DNA from: Thermoproteota archaeon
GTDB lineage: Archaea; Thermoproteota; Nitrososphaeria_A; Caldarchaeales; Calditenuaceae
Assembly: GCA_030550235.1 (NCBI GenBank)
Contig: JAUQPU010000002.1
Location: 28,602-92,601 of the forward strand
Direction: 5' to 3'
DNA: 64,000 nt
Each line of letters opens with the position of its first letter. Position 1 is the stretch's first letter. The position numbers and the translations under genes are program-made. Shown piece after piece: positions 1-64,000 of this stretch. A model generated the notes under the pieces. That model ran no database searches, was not told the DNA's origin, and saw nothing but the letters and a program-made list of their open reading frames with translations.

Positions 1-66
1 AATAGTGGAGGCGGGAGCCGACCCCATCCCCTCATATCTAGATATATCGTGAAAACTCGCGAAATA

Positions 67-1149
67 TTAACTATTGCTAAGGAGCCGGAAGCTGAAACCA
101 ACACCCTGACAGCCTATCTTAACGCCAAAGCCTCCGAGCTCCGAGACCGTAAACTTAGCGCCAGTGAGGCTTCCTACAACCTCTATGCCTGTCGATGTAT
201 GGCTAGTGAGGGTGCTTGTCCTAATCGTTGACTCGCCGCTAGCAAGGGCCATCCAGATGATAAGCTGGTCTGCTAGGTGCTTGTCTATAGGCGCGCCTGT
301 TGAGAGCTGATGAAGGGCCTCATCAATCGTTCTACGGGCCACCTCCTCCGCCGGCACACCTCTCTCGCCTAGCGCGTCGAAGCCCATTGAGAGGCCGTTG
401 GAAAGCCGCGCTAAGATTAGGATTCCTGTACCAGGGTCTAGAGCATTCTTAGGGTCTTGCTGGCCCAGCGCCTCTGTCCTCACTAAGATGTCTGTGTAGC
501 CCGCCTTCCGCAAGAGGGTCTCGGCTGTCCCAGCCATTCGCCTAACTATGTGGTCGGGAAGGTTGCAGCTGTAGGCGTAGACTTCTATCTGCCTAACCTC
601 CGCGTCTAGGGCCTTGATTGGCTGGAGCTGCTTGACGGGCTCAGACCTAACCCTGACCAACCCATGGCCACGAGGGTAGAACCCCCTCTTCACCAGCGTT
701 ACCTCCACATGCACACCCATCCTTCTCAGAGCAGGGATAAGCACCTCCTGGATATAGTCGACAGGTGGGGCTAGGGGGTTGTTTGTCCCGCCGCTGATCT
801 CGACCTCGCATGGGCCGTCTGCAAAGCACAGGACTGGTAGAAGGGATTGGAGGACGAGTGAGACGCTCCCAGCTGTTCCGGTGTCGAAGAAGTATCTCCC
901 AGCACGGGGCTTCGATGGTTTAAACACGATGCTGGAGGAGCCTATCCTCAGCCCTTCGACGGTTCCGCCGCACACCTCCGCCACAGCCTTTATCGCTGTT
1001 ATGTGCTGTGGCCTAAGCCCTGGTGGGCGGCGCTTTGCTCTAATGTTGTAAATTCTCAGATCCTCTCCTAGGAGGGCGGAGGTTGAGATAGCGTATCTGA
1101 GGACTTGGCCGCCACCCTCACCCACGGAGCCGTCAACTATCTTAACCAT
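67..1149 (-). CDS. rtcA: RNA 3'-terminal phosphate cyclase
   Basis: 360 aa ORF; DGSVGEGGGQVLRYAISTSALLG and RPPGLRPQHITAIKAVAEVCGG motifs typical of the RtcA family. Confidence 0.95.
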   Translation of the reverse strand: MVKIVDGSVGEGGGQVLRYAISTSALLGEDLRIYNIRAKRRPPGLRPQHITAIKAVAEVCGGTVEGLRIGSSSIVFKPSKPRAGRYFFDTGTAGSVSLVLQSLLPVLCFADGPCEVEISGGTNNPLAPPVDYIQEVLIPALRRMGVHVEVTLVKRGFYPRGHGLVRVRSEPVKQLQPIKALDAEVRQIEVYAYSCNLPDHIVRRMAGTAETLLRKAGYTDILVRTEALGQQDPKNALDPGTGILILARLSNGLSMGFDALGERGVPAEEVARRTIDEALHQLSTGAPIDKHLADQLIIWMALASGESTIRTSTLTSHTSTGIEVVGSLTGAKFTVSELGGFGVKIGCQGVGFSFRLLSNS

Positions 1150-1204
1150 GCCTCGAGAACCTAACTTACAGTAACATGGCTGAAGCTATAAACCGTTTAG
1201 CACT

Positions 1205-2563
1205 CTATGCAGGGAGCCCGAGGAGCCTCAGCAGCGCCATATGCTCTTCACTCCTCACGGGGTAGTAGATGAAGAACCACGCGAACTGTGCTCCGAGGAC
1301 AATCCAGGTAACGTAGCTGGGCATATCCCTCTTTGCGAGTATATCCGCTATAACTATGGCGAGGACTGGCAGAGTGAAATAAAAGTAGAAGGGGTAGACC
1401 CATCGGCTTAGGAGATACGCCAATGGATAATAGACGAGATAGTTGAAAACTGTCCATATCGTGAAGAATGTGTCAACTGCCCCCCGCCCCTCACGCTCTA
1501 TATCCCTCACGCCCCTCAGGTGCTGCACTATGTTTCTAATCCCCCAGGGGAGGGAGTAGATTGCGGCTATCCAGAAGAGCCACCAGAGTGGGCTCTGAAT
1601 GCCATAGTAGAGTATGGGGTGCTGCTCTCTGCTGTCGATCTGGACCGTAACCACGTAGAATCCCATCGGATTGAAGCCTCCGACAGGCAGAACCCAGTTT
1701 AGCGGCAAGTCCACCACAGTATTTCCGCCGCTATCCTTGTGGATGCAGTAGAGAGGGAGATGGGGCTCAGAGCAGTTGAACCTGAGGCCTGAGTGGTAGC
1801 TTAGGATAAAGTCGATGTGGGCGAAAGGATGGGGAAAGGCCTGAAACTGCACATCATATATTGATAGGCCAACAGTCATAAGGGCTAATAGAACCAAGCT
1901 ATAGACCACGACATGTCTCAAAGAATTGGAAACGCGAGTAGCTGCATCCCGCTCAGACCTGCTTATAACCAGCGCGTCGTAGAAAATGACTCCCAACGCA
2001 GTGAATATCGCCGATGTCTTTGATAAAATGGCGGCAGCCATAGCTACTGTGCCAAGGTAGCGCCGGCCCGTTATGAAGAGGTATGAGCCGGCCAGCGCGA
2101 AGAAGAGTGAAGGAGCGTCTAGGATTGCTATTGAAGAGATGTTGAAGCTGGTTACGTCTAGGGCGAATAGGACGACGGCTAAAAGTGCAGCTTTCTCGTC
2201 CCAAATTAATCTTCGGGCCAGAAGATACAAGACTGGGAGCGTCAGAGCTCCCATCACTATAGATGGTAGCCTCCAGGCTAGAGGTGTGTCTCCGAGAGCT
2301 AGTATGGAGTACATTATGAGGTATTTTGCGAGTGGTGGATGCTCGTTATTCGCGGCCTCGCCGTTAATCATCTTCCTCACAGCCCTGAGATAATGCGCTT
2401 CGTCGAAGACGAATCCACACCCAGCAGTCTGCTCAATACACTCTGAGGGAGGTCTCTCAGGCGAAGGCGTATTAATTATAGATAACTTCAAAATGATGTA
2501 AACCACGGTAAGCACAATCACCATGGTCTTAGGTTGAGTCAACCTAGAAAGCCAAGGGCGCAT
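1205..2563 (-). CDS. Dolichyl-phosphate-mannose-protein mannosyltransferase-like (PMT/GT39) multi-TM glycosyltransferase
   Basis: 452 aa multi-TM ORF; FDEAHYLRAVRKMINGE...NNEHPPLAKYLI N-terminal catalytic loop typical of PMT/ArnT enzymes. Confidence 0.8.
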   Translation of the reverse strand: MRPWLSRLTQPKTMVIVLTVVYIILKLSIINTPSPERPPSECIEQTAGCGFVFDEAHYLRAVRKMINGEAANNEHPPLAKYLIMYSILALGDTPLAWRLPSIVMGALTLPVLYLLARRLIWDEKAALLAVVLFALDVTSFNISSIAILDAPSLFFALAGSYLFITGRRYLGTVAMAAAILSKTSAIFTALGVIFYDALVISRSERDAATRVSNSLRHVVVYSLVLLALMTVGLSIYDVQFQAFPHPFAHIDFILSYHSGLRFNCSEPHLPLYCIHKDSGGNTVVDLPLNWVLPVGGFNPMGFYVVTVQIDSREQHPILYYGIQSPLWWLFWIAAIYSLPWGIRNIVQHLRGVRDIEREGRGAVDTFFTIWTVFNYLVYYPLAYLLSRWVYPFYFYFTLPVLAIVIADILAKRDMPSYVTWIVLGAQFAWFFIYYPVRSEEHMALLRLLGLPA

Positions 2564-2572
2564 ACTCCCACA

Positions 2573-2836
2573 CTACCGCCTCAAGGTTATCTCAATAAAG
2601 CTGACGTTCCGCTGCTTATCATCCACAATGATAGTCTCAGTGCCGATGTTTATACTCTCAACCTGGAGATCTGTTAAAAATCCACGCCTCAAAGTATTTA
2701 CCACGTCTACGCACGAGCTTATCCTCCGTCCCCTCGCCCTCAAGACAACCCTATCACTTCCTCTATTAAACGTCGTGAGGCAGGCTGTCACATACCGCAA
2801 GATCGGCTTCTTACCGATTATTACTTGGGGAATCAA
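2573..2836 (-). CDS. albA: Alba chromatin protein
   Basis: 87 aa; VIIGKKPILRYVTACLTTFN...VVLRARGRRISSCVDVVNTLRRGFL..INIGTE matches the Alba pattern. Confidence 0.9.
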   Translation of the reverse strand: MIPQVIIGKKPILRYVTACLTTFNRGSDRVVLRARGRRISSCVDVVNTLRRGFLTDLQVESINIGTETIIVDDKQRNVSFIEITLRR

Positions 2837-2896
2837 CCGGCTTGTAATACTTAATCCCCCTCGAGATATATAATTTCCCCACGGCCAAGAGAGCCG

Positions 2897-4666
2897 TTAA
2901 ATGAGTGAAGTTACGATGAAGGCCGCTACAGCTGAGCCTATGAGCCCTGATAGATATATTGTTGCGTGATATTTTACGCGGGTGGCCAGCTTTTCGAAGA
3001 GCTCGCCTGTGAAGAGCCTAACGCCCCTATGCCTTATTCTCACGTAGGCGGCCTCTACTTCCTCTTGTGTTTTGGCGGCCACAGCTGACAGTCTCTCAAA
3101 GATGCTGACAATCTCTTCGCGCGATGTGTTCTCTCCGACTGGGTAGTATCCACGGCCTCCCAACACCACCCCATTTACCGAGTGTGTGTCCGTTGTCAGC
3201 AATTCTACTTTGTGCCAGCCCATGTCCTTGAGGCTCTTTCTCAATGTCTCGGTGACCCAGGGCAGGGCGTTGTTGCCGTCTATGATACATAGGGCCGCTC
3301 TTTCCCCATCTACTGTGAGGGTGACTAGTGAGTAGCCGCATGGGCCTATACCCTTGCGTGGGTCATGGCCCCCGAATCCTGTCTTTTGTATAGAGAGTCT
3401 GGGTCTGCCGCGTGCAAGCTCGTTAGTGTTGGTTAGTTCTTTAAGGAGGTTTTGGATGTTTTTCAAGCTCTCGGGGCTGAGCCTCTTGAACCCTGGGTGG
3501 AATGAGTTATGGGGGTCGATTATGGAGATGTTTAGCTCGTCTGCGGAGGGCGCTATCTCCTCTGGTATATCCTCCATGGGCTCGGGGTGGAGGCTAACTA
3601 TCGCAACCCTCCTCCCGGATAATTCGAACATGAAGCCATCCGCATCCCCTACCCTCATCCCCGCCCACAAACATGCAACATCGCTCCAACCCTCCTTGAC
3701 ATTACATATGCCCGTGACCACTTCCTCCGCAACCCTCTCCGCGTCGCGGCCTGCAATGATGTCTGATTCATGTGTGGTGCATCCCTTCACTGCGATAGCT
3801 GTGACACCCTTGGCAGCAGCCCTCGACTCTATCAGCCAGTTAAGCATTGAGCTCCCCATCCTCCTAAACGGCCCCATGTGGAAAGGCAGGATAACTAGGG
3901 CTGAGAGCCTGCCACTGTTCTTGCCTCGAAAAACGAAGGCCTCTGTAGACCGCTCCTCAACTCGTCCAAGCCCATAAAGCGCATCCTCAAGAATCGCGGG
4001 GTTCCCCTCGAGCAGAAGGTGTGTAAGACCTCTTGAGAGCCTTATCGACGAGACGCCGTCTCTATCAGGTATACCGAGATAGGATAGCGTCAGCGCAGTT
4101 GCAACAGTGCCAAATAATGGGCCGGCCAAGAACATGTTTGGAAGCTTTGCCTCGAGTGTGAGAGAGAGGAATGTGGCGGCGAGGAAAGGCTCAATCAGCG
4201 TCCAGGCCGCCACCGTTAGACCCCTCTCACCATCTATCACCCAAGTAATCGTAAGTCTGATGTAGGTGACTAGGGCAAGAGTGGCTGAGAGTAGTGGAAC
4301 TAGTATGTTTGAGCCGAGGCTCCAAGAGAGGTATCCTAGCATTATCGCTGTTATTATGGAGTAGTTTGAGAGGAGTGTTAGCTGGCATAGACGCCTGAAA
4401 GTTGAGTGCAGTGGGAGGCCACGGAAAATCCCGACTGAGACAGCTCCAAGGAGAAGGGGAATAGCTGCGAATCCGGCCAAACTATAAAGAATTGATTGGA
4501 GATGTTTCCCGCTAACTTGGCCAGCTAAAAGACCTAACACGGCCGCCGACGCAAACACTAGGATGGAGGGACGCTGGGCTCCAGGGACCCTGAATAGATA
4601 CTTATATTTCGAGGCAAGGTAGTCGGCGGGGTCCTCCATCTCATGCTGAAAAGGCAATGGCTTCAT
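2897..4666 (-). CDS. DUF2070 family membrane protein
   Basis: 589 aa, several N-terminal TM segments and one C-terminal TM with a large soluble domain (HMGPFRRMGSSMLNW, DPHNSFHPG); resembles archaeal DUF2070. Confidence 0.75.
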   Translation of the reverse strand: MKPLPFQHEMEDPADYLASKYKYLFRVPGAQRPSILVFASAAVLGLLAGQVSGKHLQSILYSLAGFAAIPLLLGAVSVGIFRGLPLHSTFRRLCQLTLLSNYSIITAIMLGYLSWSLGSNILVPLLSATLALVTYIRLTITWVIDGERGLTVAAWTLIEPFLAATFLSLTLEAKLPNMFLAGPLFGTVATALTLSYLGIPDRDGVSSIRLSRGLTHLLLEGNPAILEDALYGLGRVEERSTEAFVFRGKNSGRLSALVILPFHMGPFRRMGSSMLNWLIESRAAAKGVTAIAVKGCTTHESDIIAGRDAERVAEEVVTGICNVKEGWSDVACLWAGMRVGDADGFMFELSGRRVAIVSLHPEPMEDIPEEIAPSADELNISIIDPHNSFHPGFKRLSPESLKNIQNLLKELTNTNELARGRPRLSIQKTGFGGHDPRKGIGPCGYSLVTLTVDGERAALCIIDGNNALPWVTETLRKSLKDMGWHKVELLTTDTHSVNGVVLGGRGYYPVGENTSREEIVSIFERLSAVAAKTQEEVEAAYVRIRHRGVRLFTGELFEKLATRVKYHATIYLSGLIGSAVAAFIVTSLI

Positions 4667-4685
4667 AAATACCCTGTCATCACAG

Positions 4686-5696
4686 TCAGGGTTGTATCTC
4701 CTCGATGCTCTGAGCTCCTAATTCCCTGAGTAGTTTGGCTAAATCGGTCGTAATCTCCCTGACTAGGCCTGGTCCTCGGTAAACTATCGCGGTGTAGACC
4801 TGTATCGTAGATGCGCCTAGTCTGAAGGCTTGGAGGGCGTCTTCGGCAGTGAAGATGCCGCCCACGGCGTTTATCTCGCAGCCTTCACCGACGATGTTGC
4901 GGAGCTCTCTCAGGGTCTCGAGCATGTAGGCGTTTAGCGGCCTGCCGCTGAGGCCTCCAAAGCCAGTTGAGAGCCGGGGCTCGTCAATGGGCAGGGTGTT
5001 GACAGCGGTTATGGCCTCGAAGCCATGATCAGCCCAGATCTTTACAGCCTTCACAACATGGCTTTTCAGCTCCTCCCTCGCTAGGGGTGGTATCTTAAGG
5101 GACACTGGCCCCCACTTCACGCTGGCCAGCATCTCAGCCAGCTGTCCAAACGTCTCCTCACTCCATATTGCTGCGGCGTCCCTTAGGCTTGGGGAGCTCA
5201 AATTAATCTCCACTCCCGATACTACGCCTTTAAGCCTCTCATAACAAGCAATAACCTCCTGTGACTCTGAACCAGCCACGCTAGCGACTACTGGGACGCC
5301 AGCCCGCAGCGCGCTCCGCAAAAGATTCTCAACAAACCTTTCTATACCCGGATTCGGCAGCCCCATCGCGTTGACTAGGGCCTCACCACTCCTTCTCACA
5401 ACTCTAGGCCTCCTGTTACCCGGCTTGGGATATAGCGTGACAGAGCCGGCCACCAAGTATCCGAACCCGAGTCTCGCTAAGTAGGCAACACTCTCACCCG
5501 TCTTATCGAACCCTGCAGCCAGGCCTATAGGCGGGGAGAGCCTACCCAGCCAGGTCTTGAGCTGAAGGGCCTCAGGTGGCTCAGGCCTGCCTGCTTTGAA
5601 AAACCTAACCAGCTTCAAGCCAGCCTTGTGAGCTTCCTCAGGCGGGAGAAGCCTCAGCAGCCTGTGAATTAGACTGGGCAGTATTTGTACCGGCAA
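4686..5696 (-). CDS. pyrD: Dihydroorotate dehydrogenase (class 2-like)
   Basis: 336 aa; PIGLAAGFDKTGE, GFGYLVAGSVTLYPKPGNRRPRVVR, INLSSPS, GFGGLSGRPL, NAVGGIFTAEDALQAFRLGASTIQVYTAIVYRGP. Confidence 0.9.
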   Translation of the reverse strand: MPVQILPSLIHRLLRLLPPEEAHKAGLKLVRFFKAGRPEPPEALQLKTWLGRLSPPIGLAAGFDKTGESVAYLARLGFGYLVAGSVTLYPKPGNRRPRVVRRSGEALVNAMGLPNPGIERFVENLLRSALRAGVPVVASVAGSESQEVIACYERLKGVVSGVEINLSSPSLRDAAAIWSEETFGQLAEMLASVKWGPVSLKIPPLAREELKSHVVKAVKIWADHGFEAITAVNTLPIDEPRLSTGFGGLSGRPLNAYMLETLRELRNIVGEGCEINAVGGIFTAEDALQAFRLGASTIQVYTAIVYRGPGLVREITTDLAKLLRELGAQSIEEIQP

Positions 5697-5724
5697 GCCG
5701 CGATGTATTGACTCGTCGGGGATA

Positions 5725-6183
5725 TTATTTATTCGGGACTCCTGCCTGGAGCTCCGCAGGGTTGTCGGCCTCAGCTACTATTCTCCCGCTCCAGGGGCAG
5801 TAACTCTTGACTGTATCAATCCAGTAATCGAGTTCGCTCTCTACATAGCTTGGACGTCCGTCGCAGAGCTCTATCGAAAACTCAACCATCCTGACCGTGT
5901 CAGGGCGGAGATGCCAGCTCCAAGGCCTATTAAAGCCCCCATCGCCCCGCTCAAGCTCACCCATCGGAAATAGATTATTCAACCCCTTCATATTATCTCG
6001 GGCCAACTTTATCGTCTCCTCATCCGTCACGTTGATAATAAAACGCTCACCAGAGACATCAACCAGAAAATATTTCCCACCACCAGGCCCAGCACCACCA
6101 AACAGGTGGGTCGCCAGCAGAAACAACGCTAAAATCGAGACGACTGCAGATGCAATAAATGCAGATATGAATACTCGACGCAA
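5725..6183 (-). CDS. Membrane-anchored/secreted protein with BP74 N-terminal-like domain
   Basis: 152 aa; N-terminal hydrophobic segment then YFLVDVSGERFIINVTDEETIKLARDNMKG...RPWSWHLRPDTVRMVEFSIELCDGRPSYVESELDYWI...YCPWSGRIV. Confidence 0.6.
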   Translation of the reverse strand: MRRVFISAFIASAVVSILALFLLATHLFGGAGPGGGKYFLVDVSGERFIINVTDEETIKLARDNMKGLNNLFPMGELERGDGGFNRPWSWHLRPDTVRMVEFSIELCDGRPSYVESELDYWIDTVKSYCPWSGRIVAEADNPAELQAGVPNK

Positions 6184-6234
6184 CTTAGCATAGAGAAGGC
6201 TCGGAGATTACTTATAATTTTGCCAGATAGCGGG

Positions 6235-6498
6235 CTAGTACACTCTATCCCACTCCTTCACCGTGCACCTTCTCAGCCCGAGCTTCACGTATGGGTCTGA
6301 CTCCGCGATCGACCTTGCCTCTCCGGCATCCTTCGCCTCCAGTATGTAGAGCCCTCCGCTCCCATCTTTGAACCTCCCGGAAACAAGTAGTATTCCGCGA
6401 GACTTAAGCGAAGCCAAGTGGTTGAGATGCGACTGCCTCTGCTCCTGCGTAGGCTCCACGCCAGGGACGGTCTCAAGCATGACAACGAAGTACGGCAT
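6235..6498 (-). CDS. YCII-related domain protein
   Basis: 87 aa; YFVVMLETVPG...HLNHLASLKSRGILLVSGRFKDGSGGLYILEAKDAGEARSIAESDPYVKLGL. Confidence 0.85.
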   Translation of the reverse strand: MPYFVVMLETVPGVEPTQEQRQSHLNHLASLKSRGILLVSGRFKDGSGGLYILEAKDAGEARSIAESDPYVKLGLRRCTVKEWDRVY

Positions 6499-6564
6499 CT
6501 TCTCAGCCTCAAGGATGCATGGATGGGGCGAATTTAAACACTACCCGATAATCAGTGTCCTGGC

Positions 6565-7083
6565 CTAGAGCTCGAGGAATAGTGTTACCGAGTCACCGTC
6601 TTTCGCATAAATTCGTAGCGGGCCGGTCCTATGGTCTCCCATCCCAGGCGACCCCTCAGGCATCCCTGGCAGGGCTATGCCATCTATACTTGGCCGCTCT
6701 GCTAGAAGCTTATAGATAGCCTCCAACGGTACGTGGCCTTCAACAAAATAGCCATCCACGATTGATGTGTGGCAGCTGAAGAGCTTGCTGGGTATCCCAA
6801 GCCTCTGCTTTAATGCCAGCAGCTCCTGCTGGTCAATTATTTTCACCTCCACCTCGACGCTCCTGCTTCTCAGATACTTCTCGTATTCGCCACAGCAGCT
6901 ACAGGTCGGAGCCTTGTACAGGGTAATTACCATTGGGTGGGTCGTGGGGTGGGTCATGATGGTTTTTCCCTCTGGTTGAGTGCTGTTTGTGTTTTGGCTT
7001 AGGATGGTGATCATTACTAGCAGTAGCGTTATTGAGGCGGCGATAGAGGCGTTAGTTAGTATTTGCCTTCTTCTTTTCCTCAT
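6565..7083 (-). CDS. DUF411 family (copper-associated) protein
   Basis: 172 aa, N-terminal signal/TM; VITLYKAPTCSCCGEYEKYLRSRSVEVEV...GIPSKLFSCHTSIVDGYFVEGHVPLEAI...GIALPGMPEGSPGM is a clear DUF411 signature. Confidence 0.9.
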   Translation of the reverse strand: MRKRRRQILTNASIAASITLLLVMITILSQNTNSTQPEGKTIMTHPTTHPMVITLYKAPTCSCCGEYEKYLRSRSVEVEVKIIDQQELLALKQRLGIPSKLFSCHTSIVDGYFVEGHVPLEAIYKLLAERPSIDGIALPGMPEGSPGMGDHRTGPLRIYAKDGDSVTLFLEL

Positions 7084-7086
7084 CTC

Positions 7087-7473
7087 TCAGCCCCTCACCG
7101 CCGGTTTCCAGCCTATCGTTAGAATACCACCGACTATCCCGAGTAATGATCCCACCACGAATCCCCCAAGACCTAAGAGGCTCACCAGTGAGAATATGAG
7201 TATTAGCGCTCCCCAGAGCTGGGAGAGCTGCGGATTGCTATAGACCGCTAGAGCACCTATGATGATGACCACTCCTGAAACTATGCCTATTATCGACGGA
7301 ATCCACCAGACCCATCCCGCCCACCACATCATCATCGGCATCATCATACCCCGCCAACTCATCCAGCTGGGATAGTACATCCACGCGAGCAAGACCACAC
7401 CTCCCACCAGCACCAATACCCCAGCGGCCAGGGAGAGTATGAAGGCTGCCACAGGCTTCTCCTCCTGACTCAA
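7087..7473 (-). CDS. Small Met/Trp-rich membrane protein
   Basis: 128 aa, about 4 TM; SWMSWRGMMMPMMMWWAGWVWW loop; 4-nt overlap with the upstream gene. Confidence 0.6.
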   Translation of the reverse strand: MSQEEKPVAAFILSLAAGVLVLVGGVVLLAWMYYPSWMSWRGMMMPMMMWWAGWVWWIPSIIGIVSGVVIIIGALAVYSNPQLSQLWGALILIFSLVSLLGLGGFVVGSLLGIVGGILTIGWKPAVRG

Positions 7474-8186
7474 TGCTCATCACCTCCGAGTTCCAGTTCC
7501 CTGATAAATCCCCCATGCCATGAGTGATACCATAAATCCCCAGTGTAGCCGTTTACGCTTAGCATCCCATGCACCTCTCCGTTAAGCTTGTAGTCCATGG
7601 TGTAGTAGCCGTAAAACGTTGTAGGCTCTAAGACCTCCACAGCCCCGCTATATCTTCGGGATAGGTAGTCTTTCGCTAGCCTCTTAGCCTCATCTGGACC
7701 AATAGGCATGTCAGCTGAAGGCTCTACACTACGCCCCATCATTGAGTAATGCATCCCATACTTCCTGTTCCACATCATGTTCGGCCCTGGCTCAGGAGAA
7801 ACAACACCCGCATAGGGGTCGACGAGCAGTTCAAAAGCGCCAACACCAGAATCACTCTCAATAACGATGGCGTAGAAGTTGTTCTCAAACTCCATTATCT
7901 CATGTATTCTAAATCCTAGGCCGAATCTAGTGGAGACATAGTCCTCGACCAGCTCGAGCGCCCGCTCTATACTTATCCTAGCCCCTCCTGCATATTGTGT
8001 GGGCCCCCACATACACGGGCATCCACCCATCATCCAACCACCCATGCCGTAACTAGGAGGCTCCACATTCTGCGGATACGTTGTTATTGGCCCACTTCTC
8101 CAGAAATCATATACGGCTAGGGCGCTAACTATAGCCCCTGCGATAACGACAACTAAAGCTACGGTGATTAAAACCGGCCTTACCAT
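7470..8186 (-). CDS. Membrane-anchored Met/Cys-rich protein with PepSY-like repeats
   Basis: 238 aa; N-terminal TM; YGMGGWMMGGCPCMWGP; two repeats (ARISIERALELVEDYVSTRFG..., IGPDEAKRLAKDYLSRRYSG...) resembling PepSY. Confidence 0.6.
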   Translation of the reverse strand: MVRPVLITVALVVVIAGAIVSALAVYDFWRSGPITTYPQNVEPPSYGMGGWMMGGCPCMWGPTQYAGGARISIERALELVEDYVSTRFGLGFRIHEIMEFENNFYAIVIESDSGVGAFELLVDPYAGVVSPEPGPNMMWNRKYGMHYSMMGRSVEPSADMPIGPDEAKRLAKDYLSRRYSGAVEVLEPTTFYGYYTMDYKLNGEVHGMLSVNGYTGDLWYHSWHGGFIRELELGGDEH

Positions 8187-8195
8187 GAACAGACA

Positions 8196-8219
8196 CCTAC
8201 CACATCATATATTGGTAGG
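8196..8219. promoter_or_regulatory. Inverted repeat CCTACCA-N10-TGGTAGG over a TATA box
   Basis: Perfect 7-bp arms; the spacer CATCATATAT contains the minus-strand TATA-like element for the gene starting at 8186. Confidence 0.6.
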
Positions 8220-8237
8220 AGTGGGAAATAGGGGTAT

Positions 8238-8259
8238 CTTGAAACGGTCTTGAAACGGT
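8238..8259. repeat. Tandem 11-bp direct repeat CTTGAAACGGT x2
   Basis: CTTGAAACGGT|CTTGAAACGGT followed by GAAAC, in a divergent intergenic region. Confidence 0.7.
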
Positions 8260-8331
8260 GAAACCCTTAATAAGTGATTGGGGGTGTCGGCATGGAATGC
8301 TTAAATAGGGTGTTGCGAGAGTTAAGCTGTA

Positions 8332-8820
8332 TTGGATTTTAGCCACCACGGCAGAGTTTTAGCCCTTACTATGGCCACCCTTGGCGTATTCCTACTCATC
8401 ATCACACTCACCAGTCTCTGGCAGCATAACAATATCATGAGCGAGGTTATGGAGGGCATAACCGGCATGCCGACGCATGAGTCGATGATGTTCTGGATTA
8501 GCGCCCCGGCGATCGCGGCGTCTCTCATGCTTATCATAGCCGCCATCACAATCTTTCTAGTGCAGCGGAACAGGAGGAATATCAATGTGGTGGGGCTGAA
8601 TGATAAAGAGAGCATGGTTGTTGAATATCTGATAGAGCGCGGAGGAGTAGCGGAGCAGAGGGAGATAGCCAAGGGGCTTGGACTCACGCGTCTCCAAACT
8701 TACAGGATAGTCTCATCGCTGAAAAACAGAAACATTGTAGATGTGGAGCGCTATGGCAGAACAAATAAGGTAAGGCTTAAAGCCGACAAGATAAACCAGC
8801 TAGGTGAACACTCCTCTTAA
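8332..8820 (+). CDS. Membrane-anchored winged-helix transcriptional regulator
   Basis: 162 aa; two N-terminal TM segments, then KESMVVEYLIERGGVAEQREIAKGLGLTRLQTYRIVSSLKNRNIVDVERYGRTNKVRL wHTH; TTG start. Confidence 0.75.
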   Translation: MDFSHHGRVLALTMATLGVFLLIITLTSLWQHNNIMSEVMEGITGMPTHESMMFWISAPAIAASLMLIIAAITIFLVQRNRRNINVVGLNDKESMVVEYLIERGGVAEQREIAKGLGLTRLQTYRIVSSLKNRNIVDVERYGRTNKVRLKADKINQLGEHSS

Positions 8821-8825
8821 TTAAA

Positions 8826-10031
8826 TCATTTAGACTTAGCCCGATCAACGAAGGAGGCTATCCTCTCAGCTGCCTCAACGAGCTTCTCGGAGCTCGCTGA
8901 GAGAGTAACCCTGAAGTGCCCCTCGCCACCCTTCCCAAACGCCTTCCCCGGTATAGCAACCACCCCCTCTTCTTTTGCGAGGCGGTTGCAGAAGGTTTCC
9001 GAATCTAGGGGAAGGGGTATGCGGGGGAACAGGTAAATCCCACCCTTAGGAAGGTGTGCAGGAACCCCACGGGAGTTTAACTCCTTGTGCAGGACGTCTC
9101 GCCGTCTCCAGCATTCTAATACTCTTTCATCTATCATTTTCTGCACCTCGCTGGATTTGAGGGCGTAGAGGGCGACATACTGGGCGACGCTCGGCGGGCA
9201 AGCGTTGATATATGCCTGAAGCCTGATGATGCTGGGTCTCAGATGCTCTGGCACTATCATATAGCCCAGCCTCCACCCGGTCATCGCTAGGGTCTTTGAG
9301 AAGCTGTTAACTATAATTATCCTATCATAGTCTCTCAAATACTTCGCCGCGCTGACATAGTCAACACCGTAGACAAACCTCTCATAAACCTCGTCAGATA
9401 TCAGATAGGCGCCATTCGCTCTACACTGTTCTACTACCCTTGAGAAGTTACTCTCATCAATAATGGTACCTGTAGGGTTTGTAGGGCTGTTAATTATAAC
9501 TGCCTTCGCCCCCTGTCTAAGCACGGCCTCTACTCCGTCTATATCAATCTGGAAGTCGCTCTCCGGAAGGGGCTCTACCTCAACCACTCTGCCTCTTAAA
9601 ATCTTCGTAAGAGAGATGAAGGATGGAAAAGAGGGTGTAGGGATAACAACCCCATCCTCAGGATGGATTATAGAGGCTAGGCTCATGAAAAGCGCGTTTG
9701 AGGCTCCAGGTGTCACAATCACACTATCAGGATTTACGCTGACACCCCACCTCCTGCTGTAATATTCTGCTATGGCCTCTCTCAACTCAGGCACTCCGGC
9801 TGTCTGGGTATATTTGTTCAGCCCCCGTCTAATTACGCGCTCAGCCTCGGCCTTAAGTGGCTCAAACAGGTCAAAGTCAGGCTCACCAATCCCCAAGTCT
9901 ATCAAATTCCGCGGATCATCGATATTCTCAAAATATTTTATAACCCAGGAATCATCCTCGCTAAGCTCCATCTCCTCGGCAAACCCCCAGATTTTACCCC
10001 AATACCTCCCTTTTACCCTTCCTACACCCAC
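8826..10031 (-). CDS. Class I/II pyridoxal-phosphate aminotransferase
   Basis: 401 aa; NLIDLGIGEPDFD, VIINSPTNPTGTI, SDEVYERFVY, VNSFSKTLAMTGWRLGY. Confidence 0.92.
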   Translation of the reverse strand: MGVGRVKGRYWGKIWGFAEEMELSEDDSWVIKYFENIDDPRNLIDLGIGEPDFDLFEPLKAEAERVIRRGLNKYTQTAGVPELREAIAEYYSRRWGVSVNPDSVIVTPGASNALFMSLASIIHPEDGVVIPTPSFPSFISLTKILRGRVVEVEPLPESDFQIDIDGVEAVLRQGAKAVIINSPTNPTGTIIDESNFSRVVEQCRANGAYLISDEVYERFVYGVDYVSAAKYLRDYDRIIIVNSFSKTLAMTGWRLGYMIVPEHLRPSIIRLQAYINACPPSVAQYVALYALKSSEVQKMIDERVLECWRRRDVLHKELNSRGVPAHLPKGGIYLFPRIPLPLDSETFCNRLAKEEGVVAIPGKAFGKGGEGHFRVTLSASSEKLVEAAERIASFVDRAKSK

Positions 10032-10091
10032 CCACCTAAAACACTGATGACTTATTAGCAGGGCAGTCTATTGTGGCTAGTGGCGTAAGTC

Positions 10092-10934
10092 TTGAGGATT
10101 GCTGCGATCCAATTAGCGCTGAGGGAGGAGCCGGAGGAAGTAATTAAGGATGTTGAGGGTTTGCTCAATATTGTTAATAAACGCGAGCCAGACATAGCTT
10201 TGCTGCCGGAGGCTTGGATTAGCCGAGACCCGCTCAATAACCTCGATAGGGCTGTTGTTGGGAGCGAAGTGGCGTTGGAGAGGCTTCGGAGACTGGCAGT
10301 AGAGCATGGGGTCGTAATACTTGGCGGGGGCCTATATATCCCCCGGGAAGGTAAGGTCAGCGTCTCATGCCCAGTGATAGATACTAGTGGGGAGATTGTT
10401 GGCTCGCAGGAGAAAGTGCATCTTTTCAGAGGCGAGAACAAAGTTCTACAGAAGGGAGAGTCTCTCAAAACCTTCACTGTTAAAGGTGTGGAGATAGGAG
10501 TGTTGATCTGCCACGACATAGTCTATCCCGAAGCGGCTAGGACGCTCGTCCTAGCCGGCGCCCAGATACTCTTCAACCCAGCGAGGATAGTTTCTCATGG
10601 AAGAGAAGCATGGCAGCTATACCTTAAAGTTAGGAGCCTCGAGAACCGGATACCAATATACGCGGCAAACATCTGGTCGCCGCCAAAGTATACGGGCGGA
10701 ACATGCGCTGTGAAACCAGTCAAATACCTAGACGAGGTATATCTCCCAGAGTTGATAGAGGCCCGGCAAGGATTATCTGCTATTGTTGACGAGGTGGATA
10801 TAGAGGCGTTAAGCGGCGCGAGGCGTGAGAGACTGGTTGGAAGGATGCCGCACACCTATCTCGACTCACAAAGTGGAGAGGTGGCTGGTGACCTATCTTG
10901 GGTGAGGAAGGAGAGAGGCTATACAGGAAACTAA
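10092..10934 (+). CDS. Carbon-nitrogen hydrolase (nitrilase superfamily)
   Basis: 280 aa; DIALLPEAW, QEKVHLF, GVEIGVLICHDIVYPEAARTLVLAGAQILFNPA (Glu-Lys-Cys triad context); TTG start. Confidence 0.88.
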   Translation: MRIAAIQLALREEPEEVIKDVEGLLNIVNKREPDIALLPEAWISRDPLNNLDRAVVGSEVALERLRRLAVEHGVVILGGGLYIPREGKVSVSCPVIDTSGEIVGSQEKVHLFRGENKVLQKGESLKTFTVKGVEIGVLICHDIVYPEAARTLVLAGAQILFNPARIVSHGREAWQLYLKVRSLENRIPIYAANIWSPPKYTGGTCAVKPVKYLDEVYLPELIEARQGLSAIVDEVDIEALSGARRERLVGRMPHTYLDSQSGEVAGDLSWVRKERGYTGN

Positions 10935-11728
10935 GCCGGGCCGAGGCTCTGGCCGACATAAAGAATAGAATGCTCGAGAAGGACCGCTCACTAGATGCCT
11001 CTGCGTTCGAGGAGGTATTCGATAAGGCCACCCTCCAGTCCGTATACGAGCTGATGCGGCGGGGAATCTTCGAGGACTTTTATGGAGTTGTCAGCGCAGG
11101 CAAAGAGTCCAGAATCTACTATGCGAGGAATAAGAATGGCGAGGAACTAGCTGTCAAGATATACCTAGTTAACAACACGGAGTTCAGGAAGACGCGTATG
11201 CTGTATGTGGCCGGAGACCATAACTTTGAGAGGCCCGGGATGAGTTTGAGGAAATTCATAGACGCTTGGGCGAGAAGGGAATTTAGGAACTTGAAGACTG
11301 CTTTCGACTCCGGCGTCCCGGTCCCAAAGCCCTATACAGTTCATCGAAACATTCTCGTCATGTCTTTTCTCGGCTCGGACGGTCTGCGATACCCTCTGCT
11401 CCGAGAGACAAGATACAGTAGGGAGGAGTACTTGGTTACCTATGGAAAAGTTATCGATTGCGTCGCAAGGCTATACCGGGGTGCCGGAATCGTCCACAGC
11501 GACCTGAGCGAGTTCAACATAATGGCTCCCAACCCTGAGATAGTCTACTTCATAGACCTATCCCAGGCCGTCTCACTCACGAACAGGTATGCACAAATTT
11601 TCTTGATGAGGGATTTGAGAAACGTTAACCGCTTCTTCTCCTCAGTCGGAATCGATGTTCAGGATGAGGAATCCATATTTAGGGAGCTGACAGGGGGAGA
11701 ACCGCCACCGGAGCTTACACCTATATAG
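10898..11728 (+). CDS. rio1: RIO-type serine/threonine kinase (Rio1)
   Basis: 276 aa; GVVSAGKESRIYYA, ELAVKIY, VHSDLSEFNIM, YFIDLSQAV. Confidence 0.92.
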   Translation: MGEEGERLYRKLSRAEALADIKNRMLEKDRSLDASAFEEVFDKATLQSVYELMRRGIFEDFYGVVSAGKESRIYYARNKNGEELAVKIYLVNNTEFRKTRMLYVAGDHNFERPGMSLRKFIDAWARREFRNLKTAFDSGVPVPKPYTVHRNILVMSFLGSDGLRYPLLRETRYSREEYLVTYGKVIDCVARLYRGAGIVHSDLSEFNIMAPNPEIVYFIDLSQAVSLTNRYAQIFLMRDLRNVNRFFSSVGIDVQDEESIFRELTGGEPPPELTPI

Positions 11729-11754
11729 CTGTGCAATAACCTATCCTCAGTAGC

Positions 11755-12159
11755 ATGACCAAGTGGCACACAGACATTCACAAGCGTAAGAAGAGCGGTG
11801 GAAAAAAGGGGGCTCACAGGAAGAAAAGAAGGCATGAACGAGGCAGGGACATGATATACTGCGTATTGGGTGAGCCTGAGCGAGTAACTATCAGGATACG
11901 TGGGGGGGCATCGAAACAAATCCTCAAATCAGATAGGTTCGCCAACGTCTACGACCCCTCCAATAGAAGAGTTATCCGGACGGAAATATTGGGAGTAAGA
12001 TCTAACCCAGCGAACAGTGACTTTGAGAGGAGGGGGGTGCTTACAAGGGGGGCAATAATTGAGACCAAGCTGGGCGACGCCCGCGTCACTTCAAGGCCCG
12101 GGTCGGACGGCGTTATAAACGCCGTGCTGATCAGTGCCGCAGCATCCAGCCCAGTATGA
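11755..12159 (+). CDS. rps8e: 30S ribosomal protein S8e
   Basis: 134 aa; WHTDIHKRKKSGGKKGAHRKKRRHERGRD... typical S8e. Confidence 0.93.
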   Translation: MTKWHTDIHKRKKSGGKKGAHRKKRRHERGRDMIYCVLGEPERVTIRIRGGASKQILKSDRFANVYDPSNRRVIRTEILGVRSNPANSDFERRGVLTRGAIIETKLGDARVTSRPGSDGVINAVLISAAASSPV

Positions 12160-12440
12160 TCCGACGAGAGGGCTATATCATCTGGACAACATATTTTGAA
12201 TCAGGCTTAAGCAGGGCTGAGGGTAGGCGGGTCCCATTAAAGCTCGCGGTCAAAAACCCCTCCCAAGAGATGCTGCTCAAATCCCTTCAAAAACTGGGAT
12301 GGCAATATGAGCTCCTAGCTAAAAGCCATCCAAGAGCATGGTGGAAAAAGAATTCCTCAATCCTTATCAAGCCGCCTAAAGATGTTAAGAAGTCTCAAGC
12401 CCTAAAGCTGATTGCACAGAACCTATGGGATAGGCGTTGA
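12156..12440 (+). CDS. srp19: Signal recognition particle 19 kDa protein
   Basis: 94 aa; YIIWTTYFESGLSRAEGRRVPLKLAVKNPSQEML...AWWKKNSSILIKPPKDVKKSQALKLIAQNLW. Confidence 0.9.
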   Translation: MIRREGYIIWTTYFESGLSRAEGRRVPLKLAVKNPSQEMLLKSLQKLGWQYELLAKSHPRAWWKKNSSILIKPPKDVKKSQALKLIAQNLWDRR

Positions 12441-12706
12441 CTCCAACGGAACTAGTACCACTAGGCGAGGTCTTCAGAATACTCCAACGATTAGCCGTTC
12501 TGAAAGGAGGTACTTTGCCGGAGCTGAGTGAGACTGTCTATACAGGTGACGGTAGAGCTATAGGCTATGTTTCAGATATCTTCGGCAAGATAGATAGCTT
12601 CTATATTGTTGTCCGGTTAACAAGCGATGACGTGGAAGTCAAGCTAGGAGAGAGGCTCTATCTTAAGGGAAAAACAGGCCTACCTTCGAATCTAGTCACA
12701 AGCTAG
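12437..12706 (+). CDS. gar1: H/ACA RNP protein Gar1
   Basis: 89 aa; TVYTGDGRAIGYVSDIFGKIDSFYIVVRL...LGERLYLKG. Confidence 0.82.
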   Translation: MTPTELVPLGEVFRILQRLAVLKGGTLPELSETVYTGDGRAIGYVSDIFGKIDSFYIVVRLTSDDVEVKLGERLYLKGKTGLPSNLVTS

Positions 12707-13149
12707 GCGGCGGATGTTATCTTTCTAAGATTGTTGACCAGCTCCTGCACCTTAGACTTCGCGACATCTTGAATGATTCTCGCTCCAATACTAGCCGCAG
12801 CCCCGCCCACAGTCACGTCTGAGACCCACTTGACCTCAGACGCTCTTTCTCCCTTGCTATTAATATCCAAGTCTATTTTCAGATCGACAGTCGACTGCAT
12901 ACCAGACCCCTTCCCAACAAGCGTTACATGGCTCGGTTCTCTCAAATCAACATACGTGAAATCCATCTTTACCGTTCCGCTCAAGATGCCAAGCTTCATC
13001 TTAAACTCAGCATTGAAGTTCTTGTCAGACTTGACTTCAAGTTTTTTCAGGTCGGGTATTGCCTTACTAATCTGACGTGGATTAGTAACAAGTTGCCAAA
13101 TTTTCTGTGGGGGGGCAGGGACCTCAAAGGACCCCTCAAGCCTCATCAA
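12703..13149 (-). CDS. coxG: CoxG-like SRPBCC protein (CO dehydrogenase subunit G family)
   Basis: 148 aa; EGSFEVPAPPQKIWQLVTNPRQISKAIPDLKKLEV...VKMDFTYVD...GGAAASIGARIIQDVAKSKVQELVNNLRK. Confidence 0.85.
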   Translation of the reverse strand: MMRLEGSFEVPAPPQKIWQLVTNPRQISKAIPDLKKLEVKSDKNFNAEFKMKLGILSGTVKMDFTYVDLREPSHVTLVGKGSGMQSTVDLKIDLDINSKGERASEVKWVSDVTVGGAAASIGARIIQDVAKSKVQELVNNLRKITSAA

Positions 13150-13255
13150 TTCTTATCTGTTTTCAACCCCTAAATAAATCTACCGAGAATATAGGGTGAG
13201 GGCAAAGTTTTATTAATTCAATTAACATAACTGCTTTGGATGGTGTACCAATAGG

Positions 13256-14161
13256 TTGTCGAAGTCGGAGATACTTGAAAAATTGACTATAGATGCCTTG
13301 ATTGAAAGGCTTGAAGAGCATCTTTATGTTGCTGATAGAAGCCTCGCGACAGCCCTCTACCTAGCTATTAAGATGAATAAACCCCTCCTAATCGAGGGTG
13401 AGCCTGGGTGTGGGAAGACAGAGATTGCGAAGGTCCTTGCAGAGGTCCTTCAGACCGATTTAATCAGGCTTCAATGCTATGAGGGGCTTGACGCCTCTGA
13501 CGCGATATATGAATGGAACTATCCAAAACAACTCCTCTACATCAGGCTGCTGGAAAATAAAGGTGACTTGCGGGATGTTGAGGCAGAGATCTTCAGTGAG
13601 AAGTTTCTTCTTAAACGTCCTCTCCTCGCGGCTGTGCTGCATGAGGGTGAGATTCCCCCGGTTCTCTTGATAGATGAGATTGATAGGGCTGATGAGGAGT
13701 TTGAGGGGTTCCTATTAGAGTTTCTCGCCGAGTTTCAGGTGACAATCCCCGAGATTGGTACAATTAAGTGTAGAAAGCAGCCGATAGTTGTTCTTACGTC
13801 AAATAGGACGCGGGAGATAGGTGATGGCTTGAAGAGGCGTTGCCTCTATTATTACCAGTCTTATCCAAGTAGGGAGAAGGAGTTGAAGATATTGAAACTC
13901 AAGGTAAAGGGGTTGGATGACTCTGTCATGGCTAAGATAGTGGATTTTGTTAATGTGGTGAGACAGAGGCCCGAAGTGTCCAAAAAACCAGGAATCTCAG
14001 AATCACTTGACTGGGCAAATGCGTTAGCTAGGCTATCTGCAAAAGACCTAAATAGAGAAACCGTATTGGCTACCCTCTCCTGCATAGTTAAGACTCAGGA
14101 AGACTTAATGAGAATAGACGTAGACTCTATCCTCTCAATAATAGGGGGGAAAAGCAGCTAG
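13256..14161 (+). CDS. MoxR-family AAA ATPase (CoxD-like)
   Basis: 301 aa; LLIEGEPGCGKTEIAKVLAEVL, LRLQCYEGLD, PPVLLIDEIDRADEEFEGFLLEFL, VVLTSNRTREIGDGLKRRCLYYY; TTG start. Confidence 0.9.
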   Translation: MSKSEILEKLTIDALIERLEEHLYVADRSLATALYLAIKMNKPLLIEGEPGCGKTEIAKVLAEVLQTDLIRLQCYEGLDASDAIYEWNYPKQLLYIRLLENKGDLRDVEAEIFSEKFLLKRPLLAAVLHEGEIPPVLLIDEIDRADEEFEGFLLEFLAEFQVTIPEIGTIKCRKQPIVVLTSNRTREIGDGLKRRCLYYYQSYPSREKELKILKLKVKGLDDSVMAKIVDFVNVVRQRPEVSKKPGISESLDWANALARLSAKDLNRETVLATLSCIVKTQEDLMRIDVDSILSIIGGKSS

Positions 14162-14163
14162 GG

Positions 14164-15324
14164 ATGCAGCTGTATGACTTCGTCTGCGGGCTTGCGAGGA
14201 GTTTAAGGAGGCAAGGCCTGAAAGTCGGGGTTTCAGAGTCTATTGACGCCTGCCAGGCCATAAGCCTAGTCATTGATAGGGGTGTAGAGGACATACTGAC
14301 AGCAATACGTGTCACCATGGTGAAGGATCCTTCAAAATATCATTTGATCGAGCAGGTTTTAGAGGAGGTTGCCACCGGAGGGGGAGGAGCTGGTGAGGGA
14401 GAGAGCGGTGAGGGTGGCAGTGGGGAGTCTGAATACCTAATGCAGCCGATGGGTATGTCGAAAGGCTCGGGGAAAGACCAGAGCAGCCCCTCAACTCAAT
14501 ATGTCATGTATAGTCCCGCGGAGTCGCTACACAGGAGGAGTCTAAGACCGGTAGACACACATGCCCTGAAGGTCGGGAAGAGAATAATAAAGAGGATGCG
14601 CCGGAGACTTGCCGTCCTTCCAGGCAGACGCTCATCCCAGTCGAATAAGGGGGAGTTAGAGTTTGCGAGGACTATTAGGCATAGTTTTAGAACCTTTGGA
14701 GAGATCATGGAGCTGCGAAAATCCGCTAAGATCCTTTCACGCGCCAGGCTAGCGGCTCTGATAGACATAAGCGGGTCAATGGACACATATACTGACTGGC
14801 TTGTCAGGGCGATGTATCTGTTCAGTAGGTTTACTAGGCGTGTGGAGGTTTTCGTGTTCAGTACTAGGCTGAGACGCATAACAGACCTCCTCTCTATAAC
14901 CGATTTTGACGAGATTAGGAGGAGATTGTCTAGCGAGGTTGACCTGTGGGGGAGTGGAACGCGTATAGGTTACAGCTTGAGAAACTTCATAGATAATTAT
15001 GGCAACATGCTTAACAGGACTTGGATCGCTGTTATCGTGAGTGACGGATGGGATACGGGCGAACCTGAACTTCTCAGATTAAGTATGAGCGAGCTTAGGC
15101 AGAGGGTTGGTAGGATTATATGGTTGAACCCACATACGGATAAGCCCAACTTCAGACCCCTCACAATCGGGATGCTCACGGCCCTCCCATACATCGATAT
15201 ACTGGCGGGAATGAGCGTCCTAGAAGACTATAGCTCTTTTCTAAGATTCTTCGGGAAGTCCATCAAACCGTTGAAACGCGGTGAGAGTCTTGTCAGACAC
15301 CAGCTTGAGAGGCCGGCGATATAA
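14164..15324 (+). CDS. VWA-domain protein (CoxE-like)
   Basis: 386 aa; LAALIDISGSMDTYTDWLVRAMYLFSR (MIDAS), IVSDGWDTGEPELL, RIIWLNPH. Confidence 0.9.
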   Translation: MQLYDFVCGLARSLRRQGLKVGVSESIDACQAISLVIDRGVEDILTAIRVTMVKDPSKYHLIEQVLEEVATGGGGAGEGESGEGGSGESEYLMQPMGMSKGSGKDQSSPSTQYVMYSPAESLHRRSLRPVDTHALKVGKRIIKRMRRRLAVLPGRRSSQSNKGELEFARTIRHSFRTFGEIMELRKSAKILSRARLAALIDISGSMDTYTDWLVRAMYLFSRFTRRVEVFVFSTRLRRITDLLSITDFDEIRRRLSSEVDLWGSGTRIGYSLRNFIDNYGNMLNRTWIAVIVSDGWDTGEPELLRLSMSELRQRVGRIIWLNPHTDKPNFRPLTIGMLTALPYIDILAGMSVLEDYSSFLRFFGKSIKPLKRGESLVRHQLERPAI

Positions 15325-16615
15325 GAAAATATCCGAGTTCAGAGAGGTTGAAGAAGTTCTAGCCGAGGTTATACCGCGCATAAGGGTCAAGCCAGCTGTG
15401 GTGACTAAGAGGACTAGGTCTGCTGTGGGCTGTATCCTTGCTAGTAATGTCTATGCGAGGAGGGATCTGCCGCCCTTACCAATGTCGCATGTTGATGGAT
15501 TTGCCGCCAGGAGTATAGATCTCAGGAATGCCTCTGAGGACGCTCCTGTAGGCCTTTTGGTTGAGGGGAGTGTTGGGCCTGGAGAGTCTGGAATGAAGAT
15601 AGGGCCTGGAAGGGTCTTCAGGATTCATACCGGTGGCTATCTACCCGAGGGTGCCGATACTGTTATCCCCCAGGAGGACGTCTTTACCGATGGGTCGAGG
15701 ATTTATGTCACACGCCCCTACACTCCTTCTGAGAACGTAGTCCCAGCCGGCAGCGATGTGCGCCGTGGCCAGTTAATGGCTGGGAAGGGAGAGGCCCTGT
15801 CGCCTGCCAAGGCCTCGCTCCTTGAAACACTAGGAGTTTATGAAGTCAGTGTACGTGAGGGGTTGCGCGTCTCTATACTCTCTTTTGGGGATGAGCTTAC
15901 AGATAACCCCGCGGAGGCTGAGAGGGGGAAGATATTGAATACGCACGCTGTGCTTGTTTCTGAGATGGCGCGCGCACTTTGCTGTGATATTGTTAGGGCC
16001 CAGATAGTTCCTGATAGGCCTGAGGCCGTTGTGGCTGCAATAGAGGAAGGTATAGAGACTTCTCACCTCGTCCTTACTATAGGAGGGTCAAGCGTAGGTG
16101 ACATCGACCTTGTTGGAGCGGAGCTAGATAGGCGGTCAGAGCTCTTCATACAGGGGCTCAAACTGCAGCCTGGTAGGGTTGGGGGAATAGCCTTGATTGA
16201 TGGCAAGCCAGTAGTAGTGCTTCCAGGGCTTATACATTCCACGGTCAATGTATTCAACTATCTTGCAGCTCCAGTAATAGCACACATGCTTGAAACAAGC
16301 CTAGAGCAGTTTATCATAACGGTTAGTGCGCGTATGGCTGAGCCGGTGGAGCTCCGGCGTTGGCTAGACTTTAAGAGGATTGTATGGGTTACGCTAAAAA
16401 GGATAGATGGTGGGGGGTATGAGGCTAATCCTAACGTCGCCGACGCCTCTAACGTATCATCAATCGCGCATTCGCACGGATTCATCGAAGTTCCGCCCAA
16501 CAAACCCCTCATCACGCGGGGAGACAATGTGGCTGTGAGGATTCCGCTCTGGATCACCCGCGGAATCGTAGGATGGTCTAGAAGCTTCATCTATTCTTCA
16601 AAGCAAGATCCCTAA
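15281..16615 (+). CDS. moeA: Molybdopterin molybdenumtransferase (MoeA)
   Basis: 444 aa; LPPLPMSHVDGFAARS, RIHTGGYLPEGADTVIPQED, SFGDEL..GKILNTHAVLV, LTIGGSSVGDIDLV, VVVLPGLIHST. Confidence 0.92.
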   Translation: MRVLSDTSLRGRRYKKISEFREVEEVLAEVIPRIRVKPAVVTKRTRSAVGCILASNVYARRDLPPLPMSHVDGFAARSIDLRNASEDAPVGLLVEGSVGPGESGMKIGPGRVFRIHTGGYLPEGADTVIPQEDVFTDGSRIYVTRPYTPSENVVPAGSDVRRGQLMAGKGEALSPAKASLLETLGVYEVSVREGLRVSILSFGDELTDNPAEAERGKILNTHAVLVSEMARALCCDIVRAQIVPDRPEAVVAAIEEGIETSHLVLTIGGSSVGDIDLVGAELDRRSELFIQGLKLQPGRVGGIALIDGKPVVVLPGLIHSTVNVFNYLAAPVIAHMLETSLEQFIITVSARMAEPVELRRWLDFKRIVWVTLKRIDGGGYEANPNVADASNVSSIAHSHGFIEVPPNKPLITRGDNVAVRIPLWITRGIVGWSRSFIYSSKQDP

Positions 16616-16669
16616 TTTTGCTTCGAAAGGAGAATACTCCTTATTAAGGCGTGAGGGCATTTCTAATAT

Positions 16670-18091
16670 GTGGCCAGCTATAACCCCGAGTATAGGATTG
16701 AGAAGGACACGATGGGTGAGATGCGTGTCCCCGTAACCGCATATTACGGTGCACAGACGGCTAGGGCGCTTGAGAACTTCAAGTTCTCCGAGCTCACGAT
16801 GCCACGTCAGTTCATTAGGGCTTTAGGCCTAATTAAGGCTGGTGCAGCCAGGGCTAATATGGAGCTTGGGCTGTTGCCGCAACATATTGGTGATGCGATC
16901 TATAGGGCGGCCCTTGAGGTTGCAGATGGCTTGCATGACGACCAGTTCGTTGTTGATGTCTTCCAGACCGGCTCCGGCACCTCCACCAACATGAATGCAA
17001 ATGAGGTCATAGCCAATAGAGCGACAGAACTGCTTGGCGGTAAGAGAGGGGACAAAACCCTTGTCCACCCAAACGACCATGTTAACATGGGCCAGTCGAC
17101 CAACGACGTCATACCAACCGCCATCAGGGTCGCGGCCGCGTCCCTAATCTATGAGAAGCTTTTAAAAAGGCTTGACCTATTGGCGAGCACCCTAGAGCTT
17201 AAGGCCCAAGAATTCAGGCACATAGTCAAGAGCGGTAGGACACACCTCCAGGATGCTGTTCCCATGACGTTGGGGCAGGAGTTTAGCGGGTATGCAGAGA
17301 TGATGAGGAAGGCAGTCTACAGGGTTAGGAGAGCTTCTGAGGCGCTTTTAGAGCTTCCCATCGGGGGGACGGCAGTGGGCACAGGTTTGAACGCGCATCC
17401 CGAGTTCGCCCCGCGCGTCGTGAAGTTTCTGTCAGAGACCCTTGGCGTCCAATTCGTCACCGCTAGGAACAGATTTGAGGCTATGGGGAGTCAGGACGCG
17501 TGTGTAGAGGTCAGCGGTGCCCTGAGAGGCGTGGCTGGCAGCATACTAAAGATATGCGATGACCTGCGACTCTTATCATCTGGCCCAGTTACAGGGTTCG
17601 GAGAGATCGAGATACCCGCTGTCCAGCCTGGCTCCTCGATAATGCCTGGCAAAGTCAACCCTGTGATTGTTGAGGCGTCGATGCTTGCAGCATGCATGGT
17701 AATAGGCTATGATGCCGCTATCTTTGAGGCTTCTCGCGTGGGAGAGCTTGAACTCAACATGGGAAATCCCCTCATCGCCTACTGCTTGATAAACTCGATC
17801 GAGCTTCTTGGAAGAACCGCCCAGCACTTAGCCGATAAAGTCATCCCAGGCATAACAGCGAACGAGGAGAGGTGTAGGCTCTACGCTGAGAGCAGCCCAG
17901 CTACCATAACTGTGCTGGCACCTATAATCGGGTATGATAAGGCCGCCGAGGTGGCTAGGAGAGCGTTGAGGGAGAGGCGCTCCATCAAGGATATCGTGGT
18001 TGAGATGGGTTTGATGCGTAGGGAGGAAATTGACCGGGTCTTTGACGTAAGGAGGATGGCTGAGGGCGGCATACCGGCTCTTAAGAAATAG
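16670..18091 (+). CDS. fumC: Class II fumarate hydratase
   Basis: 473 aa; DTMGEMRVPVTAYYGAQTARALENF, GSGTSTNMNANEVIANRA, HPNDHVNMGQSTNDVIPTAIR, GSSIMPGKVNPV. Confidence 0.93.
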   Translation: MASYNPEYRIEKDTMGEMRVPVTAYYGAQTARALENFKFSELTMPRQFIRALGLIKAGAARANMELGLLPQHIGDAIYRAALEVADGLHDDQFVVDVFQTGSGTSTNMNANEVIANRATELLGGKRGDKTLVHPNDHVNMGQSTNDVIPTAIRVAAASLIYEKLLKRLDLLASTLELKAQEFRHIVKSGRTHLQDAVPMTLGQEFSGYAEMMRKAVYRVRRASEALLELPIGGTAVGTGLNAHPEFAPRVVKFLSETLGVQFVTARNRFEAMGSQDACVEVSGALRGVAGSILKICDDLRLLSSGPVTGFGEIEIPAVQPGSSIMPGKVNPVIVEASMLAACMVIGYDAAIFEASRVGELELNMGNPLIAYCLINSIELLGRTAQHLADKVIPGITANEERCRLYAESSPATITVLAPIIGYDKAAEVARRALRERRSIKDIVVEMGLMRREEIDRVFDVRRMAEGGIPALKK

Positions 18092-18093
18092 CG

Positions 18094-19302
18094 TTAGGGA
18101 TAGAGTAGAGGCATAGGATCTATCTCACCCAGTTCCCTGATTTTTTCAAGTCTCGACATCAAGTAGTCGCGCGCTCCCCTAGCGCTGGGCAGCTCACCGA
18201 CAATCTCCCCCTTCAATATGAGAGGCTTTAACAGCTCCTCAACTGGCCCTCCGCACTTTGGGCATCTCTCAAGCCTCTTCTGCCTCTGCACAATCGTGTC
18301 GTGGAATGCGTCACACCTGTAAACCTGCTTTGAAGAGGGCAGCTTACCCCTTTTAGACACGGGTCTCCCCTCAACCTCCACAATGTCGAGGGCCAGGTCA
18401 ATAGATGGTGGGAAAGCTATCGATGTCCCCACACCGAAGCCGTCAGCGACATCGTAGAGCTCCACAACGTCATCCTCATCGACGCCACCGCTCACGTAGA
18501 TCTTAACACCTCTATACCCGTTTACCTCTAGCGTCCACTTAACCTCCTCAATGATGCGCCTCATATTCCCCCGCCGCGAGGATGGGGTATCAAGCCTCAC
18601 ACCGTGGAGCCTGTTGCCCAACGTCTTTGCTGCGAGGAGGGCCTCCTCCCTCTCATCTGAGAAAGTGTCACAGAGAGCTATTCTAGGAACCTCCTCCGAT
18701 ACGGTCTCGTCGAAGGATTTCCAGGCATCTTCTTGCTTCCCCGAGACTATTATCAGGGCGTGGGGCATGGTCCCTACCGGTTTTTCACCGATCAGCTCCG
18801 CGCCTAGGACGCCGGAGACCGCGTCGCAGCCGCCTATGAAGGCAGATCTATCCACCGCAGGAGCCACTGCAGGGTGGACGCATCTGATTCCGAAAAAGAT
18901 AAGCATCTTCCCCCAGCTCTTCAGCCTGATTCTAGCGGCCTTTGTAGCCACGCTGGAGCCGTGCCGCAGCAAACCAAGTATCGAGGACTCGTAGACCCCG
19001 AACTCGCCATAGGGCCCTGAGACCTCCAAGACAGGCTCAAGCGGCCTGAAGACCTCGCCCTCCTTCATCGAGTAGACATCGATGCTTCTACCTCTCAAGA
19101 CGGCGGCGACTTCTTCCAAACCAGCCAGCACAGCCCACCCATACCCGCTCGGGAGACTGTAGGCGTGAACATCTGCAACGACCCTCTTATCCAGAACCCT
19201 CTTAATTGAGAGTACCTCCCGGGTCCTCACAAAGTAGATGTCGGTAACTCTACCACCCTTCACGTCGTCAACTGAGGCGGCGTAGATCTTCGGCTCCCTC
19301 AA
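18094..19302 (-). CDS. pncB: Nicotinate phosphoribosyltransferase
   Basis: 402 aa; YFVRTREVL, VAPAVDRSAFIGGCDAVSG, GTMPHALI, VRLDTPSSRRGN, IYVSGGVDEDDV, C-terminal CPKCGG. Confidence 0.88.
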   Translation of the reverse strand: MREPKIYAASVDDVKGGRVTDIYFVRTREVLSIKRVLDKRVVADVHAYSLPSGYGWAVLAGLEEVAAVLRGRSIDVYSMKEGEVFRPLEPVLEVSGPYGEFGVYESSILGLLRHGSSVATKAARIRLKSWGKMLIFFGIRCVHPAVAPAVDRSAFIGGCDAVSGVLGAELIGEKPVGTMPHALIIVSGKQEDAWKSFDETVSEEVPRIALCDTFSDEREEALLAAKTLGNRLHGVRLDTPSSRRGNMRRIIEEVKWTLEVNGYRGVKIYVSGGVDEDDVVELYDVADGFGVGTSIAFPPSIDLALDIVEVEGRPVSKRGKLPSSKQVYRCDAFHDTIVQRQKRLERCPKCGGPVEELLKPLILKGEIVGELPSARGARDYLMSRLEKIRELGEIDPMPLLYP

Positions 19303-19433
19303 AACACATCAGGCATCCACTAAGTAGGGGATGATAAAAACCCTTAAAGGAGATTGTGAGGACGTTCTCTCCCCTCTACCGCCATCCAGGGTGAAGGCCT
19401 TATAAACACCTGAAATAAAGGGGCATTAAAGGA

Positions 19434-19853
19434 ATGCCGCGGTTTAAGCTCCAGCTAAACAGGCCCTATGGACAAGTCAGCGTAGAGGCTGAGAACATCG
19501 AGGAGATAATTGCCTCCATCAAAAAATTGATAGAGCTATCAGGGGCCGTGGAGAGGAGTCTCGGGTTAGGCACCCCATCCAGCCAGCAGACAGCAGCTCT
19601 ACCCAGGAAGGCTAGGCCGAGGAGGGGCCGCTCCGAGGCAGTCCTAGCCCTCGAAACCATAGAGACGAGGCTCCTCGGAACAGGCTTCTTCCACACGCCG
19701 CGCTCAACATCCGAGGTGAGGCAGAAGATCCACGAACTCACCGGCTTAAAGCTTCAGAGCAGAAAAGTCAGCCAGGCTTTGGGCATACTGTTTGACGCGG
19801 GGAAGATTATGAGGGTTGGGAGGAGGGGAGGTTATAGATGGTTTGAGAAATAG
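19434..19853 (+). CDS. Hypothetical protein with C-terminal winged-helix-like region
   Basis: 139 aa; promoter-proximal ATG; C-terminal TSEVRQKIHELTGLKLQSRKVSQALGILFDAGKIMRVGRRGGYRWFEK. Confidence 0.6.
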   Translation: MPRFKLQLNRPYGQVSVEAENIEEIIASIKKLIELSGAVERSLGLGTPSSQQTAALPRKARPRRGRSEAVLALETIETRLLGTGFFHTPRSTSEVRQKIHELTGLKLQSRKVSQALGILFDAGKIMRVGRRGGYRWFEK

Positions 19854-19866
19854 ATGTGTGGATTGT

Positions 19867-20832
19867 TTATGCGAGGTAGGCGTAGGCTAGCCTGTCCAAG
19901 TGTTTGATACGTTTCGCGGGGTGGGGGTGTGTGCTGAAGAGGTCGCTCAATGGACCCGCTTTAGCCCGCCTCAGCTCCTCAATAGCCCTCTCCACGTCGA
20001 CGTAAGGATCGATTGCGTGCTCGGGGTCTGAGATGAAGAACATCTTAAGCTGCTCGGTCCTCGCCCTCATCTCCGGCCTAATTCTCCCAGAGAGCGTCAT
20101 AATCCTGACTAAAGCCCTCTGCAGCTTCCTCGCTCCATCGCTCACAACCATAGCCGCGTGGCTGTCGGCATAATACTCTCGCAGCCTGCTCATCAGGAAA
20201 ACGAACAGGTTGAATATGAAGCTCAAGACTATCAGGCCGATGCCTATCAGGACTGGTGCTGCTCCCCCGCCGTTCCTCCTACCTCCTCCGAAGAGCCCAG
20301 ACATGTATAGCGTATAGCCAATATAATATATTATTGCGGGTATCAGGCTTATCATCAGCATGACCACGACGTCCCTGTGCTTCAGGTGGCCAACCTCGTG
20401 GGCTATCACCGCCTCGAGCTCCTCGCGTGGAATCCGACCCAATAAGCCGCTAGTGACTGCCACCATAGGCCCTGTCAGGGGGCTTCCATAGGCGAAGGCG
20501 TTCGGCACGCCTATGTCAGCTATCATCACCTTCGGCCTATCACGCAAACCACTCTTCGAAGCCACCTCATCGACCATCTGGTAAAGCCACTGATACGATG
20601 CTGCATCTGCCTCACGGACCCTATAGACCGCGTTAATCAGATAGGGGCCGAGGAGCCATTGGAGGATGTTTAAAATCACTACAAACCCTATTACGCCATA
20701 GATGTAGAACGTTGGCAGTCCCAAGTACAGAATGAGCGCTGTTAATAGGAGCGTGGCTGTCCCAACAACTACAAGCCAGATAGTGATCATGCTGACCCGT
20801 AATCCGAGTAGCGAGGTTCTAACCTGCTCCAC
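19867..20832 (-). CDS. htpX: HtpX-family M48 membrane protease
   Basis: 321 aa; AVIAHEVGHLKHRDVVVM, REYYADSHAAMV, FSTHPHPAKRIKHL. Confidence 0.92.
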   Translation of the reverse strand: MEQVRTSLLGLRVSMITIWLVVVGTATLLLTALILYLGLPTFYIYGVIGFVVILNILQWLLGPYLINAVYRVREADAASYQWLYQMVDEVASKSGLRDRPKVMIADIGVPNAFAYGSPLTGPMVAVTSGLLGRIPREELEAVIAHEVGHLKHRDVVVMLMISLIPAIIYYIGYTLYMSGLFGGGRRNGGGAAPVLIGIGLIVLSFIFNLFVFLMSRLREYYADSHAAMVVSDGARKLQRALVRIMTLSGRIRPEMRARTEQLKMFFISDPEHAIDPYVDVERAIEELRRAKAGPLSDLFSTHPHPAKRIKHLDRLAYAYLA

Positions 20833-21082
20833 GCCTCAAAACCCCCTCTTATACGATATAAGCAATAGGCAAGTATTAAATCTAATCCAATATAAAAGAG
20901 ACGTTACACAACCTAGTCTTAAAGAGAGAAGTAAATTGCTTTTCAAAAGAAGGGTCCCTATATTGGATGAGGCAGTTAGTCCCCAACTGGTGTTTGGGGA
21001 ACTGTGTTGAGCTAAGACCGTAATATGCTATGTTACGTAGTTAATTGAGATAGGGAAAAGGCGTTATCGTTTTCTTTGGTGA

Positions 21083-21367
21083 TTAGATTATCTCTCTAAC
21101 CTTCCTCTCCTCTCTCGGCCGAACCTTCAGCACGCCATAGTGTATGGCACAGGATATACAGAGATTCTCTGTTACGATGTTCTGGGAGATGTATGCGCCT
21201 GCCTTTTTCAGCTCTCTGAAGAGGTCTCCACGAACTAGTGACACGCGTCTTGTGACGCGTTGTATCTTGCTTCTTGGGACAAGAGCACCGCAGTTGTCAC
21301 ACTGAATCATAGGCTCAGAGCCCTTCTGCCCCTTTGCCCTACCCCTGTTCTTCCGCTTTACAGGCAT
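21083..21367 (-). CDS. rps26e: 30S ribosomal protein S26e
   Basis: 94 aa; KRKNRGRAKG...IQCDNCGALVPRSK..KR...CISCAIHYGVLKVRPREERK. Confidence 0.9.
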   Translation of the reverse strand: MPVKRKNRGRAKGQKGSEPMIQCDNCGALVPRSKIQRVTRRVSLVRGDLFRELKKAGAYISQNIVTENLCISCAIHYGVLKVRPREERKVREII

Positions 21368-21466
21368 GTTGTCCGGTGATAGATTATAAGGGGGGTGATT
21401 TAAACCCTCTATCGACCAATTATAGGGGCTTCAAAGCGTCTCCGCGCCCTTTAGCTGTGTAGGCGA

Positions 21467-21979
21467 CTATTTTGTGCCTTTTTTCTTAGCCTTTAAAAAA
21501 GTCTCAAACGCCCTTAGCGCCTCCTCTTGGACTGGGTCAACAGAGCCTGGCCTAATTTTTCTAATCCAGTTGAGCGCCTCCTCACTCCCCATCCCCTTAC
21601 TGTACATCATGTAGGCGGCGGCTATGGAGCCTGACCTTCCTTGACCGGCTGCACAGTGTACTAGCACCCTCCTTCCCTGTCTCCTCATCTCGTCGATGAA
21701 TTTGACTGATTTCAATATGACCTCGAGCGGTGGCGGGTCATGGTCGGCCGTCGGCAGATGCTCGTAGATAATGTTGAAGCCCTCTAGGAATATGGGTGGA
21801 ATCCTATCTTCGGTTAGGGAGAGGATTGAGCTTATACCGTTCTCGTGGAGCCACTCTATCTGGCTTCTTGTGACTGGACGGCCTGAAACCGCCAGTCCCT
21901 CGTCAACCCAGCCAAAATTGAAGGGCACGTCTGTGAACATCGCCCTGATCCGCCTTGAAATATCCCCTAGATTACCCAC
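21467..21979 (-). CDS. Dual-specificity protein phosphatase
   Basis: 170 aa; VLVHCAAGQGRSGSIAAAYMM (CX5R catalytic loop). Confidence 0.88.
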   Translation of the reverse strand: MGNLGDISRRIRAMFTDVPFNFGWVDEGLAVSGRPVTRSQIEWLHENGISSILSLTEDRIPPIFLEGFNIIYEHLPTADHDPPPLEVILKSVKFIDEMRRQGRRVLVHCAAGQGRSGSIAAAYMMYSKGMGSEEALNWIRKIRPGSVDPVQEEALRAFETFLKAKKKGTK

Positions 21980-22060
21980 GAATTAGATAACGCGTAGGCT
22001 GCTATAAGACTCTTGAGCGGGTAGGGGATATAAATCCGGGGATAATAACTAGTCTCGGAG

Positions 22061-22954
22061 ATGGTTAGCGGGGTTTCGGTGGTAGCTGGGCCTGCATCGA
22101 CCGAGTTGGGGGTTAAGATTGCTGAGGCGATGGGGGTTAGAGTTCTGAGGCTCCAGCATAAAGTCTTCCCTGACGGCGAGTCCTATTTTCGATTCCTAGA
22201 AAAATCCGATTCCACAGTCATCCTCGTGCAGGGTACACACCCACCACAGGACAAACACCTCATCCAGCTGCTCCTCATGTCCAAATCTCTCAGAGAGTTG
22301 GGGGCATCGCGCATAGTTGCAGTCATCCCCTATCTAGCCTATGCGCGGCAAGACAAGGCCTTTTTGGAGGGGGAGGCAGTGAGTCTGAGAATAGTCCTTT
22401 ACCTAATGACATCCTGCGGGATTGACGAGCTCGTCACAGTAAATCCCCACGCGCCCTGGGCCTTAAAGGAGTCTCAGCTCATGGGGCACTCCATCAGTGT
22501 CGCTAAGACTCTAGCCTTTGATGTGAAGAGACGCGGCTGGCAGGTCTCCTATGTCGTCTCGCCTGGGAAGAAGGGTATGGAGCTTGCAACGGAGGCCTCT
22601 GCGGAGCTAGGCGCGGAGCCTGTGAAGGCTGAGTCTTGGAGAGACCCAACAACAGGTGAAGTCAAGGTGGAGTTAGAGGATAGCGAGGTCTTCAGCAATA
22701 AAGGCGTGCTGGTTATTGACGATGTCGTGAGCTCTGGGGGGACGATGAGTAAGCTCGTCAGGAAACTCAAATCTGCAAAAGCCTCAAAGGTCTATGCGTG
22801 CTGTATCCACGGCCTATTCATCGGCGGCTCAGACCAGAAAATTCTAGAAGCAGGGGCAGAAGCGATCATAGCCACTAACACCATCCCGAACAAATACGCC
22901 ACTGTCGATATATCACGCGAGATAGCCAATTATCTGGCGGCCCTAGTCTCTTGA
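22061..22954 (+). CDS. prs: Ribose-phosphate pyrophosphokinase
   Basis: 297 aa; FPDGESYFRF, VIPYLAYARQDKAFLEGEAVSLR, GVLVIDDVVSSGGTMSK. Confidence 0.92.
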   Translation: MVSGVSVVAGPASTELGVKIAEAMGVRVLRLQHKVFPDGESYFRFLEKSDSTVILVQGTHPPQDKHLIQLLLMSKSLRELGASRIVAVIPYLAYARQDKAFLEGEAVSLRIVLYLMTSCGIDELVTVNPHAPWALKESQLMGHSISVAKTLAFDVKRRGWQVSYVVSPGKKGMELATEASAELGAEPVKAESWRDPTTGEVKVELEDSEVFSNKGVLVIDDVVSSGGTMSKLVRKLKSAKASKVYACCIHGLFIGGSDQKILEAGAEAIIATNTIPNKYATVDISREIANYLAALVS

Positions 22955-23982
22955 AGCGTATACTAGCGCTACTCTCAGGTGATGCACCGAAGCTCGCGCT
23001 AAGCGAGCTAAGGTCAATCCTCTATATCCTAAGTGGCAGCGACTATGTTGAAAGGCTTACAGATAGGCTCGTCCAGCTCGACTCTAGTATTGGTGATGCC
23101 CGCATCATAACCTGCCGCTCAGCATACGTGAAGGAGCTGATAGAGCCAATCCTGTACCATTCGGAGCTTTATGTGGGTTGTGAGGTCGATGTAGGCGAGT
23201 CTGAGACATTGAAGACGGCCCGTAGCTTCGCAGTGAGAGCTGTAAGGCTCGGCGGCGTAAAGTTTGATAGTGTCGCTGTTGAGAGGTGGATTGGCGGGCT
23301 TGTCAAGTCTAGCTACCCCCATCTTAGAGTTGATTTATCCAAACCCGATGTACTGGTCCACGCATTTATCACCGAGAAAGGATTATACGCTGGGCCACTC
23401 CTAGCACGGCTAAACTATAGAGTACTAGAGTCTAGGAGGCCTAAGATGAGGCCTTTCCGCCACCCCTCAGCCCTGATGCCGAGGCTCGCGAGATGTATGG
23501 TCAACCTGACACGGGCTAGGCCTGGGGGATGGATAATAGACCCGTTCGCCGGTACAGGCTCAATCCCTATCGAAGCGGCTGACATGGGCTATAAGGTCCT
23601 TGCGATAGAGCTGAAGGGATGGATAGCGCGCGGCTGTCTCCTGAACCTGAAGTGGAGTGGCCATGCTGATAAGGTGGGGCTAGTATGCGGCGACGCAGTT
23701 AAACCACCTCTGCGGGGTGTCTTCCATGGAGTGGCGACTGACCCACCCTACGGCCGCTCAACACAGCTAGGCGGCAGAGACATCCAGCAACTATATCTAG
23801 ATGCCTTCTCATCGACTGCGAATCTTCTCGAAGCCGGTAGCAGGATCGTGGCGGCGATTCCGCAGCAGCGCATTGACCCAACACTGCTTGAGGAGATTGG
23901 CCTCCGTCTCTTGGAGCAATACCCCATAAGGATTCACTCCGGTCTAACTAGGGTCGTCTGTATCTATAGCGTGGGGTCTTGA
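22951..23982 (+). CDS. THUMP-domain tRNA guanine N2-methyltransferase-like (Trm-G10/Trm11 family)
   Basis: 343 aa; RPFRHPSALMPRLARCMVNLTRA, IIDPFAGTGSIPIEAADMGY, VATDPPYGRST. Confidence 0.88.
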   Translation: MKRILALLSGDAPKLALSELRSILYILSGSDYVERLTDRLVQLDSSIGDARIITCRSAYVKELIEPILYHSELYVGCEVDVGESETLKTARSFAVRAVRLGGVKFDSVAVERWIGGLVKSSYPHLRVDLSKPDVLVHAFITEKGLYAGPLLARLNYRVLESRRPKMRPFRHPSALMPRLARCMVNLTRARPGGWIIDPFAGTGSIPIEAADMGYKVLAIELKGWIARGCLLNLKWSGHADKVGLVCGDAVKPPLRGVFHGVATDPPYGRSTQLGGRDIQQLYLDAFSSTANLLEAGSRIVAAIPQQRIDPTLLEEIGLRLLEQYPIRIHSGLTRVVCIYSVGS

Positions 23983-24155
23983 GCGTTGTATCCGTCATTT
24001 GGCTAACTTTATGGCTTGTCTGGTGGACGGGTTAACTAAATAATAGATGTCTGAAAGACGCAAATAAATGATATTGACTGTTAATATTACGCTAACATGA
24101 CCTTACTCATGTAAGAATGCTTATTAATGAGTGTTGACGTTATAATTCGTAACTT

Positions 24156-25157
24156 ATGGAGACTGAAGTCAGTTTGGAGCTTCAGAGGCTATCTCAGCAG
24201 CTCCAACAGAGCTGGAAGATTGTTAGAACGCCTCGCATGAAGGCTATACTCAAGATACAGGACATAGCTTGCGACGCCATGAGAAGTTATCTGAGGTCTG
24301 AGGGCTTCATAGAGCTCCTCCCACCAATCATCGGTCCAGTCACAGACCCGGGGATAAGGGGCGCGAAGCAGGTCACCTTCGATTACTATGGAAGAGAGTA
24401 CAAGGTGATGAGTAGTGCCATACTCTATAAGCAGGCGGCGATGAGCGGGCTTGGAAAAATTTTCTTTATGTCGCCTAACGTGAGGCTTGAGCCCATCGAC
24501 TCGGCCTTCACAGGCAGGCATCTAGTAGAGTTCGTTCAGCTTGACCTCGAGATAGCTGAGGCAACCTATTTCGACGCCATGTCCGTGGCTGAGAGGCTCC
24601 TATGCGAAGCGGTAAACACGGTGAGGGACACATGTCAGAGCGAATTGGAGTATCTCAATAGAAACCTGCCTCGTCTCACGCCCCCATTTAAGAAGCTCAC
24701 CTATGATGAAACCCTGGAATATCTCAGAGTGAATGGTGTGAAGATGCGGTATGGGATCGAGATTCCCTGGGATGCCGAACAGCTCCTGTCAAAGCTAGTT
24801 GGCGAGCCATTCTTCATCATAGACTATCCAAGGGGAGCGCGCGGTTTCTATGACAGGGAGGATGAGAAGCGGCCCGGAATTCTTAGGGATTTCGACCTCA
24901 TTTATCCGGAGGGCTATGGTGAATGTGCCTCCGGAGCTGAGCGGGAGCATCGATATGAGAAGGTGTTGGCGCGGATGAAGGAGACCGGTGAGGACCCGAG
25001 GAAGTATTCATGGTATCTTGAGATGCTTAGGGAGGGGATCCCCCCAAGTGCAGGGTTCGGGATAGGCATAGAGAGGCTTACGCGCTATCTATGTGGACTT
25101 GAGTATGTTTGGGAGGCGAGGCTCTGCCCCAAGCTGGCTGGAATACACTCACCATAA
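24156..25157 (+). CDS. AsnRS-related class II synthetase paralogue lacking anticodon-binding domain (archaeal asparagine synthetase A-like)
   Basis: 333 aa; starts directly in the class II catalytic core (KAILKIQDIACDAMRSYLRSEGFIELLPPIIGP...), ends GFGIGIERLTRYLCGLEYVWEARLCPKLAG. Confidence 0.8.
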   Translation: METEVSLELQRLSQQLQQSWKIVRTPRMKAILKIQDIACDAMRSYLRSEGFIELLPPIIGPVTDPGIRGAKQVTFDYYGREYKVMSSAILYKQAAMSGLGKIFFMSPNVRLEPIDSAFTGRHLVEFVQLDLEIAEATYFDAMSVAERLLCEAVNTVRDTCQSELEYLNRNLPRLTPPFKKLTYDETLEYLRVNGVKMRYGIEIPWDAEQLLSKLVGEPFFIIDYPRGARGFYDREDEKRPGILRDFDLIYPEGYGECASGAEREHRYEKVLARMKETGEDPRKYSWYLEMLREGIPPSAGFGIGIERLTRYLCGLEYVWEARLCPKLAGIHSP

Positions 25158-25169
25158 AAATGCAGGGAG

Positions 25170-26558
25170 GTGGTACACCTTATCGTGCAAATCTCAAACT
25201 TCATTCTCAAGCTCTTTCTAGCCCTTCATAGAGTCTACTCAGTATACTCAGACTTAGCCGAGATCTGGAGGAGTTATCCATTTAGAGAGATTATCGAGCG
25301 CGCCCGTAATGGCGTTGATGCGATATATCCTCGTGATGTCCTGAAGCCCTCAATCATGTTGCTCAAGGGCGCCAACATATACAAGACGCCGACAAGATAC
25401 GCGACGCTTGATGAGCTTCTCATACTCCCTCCAGCCTTTACCCCCCTGAGGCTTAAGAGAATGTCAGAGCTACTGCGCGAGCCCATATTCAGCGATGTGG
25501 ATCTGAGGCATAGAATTGGTGGCTTCGATGTGGGCATGCCTGTGATGGTTGCTTCTATGGGTTCTGTGCAGGTGGCGAATAAGGTTTCGCTGGAGGTTGC
25601 ACGGGGTGCTGCGCGTATGGGTGTCCCGATGGGTGTTGGTGAGAACGTCGCAACTACTTGGGGATATTCGAAGAGGATTAGGAGTAGCCAGCCTTGCTTC
25701 AAGGAGAGGGTCTTGACATACTTCGAGCATATGAATGATGGTCTAGGCGGAGTGACGATACAGCAGAGTGTCGAGGACGCATACGGCGAGCTATGGAACA
25801 GGGTCTACTCAGACCCTGACATCGAGCCGTACATCCAGAAGGGGCTAGTAGGGTTTGAGATTAAGGTTGGTCAGGGCTCGAAGCCTGGGCTGGGGGGTGA
25901 GGTGAGGCTTTCAAGGGAGGAGGCTGAACGTCTCAGGGACAAATATCACTTCACCGAGGACCCGGAGAGTTCTTTGAGAGGCTCTATCGAGAGGCACTCG
26001 GCTCCTGGGACATATGTGCCGGAGATACTTCGGAGCATGCTCAGGCTGATGAGGAATAATTATCCCAGGTGTAGGATCTGGGTGAAGCTAGGCCCGTTTA
26101 GAGATTTGCCTGAGGTTCTCGATGTCTTGCTCTCAGAGGGTGTGGACGCTGTCTGGATTGACGGGAAGGAAGGTGGGACAGGCATGAGCCCTTACGTCTC
26201 TATGAGGCATCTGGGCCTCCCCCTTATAGCTGCCCTATGCAGTGTTTCTGGGCGGCTGGGGGTCGGGAATGGCTCCTCCTCGGTCATAGTCTCTGGGAGG
26301 CTCTATGACGGTGGTCATCTCGTCAAATGCCTATGCCTCGGCCTAGATGGTGTGGCGTTTGGACGTCCAGTCGCTGTTGCGGGATGGGTGGCAGGACATA
26401 GAGGGGTTGAGAACTATCTCAAGACCGTTGAGATTGAGGCTAAGATGCTTATCTCGGCGCTAGGCAAATACAGTGTTAGGGATCTTTCACGTGAGGACTT
26501 GGGCTGTCTGGATAGGGACATTGCCGAGAGGCTTGGCTTAAGATACGTATACGGTTAG
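25170..26558 (+). CDS. Glutamate synthase alpha-like FMN-binding domain protein
   Basis: 462 aa; GMPVMVASMGSVQVANKV, GVGENV, FEIKVGQGSKPGLGGEV, IWVKLGP, VWIDGKEGGTGMSPY, GLDGVAFGRP; N-terminal start uncertain. Confidence 0.85.
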   Translation: MVHLIVQISNFILKLFLALHRVYSVYSDLAEIWRSYPFREIIERARNGVDAIYPRDVLKPSIMLLKGANIYKTPTRYATLDELLILPPAFTPLRLKRMSELLREPIFSDVDLRHRIGGFDVGMPVMVASMGSVQVANKVSLEVARGAARMGVPMGVGENVATTWGYSKRIRSSQPCFKERVLTYFEHMNDGLGGVTIQQSVEDAYGELWNRVYSDPDIEPYIQKGLVGFEIKVGQGSKPGLGGEVRLSREEAERLRDKYHFTEDPESSLRGSIERHSAPGTYVPEILRSMLRLMRNNYPRCRIWVKLGPFRDLPEVLDVLLSEGVDAVWIDGKEGGTGMSPYVSMRHLGLPLIAALCSVSGRLGVGNGSSSVIVSGRLYDGGHLVKCLCLGLDGVAFGRPVAVAGWVAGHRGVENYLKTVEIEAKMLISALGKYSVRDLSREDLGCLDRDIAERLGLRYVYG

Positions 26559-26612
26559 CTCTAGGTGATGGCTATTACCTCCCGGCTAGCGGTCTAGTTC
26601 TGTGGCGCGACG

Positions 26613-27533
26613 ATGACCCAGATGCTTGTATGCTTCCTAGGAACGAGCGGTGGAATGCCTACGCCCCATAGGGCCCTCCCCTGTGTGGCTGTGAGGTTTG
26701 CAGGTACGCTCATGCTCTTCGACTGCGGAGAGTCAACACAGAGGCAGCTCCTAGCATCAGGCCTCGGCCTTCCGAGGGAGCTGAAAATCTTCATCACTCA
26801 CCGACACGCCGACCACCTACTAGGCATACCGGGAGTCCTATACACCCTCAGCATGATGGGAAGGGAGGACCCGGTAGAAATCTATGGCCACGCATCGTCA
26901 TGCGAGGTCGTGAATAGGCTGCTGGAGGCCCTGGAAACTGAGGTTGGGTTCGGCGTGGAGGTCAAGGCCGTAGGGCCAGGCCTTGTTTATCGGGGTAGAG
27001 AGTTTAGGGTTGAGGCCCAAGAGTCAGACCACTCCACTGAGTCGCTCTGCTACAGTGTTCTCGAGGATGAGCGGCCTGGGAGGATGAGGGTCGAGTATCT
27101 GGAGGAGCTTGGGATTCCACGGGGGCCTCTCTGGGGTAGGCTGCAGAGGGGTGAACCAATCACTTTTCAGGGAAGGATGGTTAGGCCGGAGGAGGCTGTA
27201 GACCCTCCTAGGAGGGGCAGAAAGATAGTCTATACAGGAGACACTAGATTCTCCGAGAAGATAGTTAGGTTTGCAGACCAGGCCGACCTCCTGATACACG
27301 ACGCCACCTTCGACCAGAGCCTCTCGGACCGCGCGAGGGAGGAGGGGCATAGCACAGCCTCAGAGGCCGCCACCGCTGCCCTACAGGCCAAAGCCAGACT
27401 ATTGGCACTCTTCCACATAAGCCCCCGATATCATGGGAAGGAAGAGGTGCTGCTAAGCGAGGCTAGGAGAATCTTTCCAAACACCATCCTCCCAAGCGAC
27501 TTAGACAGGATCGAGATACCCTATCCTGAATGA
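26613..27533 (+). CDS. rnz: Ribonuclease Z
   Basis: 306 aa; FLGTSGGMPTPHRALPC, FDCGESTQRQLL, FITHRHADHLLGIPGVL, IVYTGDTRFSEKIVRFADQADLLIHDATF, FHISPRY. Confidence 0.93.
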   Translation: MTQMLVCFLGTSGGMPTPHRALPCVAVRFAGTLMLFDCGESTQRQLLASGLGLPRELKIFITHRHADHLLGIPGVLYTLSMMGREDPVEIYGHASSCEVVNRLLEALETEVGFGVEVKAVGPGLVYRGREFRVEAQESDHSTESLCYSVLEDERPGRMRVEYLEELGIPRGPLWGRLQRGEPITFQGRMVRPEEAVDPPRRGRKIVYTGDTRFSEKIVRFADQADLLIHDATFDQSLSDRAREEGHSTASEAATAALQAKARLLALFHISPRYHGKEEVLLSEARRIFPNTILPSDLDRIEIPYPE

Positions 27534-27985
27534 CGTTTCAGAGTAAAAAGGCGTGGAGGCCATTCAGCCAGGTCTATCCAGCCCGTAAGCGCCTCATCTA
27601 GCTGGAAACTCTTAACCGACTCTGGCTCTCCCCCATCCAACCTCCTACGCAGCCTGTAATCGCTATCCACGATAAACTCGTCCTCGCCCTCATGTGGTGT
27701 CTCTATCTTCACCACGTCGCCAGGCTTAGCGGCCACGGCCGTAACATCAGGCGGTATCCCCCCCACACCTCGCCAAAGCACTACAATCCACCTCGCATCG
27801 CCAGGCTCCAAGAGATCCAGAAGCCCCTCTGTCGAAGTCACGATGCCTGGGCCTCGGAGCCCCACCTTCGTCGCACCACACCTCCTACACCTCCAAGCCT
27901 CAACAATCTTCACCACCTCCTCACCCTGCATAACATTCAAGGCACCCGCGTATCTTAGATCGTGGACGCATCTGGTGGTTGACAT
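27521..27985 (-). CDS. Conserved hypothetical with CxxC zinc-ribbon-like motif
   Basis: 154 aa; AWRCRRCGATK; overlaps the rnz 3' end by 13 nt (convergent). Confidence 0.55.
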   Translation of the reverse strand: MSTTRCVHDLRYAGALNVMQGEEVVKIVEAWRCRRCGATKVGLRGPGIVTSTEGLLDLLEPGDARWIVVLWRGVGGIPPDVTAVAAKPGDVVKIETPHEGEDEFIVDSDYRLRRRLDGGEPESVKSFQLDEALTGWIDLAEWPPRLFTLKRHSG

Positions 27986-27994
27986 CGAAGGACC

Positions 27995-28660
27995 CTACCC
28001 CTCGGGCTCCAGTATCTCTACCCTACACTTTGCCCTTCTCTTAAACTCCTCCGCCTCCTTCCTTGAGCCTACTATAGAGCCATAATGCATTGGGATTGCG
28101 ACATCAGGCGCGATAGTGTTTGCGGCCTCTGCCGCCTCCTGTGCCGTCATGACATAGACGCCGCTCACAGGGAGGAATGCCACATCGATTTTGCCCAGTC
28201 CCCTCATCTCAGGGATAAAATCGGTGTCGCCTGGGTGGTAAATCCTTACACCGAAGAACTCGACGATGAACCCGACACCTCCATACTCTCTAGGGTGGTA
28301 TACGACGCCAGGGGACCTGAACTTATTCACATTATAGGCAGGTACCACGGTATATCTGACTTCTCCGGCCTCTCCTCGGTCCCCAGCCGTGACCAATACC
28401 TTAGATTTGCAGGCGACACCCTCCAGCCTCGCCATACAGTTTTTCGAGGCCAATATGGTTGTCTTTTCAGGCGCGGAGACCCTTTTCAGGTCGTTAACCG
28501 AGAGATGGTCAAAGTGGTCATGGGTGATGAATACTATGTCTGCCTCTCTCCTAGTCTTTATTTGGTAGGGGTCAAATACTATTTCTCGGCCTCCCCCGCG
28601 GACGCTGAAGCCTGCATGGCCAAGCCATCTTATCTCAAGCCCCCTATACTCCAGCATCAA
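27995..28660 (-). CDS. UPF0173-type metal-dependent hydrolase (MBL fold)
   Basis: 221 aa; IRWLGHAGFSVRGGGREIVFDPYQ, IVFITHDHFDHLS, RIYHPGDTDFIPEM, IPMHYGSIVG. Confidence 0.9.
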   Translation of the reverse strand: MMLEYRGLEIRWLGHAGFSVRGGGREIVFDPYQIKTRREADIVFITHDHFDHLSVNDLKRVSAPEKTTILASKNCMARLEGVACKSKVLVTAGDRGEAGEVRYTVVPAYNVNKFRSPGVVYHPREYGGVGFIVEFFGVRIYHPGDTDFIPEMRGLGKIDVAFLPVSGVYVMTAQEAAEAANTIAPDVAIPMHYGSIVGSRKEAEEFKRRAKCRVEILEPEG

Positions 28661-28746
28661 AAGAACTATCTAAGCCCCACCGATATATATCAATAACAGC
28701 CCATCCACCATCCCTGAGGCAAACCTAATGAACAGGCATAGAACTC

Positions 28747-29736
28747 TTGAGGAATGGATTGGCTTTACAAGAGACTATACCGTGGATTGAGAAGTACCGA
28801 CCCAGAAGCCTCTCCCAAATAATTAACCAAGAAGCCATCATAAACAGTCTCAAAACAATACTCTCCACACACGCTGTCCCGCATATGCTCTTTACAGGTC
28901 CTCCTGGCGTGGGGAAGACCGCAACAGCTCATGCCTTCGCCTGCGACCTCTATGGCGAGAGATACCTCGAGGATGGCCATTTTCTTGAGATTAACGCAAG
29001 CGATGAGCGTGGGATAGACGTGATTAGAGAGAAGGTTAAGGGGTTCGCTAGGACCATACCTATAGGTGGTATCGGGTTTAAGATACTCCTGCTCGATGAG
29101 GCGGACCAGCTAACCTCTGATGCCCAGCACGCCTTTAGAAGGGTCATGGAGCAGTTCTCCACAACCTGCAGATTCATCCTTGCCGCAAACTATGCAAACA
29201 GGATAATCGAGCCCATACAGTCGAGATGCGCCGTCTTCAGGTTCAAGCCGATAGAGCTGGAGCAGATGAAGAAGGCTGTCGCGAGGATTGCCTCCAACGA
29301 GGACTTGGAGGTGACGGCTAGGGCGATTGAGGCACTTTACGAGGTTACGGAGGGAGACCTTAGAAGATGCATAAACCTCCTCCAGACGGCATCAACTTAT
29401 AGCAAGAGGATAGATGAGAACCTTGTCTACCAGGTTGCGGGGCTGGCCTGGGGTGGTGAGGTAAGACGGCTACTGGAACTGGCCGCTGCTGGCAAGATAG
29501 AGGATGTGAGGAAACATTTAAGGACCATACTCTATGTGAACGGGGCTTCTGAGAGGGACCTAATCACCCAGATATATCGAGATCTCTTCTACCTCTCTCT
29601 CCCGGAGAAGAAGAAGCTTGAGCTGATATCGCTCTTGGGGGAGGTTGACTTCAGGGTCTCTCAAGGCGCTAACCCGGAGCTTCAGCTTATGATGTTTCTG
29701 ACAAACCTTTACTCAGCCTCACAGGTGGGCAAGTAG
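28747..29736 (+). CDS. rfcS: Replication factor C small subunit
   Basis: 329 aa; PWIEKYRPRSLSQIINQ, MLFTGPPGVGKTATAHAFA, LLLDEADQLTSDAQHAFRRVME, SRCAVFRFKP. Confidence 0.95.
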   Translation: MRNGLALQETIPWIEKYRPRSLSQIINQEAIINSLKTILSTHAVPHMLFTGPPGVGKTATAHAFACDLYGERYLEDGHFLEINASDERGIDVIREKVKGFARTIPIGGIGFKILLLDEADQLTSDAQHAFRRVMEQFSTTCRFILAANYANRIIEPIQSRCAVFRFKPIELEQMKKAVARIASNEDLEVTARAIEALYEVTEGDLRRCINLLQTASTYSKRIDENLVYQVAGLAWGGEVRRLLELAAAGKIEDVRKHLRTILYVNGASERDLITQIYRDLFYLSLPEKKKLELISLLGEVDFRVSQGANPELQLMMFLTNLYSASQVGK

Positions 29737-29740
29737 ATTC

Positions 29741-31045
29741 TTGAGCCTGCCTTGGACCGAAAAATACAGGCCCAGACGCGTCTCCGAGGTTATCGGGAAT
29801 GAGGAGGCTAAGAAGCAGTTTGAAGAGTGGATGAGGAGCTGGGAGAAGGGCCACCCATCGTCTAAAGCTGCCCTCCTTGCGGGGCCCCCGGGTACTGGTA
29901 AGACATCTCTAGTCCTTGCCTACGCCGCCGAGCATGGATACGATGTCGTGGAGGTGAACGCAAGCGATGAGAGGAGCTCGGAGAAGCTGAAGGCGATTGT
30001 AGGAGAGTCTGCGCGCCAGACTACACTGGCTGGAACTAGGAAGAGGATTATCCTACTCGACGAGGTTGATGGAATAGCTGGAAAGGAAGCGGCTGGAGGC
30101 ATAGCAACCCTAACATCAATAATAAAGTCATCGAGGACTCCTATAGTCATGGTTGCAAACGACCCCTGGAGCCCAAGGCTAGCTCCCCTCAGGGAGAATG
30201 CCTTAATGATAAAGTTCAACAAGCTCAGGCAGCGCGAAATAGTCGCCCACCTAAAGAAAATATTGACAGCAGAGAAAATCGAGCTTGATGAAGAGCTCAT
30301 AGACGAGATAGCTAAGCGCTCCGAGGGAGATATGAGAAGCGCGATTAACGATACTCAGATAATTGTCTCCACACAAGACAGGAGCCTATCCCTACTAAAT
30401 ACAAGGGATAGGCAGAAGACGTCATTCGAGATTCTGGCCGAGATCTTTGGCTCGACCTCGGCAGCCTCGGGCCGGGCATCAGTCCAGGGCGCTGACATGG
30501 ATGTTAGAGACATCATGACCTGGGTGTGCGACAACATCCTGAACCAGCTCCGGAGCCCGCAGGCCATTGCCGATGCCTTTAAGCTCTTGGCGGATGCGGA
30601 CCTGCACTACGCTAGGGTGGAGAGGCTTCAGAGATGGGAGCTTCTCCGCTATGTAGCCCCACTGCTTGGCGCTGGGCCTGGAGTCGTGAAGCACATGTAT
30701 GGCGAGAAGGGCATGAGGTTTGAATTCCCTTCAACGATCAGATTCATGATGCAGACTAGGGGACAGAGGACGCTGATCCACTCGGCGCTGGCTAAGGTTG
30801 CGGCCAAGTCTAAAATGAGTAGGGTTAAGGCGGCTAGTGAGATGACTCCGTTTTTGGCTGAGATGCTTAGGAGGGGTGAGGGGTGGGTTGCAGCTTACTA
30901 TGGGCTGACGGACGAGGAGGTCGCAGCCATTAAAGAACTGGGCGGGAGGGTGCCGTCTGTTGCCGCGCCAGCGGCCAAGGCTGTGCGGCCGGGGAGGAGG
31001 GCTACTCGCCCTCGCCCGACTCGAGGAGTGCGGAGACCTCCCTAA
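29741..31045 (+). CDS. rfcL: Replication factor C large subunit
   Basis: 434 aa; LPWTEKYRPRRVSEVIGN, LLAGPPGTGKTSLVLAYA, EVNASDERS, IILLDEVDGIAGKEAAGG. Confidence 0.94.
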   Translation: MSLPWTEKYRPRRVSEVIGNEEAKKQFEEWMRSWEKGHPSSKAALLAGPPGTGKTSLVLAYAAEHGYDVVEVNASDERSSEKLKAIVGESARQTTLAGTRKRIILLDEVDGIAGKEAAGGIATLTSIIKSSRTPIVMVANDPWSPRLAPLRENALMIKFNKLRQREIVAHLKKILTAEKIELDEELIDEIAKRSEGDMRSAINDTQIIVSTQDRSLSLLNTRDRQKTSFEILAEIFGSTSAASGRASVQGADMDVRDIMTWVCDNILNQLRSPQAIADAFKLLADADLHYARVERLQRWELLRYVAPLLGAGPGVVKHMYGEKGMRFEFPSTIRFMMQTRGQRTLIHSALAKVAAKSKMSRVKAASEMTPFLAEMLRRGEGWVAAYYGLTDEEVAAIKELGGRVPSVAAPAAKAVRPGRRATRPRPTRGVRRPP

Positions 31046-32174
31046 CCATTATCGAGGCAGGTATTCCCGGCAGGGTTACAAAGCTCTTTCTTCCACGCGT
31101 CTCACCCTTACCTATCTTTACCCTTATCAAGCCCAGGTCCTCCAGCCTCTGCATGTGCTCCCAAAACCTCGTATATGCCTTGGCCGCTGAGCCGAACTCC
31201 TCGCAGACGACCTTATAGGCTTGGTAGAGCTCGGTAGAGGAGATGTAAGACTTGCCACTGGTAAGGAGTTGGCGGGCTGCTGCAAGTAGGAGGAGTCTCT
31301 CATGTCTTGATATGTATGTGAGGGCTTCACGCCTGATTGAGGGGTATATACTTGCGGCCGCCTTCCGGACATGTTCTGGCACAACCCTTGCCGCCCCCTC
31401 ATTTTCAGCGTATTTCCCAGCCCTCCAGAGCAGCTCCACGGCATACCTTGCATCACCCCGCTCAGAAGCCATGTCGACTACGAGGCTCTTAGCCTCCTCA
31501 CTCATGACTCCCGGGTAGAAAGCCTCAGAACATCTAAACTCCACGATGTCTGAGAACTGATTATAGTCATATTCTTCGAGATAGATTACACCTGCTTGAA
31601 ACATTCCACGCGCGCCCTCATCCATCTCCTCTAGAACCTCAGCATTCCTGCTAATCGCTATGACTGATATCCTCGACTCCTTGGCGCTCTCCTCTCCTAG
31701 CCTGAGGAGGGTGTAGACCCCCTTCGGGTCAGAGCGTAGGAATCCATCAAACTCGTCCAGCCCCACGACCAAGAGCATCTTCTTCCGCTCCAGCAGATCA
31801 ATTATCCTTGAGCCAAGCTCTTCGGGTGATAGTCCCCTCGCAGGGATTGGTGCTCCAAGCGTCTCAACTACCTTCTTGAGAATGGAGCTGAGGGTGGTGT
31901 GTATCCTGCAGTTTATGTGGATGTATCGGGCCATGTTGTTGGCCTCCTCCAGCTTCCGCCCGAATAGCTTACTCAGCACTGTTTTTCCAGTCCCGACGGA
32001 GCCGACTATCAGGGTTCTGACAGAGACTGCCGGTCTACCTGCCATATAGCTGGAGAAGAAGGTCTCTAAGAGGCCTAGCTCCCTCTCCCTATGAGGTAGC
32101 CTGGGTGGAACATACTCGGGTGAAAGCTTCTCCTCGCTCCTAAAAATCCTCAATCTCCGACTTAACAGCCTCAC
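31002..32174 (-). CDS. Orc1/Cdc6 replication initiator ATPase
   Basis: 390 aa; PPRLPHRERELGLLETFF, VGSVGTGKTVLSKLFG (Walker A), LVVGLDEFD (Walker B), C-terminal winged helix ...FWEHMQRLEDLGLIRVKIGKGETRGRKS. Confidence 0.9.
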   Translation of the reverse strand: MRLLSRRLRIFRSEEKLSPEYVPPRLPHRERELGLLETFFSSYMAGRPAVSVRTLIVGSVGTGKTVLSKLFGRKLEEANNMARYIHINCRIHTTLSSILKKVVETLGAPIPARGLSPEELGSRIIDLLERKKMLLVVGLDEFDGFLRSDPKGVYTLLRLGEESAKESRISVIAISRNAEVLEEMDEGARGMFQAGVIYLEEYDYNQFSDIVEFRCSEAFYPGVMSEEAKSLVVDMASERGDARYAVELLWRAGKYAENEGAARVVPEHVRKAAASIYPSIRREALTYISRHERLLLLAAARQLLTSGKSYISSTELYQAYKVVCEEFGSAAKAYTRFWEHMQRLEDLGLIRVKIGKGETRGRKSFVTLPGIPASIMVREVSALLESGEGE

Positions 32175-32226
32175 AAATCATTATTAAAATTTTGAAGAGC
32201 CTCGCCAATCCTCACTGCAACAAATC

Positions 32227-32517
32227 CTAACGTTTAAGGGGTTTGGAGGGCAGTTTCAGCAGACTCCCCTGCCCAAGGCCGGGTGGCAGCTCAGTTGATC
32301 CCCCCTCGCCGAAGGTAACCACCACAACTTCACCAGTAGCATCAACCACCCTCCCCCTCCAAAGAGTGCCGTTATAGTCCTCATAAAGCACCTCTTCGCC
32401 GACGTAGCCGGAGAGTAGGGAGGCCTCGATGGGGGAGGTCGGTGAAGCCAGTATTCTCTCCTCCTCATCAAACCCTACCACTATGGCGTCAACCCACTCG
32501 AGCTCTTCGTCAGACAT
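32227..32517 (-). CDS. Small beta-rich hypothetical protein
   Basis: 96 aa; EEVLYEDYNGTLWRGRVVDATGEVVVVTF...GQGSLLKL; RNA-binding-like barrel, family not assigned. Confidence 0.5.
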   Translation of the reverse strand: MSDEELEWVDAIVVGFDEEERILASPTSPIEASLLSGYVGEEVLYEDYNGTLWRGRVVDATGEVVVVTFGEGGSTELPPGLGQGSLLKLPSKPLKR

Positions 32518-32721
32518 ACGCGCAAGAACGTTGGCAGCCCTCCCTTTTAAATCTGTTCAGAGACTCTGCCGCCCAGCCGTCAGGGAATACTTGTGGATGT
32601 GCTCGGTATGGGCTGTAGGGGAGAGTGAATAATGTTTTTTCTCTTTAATTTTTTGAGTAGGAGGACAAATATTATTAGAAGGTACACGCTGAGTTACCAT
32701 TAACGTATATGGGGGTAGGAG

Positions 32722-33201
32722 TTGGTGAAGAGAAGTGTCTTAATAGGCGCGGTTGTAGTTATTGCAGTAGCCGCGATTGCTGGCTTCTACCTGGGCTTTA
32801 CCTATCTAGTGCCGCAGCGTAGAGCGATTACACTCGATTTGAGGGAATGGGCCTTCAACGGCCTAGGCTACACAAACATTCAAGGCGGCCCAGTGATAAG
32901 AGTGAAGGCTGGAGAGACAATTCAGGTCACGGTAAACAATGTTGGCACGATGGACCATGAGTTCATGGTTATCTCGAAGAGTGATTTAGAGGATCTTTTA
33001 AAGAGGGAGATAACCCCAGGTGAGGAAGTACACGTTAGCGTAATATTCGAGGGTGCGGACGTGGATGTGGAGCCCGGGGAAAGTAAGACTATAACCTTTA
33101 CCGTTAGCAACCCCGGAGAATACGTATACGCGTGTTTAGAGACAACACCTACACTACATGCGAAGAATGGCATGTGGGGTACATTCATAGTGGAGCCATA
33201 G
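32722..33201 (+). CDS. Membrane-anchored cupredoxin/plastocyanin-like protein
   Basis: 159 aa; N-terminal TM; IQVTVNNVGTMDHEFMVI...TITFTVSNPGEYVYACLETTPTLHAKNGMWGTFIVEP. Confidence 0.82.
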   Translation: MVKRSVLIGAVVVIAVAAIAGFYLGFTYLVPQRRAITLDLREWAFNGLGYTNIQGGPVIRVKAGETIQVTVNNVGTMDHEFMVISKSDLEDLLKREITPGEEVHVSVIFEGADVDVEPGESKTITFTVSNPGEYVYACLETTPTLHAKNGMWGTFIVEP

Positions 33202-33287
33202 AGCTTAACCATAAGAGAATCTTTATTCAATTGTGGGCGTGTTGGCTTAGAGCTAATCCTATATACCCGCGGCCTCCTCTTGGTGTT

Positions 33288-34760
33288 ATGTGCGCGAAAT
33301 TCTCCCTCGGTCACGAGTTCAAGTTTGGTTTTTCAACTGTTGGTGTTCAGCATGAGATGGGGATTCCGGGCTCGGAGTTCAGCTCAGACTGGGTTGCCTG
33401 GCTTCACGACCCTGAGAACATTCTTGCAGGGATAGTGAGTGGCGACTCTCCTGAGAATGGGCCTGGATACTGGAGGCTGTTTAGGGAGGACCATGAGAGG
33501 GCCCGGGGGATCGGAATGGATGCGGCCTGGATAACTATTGAATGGGCCAGAATCTTCCCCCGTGCGACCCTCGATGTAAAGGTTCCGGTGGAGAGGAGCG
33601 GCGGAGTCATTACAAGGGTCTTGGTTGAGGATAGGCACCTGAAGGAACTGGAAAAAATCGCGGATATGTCCGCCCTCAATCACTATAGGGAGATTTTATC
33701 CGACTGGAAAAGTAGGGGTGGCCTAGTCATCGCAAACCTGTTCCACTGGTCCCTACCACTCTGGCTTCACGACCCCCTTAAGGTGAGGAAGCTGGGGCCA
33801 GACCGGGCACCATCCGGCTGGGTCGATGAGAGATGCATAGTAGAGTTTGCAAAGCTAGCGGCACTCCTAGCCCGTCACCTAAGCGACGTAGTAGACATGT
33901 GGTATACTATGAATGAGCCTCTCGTAGTAGCTAACGCCGGATACCTCCAAGTGAACTCGGGCTTCCCCCCAGGCTATCTGGACCTCCAGACATACATGAC
34001 GGTCATCAGGAACCTTGAGGTCGCGCATGCAGTAGCTTACGACTCTGTCAAGGCCTACTCTAGGAAGCCTGTCGGTGTGGTGGAGTCTGTGGCAGACTGG
34101 GTGCCACTCACCCCCGCTGACCAACCGGGTGCGGAGAGAGGATTCGAGCTCAACGTCTCTATATATGACAGTGCCGTTAAGGGCTCGATATGGGGGACAA
34201 CAATCGATGAAATTAGAAACCGGCTTGACTGGATCGGCCTAAACTACTATTCAAGGATAGTTGTCAAGTCGGAGGATGGGCTACCATCAGGCTTTAGAAT
34301 AGTGAGTGGGTATGGCTATGGCTGCGAACCCCGCTCCTTCTCGCTAGACAATAGGCCGACCAGCGACTTCGGATGGGAGGTCTATCCCGAGGGCCTCTAT
34401 AACGTGCTCACCAAACTCTACAGCCGCTACAGGCTCCCAATCTACGTTACTGAGAACGGCTGCGCAGACCTTGAAGATCGACTGCGACCTCGCTTTATAG
34501 TTTCCCACCTCTATCAAGTCCATCGCGCCCAGAGGGAGGGCGTTGACTTGAGGGGCTACTTCCACTGGAACCTAATAGATAACCTGGAGTGGGCTAAGGG
34601 GTATAGCATGAGGTTTGGGCTCTTCGAGGTGGACATGTCTACTAAGAAGCGGTTTGCGAGGCCCAGTGCGCTAGTCTTCAGGGAGATTGCCAAGTCTAAG
34701 TCGATACCCGAAGAATTTGAGAACATGGTCGAGCCTCCCCGACGAGTCTCTCCCAGATAG
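33288..34760 (+). CDS. Family 1 glycoside hydrolase (beta-glycosidase)
   Basis: FKFGFSTVGVQHEMG, WITIEWARIFP, YTMNEPLVVANAGY, LDWIGLNYYSRIVV, IYVTENGCAD, GYFHWNLIDNLEWAKGYSMRFGLFEVD; start moved from 33132 to the ATG at 33288 because 33132 lies inside the upstream gene. Confidence 0.9.
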   Translation: MCAKFSLGHEFKFGFSTVGVQHEMGIPGSEFSSDWVAWLHDPENILAGIVSGDSPENGPGYWRLFREDHERARGIGMDAAWITIEWARIFPRATLDVKVPVERSGGVITRVLVEDRHLKELEKIADMSALNHYREILSDWKSRGGLVIANLFHWSLPLWLHDPLKVRKLGPDRAPSGWVDERCIVEFAKLAALLARHLSDVVDMWYTMNEPLVVANAGYLQVNSGFPPGYLDLQTYMTVIRNLEVAHAVAYDSVKAYSRKPVGVVESVADWVPLTPADQPGAERGFELNVSIYDSAVKGSIWGTTIDEIRNRLDWIGLNYYSRIVVKSEDGLPSGFRIVSGYGYGCEPRSFSLDNRPTSDFGWEVYPEGLYNVLTKLYSRYRLPIYVTENGCADLEDRLRPRFIVSHLYQVHRAQREGVDLRGYFHWNLIDNLEWAKGYSMRFGLFEVDMSTKKRFARPSALVFREIAKSKSIPEEFENMVEPPRRVSPR

Positions 34761-34779
34761 AAAGCCTCACCGATGGGGG

Positions 34780-35100
34780 CTAGTCACTGGTCCACTCGTT
34801 CATCAATCTATCATACCAAGAGTCTTCCTCCTCGATCTCCTCGTAGAGCTTCTCTCTCTGCGCAATCTCGAAGGCCTCCAAGTGATAACATCTCGGCTTC
34901 TGCCTATGTAGTACCCTGAAGTAGAAGTCGTCACAGCTACAGTATGGCGCCTCCGGTAGGAGCAGGTAGTCCCTCTCCCTCCCCACTACTATCCACCTCA
35001 CCCTACCGCTGGGCTTGAAGACGTATCGCTTAACCCGCCCACTCTCCGCCAACACGCGCGGAGCCTCAAGGCTACTGCCAGAATCCTCCCGACCTGACAT
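34780..35100 (-). CDS. SWIM zinc-finger protein
   Basis: CSCDDFYFRVLHRQKPRCYHLEA = CxC...CxH SWIM motif; start probably MSGREDSG at about 35100 rather than the longest ORF. Confidence 0.75.
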   Translation of the reverse strand: MSGREDSGSSLEAPRVLAESGRVKRYVFKPSGRVRWIVVGRERDYLLLPEAPYCSCDDFYFRVLHRQKPRCYHLEAFEIAQREKLYEEIEEEDSWYDRLMNEWTSD

Positions 35101-35893
35101 ACCACTCGACACTCCCCAGCCTCGACCCATCCAGCAACAAGATGCTCGCATCGCTCAGGCTGAATATACCGCTTCTAAGAAGAGGGCTTATTCCCCGGCC
35201 ACCCTCTAGAAGCTGGGAAAGCTCCACACCTTGGAGAGCGTTGTTGAAGTGTGGGAGTACAAGTAGCCTCACTTCCCCCCTCGTAGACCTGTACTCGGCC
35301 TTTTTAGCTTCCCAGATTTTTCCGGCAAGACCTCTGACGAACCTGCTTCTACTTGTCTTCATCGCTAGGAATACCTTTCGCCTTGAACCCGGCCCCCGCG
35401 CCAGGCTAATCATGGGGTGGGTATGACCGATTATTATGAGCTTTGCATCTGCGGCCTGTGGAGGAGGCCAGCAATGGCCATGAAGCATCCAAACCTCTCC
35501 TATCCGAAATCCTCGGCCAGACACCACCCTAGCCATATTCCCTGCCAGGCTCATTATCCCGGCATCATGATTGCCGGGGGTGATTATTATTTCGTTTACA
35601 TTGTTCTTCAGCTTCTGCAGCAGCTCCACTACCTGCCTAGACTCCCTCCAGCTAACACCAGCCACCCTATGCTTCACATCGCCCAGCAGAACCAATGTAT
35701 CAACGCCATAATTTTCTAAGAGCTTTAAGACCCTCTCTAGAATGTTTGGAAGCTGGTTGGGGAAGTATATGCCCTCCCTTGCAAGCTCTACCTCGTATCC
35801 AAGGTGGAGGTCTGAGAGGATAAGAAACCTCCTACCCTCCGTCTCCAAGACTAGGGCAGCATCCTCTCCGATGAATTCTATCTTCACCCTCAA
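35072..35893 (-). CDS. Calcineurin-like metallophosphoesterase
   Basis: 273 aa; LILSDLHLGYE, LVLLGDVKHR, IITPGNHD, LHGH, IIGHTHP. Confidence 0.88.
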   Translation of the reverse strand: MRVKIEFIGEDAALVLETEGRRFLILSDLHLGYEVELAREGIYFPNQLPNILERVLKLLENYGVDTLVLLGDVKHRVAGVSWRESRQVVELLQKLKNNVNEIIITPGNHDAGIMSLAGNMARVVSGRGFRIGEVWMLHGHCWPPPQAADAKLIIIGHTHPMISLARGPGSRRKVFLAMKTSRSRFVRGLAGKIWEAKKAEYRSTRGEVRLLVLPHFNNALQGVELSQLLEGGRGISPLLRSGIFSLSDASILLLDGSRLGSVEWYVRSGGFWQ

Positions 35894-35920
35894 ATGAGAG
35901 ACCGTGAGCGCTGTTTATTC

Positions 35921-37057
35921 TTAGCGCTTCTGCAGCTCTGCAAGCCTCTCGGGAAGGAAATCCTTCACGATGAACTCCAACCCATACCTCGAGAAGGCCT
36001 CAAGCTCGGCCTTCCTCTTAATCTTGCCGAAATACTGGACCTCTCTCCTCCACGGGTCCACAGTGTACCTCGGATCCTGCTCCAGCTCTTTAAGCCTCTT
36101 GAAGTCCTGCTCCGTAAGCCTCATCGCGGGAAGTTTATATTTGGTGATGTCTGTAGCGTATACTCCTGACCAGACAGCATCTGGTACATTGATCTCTTTG
36201 ATGTGTGCTGAGAGGGCTGAGCCGTGGATGAGCACGCTTGCGATGTGGACTCCATAGGGGTCTGCGTCTGTGAATATATACACAGGGAGGTTCAGCTCCT
36301 CTCTAAGCCTCCGTATAAGCTTCCTACAGTTCCTCGGAGACTGGCCTGCTGTGTGTATAAGTAGTGCCTTAAATTTCTTATCAGCCCTCTCCTCGACGAA
36401 CCTGCTGAAGACCGCGCCCTTCTCTATGACGAAGACCTGCTCCGCGCCGCATCTCGCGAACTCAGCGGTTGTTAGTGCCGGCCCTATAGCGTAGCCGTCC
36501 GGGTGTGCTGAGAGGTCAATCCTCTGCCCCCTGAACCCGGGTATAGTGTATTCAATGACTAGGTCGCCGTAAATCGAGGCCCTTTCCTCGGGGAATATGT
36601 TCATGTCCTCCCTGGGCTGGTTGATGAGGCTCTCAACCTCCATTATTACTTCGTCACTCTCGTCCTGAGACTCAAAGTCTATACCCTCGCCTATAGCCAC
36701 GTAGTATGTGTCCCTGAGTGTTGAGGTTTTCCCGGTTGTCAAGAGCTGCTTGGCAAACTTGGACACCCAGACAAGCTGGGCGAAGGGTCTAAGGTGTCTA
36801 ATATTCCCTACGGTCCTCTCAGCCCTCTTCGGGCCTAGAACATACTGGCGGAGGCTAGGGTCATAGACTATGTTTTTAGTGCTCCTAACGGGGAGGTAGA
36901 GTGTCGGCCACTCACCACTGTTAAAGGCCTTAACGATCTCCTCGCCGGCCTTCTTCAGCTTACTAAGCACGATCTTCTTAATCTCATCTGACCTGTAGTG
37001 TTGTGTACGTCCTGCTTCGCCGCCAGGAGCCACGCCCTTCTTTCTCGGCATGACCAC
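35921..37057 (-). CDS. top6A: DNA topoisomerase VI subunit A
   Basis: 378 aa; TLRDTYYVA (catalytic Tyr region), VIEKGAVFSRFVEE, IYIFTDADPYGVHIASVLIHGS-type Toprim motif. Confidence 0.94.
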   Translation of the reverse strand: MVMPRKKGVAPGGEAGRTQHYRSDEIKKIVLSKLKKAGEEIVKAFNSGEWPTLYLPVRSTKNIVYDPSLRQYVLGPKRAERTVGNIRHLRPFAQLVWVSKFAKQLLTTGKTSTLRDTYYVAIGEGIDFESQDESDEVIMEVESLINQPREDMNIFPEERASIYGDLVIEYTIPGFRGQRIDLSAHPDGYAIGPALTTAEFARCGAEQVFVIEKGAVFSRFVEERADKKFKALLIHTAGQSPRNCRKLIRRLREELNLPVYIFTDADPYGVHIASVLIHGSALSAHIKEINVPDAVWSGVYATDITKYKLPAMRLTEQDFKRLKELEQDPRYTVDPWRREVQYFGKIKRKAELEAFSRYGLEFIVKDFLPERLAELQKR

Positions 37058-37115
37058 CTATTCCATGTATCGAGGTGCCTAATTAACGAGAGGCGGAGAG
37101 ATGCCTGGAGTATTT

Positions 37116-38615
37116 CTACTTTGGAACAGAGGCTAGCTGGAAAACTATCGAGAGGAATGGCGAGGCATAGACGCCTATCAGGACGCAGAGGGCCGCTAAG
37201 ACCAGAAGGGGGGCAAGCATCACCGGCCTAGCCTCGTGGCTTACAGACGATTTCCCAGTCTCAGGCTTCAGGAATAGAACCTGCACAACCCTCAAGTGAT
37301 ACATCGCGCCTATGATGACGTTTACTAGCATAATCGCGCCAGGCAGAAACTGGCCGGCCGAGAACGCCGCCAGGATTATGGCGTACTCGCTGACGAAGGA
37401 GTTTAACCCGGGAATCCCAGCGAGGCTAAAGGCACCTATAGAGTAGGTGGCCGCTGAGAGGGGCATCCTCCTACCTATCCCCGAGAGCTCGTCCAGATTT
37501 CTAGTCCCTGAAGCCTCTATGATACAGCCTGCGGAGAGGAAGAGGAGGGCCTTAGCGATCGCGTGGTTGAGTACATGGAGGAGGGCTCCAGCCAATGCCA
37601 GTGGAGTGTTAATGCTCAGAGCCAAGGCGATGTAGCCTATGTTAGCTATGCTACTGAAGGCCAGGAGCCTCTTAATATCGCTCTGAAAAACGGCCATAAC
37701 ATTGCCGATAGTCATTGTGAGTAGGGCCAGGGCCATCAGGCCAGCGGACCAGCCATACATCTCCGCGGGGTAGAGGAGAGTGAATACTCGGATCATGGCG
37801 AATACGCCAGTTTTGATCACGACGCCTGAAAGCATCGCGCTGATGGGGCTCGGAGCAGCTGGGTGTGCGTCTGGGAGCCAGTAATGGAAGGGCGACATAG
37901 CTATGTTGACGCCCAGCCCCCCGATGATTAAGACTAAGGCAGCTATGTTCCAGAGCTCAAACCTTGCGCTCTGACTGGCCAAGACGCTTGACAATTCACC
38001 GAACTCAAGAGTCCCTGATAGACCATAGAGGAGTGAAAGACCGAAGAGAATGGCTGCCGACCCCGTTGAACTCATTATCAAGTACTTCAGTGAGGCCTCA
38101 ACTGACTCCCACTCCCTATAGTTGAAGGCTACGAGAAGGTAGGAGGAGATGCTCATGATTTCCCAGAAGATGAAGAATGTGACAAAGTCGCCTGAGAAGA
38201 AGACTCCAACCATGCCCAGAACCATGACAAGGAGTAGAGTGTAGAACTCCGCGCTCCTGTTTTTGATGTATCCAAGAGAATAAACTGCAGATAGTAGGCC
38301 TATGCCGAGGATTATTGAGGTGAAATAGTATGTTAGGTCGTCAGCCATGATTATTGAGCCTGGGGCCTGGCTGAATCTGGCCGTCAGAGTCCCCGGCCTC
38401 GCTGTGAGGCTCTGCCATAGGGCGTAGGCCAGGACCAGAGTCGCGTAAACCCCCACTATTTTAGGAGCCTTCAAAAACCTGGCCAGAATCATCAATATAG
38501 GAGAAACTAGCACAGCACCTAGCAGCAGAGTCAGAATCGGTATGCTCATGATCCCCGGAACTAGCTCAGCCATGCTTGGCACTATTCTCTGAGAACCGGA
38601 ATTTATGGTTACCAC
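37116..38615 (-). CDS. nuoN: NADH-quinone oxidoreductase subunit N-like proton antiporter subunit
   Basis: 499 aa; about 14 TM; FFIFWEIMSISSYLLVAF, ASLKYLIMSSTGSAAILFGLSLLYG, SPFHYWLPDAHPAAPSPISAMLSGVVIKTG, HVLNHAIAKALLFLSAG. Confidence 0.88.
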   Translation of the reverse strand: MVTINSGSQRIVPSMAELVPGIMSIPILTLLLGAVLVSPILMILARFLKAPKIVGVYATLVLAYALWQSLTARPGTLTARFSQAPGSIIMADDLTYYFTSIILGIGLLSAVYSLGYIKNRSAEFYTLLLVMVLGMVGVFFSGDFVTFFIFWEIMSISSYLLVAFNYREWESVEASLKYLIMSSTGSAAILFGLSLLYGLSGTLEFGELSSVLASQSARFELWNIAALVLIIGGLGVNIAMSPFHYWLPDAHPAAPSPISAMLSGVVIKTGVFAMIRVFTLLYPAEMYGWSAGLMALALLTMTIGNVMAVFQSDIKRLLAFSSIANIGYIALALSINTPLALAGALLHVLNHAIAKALLFLSAGCIIEASGTRNLDELSGIGRRMPLSAATYSIGAFSLAGIPGLNSFVSEYAIILAAFSAGQFLPGAIMLVNVIIGAMYHLRVVQVLFLKPETGKSSVSHEARPVMLAPLLVLAALCVLIGVYASPFLSIVFQLASVPK

Positions 38616-38620
38616 ACTGG

Positions 38621-39421
38621 CTAGCTTGATCTGGAGAAGAAGTCCATTCTCCCCCCATCTACAGAAATTATTTGACCGGTGATGAATCCGGCGCGGTCAG
38701 AGGCTAGGAAGGCCACTACCTCCGCAATGTCTATGGGCTCGCCTACCCTTCTCAAAGCCGTTATCGACTCTAGATGCTTAATGGTTGACTGCAGCTCCTC
38801 TGCCGGCCTATCCATTGTCATATCCGTTTTTGTGAAGCCGGGTGCGACGGCGTTGACGGTTATTCCATATTCTCCGAGCTCGAATGCAAGCCTTTTAGTC
38901 AGAGTTATTATCGCCCCCTTAGTCATGGCGTAGTAGGTTGTGTTGCGTGAGGTGGTTCCGAAGGCTGCTATCGAGGCTATGTTGATTATTCTGCCATATC
39001 GCTGCCGCATCATGTGCCTGAGACTCGCAGCTATGCAGTAGATGACCCCCTTGACGTTAACTTCAATCATCCGGTCAAGTATACCTATGTCGTCAAGTAC
39101 CCCACCTCTGATGAGGATTCCCGCGTTATTGACGAGTATGTCCAGTTTGCCGAAGGTTTCAACGGTCTTCTCGACCATCGCCTCAACCTCCTCTTTTGAC
39201 GCGACATCCGCCCTAATTGCTATCGCCTCCCCACCACTTTCCACGATCCGAGACACCACTTTACTCGCAGCAGCTTCACTCTTGCTATAATTACAAACAA
39301 CCCTCGCACCGCTAACCCCAAGTCTAGTCGCAATAGCAGCACCTATCCCCCGCGAAGCACCAGTCACAAGGGCCACACGACCTCTCAGAGAATCGGAACC
39401 CATCAGAACACCCGTAAACAC
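38621..39421 (-). CDS. Short-chain dehydrogenase/reductase (FabG-like)
   Basis: 266 aa; ALVTGASRGIGAAIATRLG, LVNNAGI, YYAMTKGAIITLTKRLAFELGEYGITVNAVAPGF, SVDGG. Confidence 0.93.
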   Translation of the reverse strand: MFTGVLMGSDSLRGRVALVTGASRGIGAAIATRLGVSGARVVCNYSKSEAAASKVVSRIVESGGEAIAIRADVASKEEVEAMVEKTVETFGKLDILVNNAGILIRGGVLDDIGILDRMIEVNVKGVIYCIAASLRHMMRQRYGRIINIASIAAFGTTSRNTTYYAMTKGAIITLTKRLAFELGEYGITVNAVAPGFTKTDMTMDRPAEELQSTIKHLESITALRRVGEPIDIAEVVAFLASDRAGFITGQIISVDGGRMDFFSRSS

Positions 39422-39471
39422 TCCACGATTTATGTAATACTATTTGTCTAAGCCTTCTATTTCTCTATCAT

Positions 39472-40020
39472 GTGCGGTTCGGAATAGTGACTACAATCAT
39501 TACACTCACCGCCTATGCTGTGCTGGGTTTGGCACTAGCCCCTACCGAAGGCAGGGAGGGGTTAGGATTAGTCCCGAGGGATGTGGCTTCATCTTTCCCT
39601 CACATCATAGCCGTAATAAATCTGTCTACAGTGGTGCTTCTCCAGCTGGGGTACCGCAGTATCCGGGGCAAGAGGGTATACCGGCACGCAGGCTTCATGG
39701 GCGCCTCCTTCACACTTATTGTAGCCTTCCTAGTCCTATACGTCTTGAAGGTTGCTACACTGGGTCCAGAGGTCTACAAGGGCCCAGACATCTTGCGAAG
39801 CCTAGTCTACCTCCCCGCCCTAACGATACATCTAGCGCTCTCAATCATCTCAGTTCCACTTGTTGTCTACAACGCTTTGACAGGGTTATGGCTTAGGACT
39901 CGGGCTGGAGTCTCGTATCATCGACGTGTGGGGAGAATAGCCTATCCTGCATGGACAGTCAGCCTAGTCCTCGGCCTACTCGTCTATACTATGCTCCGAC
40001 TCCCGATTGGTGGGGGCTAG
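39472..40020 (+). CDS. DUF420-family membrane protein
   Basis: 182 aa; 4-5 TM; NLSTVVLLQLGYRSIRGKRVYRHAGFMGASF..., SYHRRVGRIAYPAW; GTG start. Confidence 0.75.
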   Translation: MRFGIVTTIITLTAYAVLGLALAPTEGREGLGLVPRDVASSFPHIIAVINLSTVVLLQLGYRSIRGKRVYRHAGFMGASFTLIVAFLVLYVLKVATLGPEVYKGPDILRSLVYLPALTIHLALSIISVPLVVYNALTGLWLRTRAGVSYHRRVGRIAYPAWTVSLVLGLLVYTMLRLPIGGG

Positions 40021-41018
40021 GCCACAGAAGTAGTTCCTCTCATGATCTCTTCTGCCCTGTGGCAGGCTACAAAGTGCCTCGGCATATACTCGATTAGCGC
40101 TGGCTTCTCAGTTCTGCACCTCTCAATAGCTACTGGACATCGTGTATGGAATTTACAGCCGCTAGGCGGATTCAAGGGGCTGGGCGGCTCCCCCTTAATT
40201 GCCAGTCTCCTTCTACGCCGGTTAGCAGGGTCAGGCTCAGGAACACTGTTTAGAAGCATAATGGTGTAAGGGTGGATGGGTGTCTTCAGGACGCTCGGCG
40301 TTAAACCAGTCTCGGCTATCTCGCCGAGATACATGACAGCAATTCTCTCAGCGACATATCTAGCCGTGGCTATGTCGTGCGTGATGTAGAGGACACCCAT
40401 CTCCCTGCTATCCCTTATACTCTTCAAGAGTAGGAGGATCTCGGCTCTACTGGAGGCATCAATCATCGAGACCGGCTCATCAGCGACGATATACTCTGGG
40501 CCGAGAACTAGGGCCCTAGCTATGTTGACTCGTTGCCTCTGCCCGCCGCTGAGCTCGTGAGGATATCTGTTCACAAATTCCTCAGGCGGGACCAGCTTAA
40601 CGTCCTCCAGAGCTCTATAAACGGTCTCCTTAATCTCCTCTCTATGATATCCATGTATCTCCAGCGGCTCGGCCACTATATCGCCAATCCTCATAAACGG
40701 GTTAAGGCTGGAGTATGGGTCTTGGAAGATTATCTGCATCTTCTTCCTAAAACTCTTCTCGCGAAGCTCATCCTCCTTCATCTTCGAGATGTCTTGGCCC
40801 TTGAAGAGTATTCTTCCACTAGTCAAGTCTAAAAGTCTGAGGGACACTCTCCCGAGAGTAGATTTTCCACACCCCGACTCGCCAACAACAGCCATTGTCT
40901 CCTTCTTCCAAATTGAGAGCGTCACGCCATCTAGGGCTTTTAGAATCTTTGAACCAAGCAGCCCTGATCTGACATCATAGTATTTTTTGACATTCTCGAG
41001 ACGTATTACCTCCTCCAT
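40017..41018 (-). CDS. Oligopeptide/dipeptide ABC transporter ATPase (OppF-like)
   Basis: 333 aa; VVGESGCGKSTLGR, QIIFQDPYSSLNPFMRIGDIVAEPLEIH, ELSGGQRQRVNIARAL, C-terminal CKFHTRCPVAIERC. Confidence 0.93.
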   Translation of the reverse strand: MEEVIRLENVKKYYDVRSGLLGSKILKALDGVTLSIWKKETMAVVGESGCGKSTLGRVSLRLLDLTSGRILFKGQDISKMKEDELREKSFRKKMQIIFQDPYSSLNPFMRIGDIVAEPLEIHGYHREEIKETVYRALEDVKLVPPEEFVNRYPHELSGGQRQRVNIARALVLGPEYIVADEPVSMIDASSRAEILLLLKSIRDSREMGVLYITHDIATARYVAERIAVMYLGEIAETGLTPSVLKTPIHPYTIMLLNSVPEPDPANRRRRRLAIKGEPPSPLNPPSGCKFHTRCPVAIERCRTEKPALIEYMPRHFVACHRAEEIMRGTTSVA

Positions 41019-41021
41019 TCT

Positions 41022-41984
41022 TCATTCACCATGAAGCCAACATCTGGCTACGTGCCCCTCACCTACCTTAAAGAGCGGAGGCTCCTCCCTCATGCACCTG
41101 TCGAAGACATAAGGGCATCTCGGATGGAACCTGCAGCCTGGAGGCGGTGAGGCTAGGTCGGGTGGGCGGCCCGGAATGAACTCCGGTATAGTCTCGCCTC
41201 TGAGTCTCGGTATGCTTGCCAGTAGCTTCTCAGTGTACGGGTGCTTAGGCGCCTCACCTAGAACTCTTTCAGCCGATCCAAGCTCAACGACCTGCCCACC
41301 ATACATCACCATTATCCTATCCGCAATATCGCTGGCCAGTGACACATCATGTGTTATGAAAATTACGCTGAGGCTAAACCTCTCGATAAGGTCTTTGACT
41401 AAGTTTATTATCTGGGCCTGGATTGTTACGTCGAGCGCCGAGGTCGGCTCATCAAGTATCAGAATCCTAGGATTCATGACTAGCGACATCGCGATAACTA
41501 TTCTCTGCCTCATCCCACCGCTCAGCTCGTGGGGATATCTGTAGTAGAACTCGCGAGGCAGACCTACCAGCTCGATCATCTCCATGGCCCTTCTCCGAGC
41601 TTCCTCCCTCGAGGCCCCTCCATTATATATCAGGGGCTCTGCAATCTGCTCACCTACTTTAAGGACAGGGTTCAGGGAGTTCATCGCCCCTTGGAAAACC
41701 ATTGCTATTACTCTCCAGCTATACCTCCTCCTGAAATCGGCTAGGTTTAGGGATAGAGTGTCCTCCCCGTCGATGTAGACGTGGCCGGAGATTATGGAGG
41801 CGTTGGTTGGAAGAGCCCTTATTAGGGTTAGACCCAGAGTAGACTTACCGCTACCAGACTCACCCACTATGGCGAGGCTCTCACCACGCGCTAGGCCGAA
41901 GGATACATCGTCAACTGCCCGCACAGCACCTCTCTCAGTCCGGTAGTAGACCCTCAGCCCCTCCACCACTAATGCCTCATTCAT
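41022..41984 (-). CDS. Oligopeptide/dipeptide ABC transporter ATPase (OppD-like)
   Basis: 320 aa; IVGESGSGKSTLGL, MVFQGAMNSLNPVLKVGEQIAEPL, ELSGGMRQRIVIAMSL, CRFHPRCPYVFDRC. Confidence 0.93.
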   Translation of the reverse strand: MNEALVVEGLRVYYRTERGAVRAVDDVSFGLARGESLAIVGESGSGKSTLGLTLIRALPTNASIISGHVYIDGEDTLSLNLADFRRRYSWRVIAMVFQGAMNSLNPVLKVGEQIAEPLIYNGGASREEARRRAMEMIELVGLPREFYYRYPHELSGGMRQRIVIAMSLVMNPRILILDEPTSALDVTIQAQIINLVKDLIERFSLSVIFITHDVSLASDIADRIMVMYGGQVVELGSAERVLGEAPKHPYTEKLLASIPRLRGETIPEFIPGRPPDLASPPPGCRFHPRCPYVFDRCMREEPPLFKVGEGHVARCWLHGE

Positions 41985-43409
41985 CTACGCTCTGGTCCTC
42001 CCCCTCACCCTCGGGTTGACGACAGGCTCAAGCCCCAGGGAAATCATCACAAATGTAAGCGAAGTAATTATTATTAGTATCCCGGGAGGGAGTATCCACC
42101 ACCAGTAGCCTAGATATACTGCCGCGCTTCTGAACCCCAGCTCGAGTATCTGGCCCCAAGTCGGGAGGGAGGGGTCTCCGAGGCCGAGGAAGCTCAGCGC
42201 CGCCTCGAGGAGTATGAAACTGGGGGTGAAGAAGATAATTTGCGCGATTATGAAGGGTGCTATGTGTGGGAAGATGTGTCGCGCAAGTATTCTTAGTCTC
42301 GAGGCCCCCACGGCGCGGGCTGACTCTATGAACTGTGTCTCACGGAGCTGCAGGACGATTGACCTCGTAACTATTGTTAGACCTGGCCAGCCGAAGGCTA
42401 CGAAGGCGAAGATGATTATCCATAGCTTAGCGCCGAAGCTGAAGACGAGGAATATTAGTATGGGTAGTAATGGGATGTTATTCATGAAGTCTGCCAACCT
42501 CTGAATCGTGTTATCTATCTTGCCACCCATGTATCCGCTCACCAGTCCGAGTGTGGCACCTATCCCGGTTACTATGACTGAGGTGATTACTCCTATGAAT
42601 AGGGATATGGGGAAACCGAGTAGAAGCCCAGTGGCCAGGTCCCGCCCAATCACGTCAGTCCCCATCATGCCATACGCTTCGCCGCCGATCAATATTCTGA
42701 CCCGCTCTATCCTAGTCTCACCTGTCCCCTGAATCGCCGTCAATGTGAACCTATAAACACCATTCAGAGGGATGGTTGAGCCGCCTCTCGGAGACCCCAT
42801 CAAGTACCGCTGAAGCCCCTCTTGTATAATCCTGTAAGGCGAAACAGGCATGTCGAATCTATCCCCGTAGAGCTGCGCCAAGTTTCTCGCAAACTCATCA
42901 CTAGAGGATATCAATACCCTCTCCGGGGCCTGTTCAAACCGCTGAATCGGCGGGCTCTCACCCGGCCTAGGAGGAGGAACCACTAGCCTCGCAGCCTCGA
43001 CCGAGTAACCGTCAGGTCTCACGATGGTAAGGACTAAAACTGGAGGTGTACCTGTGTATCTGAGCTTTTCGACGGACAGGGTTATGTAAGCAGGGTATGA
43101 ATCTCCCCTATAGTCATAGAGCATGTCTATTGACTTTGAGTTGCCTGAGAATTGAACGCCGCTCGCTGTTAGGGTGACAGTCTCAAGGAGCTTCTTTTCC
43201 GAGAAGATGTTAACCCAGACTGGAGGAGCGCTCTTAGGAAAGTCGACCCAATGCTGCGGGTCGTTCCATTGGCTAGATATTTCTGCTATCGGGAGGACCG
43301 TGATTGTGTAGAGGGAAACTCCTGTTAGGATGATTAGGAGTGCTAGACCAGCCCTCCCAGTCCAAGTAGACAAGAAAATTTTGAAACCGCCTTCAAGCTT
43401 GATGCTCAT
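41985..43409 (-). CDS. ABC transporter permease (OppC-like) with large extracytoplasmic insertion
   Basis: 474 aa; MMGTDVIGRDLATGLLLGFPISLFIG and ARAVGASRLRILARHIFPHIAPFI (EAA loop). Confidence 0.9.
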   Translation of the reverse strand: MSIKLEGGFKIFLSTWTGRAGLALLIILTGVSLYTITVLPIAEISSQWNDPQHWVDFPKSAPPVWVNIFSEKKLLETVTLTASGVQFSGNSKSIDMLYDYRGDSYPAYITLSVEKLRYTGTPPVLVLTIVRPDGYSVEAARLVVPPPRPGESPPIQRFEQAPERVLISSSDEFARNLAQLYGDRFDMPVSPYRIIQEGLQRYLMGSPRGGSTIPLNGVYRFTLTAIQGTGETRIERVRILIGGEAYGMMGTDVIGRDLATGLLLGFPISLFIGVITSVIVTGIGATLGLVSGYMGGKIDNTIQRLADFMNNIPLLPILIFLVFSFGAKLWIIIFAFVAFGWPGLTIVTRSIVLQLRETQFIESARAVGASRLRILARHIFPHIAPFIIAQIIFFTPSFILLEAALSFLGLGDPSLPTWGQILELGFRSAAVYLGYWWWILPPGILIIITSLTFVMISLGLEPVVNPRVRGRTRA

Positions 43410-44452
43410 ACCCTCACCCGCGGATCAACAATCATGTATAGAATCTCTAGAATAAATCTGGCCACCACGTAGACTAGTGTGAACATGTATACAAGCGATA
43501 GTATTAACGCCTCGTCAGACTGAACTATTGCTTCAAAAAACAATGTACCCATGCCCGGCCAGGTGAAGACTGTCTCGGTAAGTATTGCGCCACCGATAGA
43601 GCCTGCGAGGCCTAGTATTATGTTCGTCAAGATAGGTGGTGCGGCCACCCTCATGATATACCTTCTATTCACAAGGTTTTCAGGCAAGCCCTTAACTCGA
43701 GCCACCTGAACAAAATCCTCCTGGGCGATGTTCAAGACAATAGTCCTTGTCACATATATTGTTAAACCAACATTAACGATGACCAGGACTGATATTGGAA
43801 GAGTTGCGTGCCAGACGACATCCAGCGCCCGCATAAACGGTTCTGATGGTGGAGGGGAACTGTAGAGCCCTCCATATGGGAAGAACTTGAGATAGAAAGC
43901 GAATATCAGGATAAAGAGTATCCCGAGCCACCAAGTTGGTACCGCGTAGCTTATGGCTGAGAGGAATGAGGTGGCCTTGTCGAGCCTAGAGCCTGGCCGC
44001 GTAGCAATTCTTACACCGAGCAAGATGCCTATTAGGAAGTTAATAGCGATAGCTGTTGAGACAAGTATCACGGTGTTGGGGAGCCTCTCCATGATGATGT
44101 CTGAGATCAGGTTGCTTCCTGCGAATGTTTGGGCAAGCCTAGCTCTTCCCAGGTCTAGCGTTATGACTCTTAGCAGCATACTGGGCAACCGCTCGTACCA
44201 TGGCCTGTCGAGACCATAGCTTCTCGTTAGCTCTATCCTGTATTTAGTAACCGCCTCCTCGAGGGCTTGTGGGTCGCGAATCTGACCCGCAACAGCCTGC
44301 CTATATAGCCTGACCTCCTCGTTTATGATTGAAGACAGCACCCTGTCTGAAAGCCCTGTAGCACCGAATATTACTACCACGAAGAGGAGAACACTAACTA
44401 GAACTACAGCGAGCGATAAGGCCTTAAAGGCGAGCTTAGCGTAGATCCCCAA
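43406..44452 (-). CDS. ABC transporter permease (OppB-like)
   Basis: 348 aa; LPNTVILVSTAIAINFLIGILLGV, VRVKGLPENLVNRRYIMRVAAPPILTNI EAA-type loop. Confidence 0.9.
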   Translation of the reverse strand: MGIYAKLAFKALSLAVVLVSVLLFVVVIFGATGLSDRVLSSIINEEVRLYRQAVAGQIRDPQALEEAVTKYRIELTRSYGLDRPWYERLPSMLLRVITLDLGRARLAQTFAGSNLISDIIMERLPNTVILVSTAIAINFLIGILLGVRIATRPGSRLDKATSFLSAISYAVPTWWLGILFILIFAFYLKFFPYGGLYSSPPPSEPFMRALDVVWHATLPISVLVIVNVGLTIYVTRTIVLNIAQEDFVQVARVKGLPENLVNRRYIMRVAAPPILTNIILGLAGSIGGAILTETVFTWPGMGTLFFEAIVQSDEALILSLVYMFTLVYVVARFILEILYMIVDPRVRV

Positions 44453-44574
44453 GCTAAAAAATCAATACGCTGAGTCGTATTAATGCCTTAGCCTAACAAC
44501 ATATAATGGATATGAAAAAACAGCGGGATGGTTTGGTAAAAATTTATATCAGACAGTCATGGATTAAACTGCTG

Positions 44575-47355
44575 ATGAAATCGTCACAGGGAAGGCTCTT
44601 TTTAGGCCTCTTCGCTGCGCTGATCGGTGTATTTCTGCTGCTATCTGACGTAGCTGTCCCGGTGTATGCGCAGTATGTGGCACCTCATACTGAGCCAGGT
44701 CCTGCCGTCGATTCAATCACCTTCAAGAGAGTGCCGTTAGACTTGGGCGCTGCCGCGGTAGAGGCTAAAGAAATCGATGCCTATATATTTGGATTAAGGC
44801 CGGCGCAGGCTAAGGCAGTGGCTGGGAAGCCAGGGCTCAAATTATACCCAGCGCCGAGCGGTCTTTACTCGATTGTTCTGAATCCCGCACCGGCTCCGGC
44901 TGGTGAGCTGAATCCGTTAGCCGATAGGGAGATCCGCTTTGCGTTGAACTACCTCATAAACAGGGATTTCATCGTTAGGGAGCTTTTCGCAGGATTCGGT
45001 GCCCCGATGGTGGTATATCTAACACCTTGGGACTACGACTACATCACAAACATCGACTTGATACTCAGATACGACTTCCGCTACGACCCTGCCTATGCCT
45101 CGCAGATAATAGATGAAAGGATGAGGGCTCTAGGCGCCGAGAAGATAGGGGGCAAGTGGTACTATGGGGGAAAGCCGGTGACGATAAAGTTCGTCATCAG
45201 GGTTGAGGACGAGAGGAGGCAGATAGGCGACGCAATAGCCTCAGACCTCGAAAAGGCTGGCTTCACGGTTGAGAGAATGTATATGGAATTCGGCCCAGCT
45301 ATTGAGACTGTATATAATACCGATCCTGCCGAATTTAGATGGCAGATCTATACTGAGGGCTGGGGGAGGACGGGTATTCTGAAGTATGACAGTGATCCAG
45401 GTGCTTTCATAGCTCCTTGGGAGGGTAACATGCCCGGCTGGGCGGTGGAGGGTTGGTGGCAGTATCAGAACGCTGAACTTGATGAACTCACGCAGAAGCT
45501 GTACAGGGGCGAGTTTGCCTCTAGGGAGGAGAGGGACAGGATGATGAAGAGGGTTTTAGAGCTGGCGCTGCAGGACTCTGTCAGGTTATGGGTGGCAACT
45601 AGACTCGACTCCTATATCGCGAGGGAAGATCTTACGGGGATTAGCCAAGACATCGGGGCTGGGCTCCGGTCGCTACTCGTCTGGAGAAACGCCTATGTCC
45701 TGGGTAAATCCGACCTAACACTTGGTCATCTCTGGGTTTGGACAACAAGAACAACTTGGAACCCTATGCAAGTCGCGCTGGTGGGCGGTTTCGTTGACGT
45801 ATACTCAGTCGACCAAGCCTATCTTACATCAGACCCAAGTACCTGGATTCACCCGTACACAGGCATACCGATCCCATTCCGCTCCAGCTGGGAGGTCAGG
45901 ACTGCCGGGCCTACAGGCTCGATCAATGTTCCAGCAGACGCCTACATCTGGGATGCCGAGAATGACAGATGGGTCTCCGCCGGCGGTGCAACTGCGAAGA
46001 GTGTAGTAACCTTCGACTACTCACGATTCTTGCAGAGTAATTGGCACCACGGCATACAGATATCGCTTGCAGACCTACTCTACCATGTGGCGACACGCTT
46101 TGAGGTAGCCTTCGATAAGGAGAAATCGGCTCTTGAGCCTGCCATCTCAGGGACACTGTCTGAGTCGCTAAAAACTATTAAGGGCATAAGGATACTGCCC
46201 GATAATCGTGTGGAGGTCTATATAGATTACTGGTTCTTCGATAATGCATACATTGCACAGTTCGCTGAGCTCTGGCCGACACTCATGGTGCCTTGGGAAG
46301 TAATCGCGGCGAGTGACAGGCTCAACTATGTCGAGAAGAAGTACGCTTACGGTGGAGCCTCCTCAAGAGCTAGGGGAGTTAGCTGGTTAAACCTAGTCCT
46401 CGCAGAGCACGCCTCAGATGTGGTGGCAGAGCTTGACAAGATGCATACTGAAGGATTCTTCCCCGCTAGCTACTTCACTTTGGGCAACAGTGTCTTCGAG
46501 ACGCCTGCAGGTGCTCAGGAGAGGTACTCCACTGCAATAGACTGGGGAAATGAGCATCGCCACATGTGGATAAGCAACGGGCCATTTTACCTCGACAGCT
46601 TCGATTCAGCCGCCCAGACCTCCGTTCTAAAGGCCTTCAGAGACCCAACTTATCCATTTAAGCCCGGAGACAACTTCTACCCATTCATCACGCCGGTCCA
46701 GATACTCAGAATAGGTAAAGGCACTGTTGTACCTGGCTCCTCTGCCCAGTTCCTAATCGACGCGGAGGGAGAGGGGGTATTGAAGTCTAGATACCTCATA
46801 CGGGACGTTGCGACAGGCCAGATACTGGCTGTGGGCGACTCAGAGTCCGTTACGCCAAAGAGGATGCTCATCCGGTTATCCCCTGACTTCACGTCTAAGC
46901 TTACACCCGGCGCCCTCTACGAGCTAATAGTCGCCACCTACAGCGAGGACGCAGCGACAATCTCAGTCTCAAGAGACTTCTTCGACGTCCTAAGCTTAGC
47001 GCCTGTAGAGAGGGAGATCGAGGCGGTCTCAAAGGAGCTAACAGACAGGCTTAGGGCCGTCTCAGAAGATCTCGCAACCGCCATCTCTGGACTCAGTACT
47101 GCGGTATCCAACGTGGACAGCAAATTAGACAGAACGGCTGATAACATAAGGAGTGAGGTGAGGAGTAGTGTGGAGGATGTGAGGGCGCGGGTGGATGCAG
47201 CCACAAACACTCTGACTAACGATATAAGGAACCTCCAAGCAGTAGCTCAGAGCACGCTGACAGTAGCCCAGATAGTAATGGCACTCGCAGTAATCGCCAT
47301 AGTCCTCTCAGTGGTCTCGGTAATAAGGCGTCCAAAGGCGGCAGCGACTGCGTAG
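44575..47355 (+). CDS. ABC transporter substrate-binding protein (family 5) with C-terminal coiled-coil stalk and TM anchor
   Basis: Signal peptide MKSSQGRLFLGLFAALIGVFLLLSDVAVPVYAQ; DREIRFALNYLINRDFIVRELF; C-terminal heptad-rich segment plus TM IVMALAVIAIVLSVVSVIRR. ORF track start 44506; internal ATG 44575 preferred because a TATA-like AATTTATATC lies at 44541-44550. Confidence 0.85.
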   Translation: MKSSQGRLFLGLFAALIGVFLLLSDVAVPVYAQYVAPHTEPGPAVDSITFKRVPLDLGAAAVEAKEIDAYIFGLRPAQAKAVAGKPGLKLYPAPSGLYSIVLNPAPAPAGELNPLADREIRFALNYLINRDFIVRELFAGFGAPMVVYLTPWDYDYITNIDLILRYDFRYDPAYASQIIDERMRALGAEKIGGKWYYGGKPVTIKFVIRVEDERRQIGDAIASDLEKAGFTVERMYMEFGPAIETVYNTDPAEFRWQIYTEGWGRTGILKYDSDPGAFIAPWEGNMPGWAVEGWWQYQNAELDELTQKLYRGEFASREERDRMMKRVLELALQDSVRLWVATRLDSYIAREDLTGISQDIGAGLRSLLVWRNAYVLGKSDLTLGHLWVWTTRTTWNPMQVALVGGFVDVYSVDQAYLTSDPSTWIHPYTGIPIPFRSSWEVRTAGPTGSINVPADAYIWDAENDRWVSAGGATAKSVVTFDYSRFLQSNWHHGIQISLADLLYHVATRFEVAFDKEKSALEPAISGTLSESLKTIKGIRILPDNRVEVYIDYWFFDNAYIAQFAELWPTLMVPWEVIAASDRLNYVEKKYAYGGASSRARGVSWLNLVLAEHASDVVAELDKMHTEGFFPASYFTLGNSVFETPAGAQERYSTAIDWGNEHRHMWISNGPFYLDSFDSAAQTSVLKAFRDPTYPFKPGDNFYPFITPVQILRIGKGTVVPGSSAQFLIDAEGEGVLKSRYLIRDVATGQILAVGDSESVTPKRMLIRLSPDFTSKLTPGALYELIVATYSEDAATISVSRDFFDVLSLAPVEREIEAVSKELTDRLRAVSEDLATAISGLSTAVSNVDSKLDRTADNIRSEVRSSVEDVRARVDAATNTLTNDIRNLQAVAQSTLTVAQIVMALAVIAIVLSVVSVIRRPKAAATA

Positions 47356-47374
47356 AACACAACATAGCCTCCTC

Positions 47375-47470
47375 TTTTTTCTATTTGCCATATTCCACTC
47401 GACATACTAAATATTCTATTGATGAAAAAATCTATATTTTTTGACATTTTTTACAAATAATCTCTTTTTT
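47375..47470 (+). terminator. Cluster of T6 tracts downstream of the substrate-binding protein gene
   Basis: T6 runs at 47375-47380, 47437-47442, 47447-47452, 47465-47470 immediately 3' of the CDS end at 47355; archaeal U-rich terminator pattern. Confidence 0.6.
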
Positions 47471-47535
47471 GGCGAACATGTGACGACATATTTATATGGA
47501 CGTACGGCGAGCCGATATACTTAAGTGAGTCTAGC

Positions 47536-48756
47536 ATGGTGGACGCCGGTGATACAGCTTGGGTATTGGTCTCTGCCGGCCTAGTTATGTTGATGACCCC
47601 GGGCCTCGGCCTCTTCTACGCCGGGCTCTCAAGGAGGAAGAACGTTGTCGCCGTCCTAATGCAGTGCTTCATAGCCATAGCTACAATCTCTGTTATATGG
47701 GCGCTCTGGGGGTATAGCCTCGCCTTCGGCCCCAGCCGCGGAGGATTTATAGGAGGTCTGGAGTGGTTTGGCCTCACGGGAGTTGGAGGAGAGCCGAATC
47801 CAGACTACGCTGCGACAATACCACACTCAACATATATGCTATTCCAGGCAATGTTCGCAATAATAACACCTGCACTAATCGTCGGCGCATTCGCTGAACG
47901 TGTCAGATTCGGCCCATTCCTACTATTCCTCGCCCTTTGGTCGACACTAGTTTACGCACCTATAGCCCACTGGGTCTGGGGGGTTGGAGGCTGGCTGAGG
48001 AGCTTGGGCGCCCTTGACTTTGCAGGTGGGACGGTAGTCCACATAAGCTCTGGAGTCTCAGCCCTAGTGGCGGCAATAGTGATCGGAAAGCGCATAGGCT
48101 ATGGTAGCTTCGCGATGGAGCCGAGCAGTCCTACGCTTGTTATACTGGGGGCGGGGCTCCTATGGTTTGGCTGGTTCGGCTTCAATGGTGGCAGCGCGCT
48201 AGCCTCAGGTGGCCTCGCCTCGAACGCTTTTATGGTCACGCACCTAGCAGCATCAGCAGCTGCTCTGACTTGGATGGTGGCGGGCTGGATACATAAAGGC
48301 AAGCCTAGCAGCATAGGAGCCGCAAGCGGAGCTGTGGCAGGTCTAGTAGCCATAACCCCAGCCTCAGGCTTTGTCGGGCCGCAGGCGGCGCTCGTTATAG
48401 GCGGAGTAGCTGGCATCCTGTGTTATATGGGTGTGAATATGCGGGCGATGCTTGGCGTTGACGACTCACTTGATGTCTGGGGTGTTCATGGTGTAGGGGG
48501 TACATGGGGCTCAATCGCAACGGGAATATTCGCGGATGTGTCGATAAACTCTATGGGAGCCAATGGGCTTCTTCTGGGAAACCCCTCACTACTAGGTGTG
48601 CAGCTGATAGGGGTCGCCGCAACCTGGGCCTACGCTGGAGCAATGACGTTTATCATTGTCAAGCTGGTGGACAAGCTGGTAGGGCTGCGGGTTAAGCCGA
48701 TGGAGGAGATGATAGGGCTGGACATAACTCAGCATGGTGAATATGCGGTTGTGTGA
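47536..48756 (+). CDS. amt: Ammonium transporter
   Basis: 406 aa; DTAWVLVSAGLVMLMTPGLGLFYAGLSRRKNVV, GGTVVHISSGVSALV, WFGWFGFNGGSA, DVWGVHGVGGTWGSIATGIFA. Confidence 0.95.
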   Translation: MVDAGDTAWVLVSAGLVMLMTPGLGLFYAGLSRRKNVVAVLMQCFIAIATISVIWALWGYSLAFGPSRGGFIGGLEWFGLTGVGGEPNPDYAATIPHSTYMLFQAMFAIITPALIVGAFAERVRFGPFLLFLALWSTLVYAPIAHWVWGVGGWLRSLGALDFAGGTVVHISSGVSALVAAIVIGKRIGYGSFAMEPSSPTLVILGAGLLWFGWFGFNGGSALASGGLASNAFMVTHLAASAAALTWMVAGWIHKGKPSSIGAASGAVAGLVAITPASGFVGPQAALVIGGVAGILCYMGVNMRAMLGVDDSLDVWGVHGVGGTWGSIATGIFADVSINSMGANGLLLGNPSLLGVQLIGVAATWAYAGAMTFIIVKLVDKLVGLRVKPMEEMIGLDITQHGEYAVV

Positions 48757-48771
48757 GGAGGTGAGGGTTAG

Positions 48772-49113
48772 ATGAAGATGGTGCATGCTATTATAAGGCC
48801 TGAACTCCTTGAGGAGGTAAAAAGGTCGCTCGAAAAAGAGGGATTCCATGGCCTCACAGTCTACGATGTGAGGGGACGCGGAAGACAAGACAGCTTCTCA
48901 TGGAAAATCAGGGGGAACATCTACAAGATAGACCTGCTCCCGAAGCTGAAGATAGAGATAGTTGTAGAGGACGACCAGGCTCAAAGGGTTGCAGAGATAA
49001 TACGGTCGGCCGCGTCCACAGGCGAGATAGGTGATGGAAAAATCTTCATAACCCACGTCGAGGAGGCTATCAGAATAAGGACAGGTGAGACTGGTCCAGA
49101 GGCTGTTAAATAG
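48772..49113 (+). CDS. glnK: PII-family nitrogen regulatory protein (GlnK-like)
   Basis: 113 aa; MVHAIIRPELLEEVKRSLEKEGFHGLTVYDVRGRGRQ...LLPKLKIEIVVED...TGEIGDGKIFITHVEEAIRIRTGETG. Confidence 0.93.
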   Translation: MKMVHAIIRPELLEEVKRSLEKEGFHGLTVYDVRGRGRQDSFSWKIRGNIYKIDLLPKLKIEIVVEDDQAQRVAEIIRSAASTGEIGDGKIFITHVEEAIRIRTGETGPEAVK

Positions 49114-49117
49114 AGCC

Positions 49118-50512
49118 CTAGCCTACGCTCCCACTCATCTCAAGCTCTATAAGCCTGTTGAACTCTACCGCATACTCCATTGGGAGGGTCTTTGTGAAGC
49201 TCTCGAGGAACCCGAGGACAATCATGTTTAAGGCATCCTGCTCGGGAATACCCCTGCTCATCAGGTAGAAGATCTGGTCCTCACCAATTCTGCCTACTGT
49301 TGCCTCATGGGTAACTGTCGCGTCCTCCTCATGTATTTCATTATAGGGATAGGTATCTGTCCGGGACATGTCATCTAGTATAAGAGCATCACAACGTACG
49401 CTCGACTTTACACGCTTGGCTCCCTTCGATACATGCAGCAACCCCCTATAGGATGTCCTTCCACCATCCTTGCAGACTGACTTAGAAGTAATCCTGCTGG
49501 TTGTGTCAGGTGCGAGGTGGACGGCCTTCGCGCCCGTATCCTGGTGCTGGCCCCTCCCTGCAAAGGCAACCGAGAGAACCTCAGCCCTAGCTCCACGCCC
49601 GAGGAGATATACACTCGGATACTTCATGGTCGCCTTACTCCCAATGTTCGCGTCAACCCACTCAACAACAGCGTCCTCATAGGCGAAGGCCCTCTTAGTC
49701 ACGAGGTTATAGACATCTGTACTCCAGTTCTGGAGCGTAGTATACCTGACATAAGCCCCCTTCATCGCTATAATCTCAACAACAGCTGAGTGGAGGCTCT
49801 CAGAGCTGTAGATGGGGGCAGTGCAGCCTTCAATATAGTGGACCTTACTCCCAGGCTCTGCAACTATCAATGTCCTCTCAAACTGGCCAACGTTAGCCGC
49901 GTTGATCCTAAAGTAGGCCTGGAGAGGAAACTCAACATGTACGCCCTCAGGAACATAGACGAAACTCCCTCCACTCCAGACGGCAGTGTTCAAGGAGGCG
50001 AATTTATTGTCATTCGGAGGAACAACAGTCCCGAAATACCTCTTTACAATAGAGGGATACTCTCGCAGAGCCGTATCCATATCGCAGAAGATGACGCCCT
50101 GCTTCTCAAGCTCTTTCCTCACGTTATGGTACACAACCTCTGAGTCGTACTGGGCCCCCACACCAGCTAAGAACTTTCTCTCAGCTTCAGGAATTCCAAG
50201 CCTGTCAAACGTCTTCTTTATATACTCGGGGACCTCCTCCCAGCTACTAAACTTCCTATCGGTCGGACTAACATAGTATCTAATCTTGTTGAAGTCGAGG
50301 CCGCTAAGGTCCACACCCCAAGTCGGCATATCCCTCTCAACGAAATATCGATACGCCTTAAGCCGCAGCGCAGTCATCCATTCCGGCTCATCCTTGAGCC
50401 TAGATATCTCCTCAACGACCCTCTCGGAGATTCCGGGCTGGAAGATGTGTTTGTAATCTACCTCGTCTCTGAAATTGTATTTGCTATAGTCGAAACTTAT
50501 CTCGGTTGTCAT
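49118..50512 (-). CDS. sufB: Fe-S cluster assembly scaffold SufB
   Basis: 464 aa; FKHIF..GISERVVEEIS-type N-terminus, GSFVYVPEGVHVEFPLQAYFRINA, GSKVHYIEGCTAPIYSSESLHSAVVEI, VGRIGEDQIFYLMSRGI. Confidence 0.95.
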   Translation of the reverse strand: MTTEISFDYSKYNFRDEVDYKHIFQPGISERVVEEISRLKDEPEWMTALRLKAYRYFVERDMPTWGVDLSGLDFNKIRYYVSPTDRKFSSWEEVPEYIKKTFDRLGIPEAERKFLAGVGAQYDSEVVYHNVRKELEKQGVIFCDMDTALREYPSIVKRYFGTVVPPNDNKFASLNTAVWSGGSFVYVPEGVHVEFPLQAYFRINAANVGQFERTLIVAEPGSKVHYIEGCTAPIYSSESLHSAVVEIIAMKGAYVRYTTLQNWSTDVYNLVTKRAFAYEDAVVEWVDANIGSKATMKYPSVYLLGRGARAEVLSVAFAGRGQHQDTGAKAVHLAPDTTSRITSKSVCKDGGRTSYRGLLHVSKGAKRVKSSVRCDALILDDMSRTDTYPYNEIHEEDATVTHEATVGRIGEDQIFYLMSRGIPEQDALNMIVLGFLESFTKTLPMEYAVEFNRLIELEMSGSVG

Positions 50513-50659
50513 AGTTCCCGTATAACAGTGTTATTCCTCTATATAAATTGGTGGTATTTACACCGCGAAAATATCTGCCCATCGTATTTACAACATATAC
50601 GCACACGACCCGTTAATACGACACATTTAAATCAAGAGCAAACCTAACATAGACTGGCG

Positions 50660-51151
50660 ATGGAAATGTTGGCAACAGAGCAGGAAAAAGGAATAATGGC
50701 GACGAATAGTAGGAAGATACTGGTATATTTGAATGGGTCTGAAGTGGATAGTAGAGTTCTGGAGTCTGCCGCAAAAATGGCCATAGAAGAGGGTGCTGAG
50801 TTAGTCATTATGACGGTTCTGAAGAGGGTTAAGAGTATTCCGGACGAATTTATACGATTCGTCAACTCTGAGAGGTTCGTTGACCCACCCCACTACCTAT
50901 ACTACAAGTATGTGGGTGAGGCCATCCTTGCTCCGCATCTTGAAAGGTTGAGGGCATTGGGAGTGCCTTACGAGGTCCAGATAGAGATTGGAGACAGGAA
51001 TGAGAGGATTGAGGCTGTCGCCAGGTCCGTAAAGCCATACAGGCTGGTTCTGCCGCTGAATGGCTGGAGGCGGAAGCTCTTTCCGGGCCTGCCGTTTTTA
51101 AAGGCCTCAAACAACCTCAAGCTAGACTACCCCATAACGCTGATACCGTAG
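50660..51151 (+). CDS. Universal stress protein-like (UspA fold)
   Basis: 163 aa; KILVYLNGSEVDSRVLESAAKMAIEEGAELVIMTV; no clear ATP-binding GxxG(S/T). Confidence 0.6.
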   Translation: MEMLATEQEKGIMATNSRKILVYLNGSEVDSRVLESAAKMAIEEGAELVIMTVLKRVKSIPDEFIRFVNSERFVDPPHYLYYKYVGEAILAPHLERLRALGVPYEVQIEIGDRNERIEAVARSVKPYRLVLPLNGWRRKLFPGLPFLKASNNLKLDYPITLIP

Positions 51152-51209
51152 AAAGGTTCTAAAACCACTATTGTAATCTCCGATAAAACATCAAAACATA
51201 TTCTTGTTT

Positions 51210-51464
51210 TTATGAAGTTTTTAGCCTGTATTCTTTGCCCTCACAGTCGACCACCCCTTGCACCCGCCTAATGAAAGACACGCAGTTATAGCATAGCAGG
51301 AATGGGACAGTCTGCTTAGCGACAGGGCACTCCACATATTCCTTCTTCATCTTCGCTATCATTTTACTGCTCAGCGATTTCTTCAGGCTATCCACGATTG
51401 TCTGATCAACCTTTAAACTCTTAGAAGAAATCTTCACCTCCACATGATGTTGCGGCGTCCTCAA
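51210..51464 (-). CDS. Small hypothetical protein with four conserved-looking cysteines
   Basis: 84 aa; YVECPVAKQTVPFLLCYNCVSFIRRVQGVVDCEGKEYRL. Confidence 0.5.
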   Translation of the reverse strand: MRTPQHHVEVKISSKSLKVDQTIVDSLKKSLSSKMIAKMKKEYVECPVAKQTVPFLLCYNCVSFIRRVQGVVDCEGKEYRLKTS

Positions 51465-51664
51465 TCCTTATTCTAGAGGCAATTGTATGCTGGCTTACAA
51501 ATATTTTGGCTTGGTCTATCTAGAAACTCGCCTCGTGAACCTGAAGCTCGTCGCGGTGTGGCTATTATCTTGCCGCTTATAGGTGGTGGATGTTTTGTTG
51601 AGGCTGAGGCTGCCAGGCTATCGACCCCTAGCCCTGTGGGTGGGGAGAGGTTGGTGTGCAAACA

Positions 51665-51672
51665 TTTAAATA
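51665..51672 (+). promoter_or_regulatory. Putative TATA box of leuA-ilv operon
   Basis: CAAACATTTAAATATTG; predicted transcription start about 51695 from usual archaeal spacing. Confidence 0.6.
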
Positions 51673-51698
51673 TTGACGGAGCGCCTTCATAGACACAA

Positions 51699-51792
51699 GC
51701 GAAGGGTGGTAGTTATTGCTTGGGGCTATGAACTAAACCCACAAAGTCCTTGTGGCGCCGCCCATACTGATAACGCTCGTCTGCCCCTTCGC
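51699..51792 (+). promoter_or_regulatory. Structured 5' leader RNA candidate upstream of leuA
   Basis: Nested complementarity: GCGAAGGG/CCCTTCGC, GTTATTG/TGATAAC, TGGG/CCCA, CCACAA/TTGTGG; see findings. Confidence 0.5.
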
Positions 51793-51823
51793 ATCCTTCT
51801 TCTCTAAGTAGGAGGTCGAGAAG

Positions 51824-53359
51824 ATGAGCTGGAAAAGCTTTTTGGAGGGGGTATATGCTCTTCCGAGTCGTGTCTTTTTCTTTGATACTACGCTGAGGGA
51901 TGGTGAGCAGACGCCTGGAGTTGCTTTGCGTGTCGAGGAGAAGGTTATGATCGCTGAGGCTCTGGCTGATCTCGGGGTCGATGTGATTGAAGCGGGCTTT
52001 GCTGTCGTCTCTAAGGGTGAGTACGAGTCTGTTAAGAGGATAAGTGGGTTAGGATTAAGCGCCAAGATCTGCTCTCTAAGTAGGTGTGAGAAGAGAGACA
52101 TAGACGCTGCTGTTGACACGGGGTGCGACTGGGTCCACTTATTCATCGCGACCTCGGAGCTCCATATGAAGTATAAGCTAGGCATGGAAAGAGAGCATGT
52201 TGTTGAGCGGGCTGTCGAGATGGTTGAGTATGCGAAGAGCAGGGGTATTGTGGTCCATTTCTCGGCCGAGGATGCAACTAGGAGCGACCCCGATTTCTTA
52301 ATGCACATTTACAAAAGTGTAAGGGATGCGGGGGCTGATAGTCTAGATATCCCTGATACGGTTGGCATCGCTCTCCCACACGTAATGAGGTCTCTTGTTA
52401 TGCGAACTAAGAGGGAGACTGGTTTGCCGGTGGCCGTGCATTGCCACGATGATATGGGCCTCGCTACTGCTAACACTTTAGCGGGAGTAGAGGGCGGAGC
52501 GGAGATAGTGCATGTAACTGTGAATGGCATTGGTGAGAGGGCTGGAAACACTAGTCTGGAGGAGGTGGCTGTTGCTCTAAAATTCCTCTACGGTGTGGAA
52601 ACAGCCATAAATTATGAGAAGATAGCGAAGACCTCCAAGCTTGTCGCCAGATTAACAGGAATTCCCATTCCCAAGAACAAGGCGGTTGTAGGGGATAACG
52701 CTTTTTCCCATGAAAGCGGCATCCACGTACACGGCGTAATAAACAATCCTGCGACCTATGAGCCTATAATGCCTGAGCAAGTGGGGATGAGCAGGAGGAT
52801 CATCATAGGCAAGCACTCGGGGCTACACTCTATCGACACTGTCCTGAGGCAGTATGGCTATGTCTTAGCTGCAAATGAGGTTAAAGAAGTCTTGAACAGG
52901 GTTAAGGAGATTGCAGACTCAGGGCATAAGCTAGGTGATCAAGAATTGTTGCAGATTGTTAATGAGCTATTGGGGTCTCGGATTATGAGGCCTGTGACTT
53001 TGAAAGGGTTCCAGCAAATAACCACTGAGAGTGGTGATAGGTGTTTGGCTGAGTTTGAGGTTAATGGGGAGATGCTTCGGGTGGAGGGTGTTGGAAATAC
53101 TCCGTTGGAGTCGGCGATTGATGCCTCGTTGAAGGCATTCAACAATATTTTAGGCGATATCCAGCTAATTGGCTACTCGCTCTTCGCATCGCCCTACGAG
53201 GATAGACATCCTTACGAGGCCGAAGTCGTGATTAAGATCGATGGTAACACAATCGTCGGTAAAGGTATAGGGAAAACAAGCGGCCACACAATATTAAACG
53301 CTATGTCGAGTGCCGTGAATCAGTACTTGTCAATTTTGTCGAGGGGGATAGGGAGATGA
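51824..53359 (+). CDS. leuA: 2-isopropylmalate synthase / (R)-citramalate synthase family
   Basis: 511 aa; FFDTTLRDGEQTPGVAL, VIEAGFAVVSKGE, VAVHCHDDMGLATANTLAGVEGGAEIVHVTVNGIGERAGN; preceded by GGAGG Shine-Dalgarno; ilvB/ilvC downstream. IPMS versus citramalate specificity not decidable here. Confidence 0.88.
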   Translation: MSWKSFLEGVYALPSRVFFFDTTLRDGEQTPGVALRVEEKVMIAEALADLGVDVIEAGFAVVSKGEYESVKRISGLGLSAKICSLSRCEKRDIDAAVDTGCDWVHLFIATSELHMKYKLGMEREHVVERAVEMVEYAKSRGIVVHFSAEDATRSDPDFLMHIYKSVRDAGADSLDIPDTVGIALPHVMRSLVMRTKRETGLPVAVHCHDDMGLATANTLAGVEGGAEIVHVTVNGIGERAGNTSLEEVAVALKFLYGVETAINYEKIAKTSKLVARLTGIPIPKNKAVVGDNAFSHESGIHVHGVINNPATYEPIMPEQVGMSRRIIIGKHSGLHSIDTVLRQYGYVLAANEVKEVLNRVKEIADSGHKLGDQELLQIVNELLGSRIMRPVTLKGFQQITTESGDRCLAEFEVNGEMLRVEGVGNTPLESAIDASLKAFNNILGDIQLIGYSLFASPYEDRHPYEAEVVIKIDGNTIVGKGIGKTSGHTILNAMSSAVNQYLSILSRGIGR

Positions 53360-55089
53360 AGGCTAGCGATTCACTGGTAAAAAAGATGGAAGAGCTTGGT
53401 GTTGAAATCGTCTTTGGTATCCCCGGTGGCGCCAACCTCCCACTATATGACTCCCTTTATGACTCTAATATCAGAAGTGTGCTTGTGAAGCATGAGCAAC
53501 AGGCTGTTCACGCGGCTGAGGGGTATGCCCGCGTTAGGAAGAGGCCTGGAATAGCTCTGGCAACATCCGGCCCAGGAGCGACAAACCTAGTTACGGGCTT
53601 GGTGAACGCATCGATGGATAGCGCACCCCTAGTGGCGATAACGGGCCAGGTTGTAAGGTCCTTCATGGGTACAGACGCATTCCAAGAAGCCGATATAGTC
53701 GACATGGTTCTCCCGCATGTAAAGTATGCCTCAGTTGTCATCGAATCTTCCAAGCTTGTAAAAGAATTTGTAAACGCCTATCAATGTGCTATGAGCGGAA
53801 GGCCGGGTCCAGCTCTGATAGACATTCCAAGGGATGTTCAGCAGGAGGATGTTGGGGAGTATGAGCTGCTTAATGACGTCGTCGAGGAGAGATTTATTAA
53901 ACCTGTCACCAACCTCGACGAGAGCAAGTTTAGGAGGGCCGCTGAGCTGCTCGCAGCCGCTCAGCGCGTCTGCATCCTGCTAGGCGGAGGAGTATACTTC
54001 AGTGATGCTACCAGAGAGGCATTAAGGATTGCCGAGATACTTAACGCCGCTGTTGTAGCCACTACCCCGGGTAAAACAGCCCTCGATGAAAACCACCCCA
54101 ATGTCCTGGGTGTAGTAGGTATGCATGGCCGCTTTGAATCCAATCTAGCAGTCATAGACGCGGACCTAGTCCTATGCGTAGGCACTCGACTCTCTGACAG
54201 AGCAATCGGCCCAGCATCAGAGTTCAAGAAAAACAGAAAAGTAATCCACATAGACATAGACAGCAGCGAGATTGGGAAGAACGTCATCCCAGATATCGGA
54301 ATAGTCTGCGATGCTAAGGTAGCACTGAATAAAATACTTGAGAATCTATCAGTAATGAGCTTTGCGCCTAAAGATCCGGGATGGGTTTTGGGCCTGAAAG
54401 AGATTGGGCGTAGCTTCGACGAATATATGTTTAATCAATCTGATGGAGCGAGCTTATCGTCCTGGAAGGTTGTCAAGGCTATAAGGGACGAGCTGCCGAA
54501 GAGTGCTATAGTGACTACAGGAGTGGGGCAGCATCAGATGTGGGCCCAGCTATTCTTCAAGGTTTTGGAGCCAGGCACCTTCCTAACAAGCGCGGGTCTC
54601 GGGACGATGGGTTTCGGCCTTCCAGCCGCTATGGGGGCTAAGGCAGCAGCCCCGGATAGGATCGTGCTAAATATGGATGGGGATGGAAGCTTCCTGATGA
54701 CTTGCCAGACACTCGGTACCATAGTAGAGTATGACCTTCCAGTAATTACGGTGATCTTTGACAACCGCGCCCTCGGAATGGTTAGGCAGTGGCAGGACCT
54801 ATTCTACAAGAAGAGGTTTAAGGACGTAGACATCGAGGATAGGACAAACCTAATCAAGCTCTCCGAGGCTTTTGGAGTGGAGGGAGTTTTCGTGGAGAGC
54901 TACGAGGAGCTCAAGACCACGCTAAGAAGAGCTATTAGAAACGATGAGCCGGTCGTCATAGACGTGCCGATAGGCAAGGACGAGAAGGTCTTCCCGATGG
55001 TCCCTCCTGGAAAGTGGCTTGCAGATGTTATCCTTCCCCCGGGGTTCAGCAACTATGTTGAGGAGAAGACTACTAGTGCGGCTAAGTAA
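53356..55089 (+). CDS. ilvB: Acetolactate synthase large subunit
   Basis: 577 aa; VFGIPGGANLPLYDSL, LVKHEQQAVHAAEGYARVRKRPGIALATSGPGATN, MDGDGSFLMTCQTLGTIVEY, FDNRALGMVRQWQDLFY. Confidence 0.93.
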   Translation: MKASDSLVKKMEELGVEIVFGIPGGANLPLYDSLYDSNIRSVLVKHEQQAVHAAEGYARVRKRPGIALATSGPGATNLVTGLVNASMDSAPLVAITGQVVRSFMGTDAFQEADIVDMVLPHVKYASVVIESSKLVKEFVNAYQCAMSGRPGPALIDIPRDVQQEDVGEYELLNDVVEERFIKPVTNLDESKFRRAAELLAAAQRVCILLGGGVYFSDATREALRIAEILNAAVVATTPGKTALDENHPNVLGVVGMHGRFESNLAVIDADLVLCVGTRLSDRAIGPASEFKKNRKVIHIDIDSSEIGKNVIPDIGIVCDAKVALNKILENLSVMSFAPKDPGWVLGLKEIGRSFDEYMFNQSDGASLSSWKVVKAIRDELPKSAIVTTGVGQHQMWAQLFFKVLEPGTFLTSAGLGTMGFGLPAAMGAKAAAPDRIVLNMDGDGSFLMTCQTLGTIVEYDLPVITVIFDNRALGMVRQWQDLFYKKRFKDVDIEDRTNLIKLSEAFGVEGVFVESYEELKTTLRRAIRNDEPVVIDVPIGKDEKVFPMVPPGKWLADVILPPGFSNYVEEKTTSAAK

Positions 55090-55285
55090 TTCCTACGAGG
55101 CTGTCATAAAGCTTCTCCTATTCGCGAAGCAGGGGAGGCTCTCGCTTAGAGAGGCCCACTTAAAGACAGAAAACGAGGAGATCTCGGCTGAGATAGTTGT
55201 TGAGGGCCCATCAGACAAGATTAACTGGTTCATGCAGAAGGCAAACGGCTCCCCCTATATCCGCGAATGTAGAAGCATCGATTAG
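55073..55285 (+). CDS. Small ACT-like protein in ilvN position
   Basis: About 70 aa (VRLSNSYEAVIKLLLFAKQGRLSLREAHLKTENEEISAEIVVEGPSDKINWFMQKANGSPYIRECRSID); in-frame GTG near 55076 is the likely start, so the true boundary is approximate; overlaps the ilvB end. Confidence 0.5.
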   Translation, partial: LVRLSNSYEAVIKLLLFAKQGRLSLREAHLKTENEEISAEIVVEGPSDKINWFMQKANGSPYIRECRSID

Positions 55286-55292
55286 AGTGAGC

Positions 55293-55565
55293 ATGTCTGT
55301 GGGCCTGATGGTTCGGCTTCTGTTCACGGATCTTAAGGGCGCCCTCTCCGCAGCCCAGCTAGTCGGCGGGCTAGAGGGCGTCGAGGTTAGAGCTATATAC
55401 ATCGGCCGAGAAAAATTGGAGGAAATGTATGAGGTGTTGATGGAAATGTCGGGAGACTCTGTATCAGTTGATAGCTTCTTAAGATCTGCATCCTCGATTA
55501 ATGGCTTTGTTGAAGCTACTGTTGAGGATCTGGATGCTGAGGTCATCTGGAAGGGGATTGGGTGA
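55293..55565 (+). CDS. Small hypothetical protein between ilvB and ilvC
   Basis: MSVGLMVRLLFTDLKGALSAAQLVGGLEGVEVRAIYIGREKLEEMYEVLMEMSGDSVSVDSFLRSASSINGFVEATVEDLDAEVIWKGIG; starts just after the preceding ORF. Confidence 0.55.
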   Translation: MSVGLMVRLLFTDLKGALSAAQLVGGLEGVEVRAIYIGREKLEEMYEVLMEMSGDSVSVDSFLRSASSINGFVEATVEDLDAEVIWKGIG

Positions 55566-55571
55566 GGGTGT

Positions 55572-56552
55572 TTGGCCCGGGTCTATTACGACTCTGATGC
55601 TTCTCTTAACCCTCTCAGCGGAAAAAGGGTCGCGGTGATTGGCTATGGGAGTCAGGGCAGGGCTCAGGCACTAAACCTCAGGGACTCGGGTGTGGAGACC
55701 GTGGTAGGGCTTAGGGGGGAGGGTAAATCATATGATGCCGCGGTTAGGGATGGGTTCACACCCATGCCGATAGAGGAGGCCGTCCGGACCTCTGACGTAA
55801 TATTGATGTTGATTCCAGACGTGCCCATGCCAGAGACCTACAGGGAGTACGTGGAGGGGAGCCTGACACCTGGTAAGACACTTGTCTTCGCCCATGGATA
55901 CAATATACACTTCCGAAGAATTACTCCACCGCCCTATGTGAACGTGGTGCTTGTGGCTCCTAAGGGCCCCGGTCCACTTGTGAGGCAGAAGTATCTCGAG
56001 GGGCGTGGAGTTCCCAGTCTCATTGCAGTCCATCAGGACCCGACAGGCAGTGCGAAGGAGATAGCCTTGGCAATAGCTAAGGGAATAGGAGCCACCAGGG
56101 CAGGCGTCATAGAGACGACTTTCAGCGAGGAGACCGAGACGGATCTACTTGGAGAGCAGGCAGTTCTTGTAGGTGGGGCCATGGAGCTGATAAAGAAGGG
56201 GTTTGAGGTGCTTGTCGAGAATGGTTATCAGCCTGAGCTAGCCTACTATGAGGTCTGTAATGAGCTGAAGCTGATAGTCGACCTGATATACACTGGGGGG
56301 CTAATGCACATGCTTCGCTCAGTCTCCGACACGGCTAAGTTCGGAGGCCTAACAATCGGCCCCCAGATAATTGACGAGTCCGTAAAACAGAAAATGCAGG
56401 AGGCATTGAGGAGGATAAGGTCGGGCGAGTTTGAGAGACAGTGGACAGGAAATCCCGACTCATATAAGATCTTGGAGGAGCTGATGAAGAAGACAGAGCA
56501 ACATCCCCTCGAGGTTGTTGGAAAACGCCTCAGAGAAATGGCACTAATATAA
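55572..56552 (+). CDS. ilvC: Ketol-acid reductoisomerase
   Basis: 326 aa; VAVIGYGSQGRAQALNLRDSGV, VLMLIPDVPMPETY, FAHGYNIHF, VVLVAPKGPGPLVRQKY, LLGEQAVLVGG, AYYEVCNELKLIVDLIYTGGLMHM; TTG start. Confidence 0.95.
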   Translation: MARVYYDSDASLNPLSGKRVAVIGYGSQGRAQALNLRDSGVETVVGLRGEGKSYDAAVRDGFTPMPIEEAVRTSDVILMLIPDVPMPETYREYVEGSLTPGKTLVFAHGYNIHFRRITPPPYVNVVLVAPKGPGPLVRQKYLEGRGVPSLIAVHQDPTGSAKEIALAIAKGIGATRAGVIETTFSEETETDLLGEQAVLVGGAMELIKKGFEVLVENGYQPELAYYEVCNELKLIVDLIYTGGLMHMLRSVSDTAKFGGLTIGPQIIDESVKQKMQEALRRIRSGEFERQWTGNPDSYKILEELMKKTEQHPLEVVGKRLREMALI

Positions 56553-56607
56553 CAACTACTCAGGCACATCCTTGCGCTATGAGCGTCGCGACTAATTTCA
56601 GATCAGC

Positions 56608-57003
56608 TTAGGCTATGTATTCTTCGAATAGTTTCTTGACAAAGTCATGTGTCTCCTTAGCCATTTTAAAGGCCTCCTCCGCCTCATCTTTAGTGAAGAG
56701 AAGGTCTGCCTGAGTCATTGAAATCTCATCGCCATATATCTCTGCCTCTAGTTTCTCTGATAGTTTCCTAGAGATTAATGCGAGTTTATCGACTGGAAGC
56801 CAATTGGAGGAATCTGTCTTTAAACTTAATCAATACCAGCCCTACATCGTGTTTCCTTTGGATACTCTATTCCTAGAAGTCGTAGGGCCGCCTTCACTCC
56901 CCAATATTTCTGCGACATAGTTTGAAGTGAACGTGTTTGACCCGAATTTTCGGTATAGCTTTGCGTATAGTGTCCCGAGTCTCCTGGAAAGCCACTCACC
57001 CAT
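56608..57003 (-). pseudogene. Degraded MNT nucleotidyltransferase/HEPN-domain locus
   Basis: Minus-strand fragments: MGEWLSRRLGTLYAKLYRKFGSNTFTSNYVAEILG (57003 down), then MSQKYWGVKAALRLLGIEYPK / KHDVGLVLIKFKDRF / NWLPVDKLALISRKLSEKLEAEIYGDE...TKDEAEEAFKMAKETHDFVKKLFEEYIA* across frames; resembles an archaeal HEPN protein with two frameshifts. Confidence 0.65.
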
Positions 57004-57038
57004 TCGTTACCAAATTTGTAACGCTTATATACAAGGGG

Positions 57039-57245
57039 CTATTCGAGGACCTTCTCAACCCTGCCCAGGAATTTCGCCTTACCTCCGGTAGGCAGGGCCA
57101 ATGGCTCCCCACACACGTTGCAGACTACCCGCATCTTCGCTGTATCAGGGAAGATCTGCTTGTTGCCGCACTGGAGACATGTGACGAGGAGGAAGCGGCT
57201 TCTCGGCTTCGGGATTAGACGCTCAACAATCTGCTCCCGCGACAA
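57039..57245 (-). CDS. rps27e: 30S ribosomal protein S27e
   Basis: 68 aa; RFLLVTCLQCGNKQIFPDTAKMRVVCNVCGEPLALPTGGKAKFLG. Confidence 0.92.
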   Translation of the reverse strand: MSREQIVERLIPKPRSRFLLVTCLQCGNKQIFPDTAKMRVVCNVCGEPLALPTGGKAKFLGRVEKVLE

Positions 57246-57251
57246 GTCAGC

Positions 57252-57530
57252 TCACCTCACTATCTCAAGCTTCCTCAGCCTTATCCCCTCCCTCATAGAC
57301 TTCCTTCCACACTTGGAGCACGTGAGGAGTAGTGTCTTCTTATCTGTCGTCTTGGCCTTGTTCCTCTGGATTGGATACTTCTGGCCGCCATACCCTTTGA
57401 GCTCCCTCTCATGCCTCCTCGCACCAATAGCCAGCCCCCTCTCCGGCCCCTTCTTATAGAGGGCGACTTGGTGCTCAGTGTGTGCATTGCATTTAGGGCA
57501 GTAGCTGTTAACTTTCGAGGGGATCTTCAT
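57252..57530 (-). CDS. rpl44e: 50S ribosomal protein L44e
   Basis: 92 aa; KIPSKVNSYCPKCNAHTEHQVALYKKG...GYGGQKYPIQRNKAKTTDKKTLLLTCSKCGRKSMREGIRLRKLEIV. Confidence 0.93.
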   Translation of the reverse strand: MKIPSKVNSYCPKCNAHTEHQVALYKKGPERGLAIGARRHERELKGYGGQKYPIQRNKAKTTDKKTLLLTCSKCGRKSMREGIRLRKLEIVR

Positions 57531-57712
57531 GCTAAGTTGATGTGGACTTGACCAGCTTTTTAATATTATGGAGCTTGGGTGGGAGAGTGTTGGTATACCT
57601 CAAGTGAGGGGGATTTAATACGTCAGATGTAATCTCGGCTGAGGTTATTTTTCTCTGGGGTGTTTTAAGGCTTTTAACTCCGTCAATATTCTTGACTCTT
57701 AGTGGCTGACGG

Positions 57713-58813
57713 TTGAGGCGGGTTGGTAGGACGGAGCTGCTGTTGGTGGAGGGCGGCGTACCCCACTATAGAGAGATGGTTATCCTAGGTAGGGAGATAG
57801 CCAGGCTCGTTGTGCGGGAGTATGGTGGCGATTTTCTTGTGGAGAGGCTTGCAGACCCCTTCTGGCTAAGCTGCCTCTCCTGTGTCCTCGGCTTTGAGTG
57901 GAACACATCGGGGCAGACCACAGTCACCGTCATGGCGTTGAAAGAAGCGCTTAGGGATGCCGGCCTAGGCGTCTTTATAGCTGGAGGGAAGGGAGGCCTC
58001 ATGAGGGGGACATCCAACGAGCTTAGAGACTCTCTAAGAAGCATGGGGAGGGAGGACCTGGCCCCAGCCCTGCTGAAGGCCTCAACCCTCAGCTGCAAGG
58101 TAGACAACAACGCAATACAAGACTCCTACAATGTCTATTTCCACTCGGTCATAGTCTCGGAGTCCGGAGCCTCAGCAATAATAAACCAAGGGATGAACGT
58201 TGGGGTCAGGACTGCTAGAAGGTATCAGTGGCTTGGTGCAGATGTTGTGGTTGAGGAGCCCCATACAGCTATCTCCTCCGAGGCCAGGGAGGAGGTTGTG
58301 CTAGACCTTACTAGCAGGGACTCGAGAGAGAGTAGGGAATGTATCCTTGAGGTTGTGAGAGACTCGCCGCCCGCGGCTATACAGTCAGACCTTGCGATGG
58401 TCAGGAACGTGCTGGCGGGGCAGACGACGCTAGACGAGGTCCCGAGAACCATCTTATCAGCACCACCCCACCTAAAACCACCAAAGAAGCTTGATGAGGA
58501 AACTCTACGCATGGCTAAGGAGCATGCGGAGAGCTTCGAGTCCCTCCTACTCTGTGGGAGGGTTGGTCCCTCAACTATCCGCGGTCTAGCTTATATCTCG
58601 GAGCTAGTTTATGGTGCGAGGGCTTCTTGGAGAGACCCGGCACGGTTCGCCTACGCCTTCGGAACCAAGTCAGGTCATCCCTATCCTGTAAACAGGCGCG
58701 CTATGGTCGAGGCGGCTGAGACATTGAGGCAGGCCTTGGAGCCCTCGGGCTCTATTGCGTCGGGGCTTATGCTGAGGAGGCTGGAGGATTTCATGAGCCG
58801 TCTCGAGGTGTAG
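57713..58813 (+). CDS. DUF763 family protein
   Basis: 366 aa; RRVGRTELLLVEGGVPHY..., GVFIAGGKGGLMRGTSNEL, NNAIQDSYNVYFHSVIVSESG; resembles DUF763. Confidence 0.8.
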   Translation: MRRVGRTELLLVEGGVPHYREMVILGREIARLVVREYGGDFLVERLADPFWLSCLSCVLGFEWNTSGQTTVTVMALKEALRDAGLGVFIAGGKGGLMRGTSNELRDSLRSMGREDLAPALLKASTLSCKVDNNAIQDSYNVYFHSVIVSESGASAIINQGMNVGVRTARRYQWLGADVVVEEPHTAISSEAREEVVLDLTSRDSRESRECILEVVRDSPPAAIQSDLAMVRNVLAGQTTLDEVPRTILSAPPHLKPPKKLDEETLRMAKEHAESFESLLLCGRVGPSTIRGLAYISELVYGARASWRDPARFAYAFGTKSGHPYPVNRRAMVEAAETLRQALEPSGSIASGLMLRRLEDFMSRLEV

Positions 58814-58819
58814 TCTGGA

Positions 58820-59395
58820 GTGTCTGGGAAGACGGTGTATGATGAGGTTGTGGAGGTCTGGAGCCTGGAGAAGACTTCAGAGGCTCCGGTCAAGATCTCT
58901 GAGGACTTGCTGAAGAGGCTTAAAGAATATGCGGAGGAGCTGAGGATTAGGCTGAGGCTGGCGGTCGACCGTGAGAGCATACACTCAAAGCTTTGCGAGA
59001 GGGAGCTTGAAGTGCTCACAACACTCGTCTCTGAGATCTTCAAGGCGAGGATGAAGAAGATTGTGAATGCGGCGATGAGTGGTGAGGCTCTTGAGAACCT
59101 CCTCCCAGTCGAGAATAGGCTCTACGAGAGCCTCCTAAAATCCCTCGCAGTCCACAGGGAGTATGTCGAGTATTGCTCCGAGACGCTTGACCTTACGAGG
59201 GAGCTCACCGAGACTTATGAGAAGGTGGTCGTTGTGTTTTTGAAGGATGCTCCTGCGATAGTCGACGCAGATGGTGTTGAGAGGGGGCCGTTTCGCGAGG
59301 GCGCCATCGCATCACTGGACCATAGGACAGCTGACTTACTTGAGAGGGGCGGCTACGTCAGGCGCCTCCCCCTCATTAGGGGCTCAGCACCGTAA
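58820..59395 (+). CDS. GINS complex subunit (Gins51-like)
   Basis: 191 aa; alpha-helical A domain followed by VVVVFLKDAPAIVDADGVERGPFREGAIASLDHRTADLLERGGYVRRL B domain. Confidence 0.8.
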   Translation: MSGKTVYDEVVEVWSLEKTSEAPVKISEDLLKRLKEYAEELRIRLRLAVDRESIHSKLCERELEVLTTLVSEIFKARMKKIVNAAMSGEALENLLPVENRLYESLLKSLAVHREYVEYCSETLDLTRELTETYEKVVVVFLKDAPAIVDADGVERGPFREGAIASLDHRTADLLERGGYVRRLPLIRGSAP

Positions 59396-59451
59396 GGTGG
59401 CGGAATTACGTATTTGTATTAGACTCGGCTAGACATTCCTTAGACCAGAGA

Positions 59452-60543
59452 ATGCAGGGGGACGTGGACAGGGAGGTAAGGCTGGTTGAGGAGTTCGGCC
59501 TCAAGAGCATAACCGAGCAGGACCTAGGTATAGATCACTACTTTGTGAGGAGAGGGTTGATCTTCGCCTGCAGAGGCTATGAAGAGTTAAGAGAGGCGCT
59601 CCAGACCGGGGACTTCTACACGTTGACCGGAATCATGCCCTCCTCTGAACGGATTCATCTCGGCACGATGGCTGTGGTTGAGGCTGTGAAGTGCTTCTCG
59701 GAGAGGGGTAAGCAGACCATACTCCTAATAGCCGATTTGGAGTCGCTGGCAACTAGGGGAGTGGCGTTGGAGGAGGCTAAGAAAATAGCCTTCGATTTCC
59801 ACATACCTACATACCTGGCCCTAGGGATAAACCCAGACAAATGTGTCTTCTACTTCCAGTCCGAGAATGAGGATATCCACAAGATAGCGGCCGACGCCTC
59901 TAGAGAGATCACGCTTCAAGAGTTCAGGGCTGTCTATGGGGTGCTGGAACCATCTAGGATAGTCTCTTCCCTCTACCAGATAGGAGATATCCTATTCCCT
60001 CAGCTGGTGCGGCCTATGATAGGTATCATCCCTGTTGGGTTGGACCAGGACCCCCACATTAGGCTCTGCCGCGACTACGTGAGGCGCTCAAGATTCTACA
60101 ATTTCAGACAAGTAGTCGGTGTATACATTAGGGATGTGCCAAGCCTGAAGGGAGAGGGCAAAATGAGCAAGAGCGAACCTCACGCGGCAATCTTCTTACC
60201 GGAGGACGACCTCAAAGAGCTGAGGAGAAAAGTCTACAAGGCTTTCTCAGGCGGAGCAAACACGCTCGAGGAGCAGAAGAAATACGGAGCCGACCTCGAG
60301 AGGGATGTCCCCTACAAGATACTTCAATTCATCCTAAAAGACGATGGCGAGCTCCGCCAGATAGCGGAGAGCTACTCAAGCGGGAAGATGATAAGCGGGG
60401 AGATCAAGGAGCTCCTATACGAGAAGCTCGTATTGCTTATACAGGACCTCAAGGCCAAGATCGACTATTACAGGGAGGCTGTGAGGAGGAGGGAGATCAC
60501 GATAATCAGCTCCGCAAGAGAACTGGCTGAATATCTCACCTAG
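59452..60543 (+). CDS. trpS: Tryptophanyl-tRNA synthetase
   Basis: 363 aa; YTLTGIMPSSERIHLGTM, IGIIPVGLDQDPHIRLCRD, PSLKGEGKMSKSEP. Confidence 0.92.
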   Translation: MQGDVDREVRLVEEFGLKSITEQDLGIDHYFVRRGLIFACRGYEELREALQTGDFYTLTGIMPSSERIHLGTMAVVEAVKCFSERGKQTILLIADLESLATRGVALEEAKKIAFDFHIPTYLALGINPDKCVFYFQSENEDIHKIAADASREITLQEFRAVYGVLEPSRIVSSLYQIGDILFPQLVRPMIGIIPVGLDQDPHIRLCRDYVRRSRFYNFRQVVGVYIRDVPSLKGEGKMSKSEPHAAIFLPEDDLKELRRKVYKAFSGGANTLEEQKKYGADLERDVPYKILQFILKDDGELRQIAESYSSGKMISGEIKELLYEKLVLLIQDLKAKIDYYREAVRRREITIISSARELAEYLT

Positions 60544-60606
60544 CCCAGCTATACCAGAGGCTCTATCCGAAAGCGTTATAATATCTAGCCTGATCTCTAG
60601 TTTTTC

Positions 60607-60930
60607 GGGGCGGCGGGTAGGGCTGGGGGGCTAGCCCTCCCCTAAAACCTGAAACGGGCTTAAGCAGGGGCCAGAAACCGGGTGGAAGAGGTGCCTGGTC
60701 CCCTGCGCGGCCTAGATAAGATGGTATGAGGCCGCGTCCCACCGGAGAACGGTAGGGTGTGGCGCCGCGCGTAGGTGTGGCCTCCCACACCCTCATGCAC
60801 CGAACCGCGTCAGGCCCGGGAGGGAGCAGCGCTAAGGTGCAGCCGAGCTGCTGGTGGGGGTGCGTGGCTGACCATCTCATCTAGACACGGCGGGGGTACC
60901 AGCCCTCGACCACCTCGGAGCCGCCGCCCC
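60607..60930 (+). ncRNA. ffs: Archaeal SRP RNA (7S RNA)
   Basis: Domain IV core CGAACCGCGTCAGGCCCGGGAGGGAGCAGCGCTAAGGTG at about 60801-60839; termini GGGGCGGCGG (60607) and CCGCCGCCCC (60921-60930) are perfectly complementary; length about 324 nt. Confidence 0.95.
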
Positions 60931-60975
60931 TTTAATAGAGTTTTAAATCGAGCAACACGCCACACTTATTTAGGG

Positions 60976-61440
60976 ATGTCTAGCGAGGGTGGCGAGCCAC
61001 TAGATGAGCTGAAGCGGCTTAGGGAGGAGAACCTCTACCTTAGGGCCGAGATTGAGAACCTCAAGAAACTGATGGCTAAAGAGGTGGAGGTGGTACGGCG
61101 CGCCGAGGCCGAGAAGCTGCTGCTAAACATGGTCCTGATCTATGAGGAGGTTGAGAGGGCGTATGAGAGCCTCCTTAGCAATTCAGATACGAAACAAGTT
61201 TTAGAGGGGATCAACATGCTGTTGAAGGAGATAAAGAAGCTCTTGGCTGAGCTTGGAGTTAATCCCATAGAGACGTTGGGGAAGAAGTTTGACCCATTCG
61301 TCCACGAAGCCGTAGGCTTCGTCGAGAGAAACGATGTCGAGGATGGGACGGTAGTCGCTGAGATAAGCAGAGGGTATGAATACACGGGGAAGATTCTGAA
61401 GCCCCCTAGAGTGATAGTGGCCCGGAGGAGCCAGACTTAA
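60976..61440 (+). CDS. grpE: Nucleotide exchange factor GrpE
   Basis: LKRLREENLYLRAEIENLKKLMAKE...NMVLIYEEVERAYESLLSN...GVNPIETLGKKFDPFVHEAVGFVERNDVEDGTVVAEISRGYEYTGKILKPPRVIVAR; start moved from 60775 (inside SRP RNA) to the ATG at 60976. Confidence 0.88.
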   Translation: MSSEGGEPLDELKRLREENLYLRAEIENLKKLMAKEVEVVRRAEAEKLLLNMVLIYEEVERAYESLLSNSDTKQVLEGINMLLKEIKKLLAELGVNPIETLGKKFDPFVHEAVGFVERNDVEDGTVVAEISRGYEYTGKILKPPRVIVARRSQT

Positions 61441-61508
61441 AACCCTATCCAGAGGATACATAGGCTTAATCAATACCACCTCCCAGAATATTACGGGGCC
61501 TGAAGAAT

Positions 61509-62159
61509 GTGACGAGGGAGAGGTGGCTATCAGAGAGGCGGGCTGACCCCTGGTTCAACAGGGCCAAGAGGGAGGGCTATCCCTCAAGGGCTGCGTACAA
61601 GCTCAAACACATCCAAAAACTATACTCCATCATAACCCCAGGTGACGTTGTGGTCGAGCTGGGAGCTGCGCCTGGCGGGATGTTAAAGGTGGCCTCTGAG
61701 CTCGTGGGGGAGGAGGGGCTAGTGATAGGCGTTGACCTAAAGCCGATACAGTGTTCCGGCAGAAACATCAGAGCGTTGAGAATGGATATCTATGACCCCG
61801 CAACCCCGGAGGAGATCCTGAAGCTGACGGGCTATGAAGGGTGTGACGTCCTCATTTCAGACTCTTCCCCAAACTTGATAGGGGCGGCCGAGGTGGATAC
61901 TCTTAGACAGCTTGACCTAGTCATAAGGTGCTGCGAAATCTCAGACAAGGTGCTGAAAGACAACGGCAACATCGTCCTCAAGGCCTTCGAATGCCCCGAG
62001 CTCCTAAGCGTGGAGAGGCCGCTACGCTACTGCTTCAGGAGCTACAGGAGGGTCACCACACCTCCGAGCCTGAGAAAACACAGCTCTGAGGTCTATCTAG
62101 TCGGGATAGGGAGATGGGAGGCACCGATAGCTCCTCTGCTTAGATCTGCACTCAAGTAG
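61509..62159 (+). CDS. FtsJ/RrmJ-type rRNA (uridine-2'-O-) methyltransferase
   Basis: 216 aa; FNRAKREGYPSRAAYKLKHIQK, VVELGAAPGGMLKVASELVGEEGLVIGVDLKPI, DVLISDSSPNLIG, VLKAFE. Confidence 0.92.
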   Translation: MTRERWLSERRADPWFNRAKREGYPSRAAYKLKHIQKLYSIITPGDVVVELGAAPGGMLKVASELVGEEGLVIGVDLKPIQCSGRNIRALRMDIYDPATPEEILKLTGYEGCDVLISDSSPNLIGAAEVDTLRQLDLVIRCCEISDKVLKDNGNIVLKAFECPELLSVERPLRYCFRSYRRVTTPPSLRKHSSEVYLVGIGRWEAPIAPLLRSALK

Positions 62160-62237
62160 ATGCGCCATGTCGAGTGAATGTTAATAGATGCAGAGAGCAG
62201 GGTGGAAGTCTTAATTCAACCCTCCCATTCACAGCCC

Positions 62238-63619
62238 TTACATCAACACCCTCTTTAGGCACAACCTTATGGGGCTACTCAAAGGTGTTCTGTCATCTGG
62301 CGAGGAGCTGGCCAAGTATCTATGTTCCACGGCCCCAAAGTCGAAGCCCTTGACCCGGATGCTATACTCGACAGGCTCGTCAGGCATCCCATTGGCGAGA
62401 TGTAGGAACATCTTGTCTCCCTCGAGTGTCGCAACAGCGTCCATCGCCTGAACCGGCTCCTCAACCTCACTTGGATGCAGCGTAGGCCCTCCCACATTTG
62501 TCCAAGCCACAACACGGCCAGCGTTAGGCGAGTATAGTGCATACACATGGTATCGGGGGCTTAGGACAATCGCGCCATCATCCCTAGTCGAGATGAGTGG
62601 CAGGACATTAACGGTCTGTGCAAAACAAGCAATCGGCACCATCCTAGAAATCTTCTGAAGCTTGATCAGCACAAGGCCTGTAAACAAGGCATCCCCCATC
62701 GAGGTATTCTGTGCAAGCATCGGAGGAACCGCCTCCCTATACCAGACATTCCACTCATCGAAGGCGAGCCTGATCATTTTACCAATCGAGAACTTTCTGC
62801 ACGCGTGTCCCACACTATCATATATCGAGGCTAGGTTACGCTCAATCTGAAGTGAAGCGGCAACTAGGTCTTCATGACGCTTAGGAGAGGAGAGATAGGT
62901 GTGGATGGAAAGGTAATCAATATAGCTGCCAGCCATCTTTATCATATCTATATTCCATTCAGGGTCGTTGTCGGCTCCGCAGCCAACTAGCTCGATACTC
63001 TTATCCACCCTCTTCACCAGGTTTGCAAACTCAATAGTCCTCCTTGCACACTCTTCGCCATCGAGGCAGAAGCCGAACTGCCAGCGGCCATAGAGCTCGT
63101 TCCCGATCCCCCAGAGCCTCACGTTAAAAGGCTCATACCACCCATCCCTCCGCCTAAGAGAAGCATAGTATGTATCGCGACTCGAGTTGCAATATTCTAC
63201 CAAAGCTGCCGCCTCCTCAGGTGTGCCGCTCCCCGCATTTACTACAATAAAAGGCTCAGCACCCACAAGCCTACACCACTCAACAAACTCAACAGTCCCA
63301 AATTCGTTCGGCTCAACCCCCTCCCATGCAAGCTCAAACCTGCGTGGCCGTGAGAAGCGGGGCCCAATCCCATCAACCCAGTGGTATGCGGATGCGAAGT
63401 TCCCCCCAGGCCACCTCACGATAGGCGGCGTTATCATCTACACAGCATCTAGGACATCGGACCTGTACCCTCTCACGTTTGGAATGGCTGAGCTGTCTCC
63501 TACCCAGACCCCTCCGTAGATACACCGTCTAAGATGCTCGATGAACTGCCCGAAAACCGCCTATCAAGAGACCCGGCAAGAGAGAGGGCATCAACCCATA
63601 CAACAGCGCTCTGGGCCAC
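62238..63619 (-). pseudogene. Alpha-L-arabinofuranosidase (GH51), 5' end interrupted
   Basis: Intact 399-aa ORF 62238-63437 (PPIVRWPGGNFASAYHWVDGIGP, WGIGNELYG, FDEWNVWY) but its N-terminus continues upstream as [21 protein letters not shown] / [39 protein letters not shown]-(UAG)-MITPPIVRWPGGN, with a frameshift near 63557 and an in-frame stop at 63438-63440. Confidence 0.7.
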
Positions 63620-63662
63620 AAATGAGAGACATGACAGCGCCCATATATTTTTGGCTAAAACT

Positions 63663-64000
63663 CTACTTGAGTACGGACTCCAGTGCAGATAGATTCAGAG
63701 CCACTTCACATAGGTCGCTACCGTACTCCGCAATCCGGCGTATGTCTTGGGAGAGGGCGTGAACGGCGGTGTCAGTCTCCCACTTCGCCCCCTTTCTCCT
63801 CGTGAAATCCATCAGCATCAGCTCGAATGCCTCTATCCTCCTCATGGCTTGGCGCGCCTTTGATACACTCTTCTCCAACAGAGCAGTCTTAGCCTCTATG
63901 AAGAGGCTGCTCGCCTCATATCCCGCCTTTATCAGCTCCGGTGGAGGAGTCGTATTCTGTCTTTCACTGATTAAGAAGTTTGCGATTGACGCAGCATGGT
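63663..64000 (-). CDS. PhoU-like helical protein, truncated by window edge
   Basis: Reading continues in frame upstream of the track ORF to the window end: ...HAASIANFLISERQNTTPPPELIKAGYEASSLFIEAKTALLEKSVSKARQAMRRIEAFELML...; helical PhoU-like heptad pattern. Confidence 0.5.
   Translation of the reverse strand, partial: HAASIANFLISERQNTTPPPELIKAGYEASSLFIEAKTALLEKSVSKARQAMRRIEAFELMLMDFTRRKGAKWETDTAVHALSQDIRRIAEYGSDLCEVALNLSALESVLK

Follow-up and report, generated by a model that had tools for sequence, protein, structure and literature searches.

Ribosome-based sensing of amino acids by means of leader peptides is a textbook bacterial mechanism, and leuL and ilvL of Escherichia coli serve as leader-peptide attenuators of the leu and ilv operons. 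Another bacterial attenuator of this kind precedes the branched-chain operon ilvBNC of C. glutamicum (PMC11857589). In the ermC leader, telithromycin causes ribosomes to shift frame and enter the spacer, by which the next gene is opened (PMC5009743). Frameshifting at hungry codons is a topic of Gallant and Lindsley, as cited in PMC8211752; according to a 2016 review of recoding, there is no known example of a functional product of such a frameshift, and slow A-site codons count less for -1 than for +1 shifts (PMC5009743). In the full-text literature searched, which was mostly without subscription papers, no leader-peptide control of amino-acid genes was found for archaea, and the novelty of the case described below is provisional.

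The locus compared here with these systems lies in a 64,000-nt stretch of Caldarchaeales (Aigarchaeota) DNA, the whole of which is referred to as the window. All features described are on its + strand. Three genes form one operon headed by leuA: leuA itself (51824-53359; 2-isopropylmalate synthase / LEU1_arch subfamily; NF002085, 550 bits at a cutoff of 517, and TIGR02090, 525 bits at a cutoff of 485), ilvB for the acetolactate synthase large subunit (53356-55089; TIGR00118, 627 bits, cutoff 538), whose start overlaps the leuA stop, and ilvC for ketol-acid reductoisomerase (55572-56552; TIGR00465, 400 bits, cutoff 226). The interval between ilvB and ilvC (55090-55565) contains two short overlapping ORFs in different frames and no recognisable acetolactate synthase small subunit; an ORF at 55197-55562 matched no NCBIfam model. 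These short ORFs could represent a regulatory subunit that has diverged or been split, or could result from a frameshift error in sequencing. Further along the window, an archaeal SRP RNA was found at 60611-60926 (Rfam RF01857, 145 bits).

The TATA box TTTAAATA (51665-51672) predicts a transcription start near 51695, and the predicted leader of leuA extends from there to 51823. TATA-like boxes are found at comparable spacing in the leaders of relatives. A sequence-only reading of the window had proposed at this place a cis-acting, structured leader RNA controlling branched-chain amino-acid biosynthesis. The elements it had named, i.e. the TATA box, an outer helix (P1) of GCGAAGGG (51699-51706) with CCCTTCGC (51785-51792), three inner helices, and a strong Shine-Dalgarno sequence GGAGG (51811-51815, part of the leuA signal AGGAGG at 51810-51815), are all present, and the existence of a cis-acting leader ahead of the operon was borne out by its conservation in relatives.

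Near the start of the leader we noticed a further Shine-Dalgarno-like sequence, GGGTGG (51704-51709), inside a 25-nt block GCGAAGGGTGGTAGTTATTGCTTGG (51699-51723) that is identical in an alignment of six species of the window's genus. It is followed by a mini-ORF, UUG-CUU-GGG-GCU-AUG-AAC-UAA (M L G A M N stop; 51716-51736), and by a long frame, -1 relative to the mini-ORF, that reads AUU GCU ... CUU CUU CUC UAA and encodes IAWGYELNPQSPCGAAHTDNARLPLRILLL before its stop (51715-51807). The stop codon of the long frame (51805-51807) lies 16 nt upstream of leuA, and in the window's genus an in-frame GUG (51706-51708) is located three codons upstream of the AUU. The long frame terminates in a branched-chain run, CTG CCC CTT CGC ATC CTT CTT CTC (L P L R I L L L; 51781-51804). 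The 3' strand of P1 falls within this run, and its 5' strand overlaps the leader Shine-Dalgarno sequence.

The leuA orthologues and upstream regions of Caldarchaeales genomes provided 33 leaders from 12 genera for comparison, and in each of them the interval from promoter to leuA holds a pair of overlapping reading frames. In the common layout, some 20-30 nt separate the TATA box from a GGUG-type Shine-Dalgarno sequence, which is followed by either UAUUGCUY (27 genomes of 11 genera) or GUGARCCAACUCGA (six genomes, all of genus g6). The mini-ORF, which starts with UUG or GUG and has its own Shine-Dalgarno sequence, stops after 5-10 codons in 33/33 genomes. Its second codon is CUU or CUC (Leu) in 27/27 genomes of the UAUUGCUY type, the leucine codon CUC stands at position four in genus g6, and a CUY leucine codon is present in every mini-ORF. 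The base following GCU is a pyrimidine without exception, as CUY in the mini frame requires. The -1 frame over the mini-ORF start is open for 24-47 codons in the 33 genomes, and without exception it is first closed by a stop positioned -17 to +14 nt relative to the start of leuA (33/33), versus 0/33 for the mini frame and 1/33 for the third frame used as controls. The long frame of genus g7 extends 14 nt past the leuA start and has no clear terminal run.

The 20-nt start motif of the leader occurs as a single copy in the window genome, even when up to three mismatches are allowed, and looser versions elsewhere in genomes of the order resemble background. No comparable leader was seen by eye upstream of hisG and ilvD (12 sampled relatives' genomes each), and the leader was not seen upstream of leuA in genera g5 and g12. 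Two further leuA loci (L038 and L039, of genomes G012 and G015) are devoid of the leader; there, a ten-codon AUG ORF (MGEYFIVKKR and MGECFIVKKH, each followed by a stop) overlaps, in a different frame, the GTG at which leuA apparently starts.

In dinucleotide shuffles evaluated at the genus level, the open long frame gave a log10 P of about -5.9, the mini-ORF stop within ten codons about -6.1, and both jointly about -11.8, with the most permissive member taken per genus and genera taken as independent. The latter is reasonable, since the sequence downstream of the mini-ORF shows no greater similarity between genera than shuffled sequence does (identity 0.45 vs 0.45), whereas the start region does (0.68 vs 0.49). 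As no between-genus similarity is detectable in the stretch after the mini-ORF, it is the reading frame that has been kept there and not the sequence. An RNAcode-like substitution test based on BLOSUM gave no clear coding signal within the window's genus, in which gaps in the leader keep frame and codon differences are chiefly non-synonymous. The absence of such a signal is expected, because leader peptides would conserve frame and stop, not residues. The comparison shows both putative frames to be under selection, the mini-ORF always including CUY and the long frame stopping at leuA. At the level of sequence, the information conserved in the leader is that of translation signals: a Shine-Dalgarno sequence, UAUUGCUY, a mini-ORF stop and a -1 frame ending at leuA.

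Most long frames end in a run of Leu, Ile and Val codons, as in the window (...RILLL-stop). The last ten long-frame codons include on average 5.4 codons for these amino acids, compared with 2.3 and 1.1 when the same bases are read in the other frames (in the window: 6, versus 2 and 0), an enrichment with a combined Fisher p of about 1e-9 over 11 genera. The codons are also biased: 101/117 leucine codons of the run are CUY, compared with 420/1007 in leuA (p = 4e-21), and 31/32 isoleucine codons are AUY, compared with 401/873 (p = 2e-9), both p values being optimistic because counts were pooled over related genomes. The run is weak or absent in five genomes (G010, G011, G016, G021 and G022) and in genus g7.

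The leader shares several traits with the bacterial leu/ilv attenuators, i.e. a short leader ORF, runs of codons for the regulatory amino acids, and a location directly before a branched-chain operon. A leader ORF in conserved frame was found upstream of the operon in 33/33 genomes, and codons for the end products are enriched, with a terminal L/I/V run in most genomes and CUY in every mini-ORF. It differs from the bacterial attenuators in being archaeal, in having two overlapping frames from one start site, and in that no terminator/antiterminator pair was found to separate the leader from leuA. On the + strand of the window, no terminator-like site was detected between 51590 and leuA. The hairpins expected of a transcription attenuator of the bacterial type were thus not seen, and the leader stop is only 16 nt away from leuA. 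The coincidence of the leader stop with the leuA start instead indicates translational coupling.

We consider it likely that the leader exerts ribosome-sensing, leader-ORF control over leuA-ilvB-ilvC in a general sense, of which plain attenuation is a sub-case. The position of the long-frame stop, the terminal run, its codon bias, the unique start motif, leader peptides in a separate clade (see below) and the ermC precedent all argue for such control. In the scheme that we propose, a ribosome would load at the GGGUGG Shine-Dalgarno sequence onto the ambiguous start U-AUU-G-CU-Y. Reading as UUG-CUY would yield a mini-peptide whose leucine codon comes right at the beginning (second position; fourth in one genus), and would end after 5-10 codons, far from leuA. 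Reading as AUU-GCU, or after a -1 slip, would remain open for about 30 codons, usually through the Leu/Ile/Val run, and stop atop the leuA start. With an ample supply of charged, CUY-reading leucine tRNA, most ribosomes would terminate at the end of the mini-ORF and dissociate; under shortage, a larger share would be found in the long frame, crossing or pausing in the branched-chain run. Such ribosomes would unfold the paired region around the leuA Shine-Dalgarno sequence, and leuA would be translated by coupling. The leucine-dependent choice of frame, taken alone, is a tentative part of this scheme, in which we place rather less than even confidence. We infer from sequence comparison that either frame is translated, that leucine is what is responded to, in which direction control runs and by which routes the long frame may be entered.

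Translational attenuation of the ermC type would require that a ribosome in the leader frees a sequestered downstream Shine-Dalgarno sequence. With the run occupied, the modelled cost of opening leuA, averaged over genus means, decreased from 9.1 to 6.8 kcal/mol, which is a trend (p = 0.083), and in the window genome that of the leuA Shine-Dalgarno sequence decreased from 13.1 to 7.2 kcal/mol. A modelled ribosome parked on the mini-ORF left leuA opening unchanged (genus means 11.0 and 11.4 kcal/mol). This null result, together with the mere trend for run occupancy, the weak or absent run in several genomes, the lack of a slippery heptamer and the codon AGU in genus g6 (see below), counts against the proposed scheme, as do the statements of the 2016 review on slow A-site codons in -1 shifts and on the lack of known functional hungry-codon products.

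Ribosomes may enter the long frame by initiating at AUU, or by slipping -1 at a leucine codon for which charged tRNA is in short supply. The octamer UAUUGCUY fits two readings simultaneously, AUU-GCU and UUG-CUY. The mini-ORF has both a Shine-Dalgarno sequence and a UUG or GUG start, and the long frame is without a canonical start in many genera. In the transcribed part of seven leaders (of G016, G020, G021, G022, G024, G033 and G039), the long frame contains no AUG, GUG or UUG; that of G008 is interrupted by a stop three codons upstream of the AUU. In these leaders, ribosomes would therefore get into the frame either by initiating at the non-canonical AUU or by shifting -1 from the mini-ORF. 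Genus g6 has AGU as the -1 codon where its mini-ORF starts; initiation at AUU cannot account for this genus, and with no AUU available a shift is favoured there. No slippery heptamer (X XXY YYZ) was found in the frame overlap, where TATTGCTY alone is conserved. In the same genus, five loci (L018 and L022-L025) have an inverted repeat, e.g. GAATTAGTTCAG ... CTGAACTAATTC around GGAAAAATTTTCC, upstream of the leuA TATA box. This repeat may serve as the operator of a transcription regulator, and the genus is the one whose leader is of the variant type.

A more specific version of the frame-choice scheme, which we regard as possible though somewhat doubtful, is a leucine sensor at the start codon itself. 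The initiator tRNA would be placed on UUG and AUU, which overlap, and the frame would depend on how much leucyl-tRNA is available to read the CUY codon that follows; when leucyl-tRNA is short, the ribosome would slip one base back, from the dead-end mini-ORF to the leuA-bound frame. The likeness to hungry-codon frameshifting lies in a proposed -1 shift while the A site awaits a scarce aminoacyl-tRNA, the difference in that the P-site tRNA would here be the initiator in most genera. If true, the start-codon sensor would unite a regulatory use of hungry-codon frameshifting with ribosome-based amino-acid sensing in archaea. In mechanism, the known case nearest to the two-frame plan is the telithromycin-responsive ermC leader, a short leader ORF whose alternative frame enters the spacer and frees the start of the next gene. 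The Caldarchaeales leader differs from it in that the proposed trigger is scarce leucyl-tRNA and not an antibiotic, that the frames overlap at the start codon, and that the arrangement is conserved in 12 genera. With its overlapping two-frame start, the Caldarchaeales leader also offers a specific candidate from nature for a frame choice driven by starvation.

Plain attenuation with a single leader peptide deserves the most attention among the alternatives, and we regard it as a possible but not the favoured account. Here, the long frame would start at the non-canonical AUU (or GUG in the window's genus) downstream of the leader Shine-Dalgarno sequence, branched-chain starvation would stall the ribosome in the terminal run, and the mini-ORF would be incidental or merely terminate out-of-frame initiation. 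The conservation of U-AUU-GCU a few nt after the GGUG-type core in 27 genomes, the terminal run with its CUY/AUY bias and the occurrence of AUG leader peptides of the plain type in Methanomethylophilaceae are all consistent with it. However, the mini-ORF stop is itself selected (the genus-level log10 P of about -6.1 given above), and the pyrimidine that always follows GCU is what a CUY codon in the mini frame needs. Genus g6, moreover, lacks the AUU, three of its six species lack any canonical start in the long frame, and a ribosome stalled on the last codons of the run would cover the leuA Shine-Dalgarno sequence.

It seems highly unlikely that the mini-ORF alone matters, i.e. that a ribosome paused at its leucine codon holds P1 open and exposes leuA, the long frame being a by-product. 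The universal CUY codon of the mini-ORF and the overlap of the P1 5' strand with the leader Shine-Dalgarno sequence would suit such a mechanism, but the modelled parked ribosome does not change the opening energy of leuA, and a long frame ending at leuA in 33/33 genomes would be left unexplained.

A structured cis-regulatory RNA, riboswitch-like or T-box-like, in which a ligand or tRNA controls P1, is hardly probable. The leader (51695-51823) has a minimum free energy (MFE) of -37.6 kcal/mol, compared with a mean of -34.3 (sd 3.7) for shuffled sequences (z = -0.89), and 35/200 shuffles fold equally well, hence the shuffle test, which the sequence-only reading had itself named as a possible refutation, speaks against an unusually stable fold. 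The nested helices described in the sequence-only reading all occur within the MFE fold, and the outer one is modestly supported beyond the genome itself, whereas the inner three are not conserved: over the six species of the window's genus, paired cells amount to 94% (outer helix), 74% (second helix) and 58% (each of the inner two). In the same six species, no measure of covariation exceeded shuffles for the leader helices. Covariation would not be visible within this genus, because the 5' strand of P1 is invariant there. Between genera, P1 pairs the leader Shine-Dalgarno region with a segment located within the terminal run or immediately upstream of it, by means of different sequences, e.g. 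GTCTGAGG/CCTCAGAC, CACGAGGG/CCCTCGTG and GCGTGG/CCACGC, and its own pairing modestly beats that with partners permuted across genera (P = 0.01). This recurrence counts in favour of a structured RNA. A conserved, covarying multi-helix core was not found, and the outer helix alone is weakly supported.

The competing GGGTGG/CCGCCC pairing, from which a two-state switch had been suggested, is in the best duplex only in the window genome, and a riboswitch or two-state fold was rejected in view of the ordinary folding energy and the lack of conservation of the inner helices. The earlier statement that no known riboswitch or T-box class is recognisable agrees with the Rfam search, in which the leader had no match at the gathering threshold and, up to E = 5, just one meaningless miRNA hit; the leuA loci of relatives gave no relevant match either. 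The conserved bases are translation signals, and the remainder of the leader keeps frame, not sequence, which, together with the folding results, argues against an element that is primarily a folded RNA. The leader upstream of leuA is probably not a small-molecule RNA sensor.

That the leader encodes a functional small protein instead of a regulatory peptide, as its open frame of 24-47 codons in 33 genomes might suggest, is extremely improbable, since the peptide is conserved nowhere beyond start and terminal run, codon differences within the genus are mostly non-synonymous and the location is always directly upstream of leuA.

Leader ORFs are also found before leuA in Methanomethylophilaceae, where about 20 of the 23 genomes examined have AUG-started ORFs of about 13 codons with Leu/Ile-rich ends. 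Their peptides (loci L129-L155) include MICNAFIGLLLLLE, MIFKSSAELIILL, MVDVHDVPDILLL and MIFAQHVGLLLIE, each ending at a stop, as well as MIFSTTTGLLLLK and others. Both groups of leaders precede an archaeal leuA and contain a short ORF ending in a Leu/Ile run; those of Methanomethylophilaceae differ from the Caldarchaeales leaders in their canonical AUG, in the single frame of about 13 codons and in a further spacer before leuA. The two are apparently of independent origin. Ribosome-sensing leaders, suggested by comparative evidence in Caldarchaeales and separately in Methanomethylophilaceae, would make archaeal attenuation directly testable. In many of the Methanomethylophilaceae loci (L129-L155), the leader peptide is followed by a conserved spacer ending in GACGGTTTGGTGGTTTTTATG.

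Other leuA leaders were noticed in the course of the comparison. Seven loci of family f10, which belongs to the same phylum (L161, L162, L165-L167, L169 and L172), share a different conserved leader, AAGGAGGTGT ... GCCCAAAGGGGGCGAGACTACCTGCGTTACAGA ... GACACCTCT, of which the 3' segment can pair with a Shine-Dalgarno-like 5' segment; two of these leaders (L161 and L165) had no Rfam match except for a neighbouring tRNA. At loci L163 and L164 (genomes G108 and G122), a short common block, AGGAGAGATNNTNTTCTTTAA, is present in otherwise dissimilar AT-rich leuA leaders.
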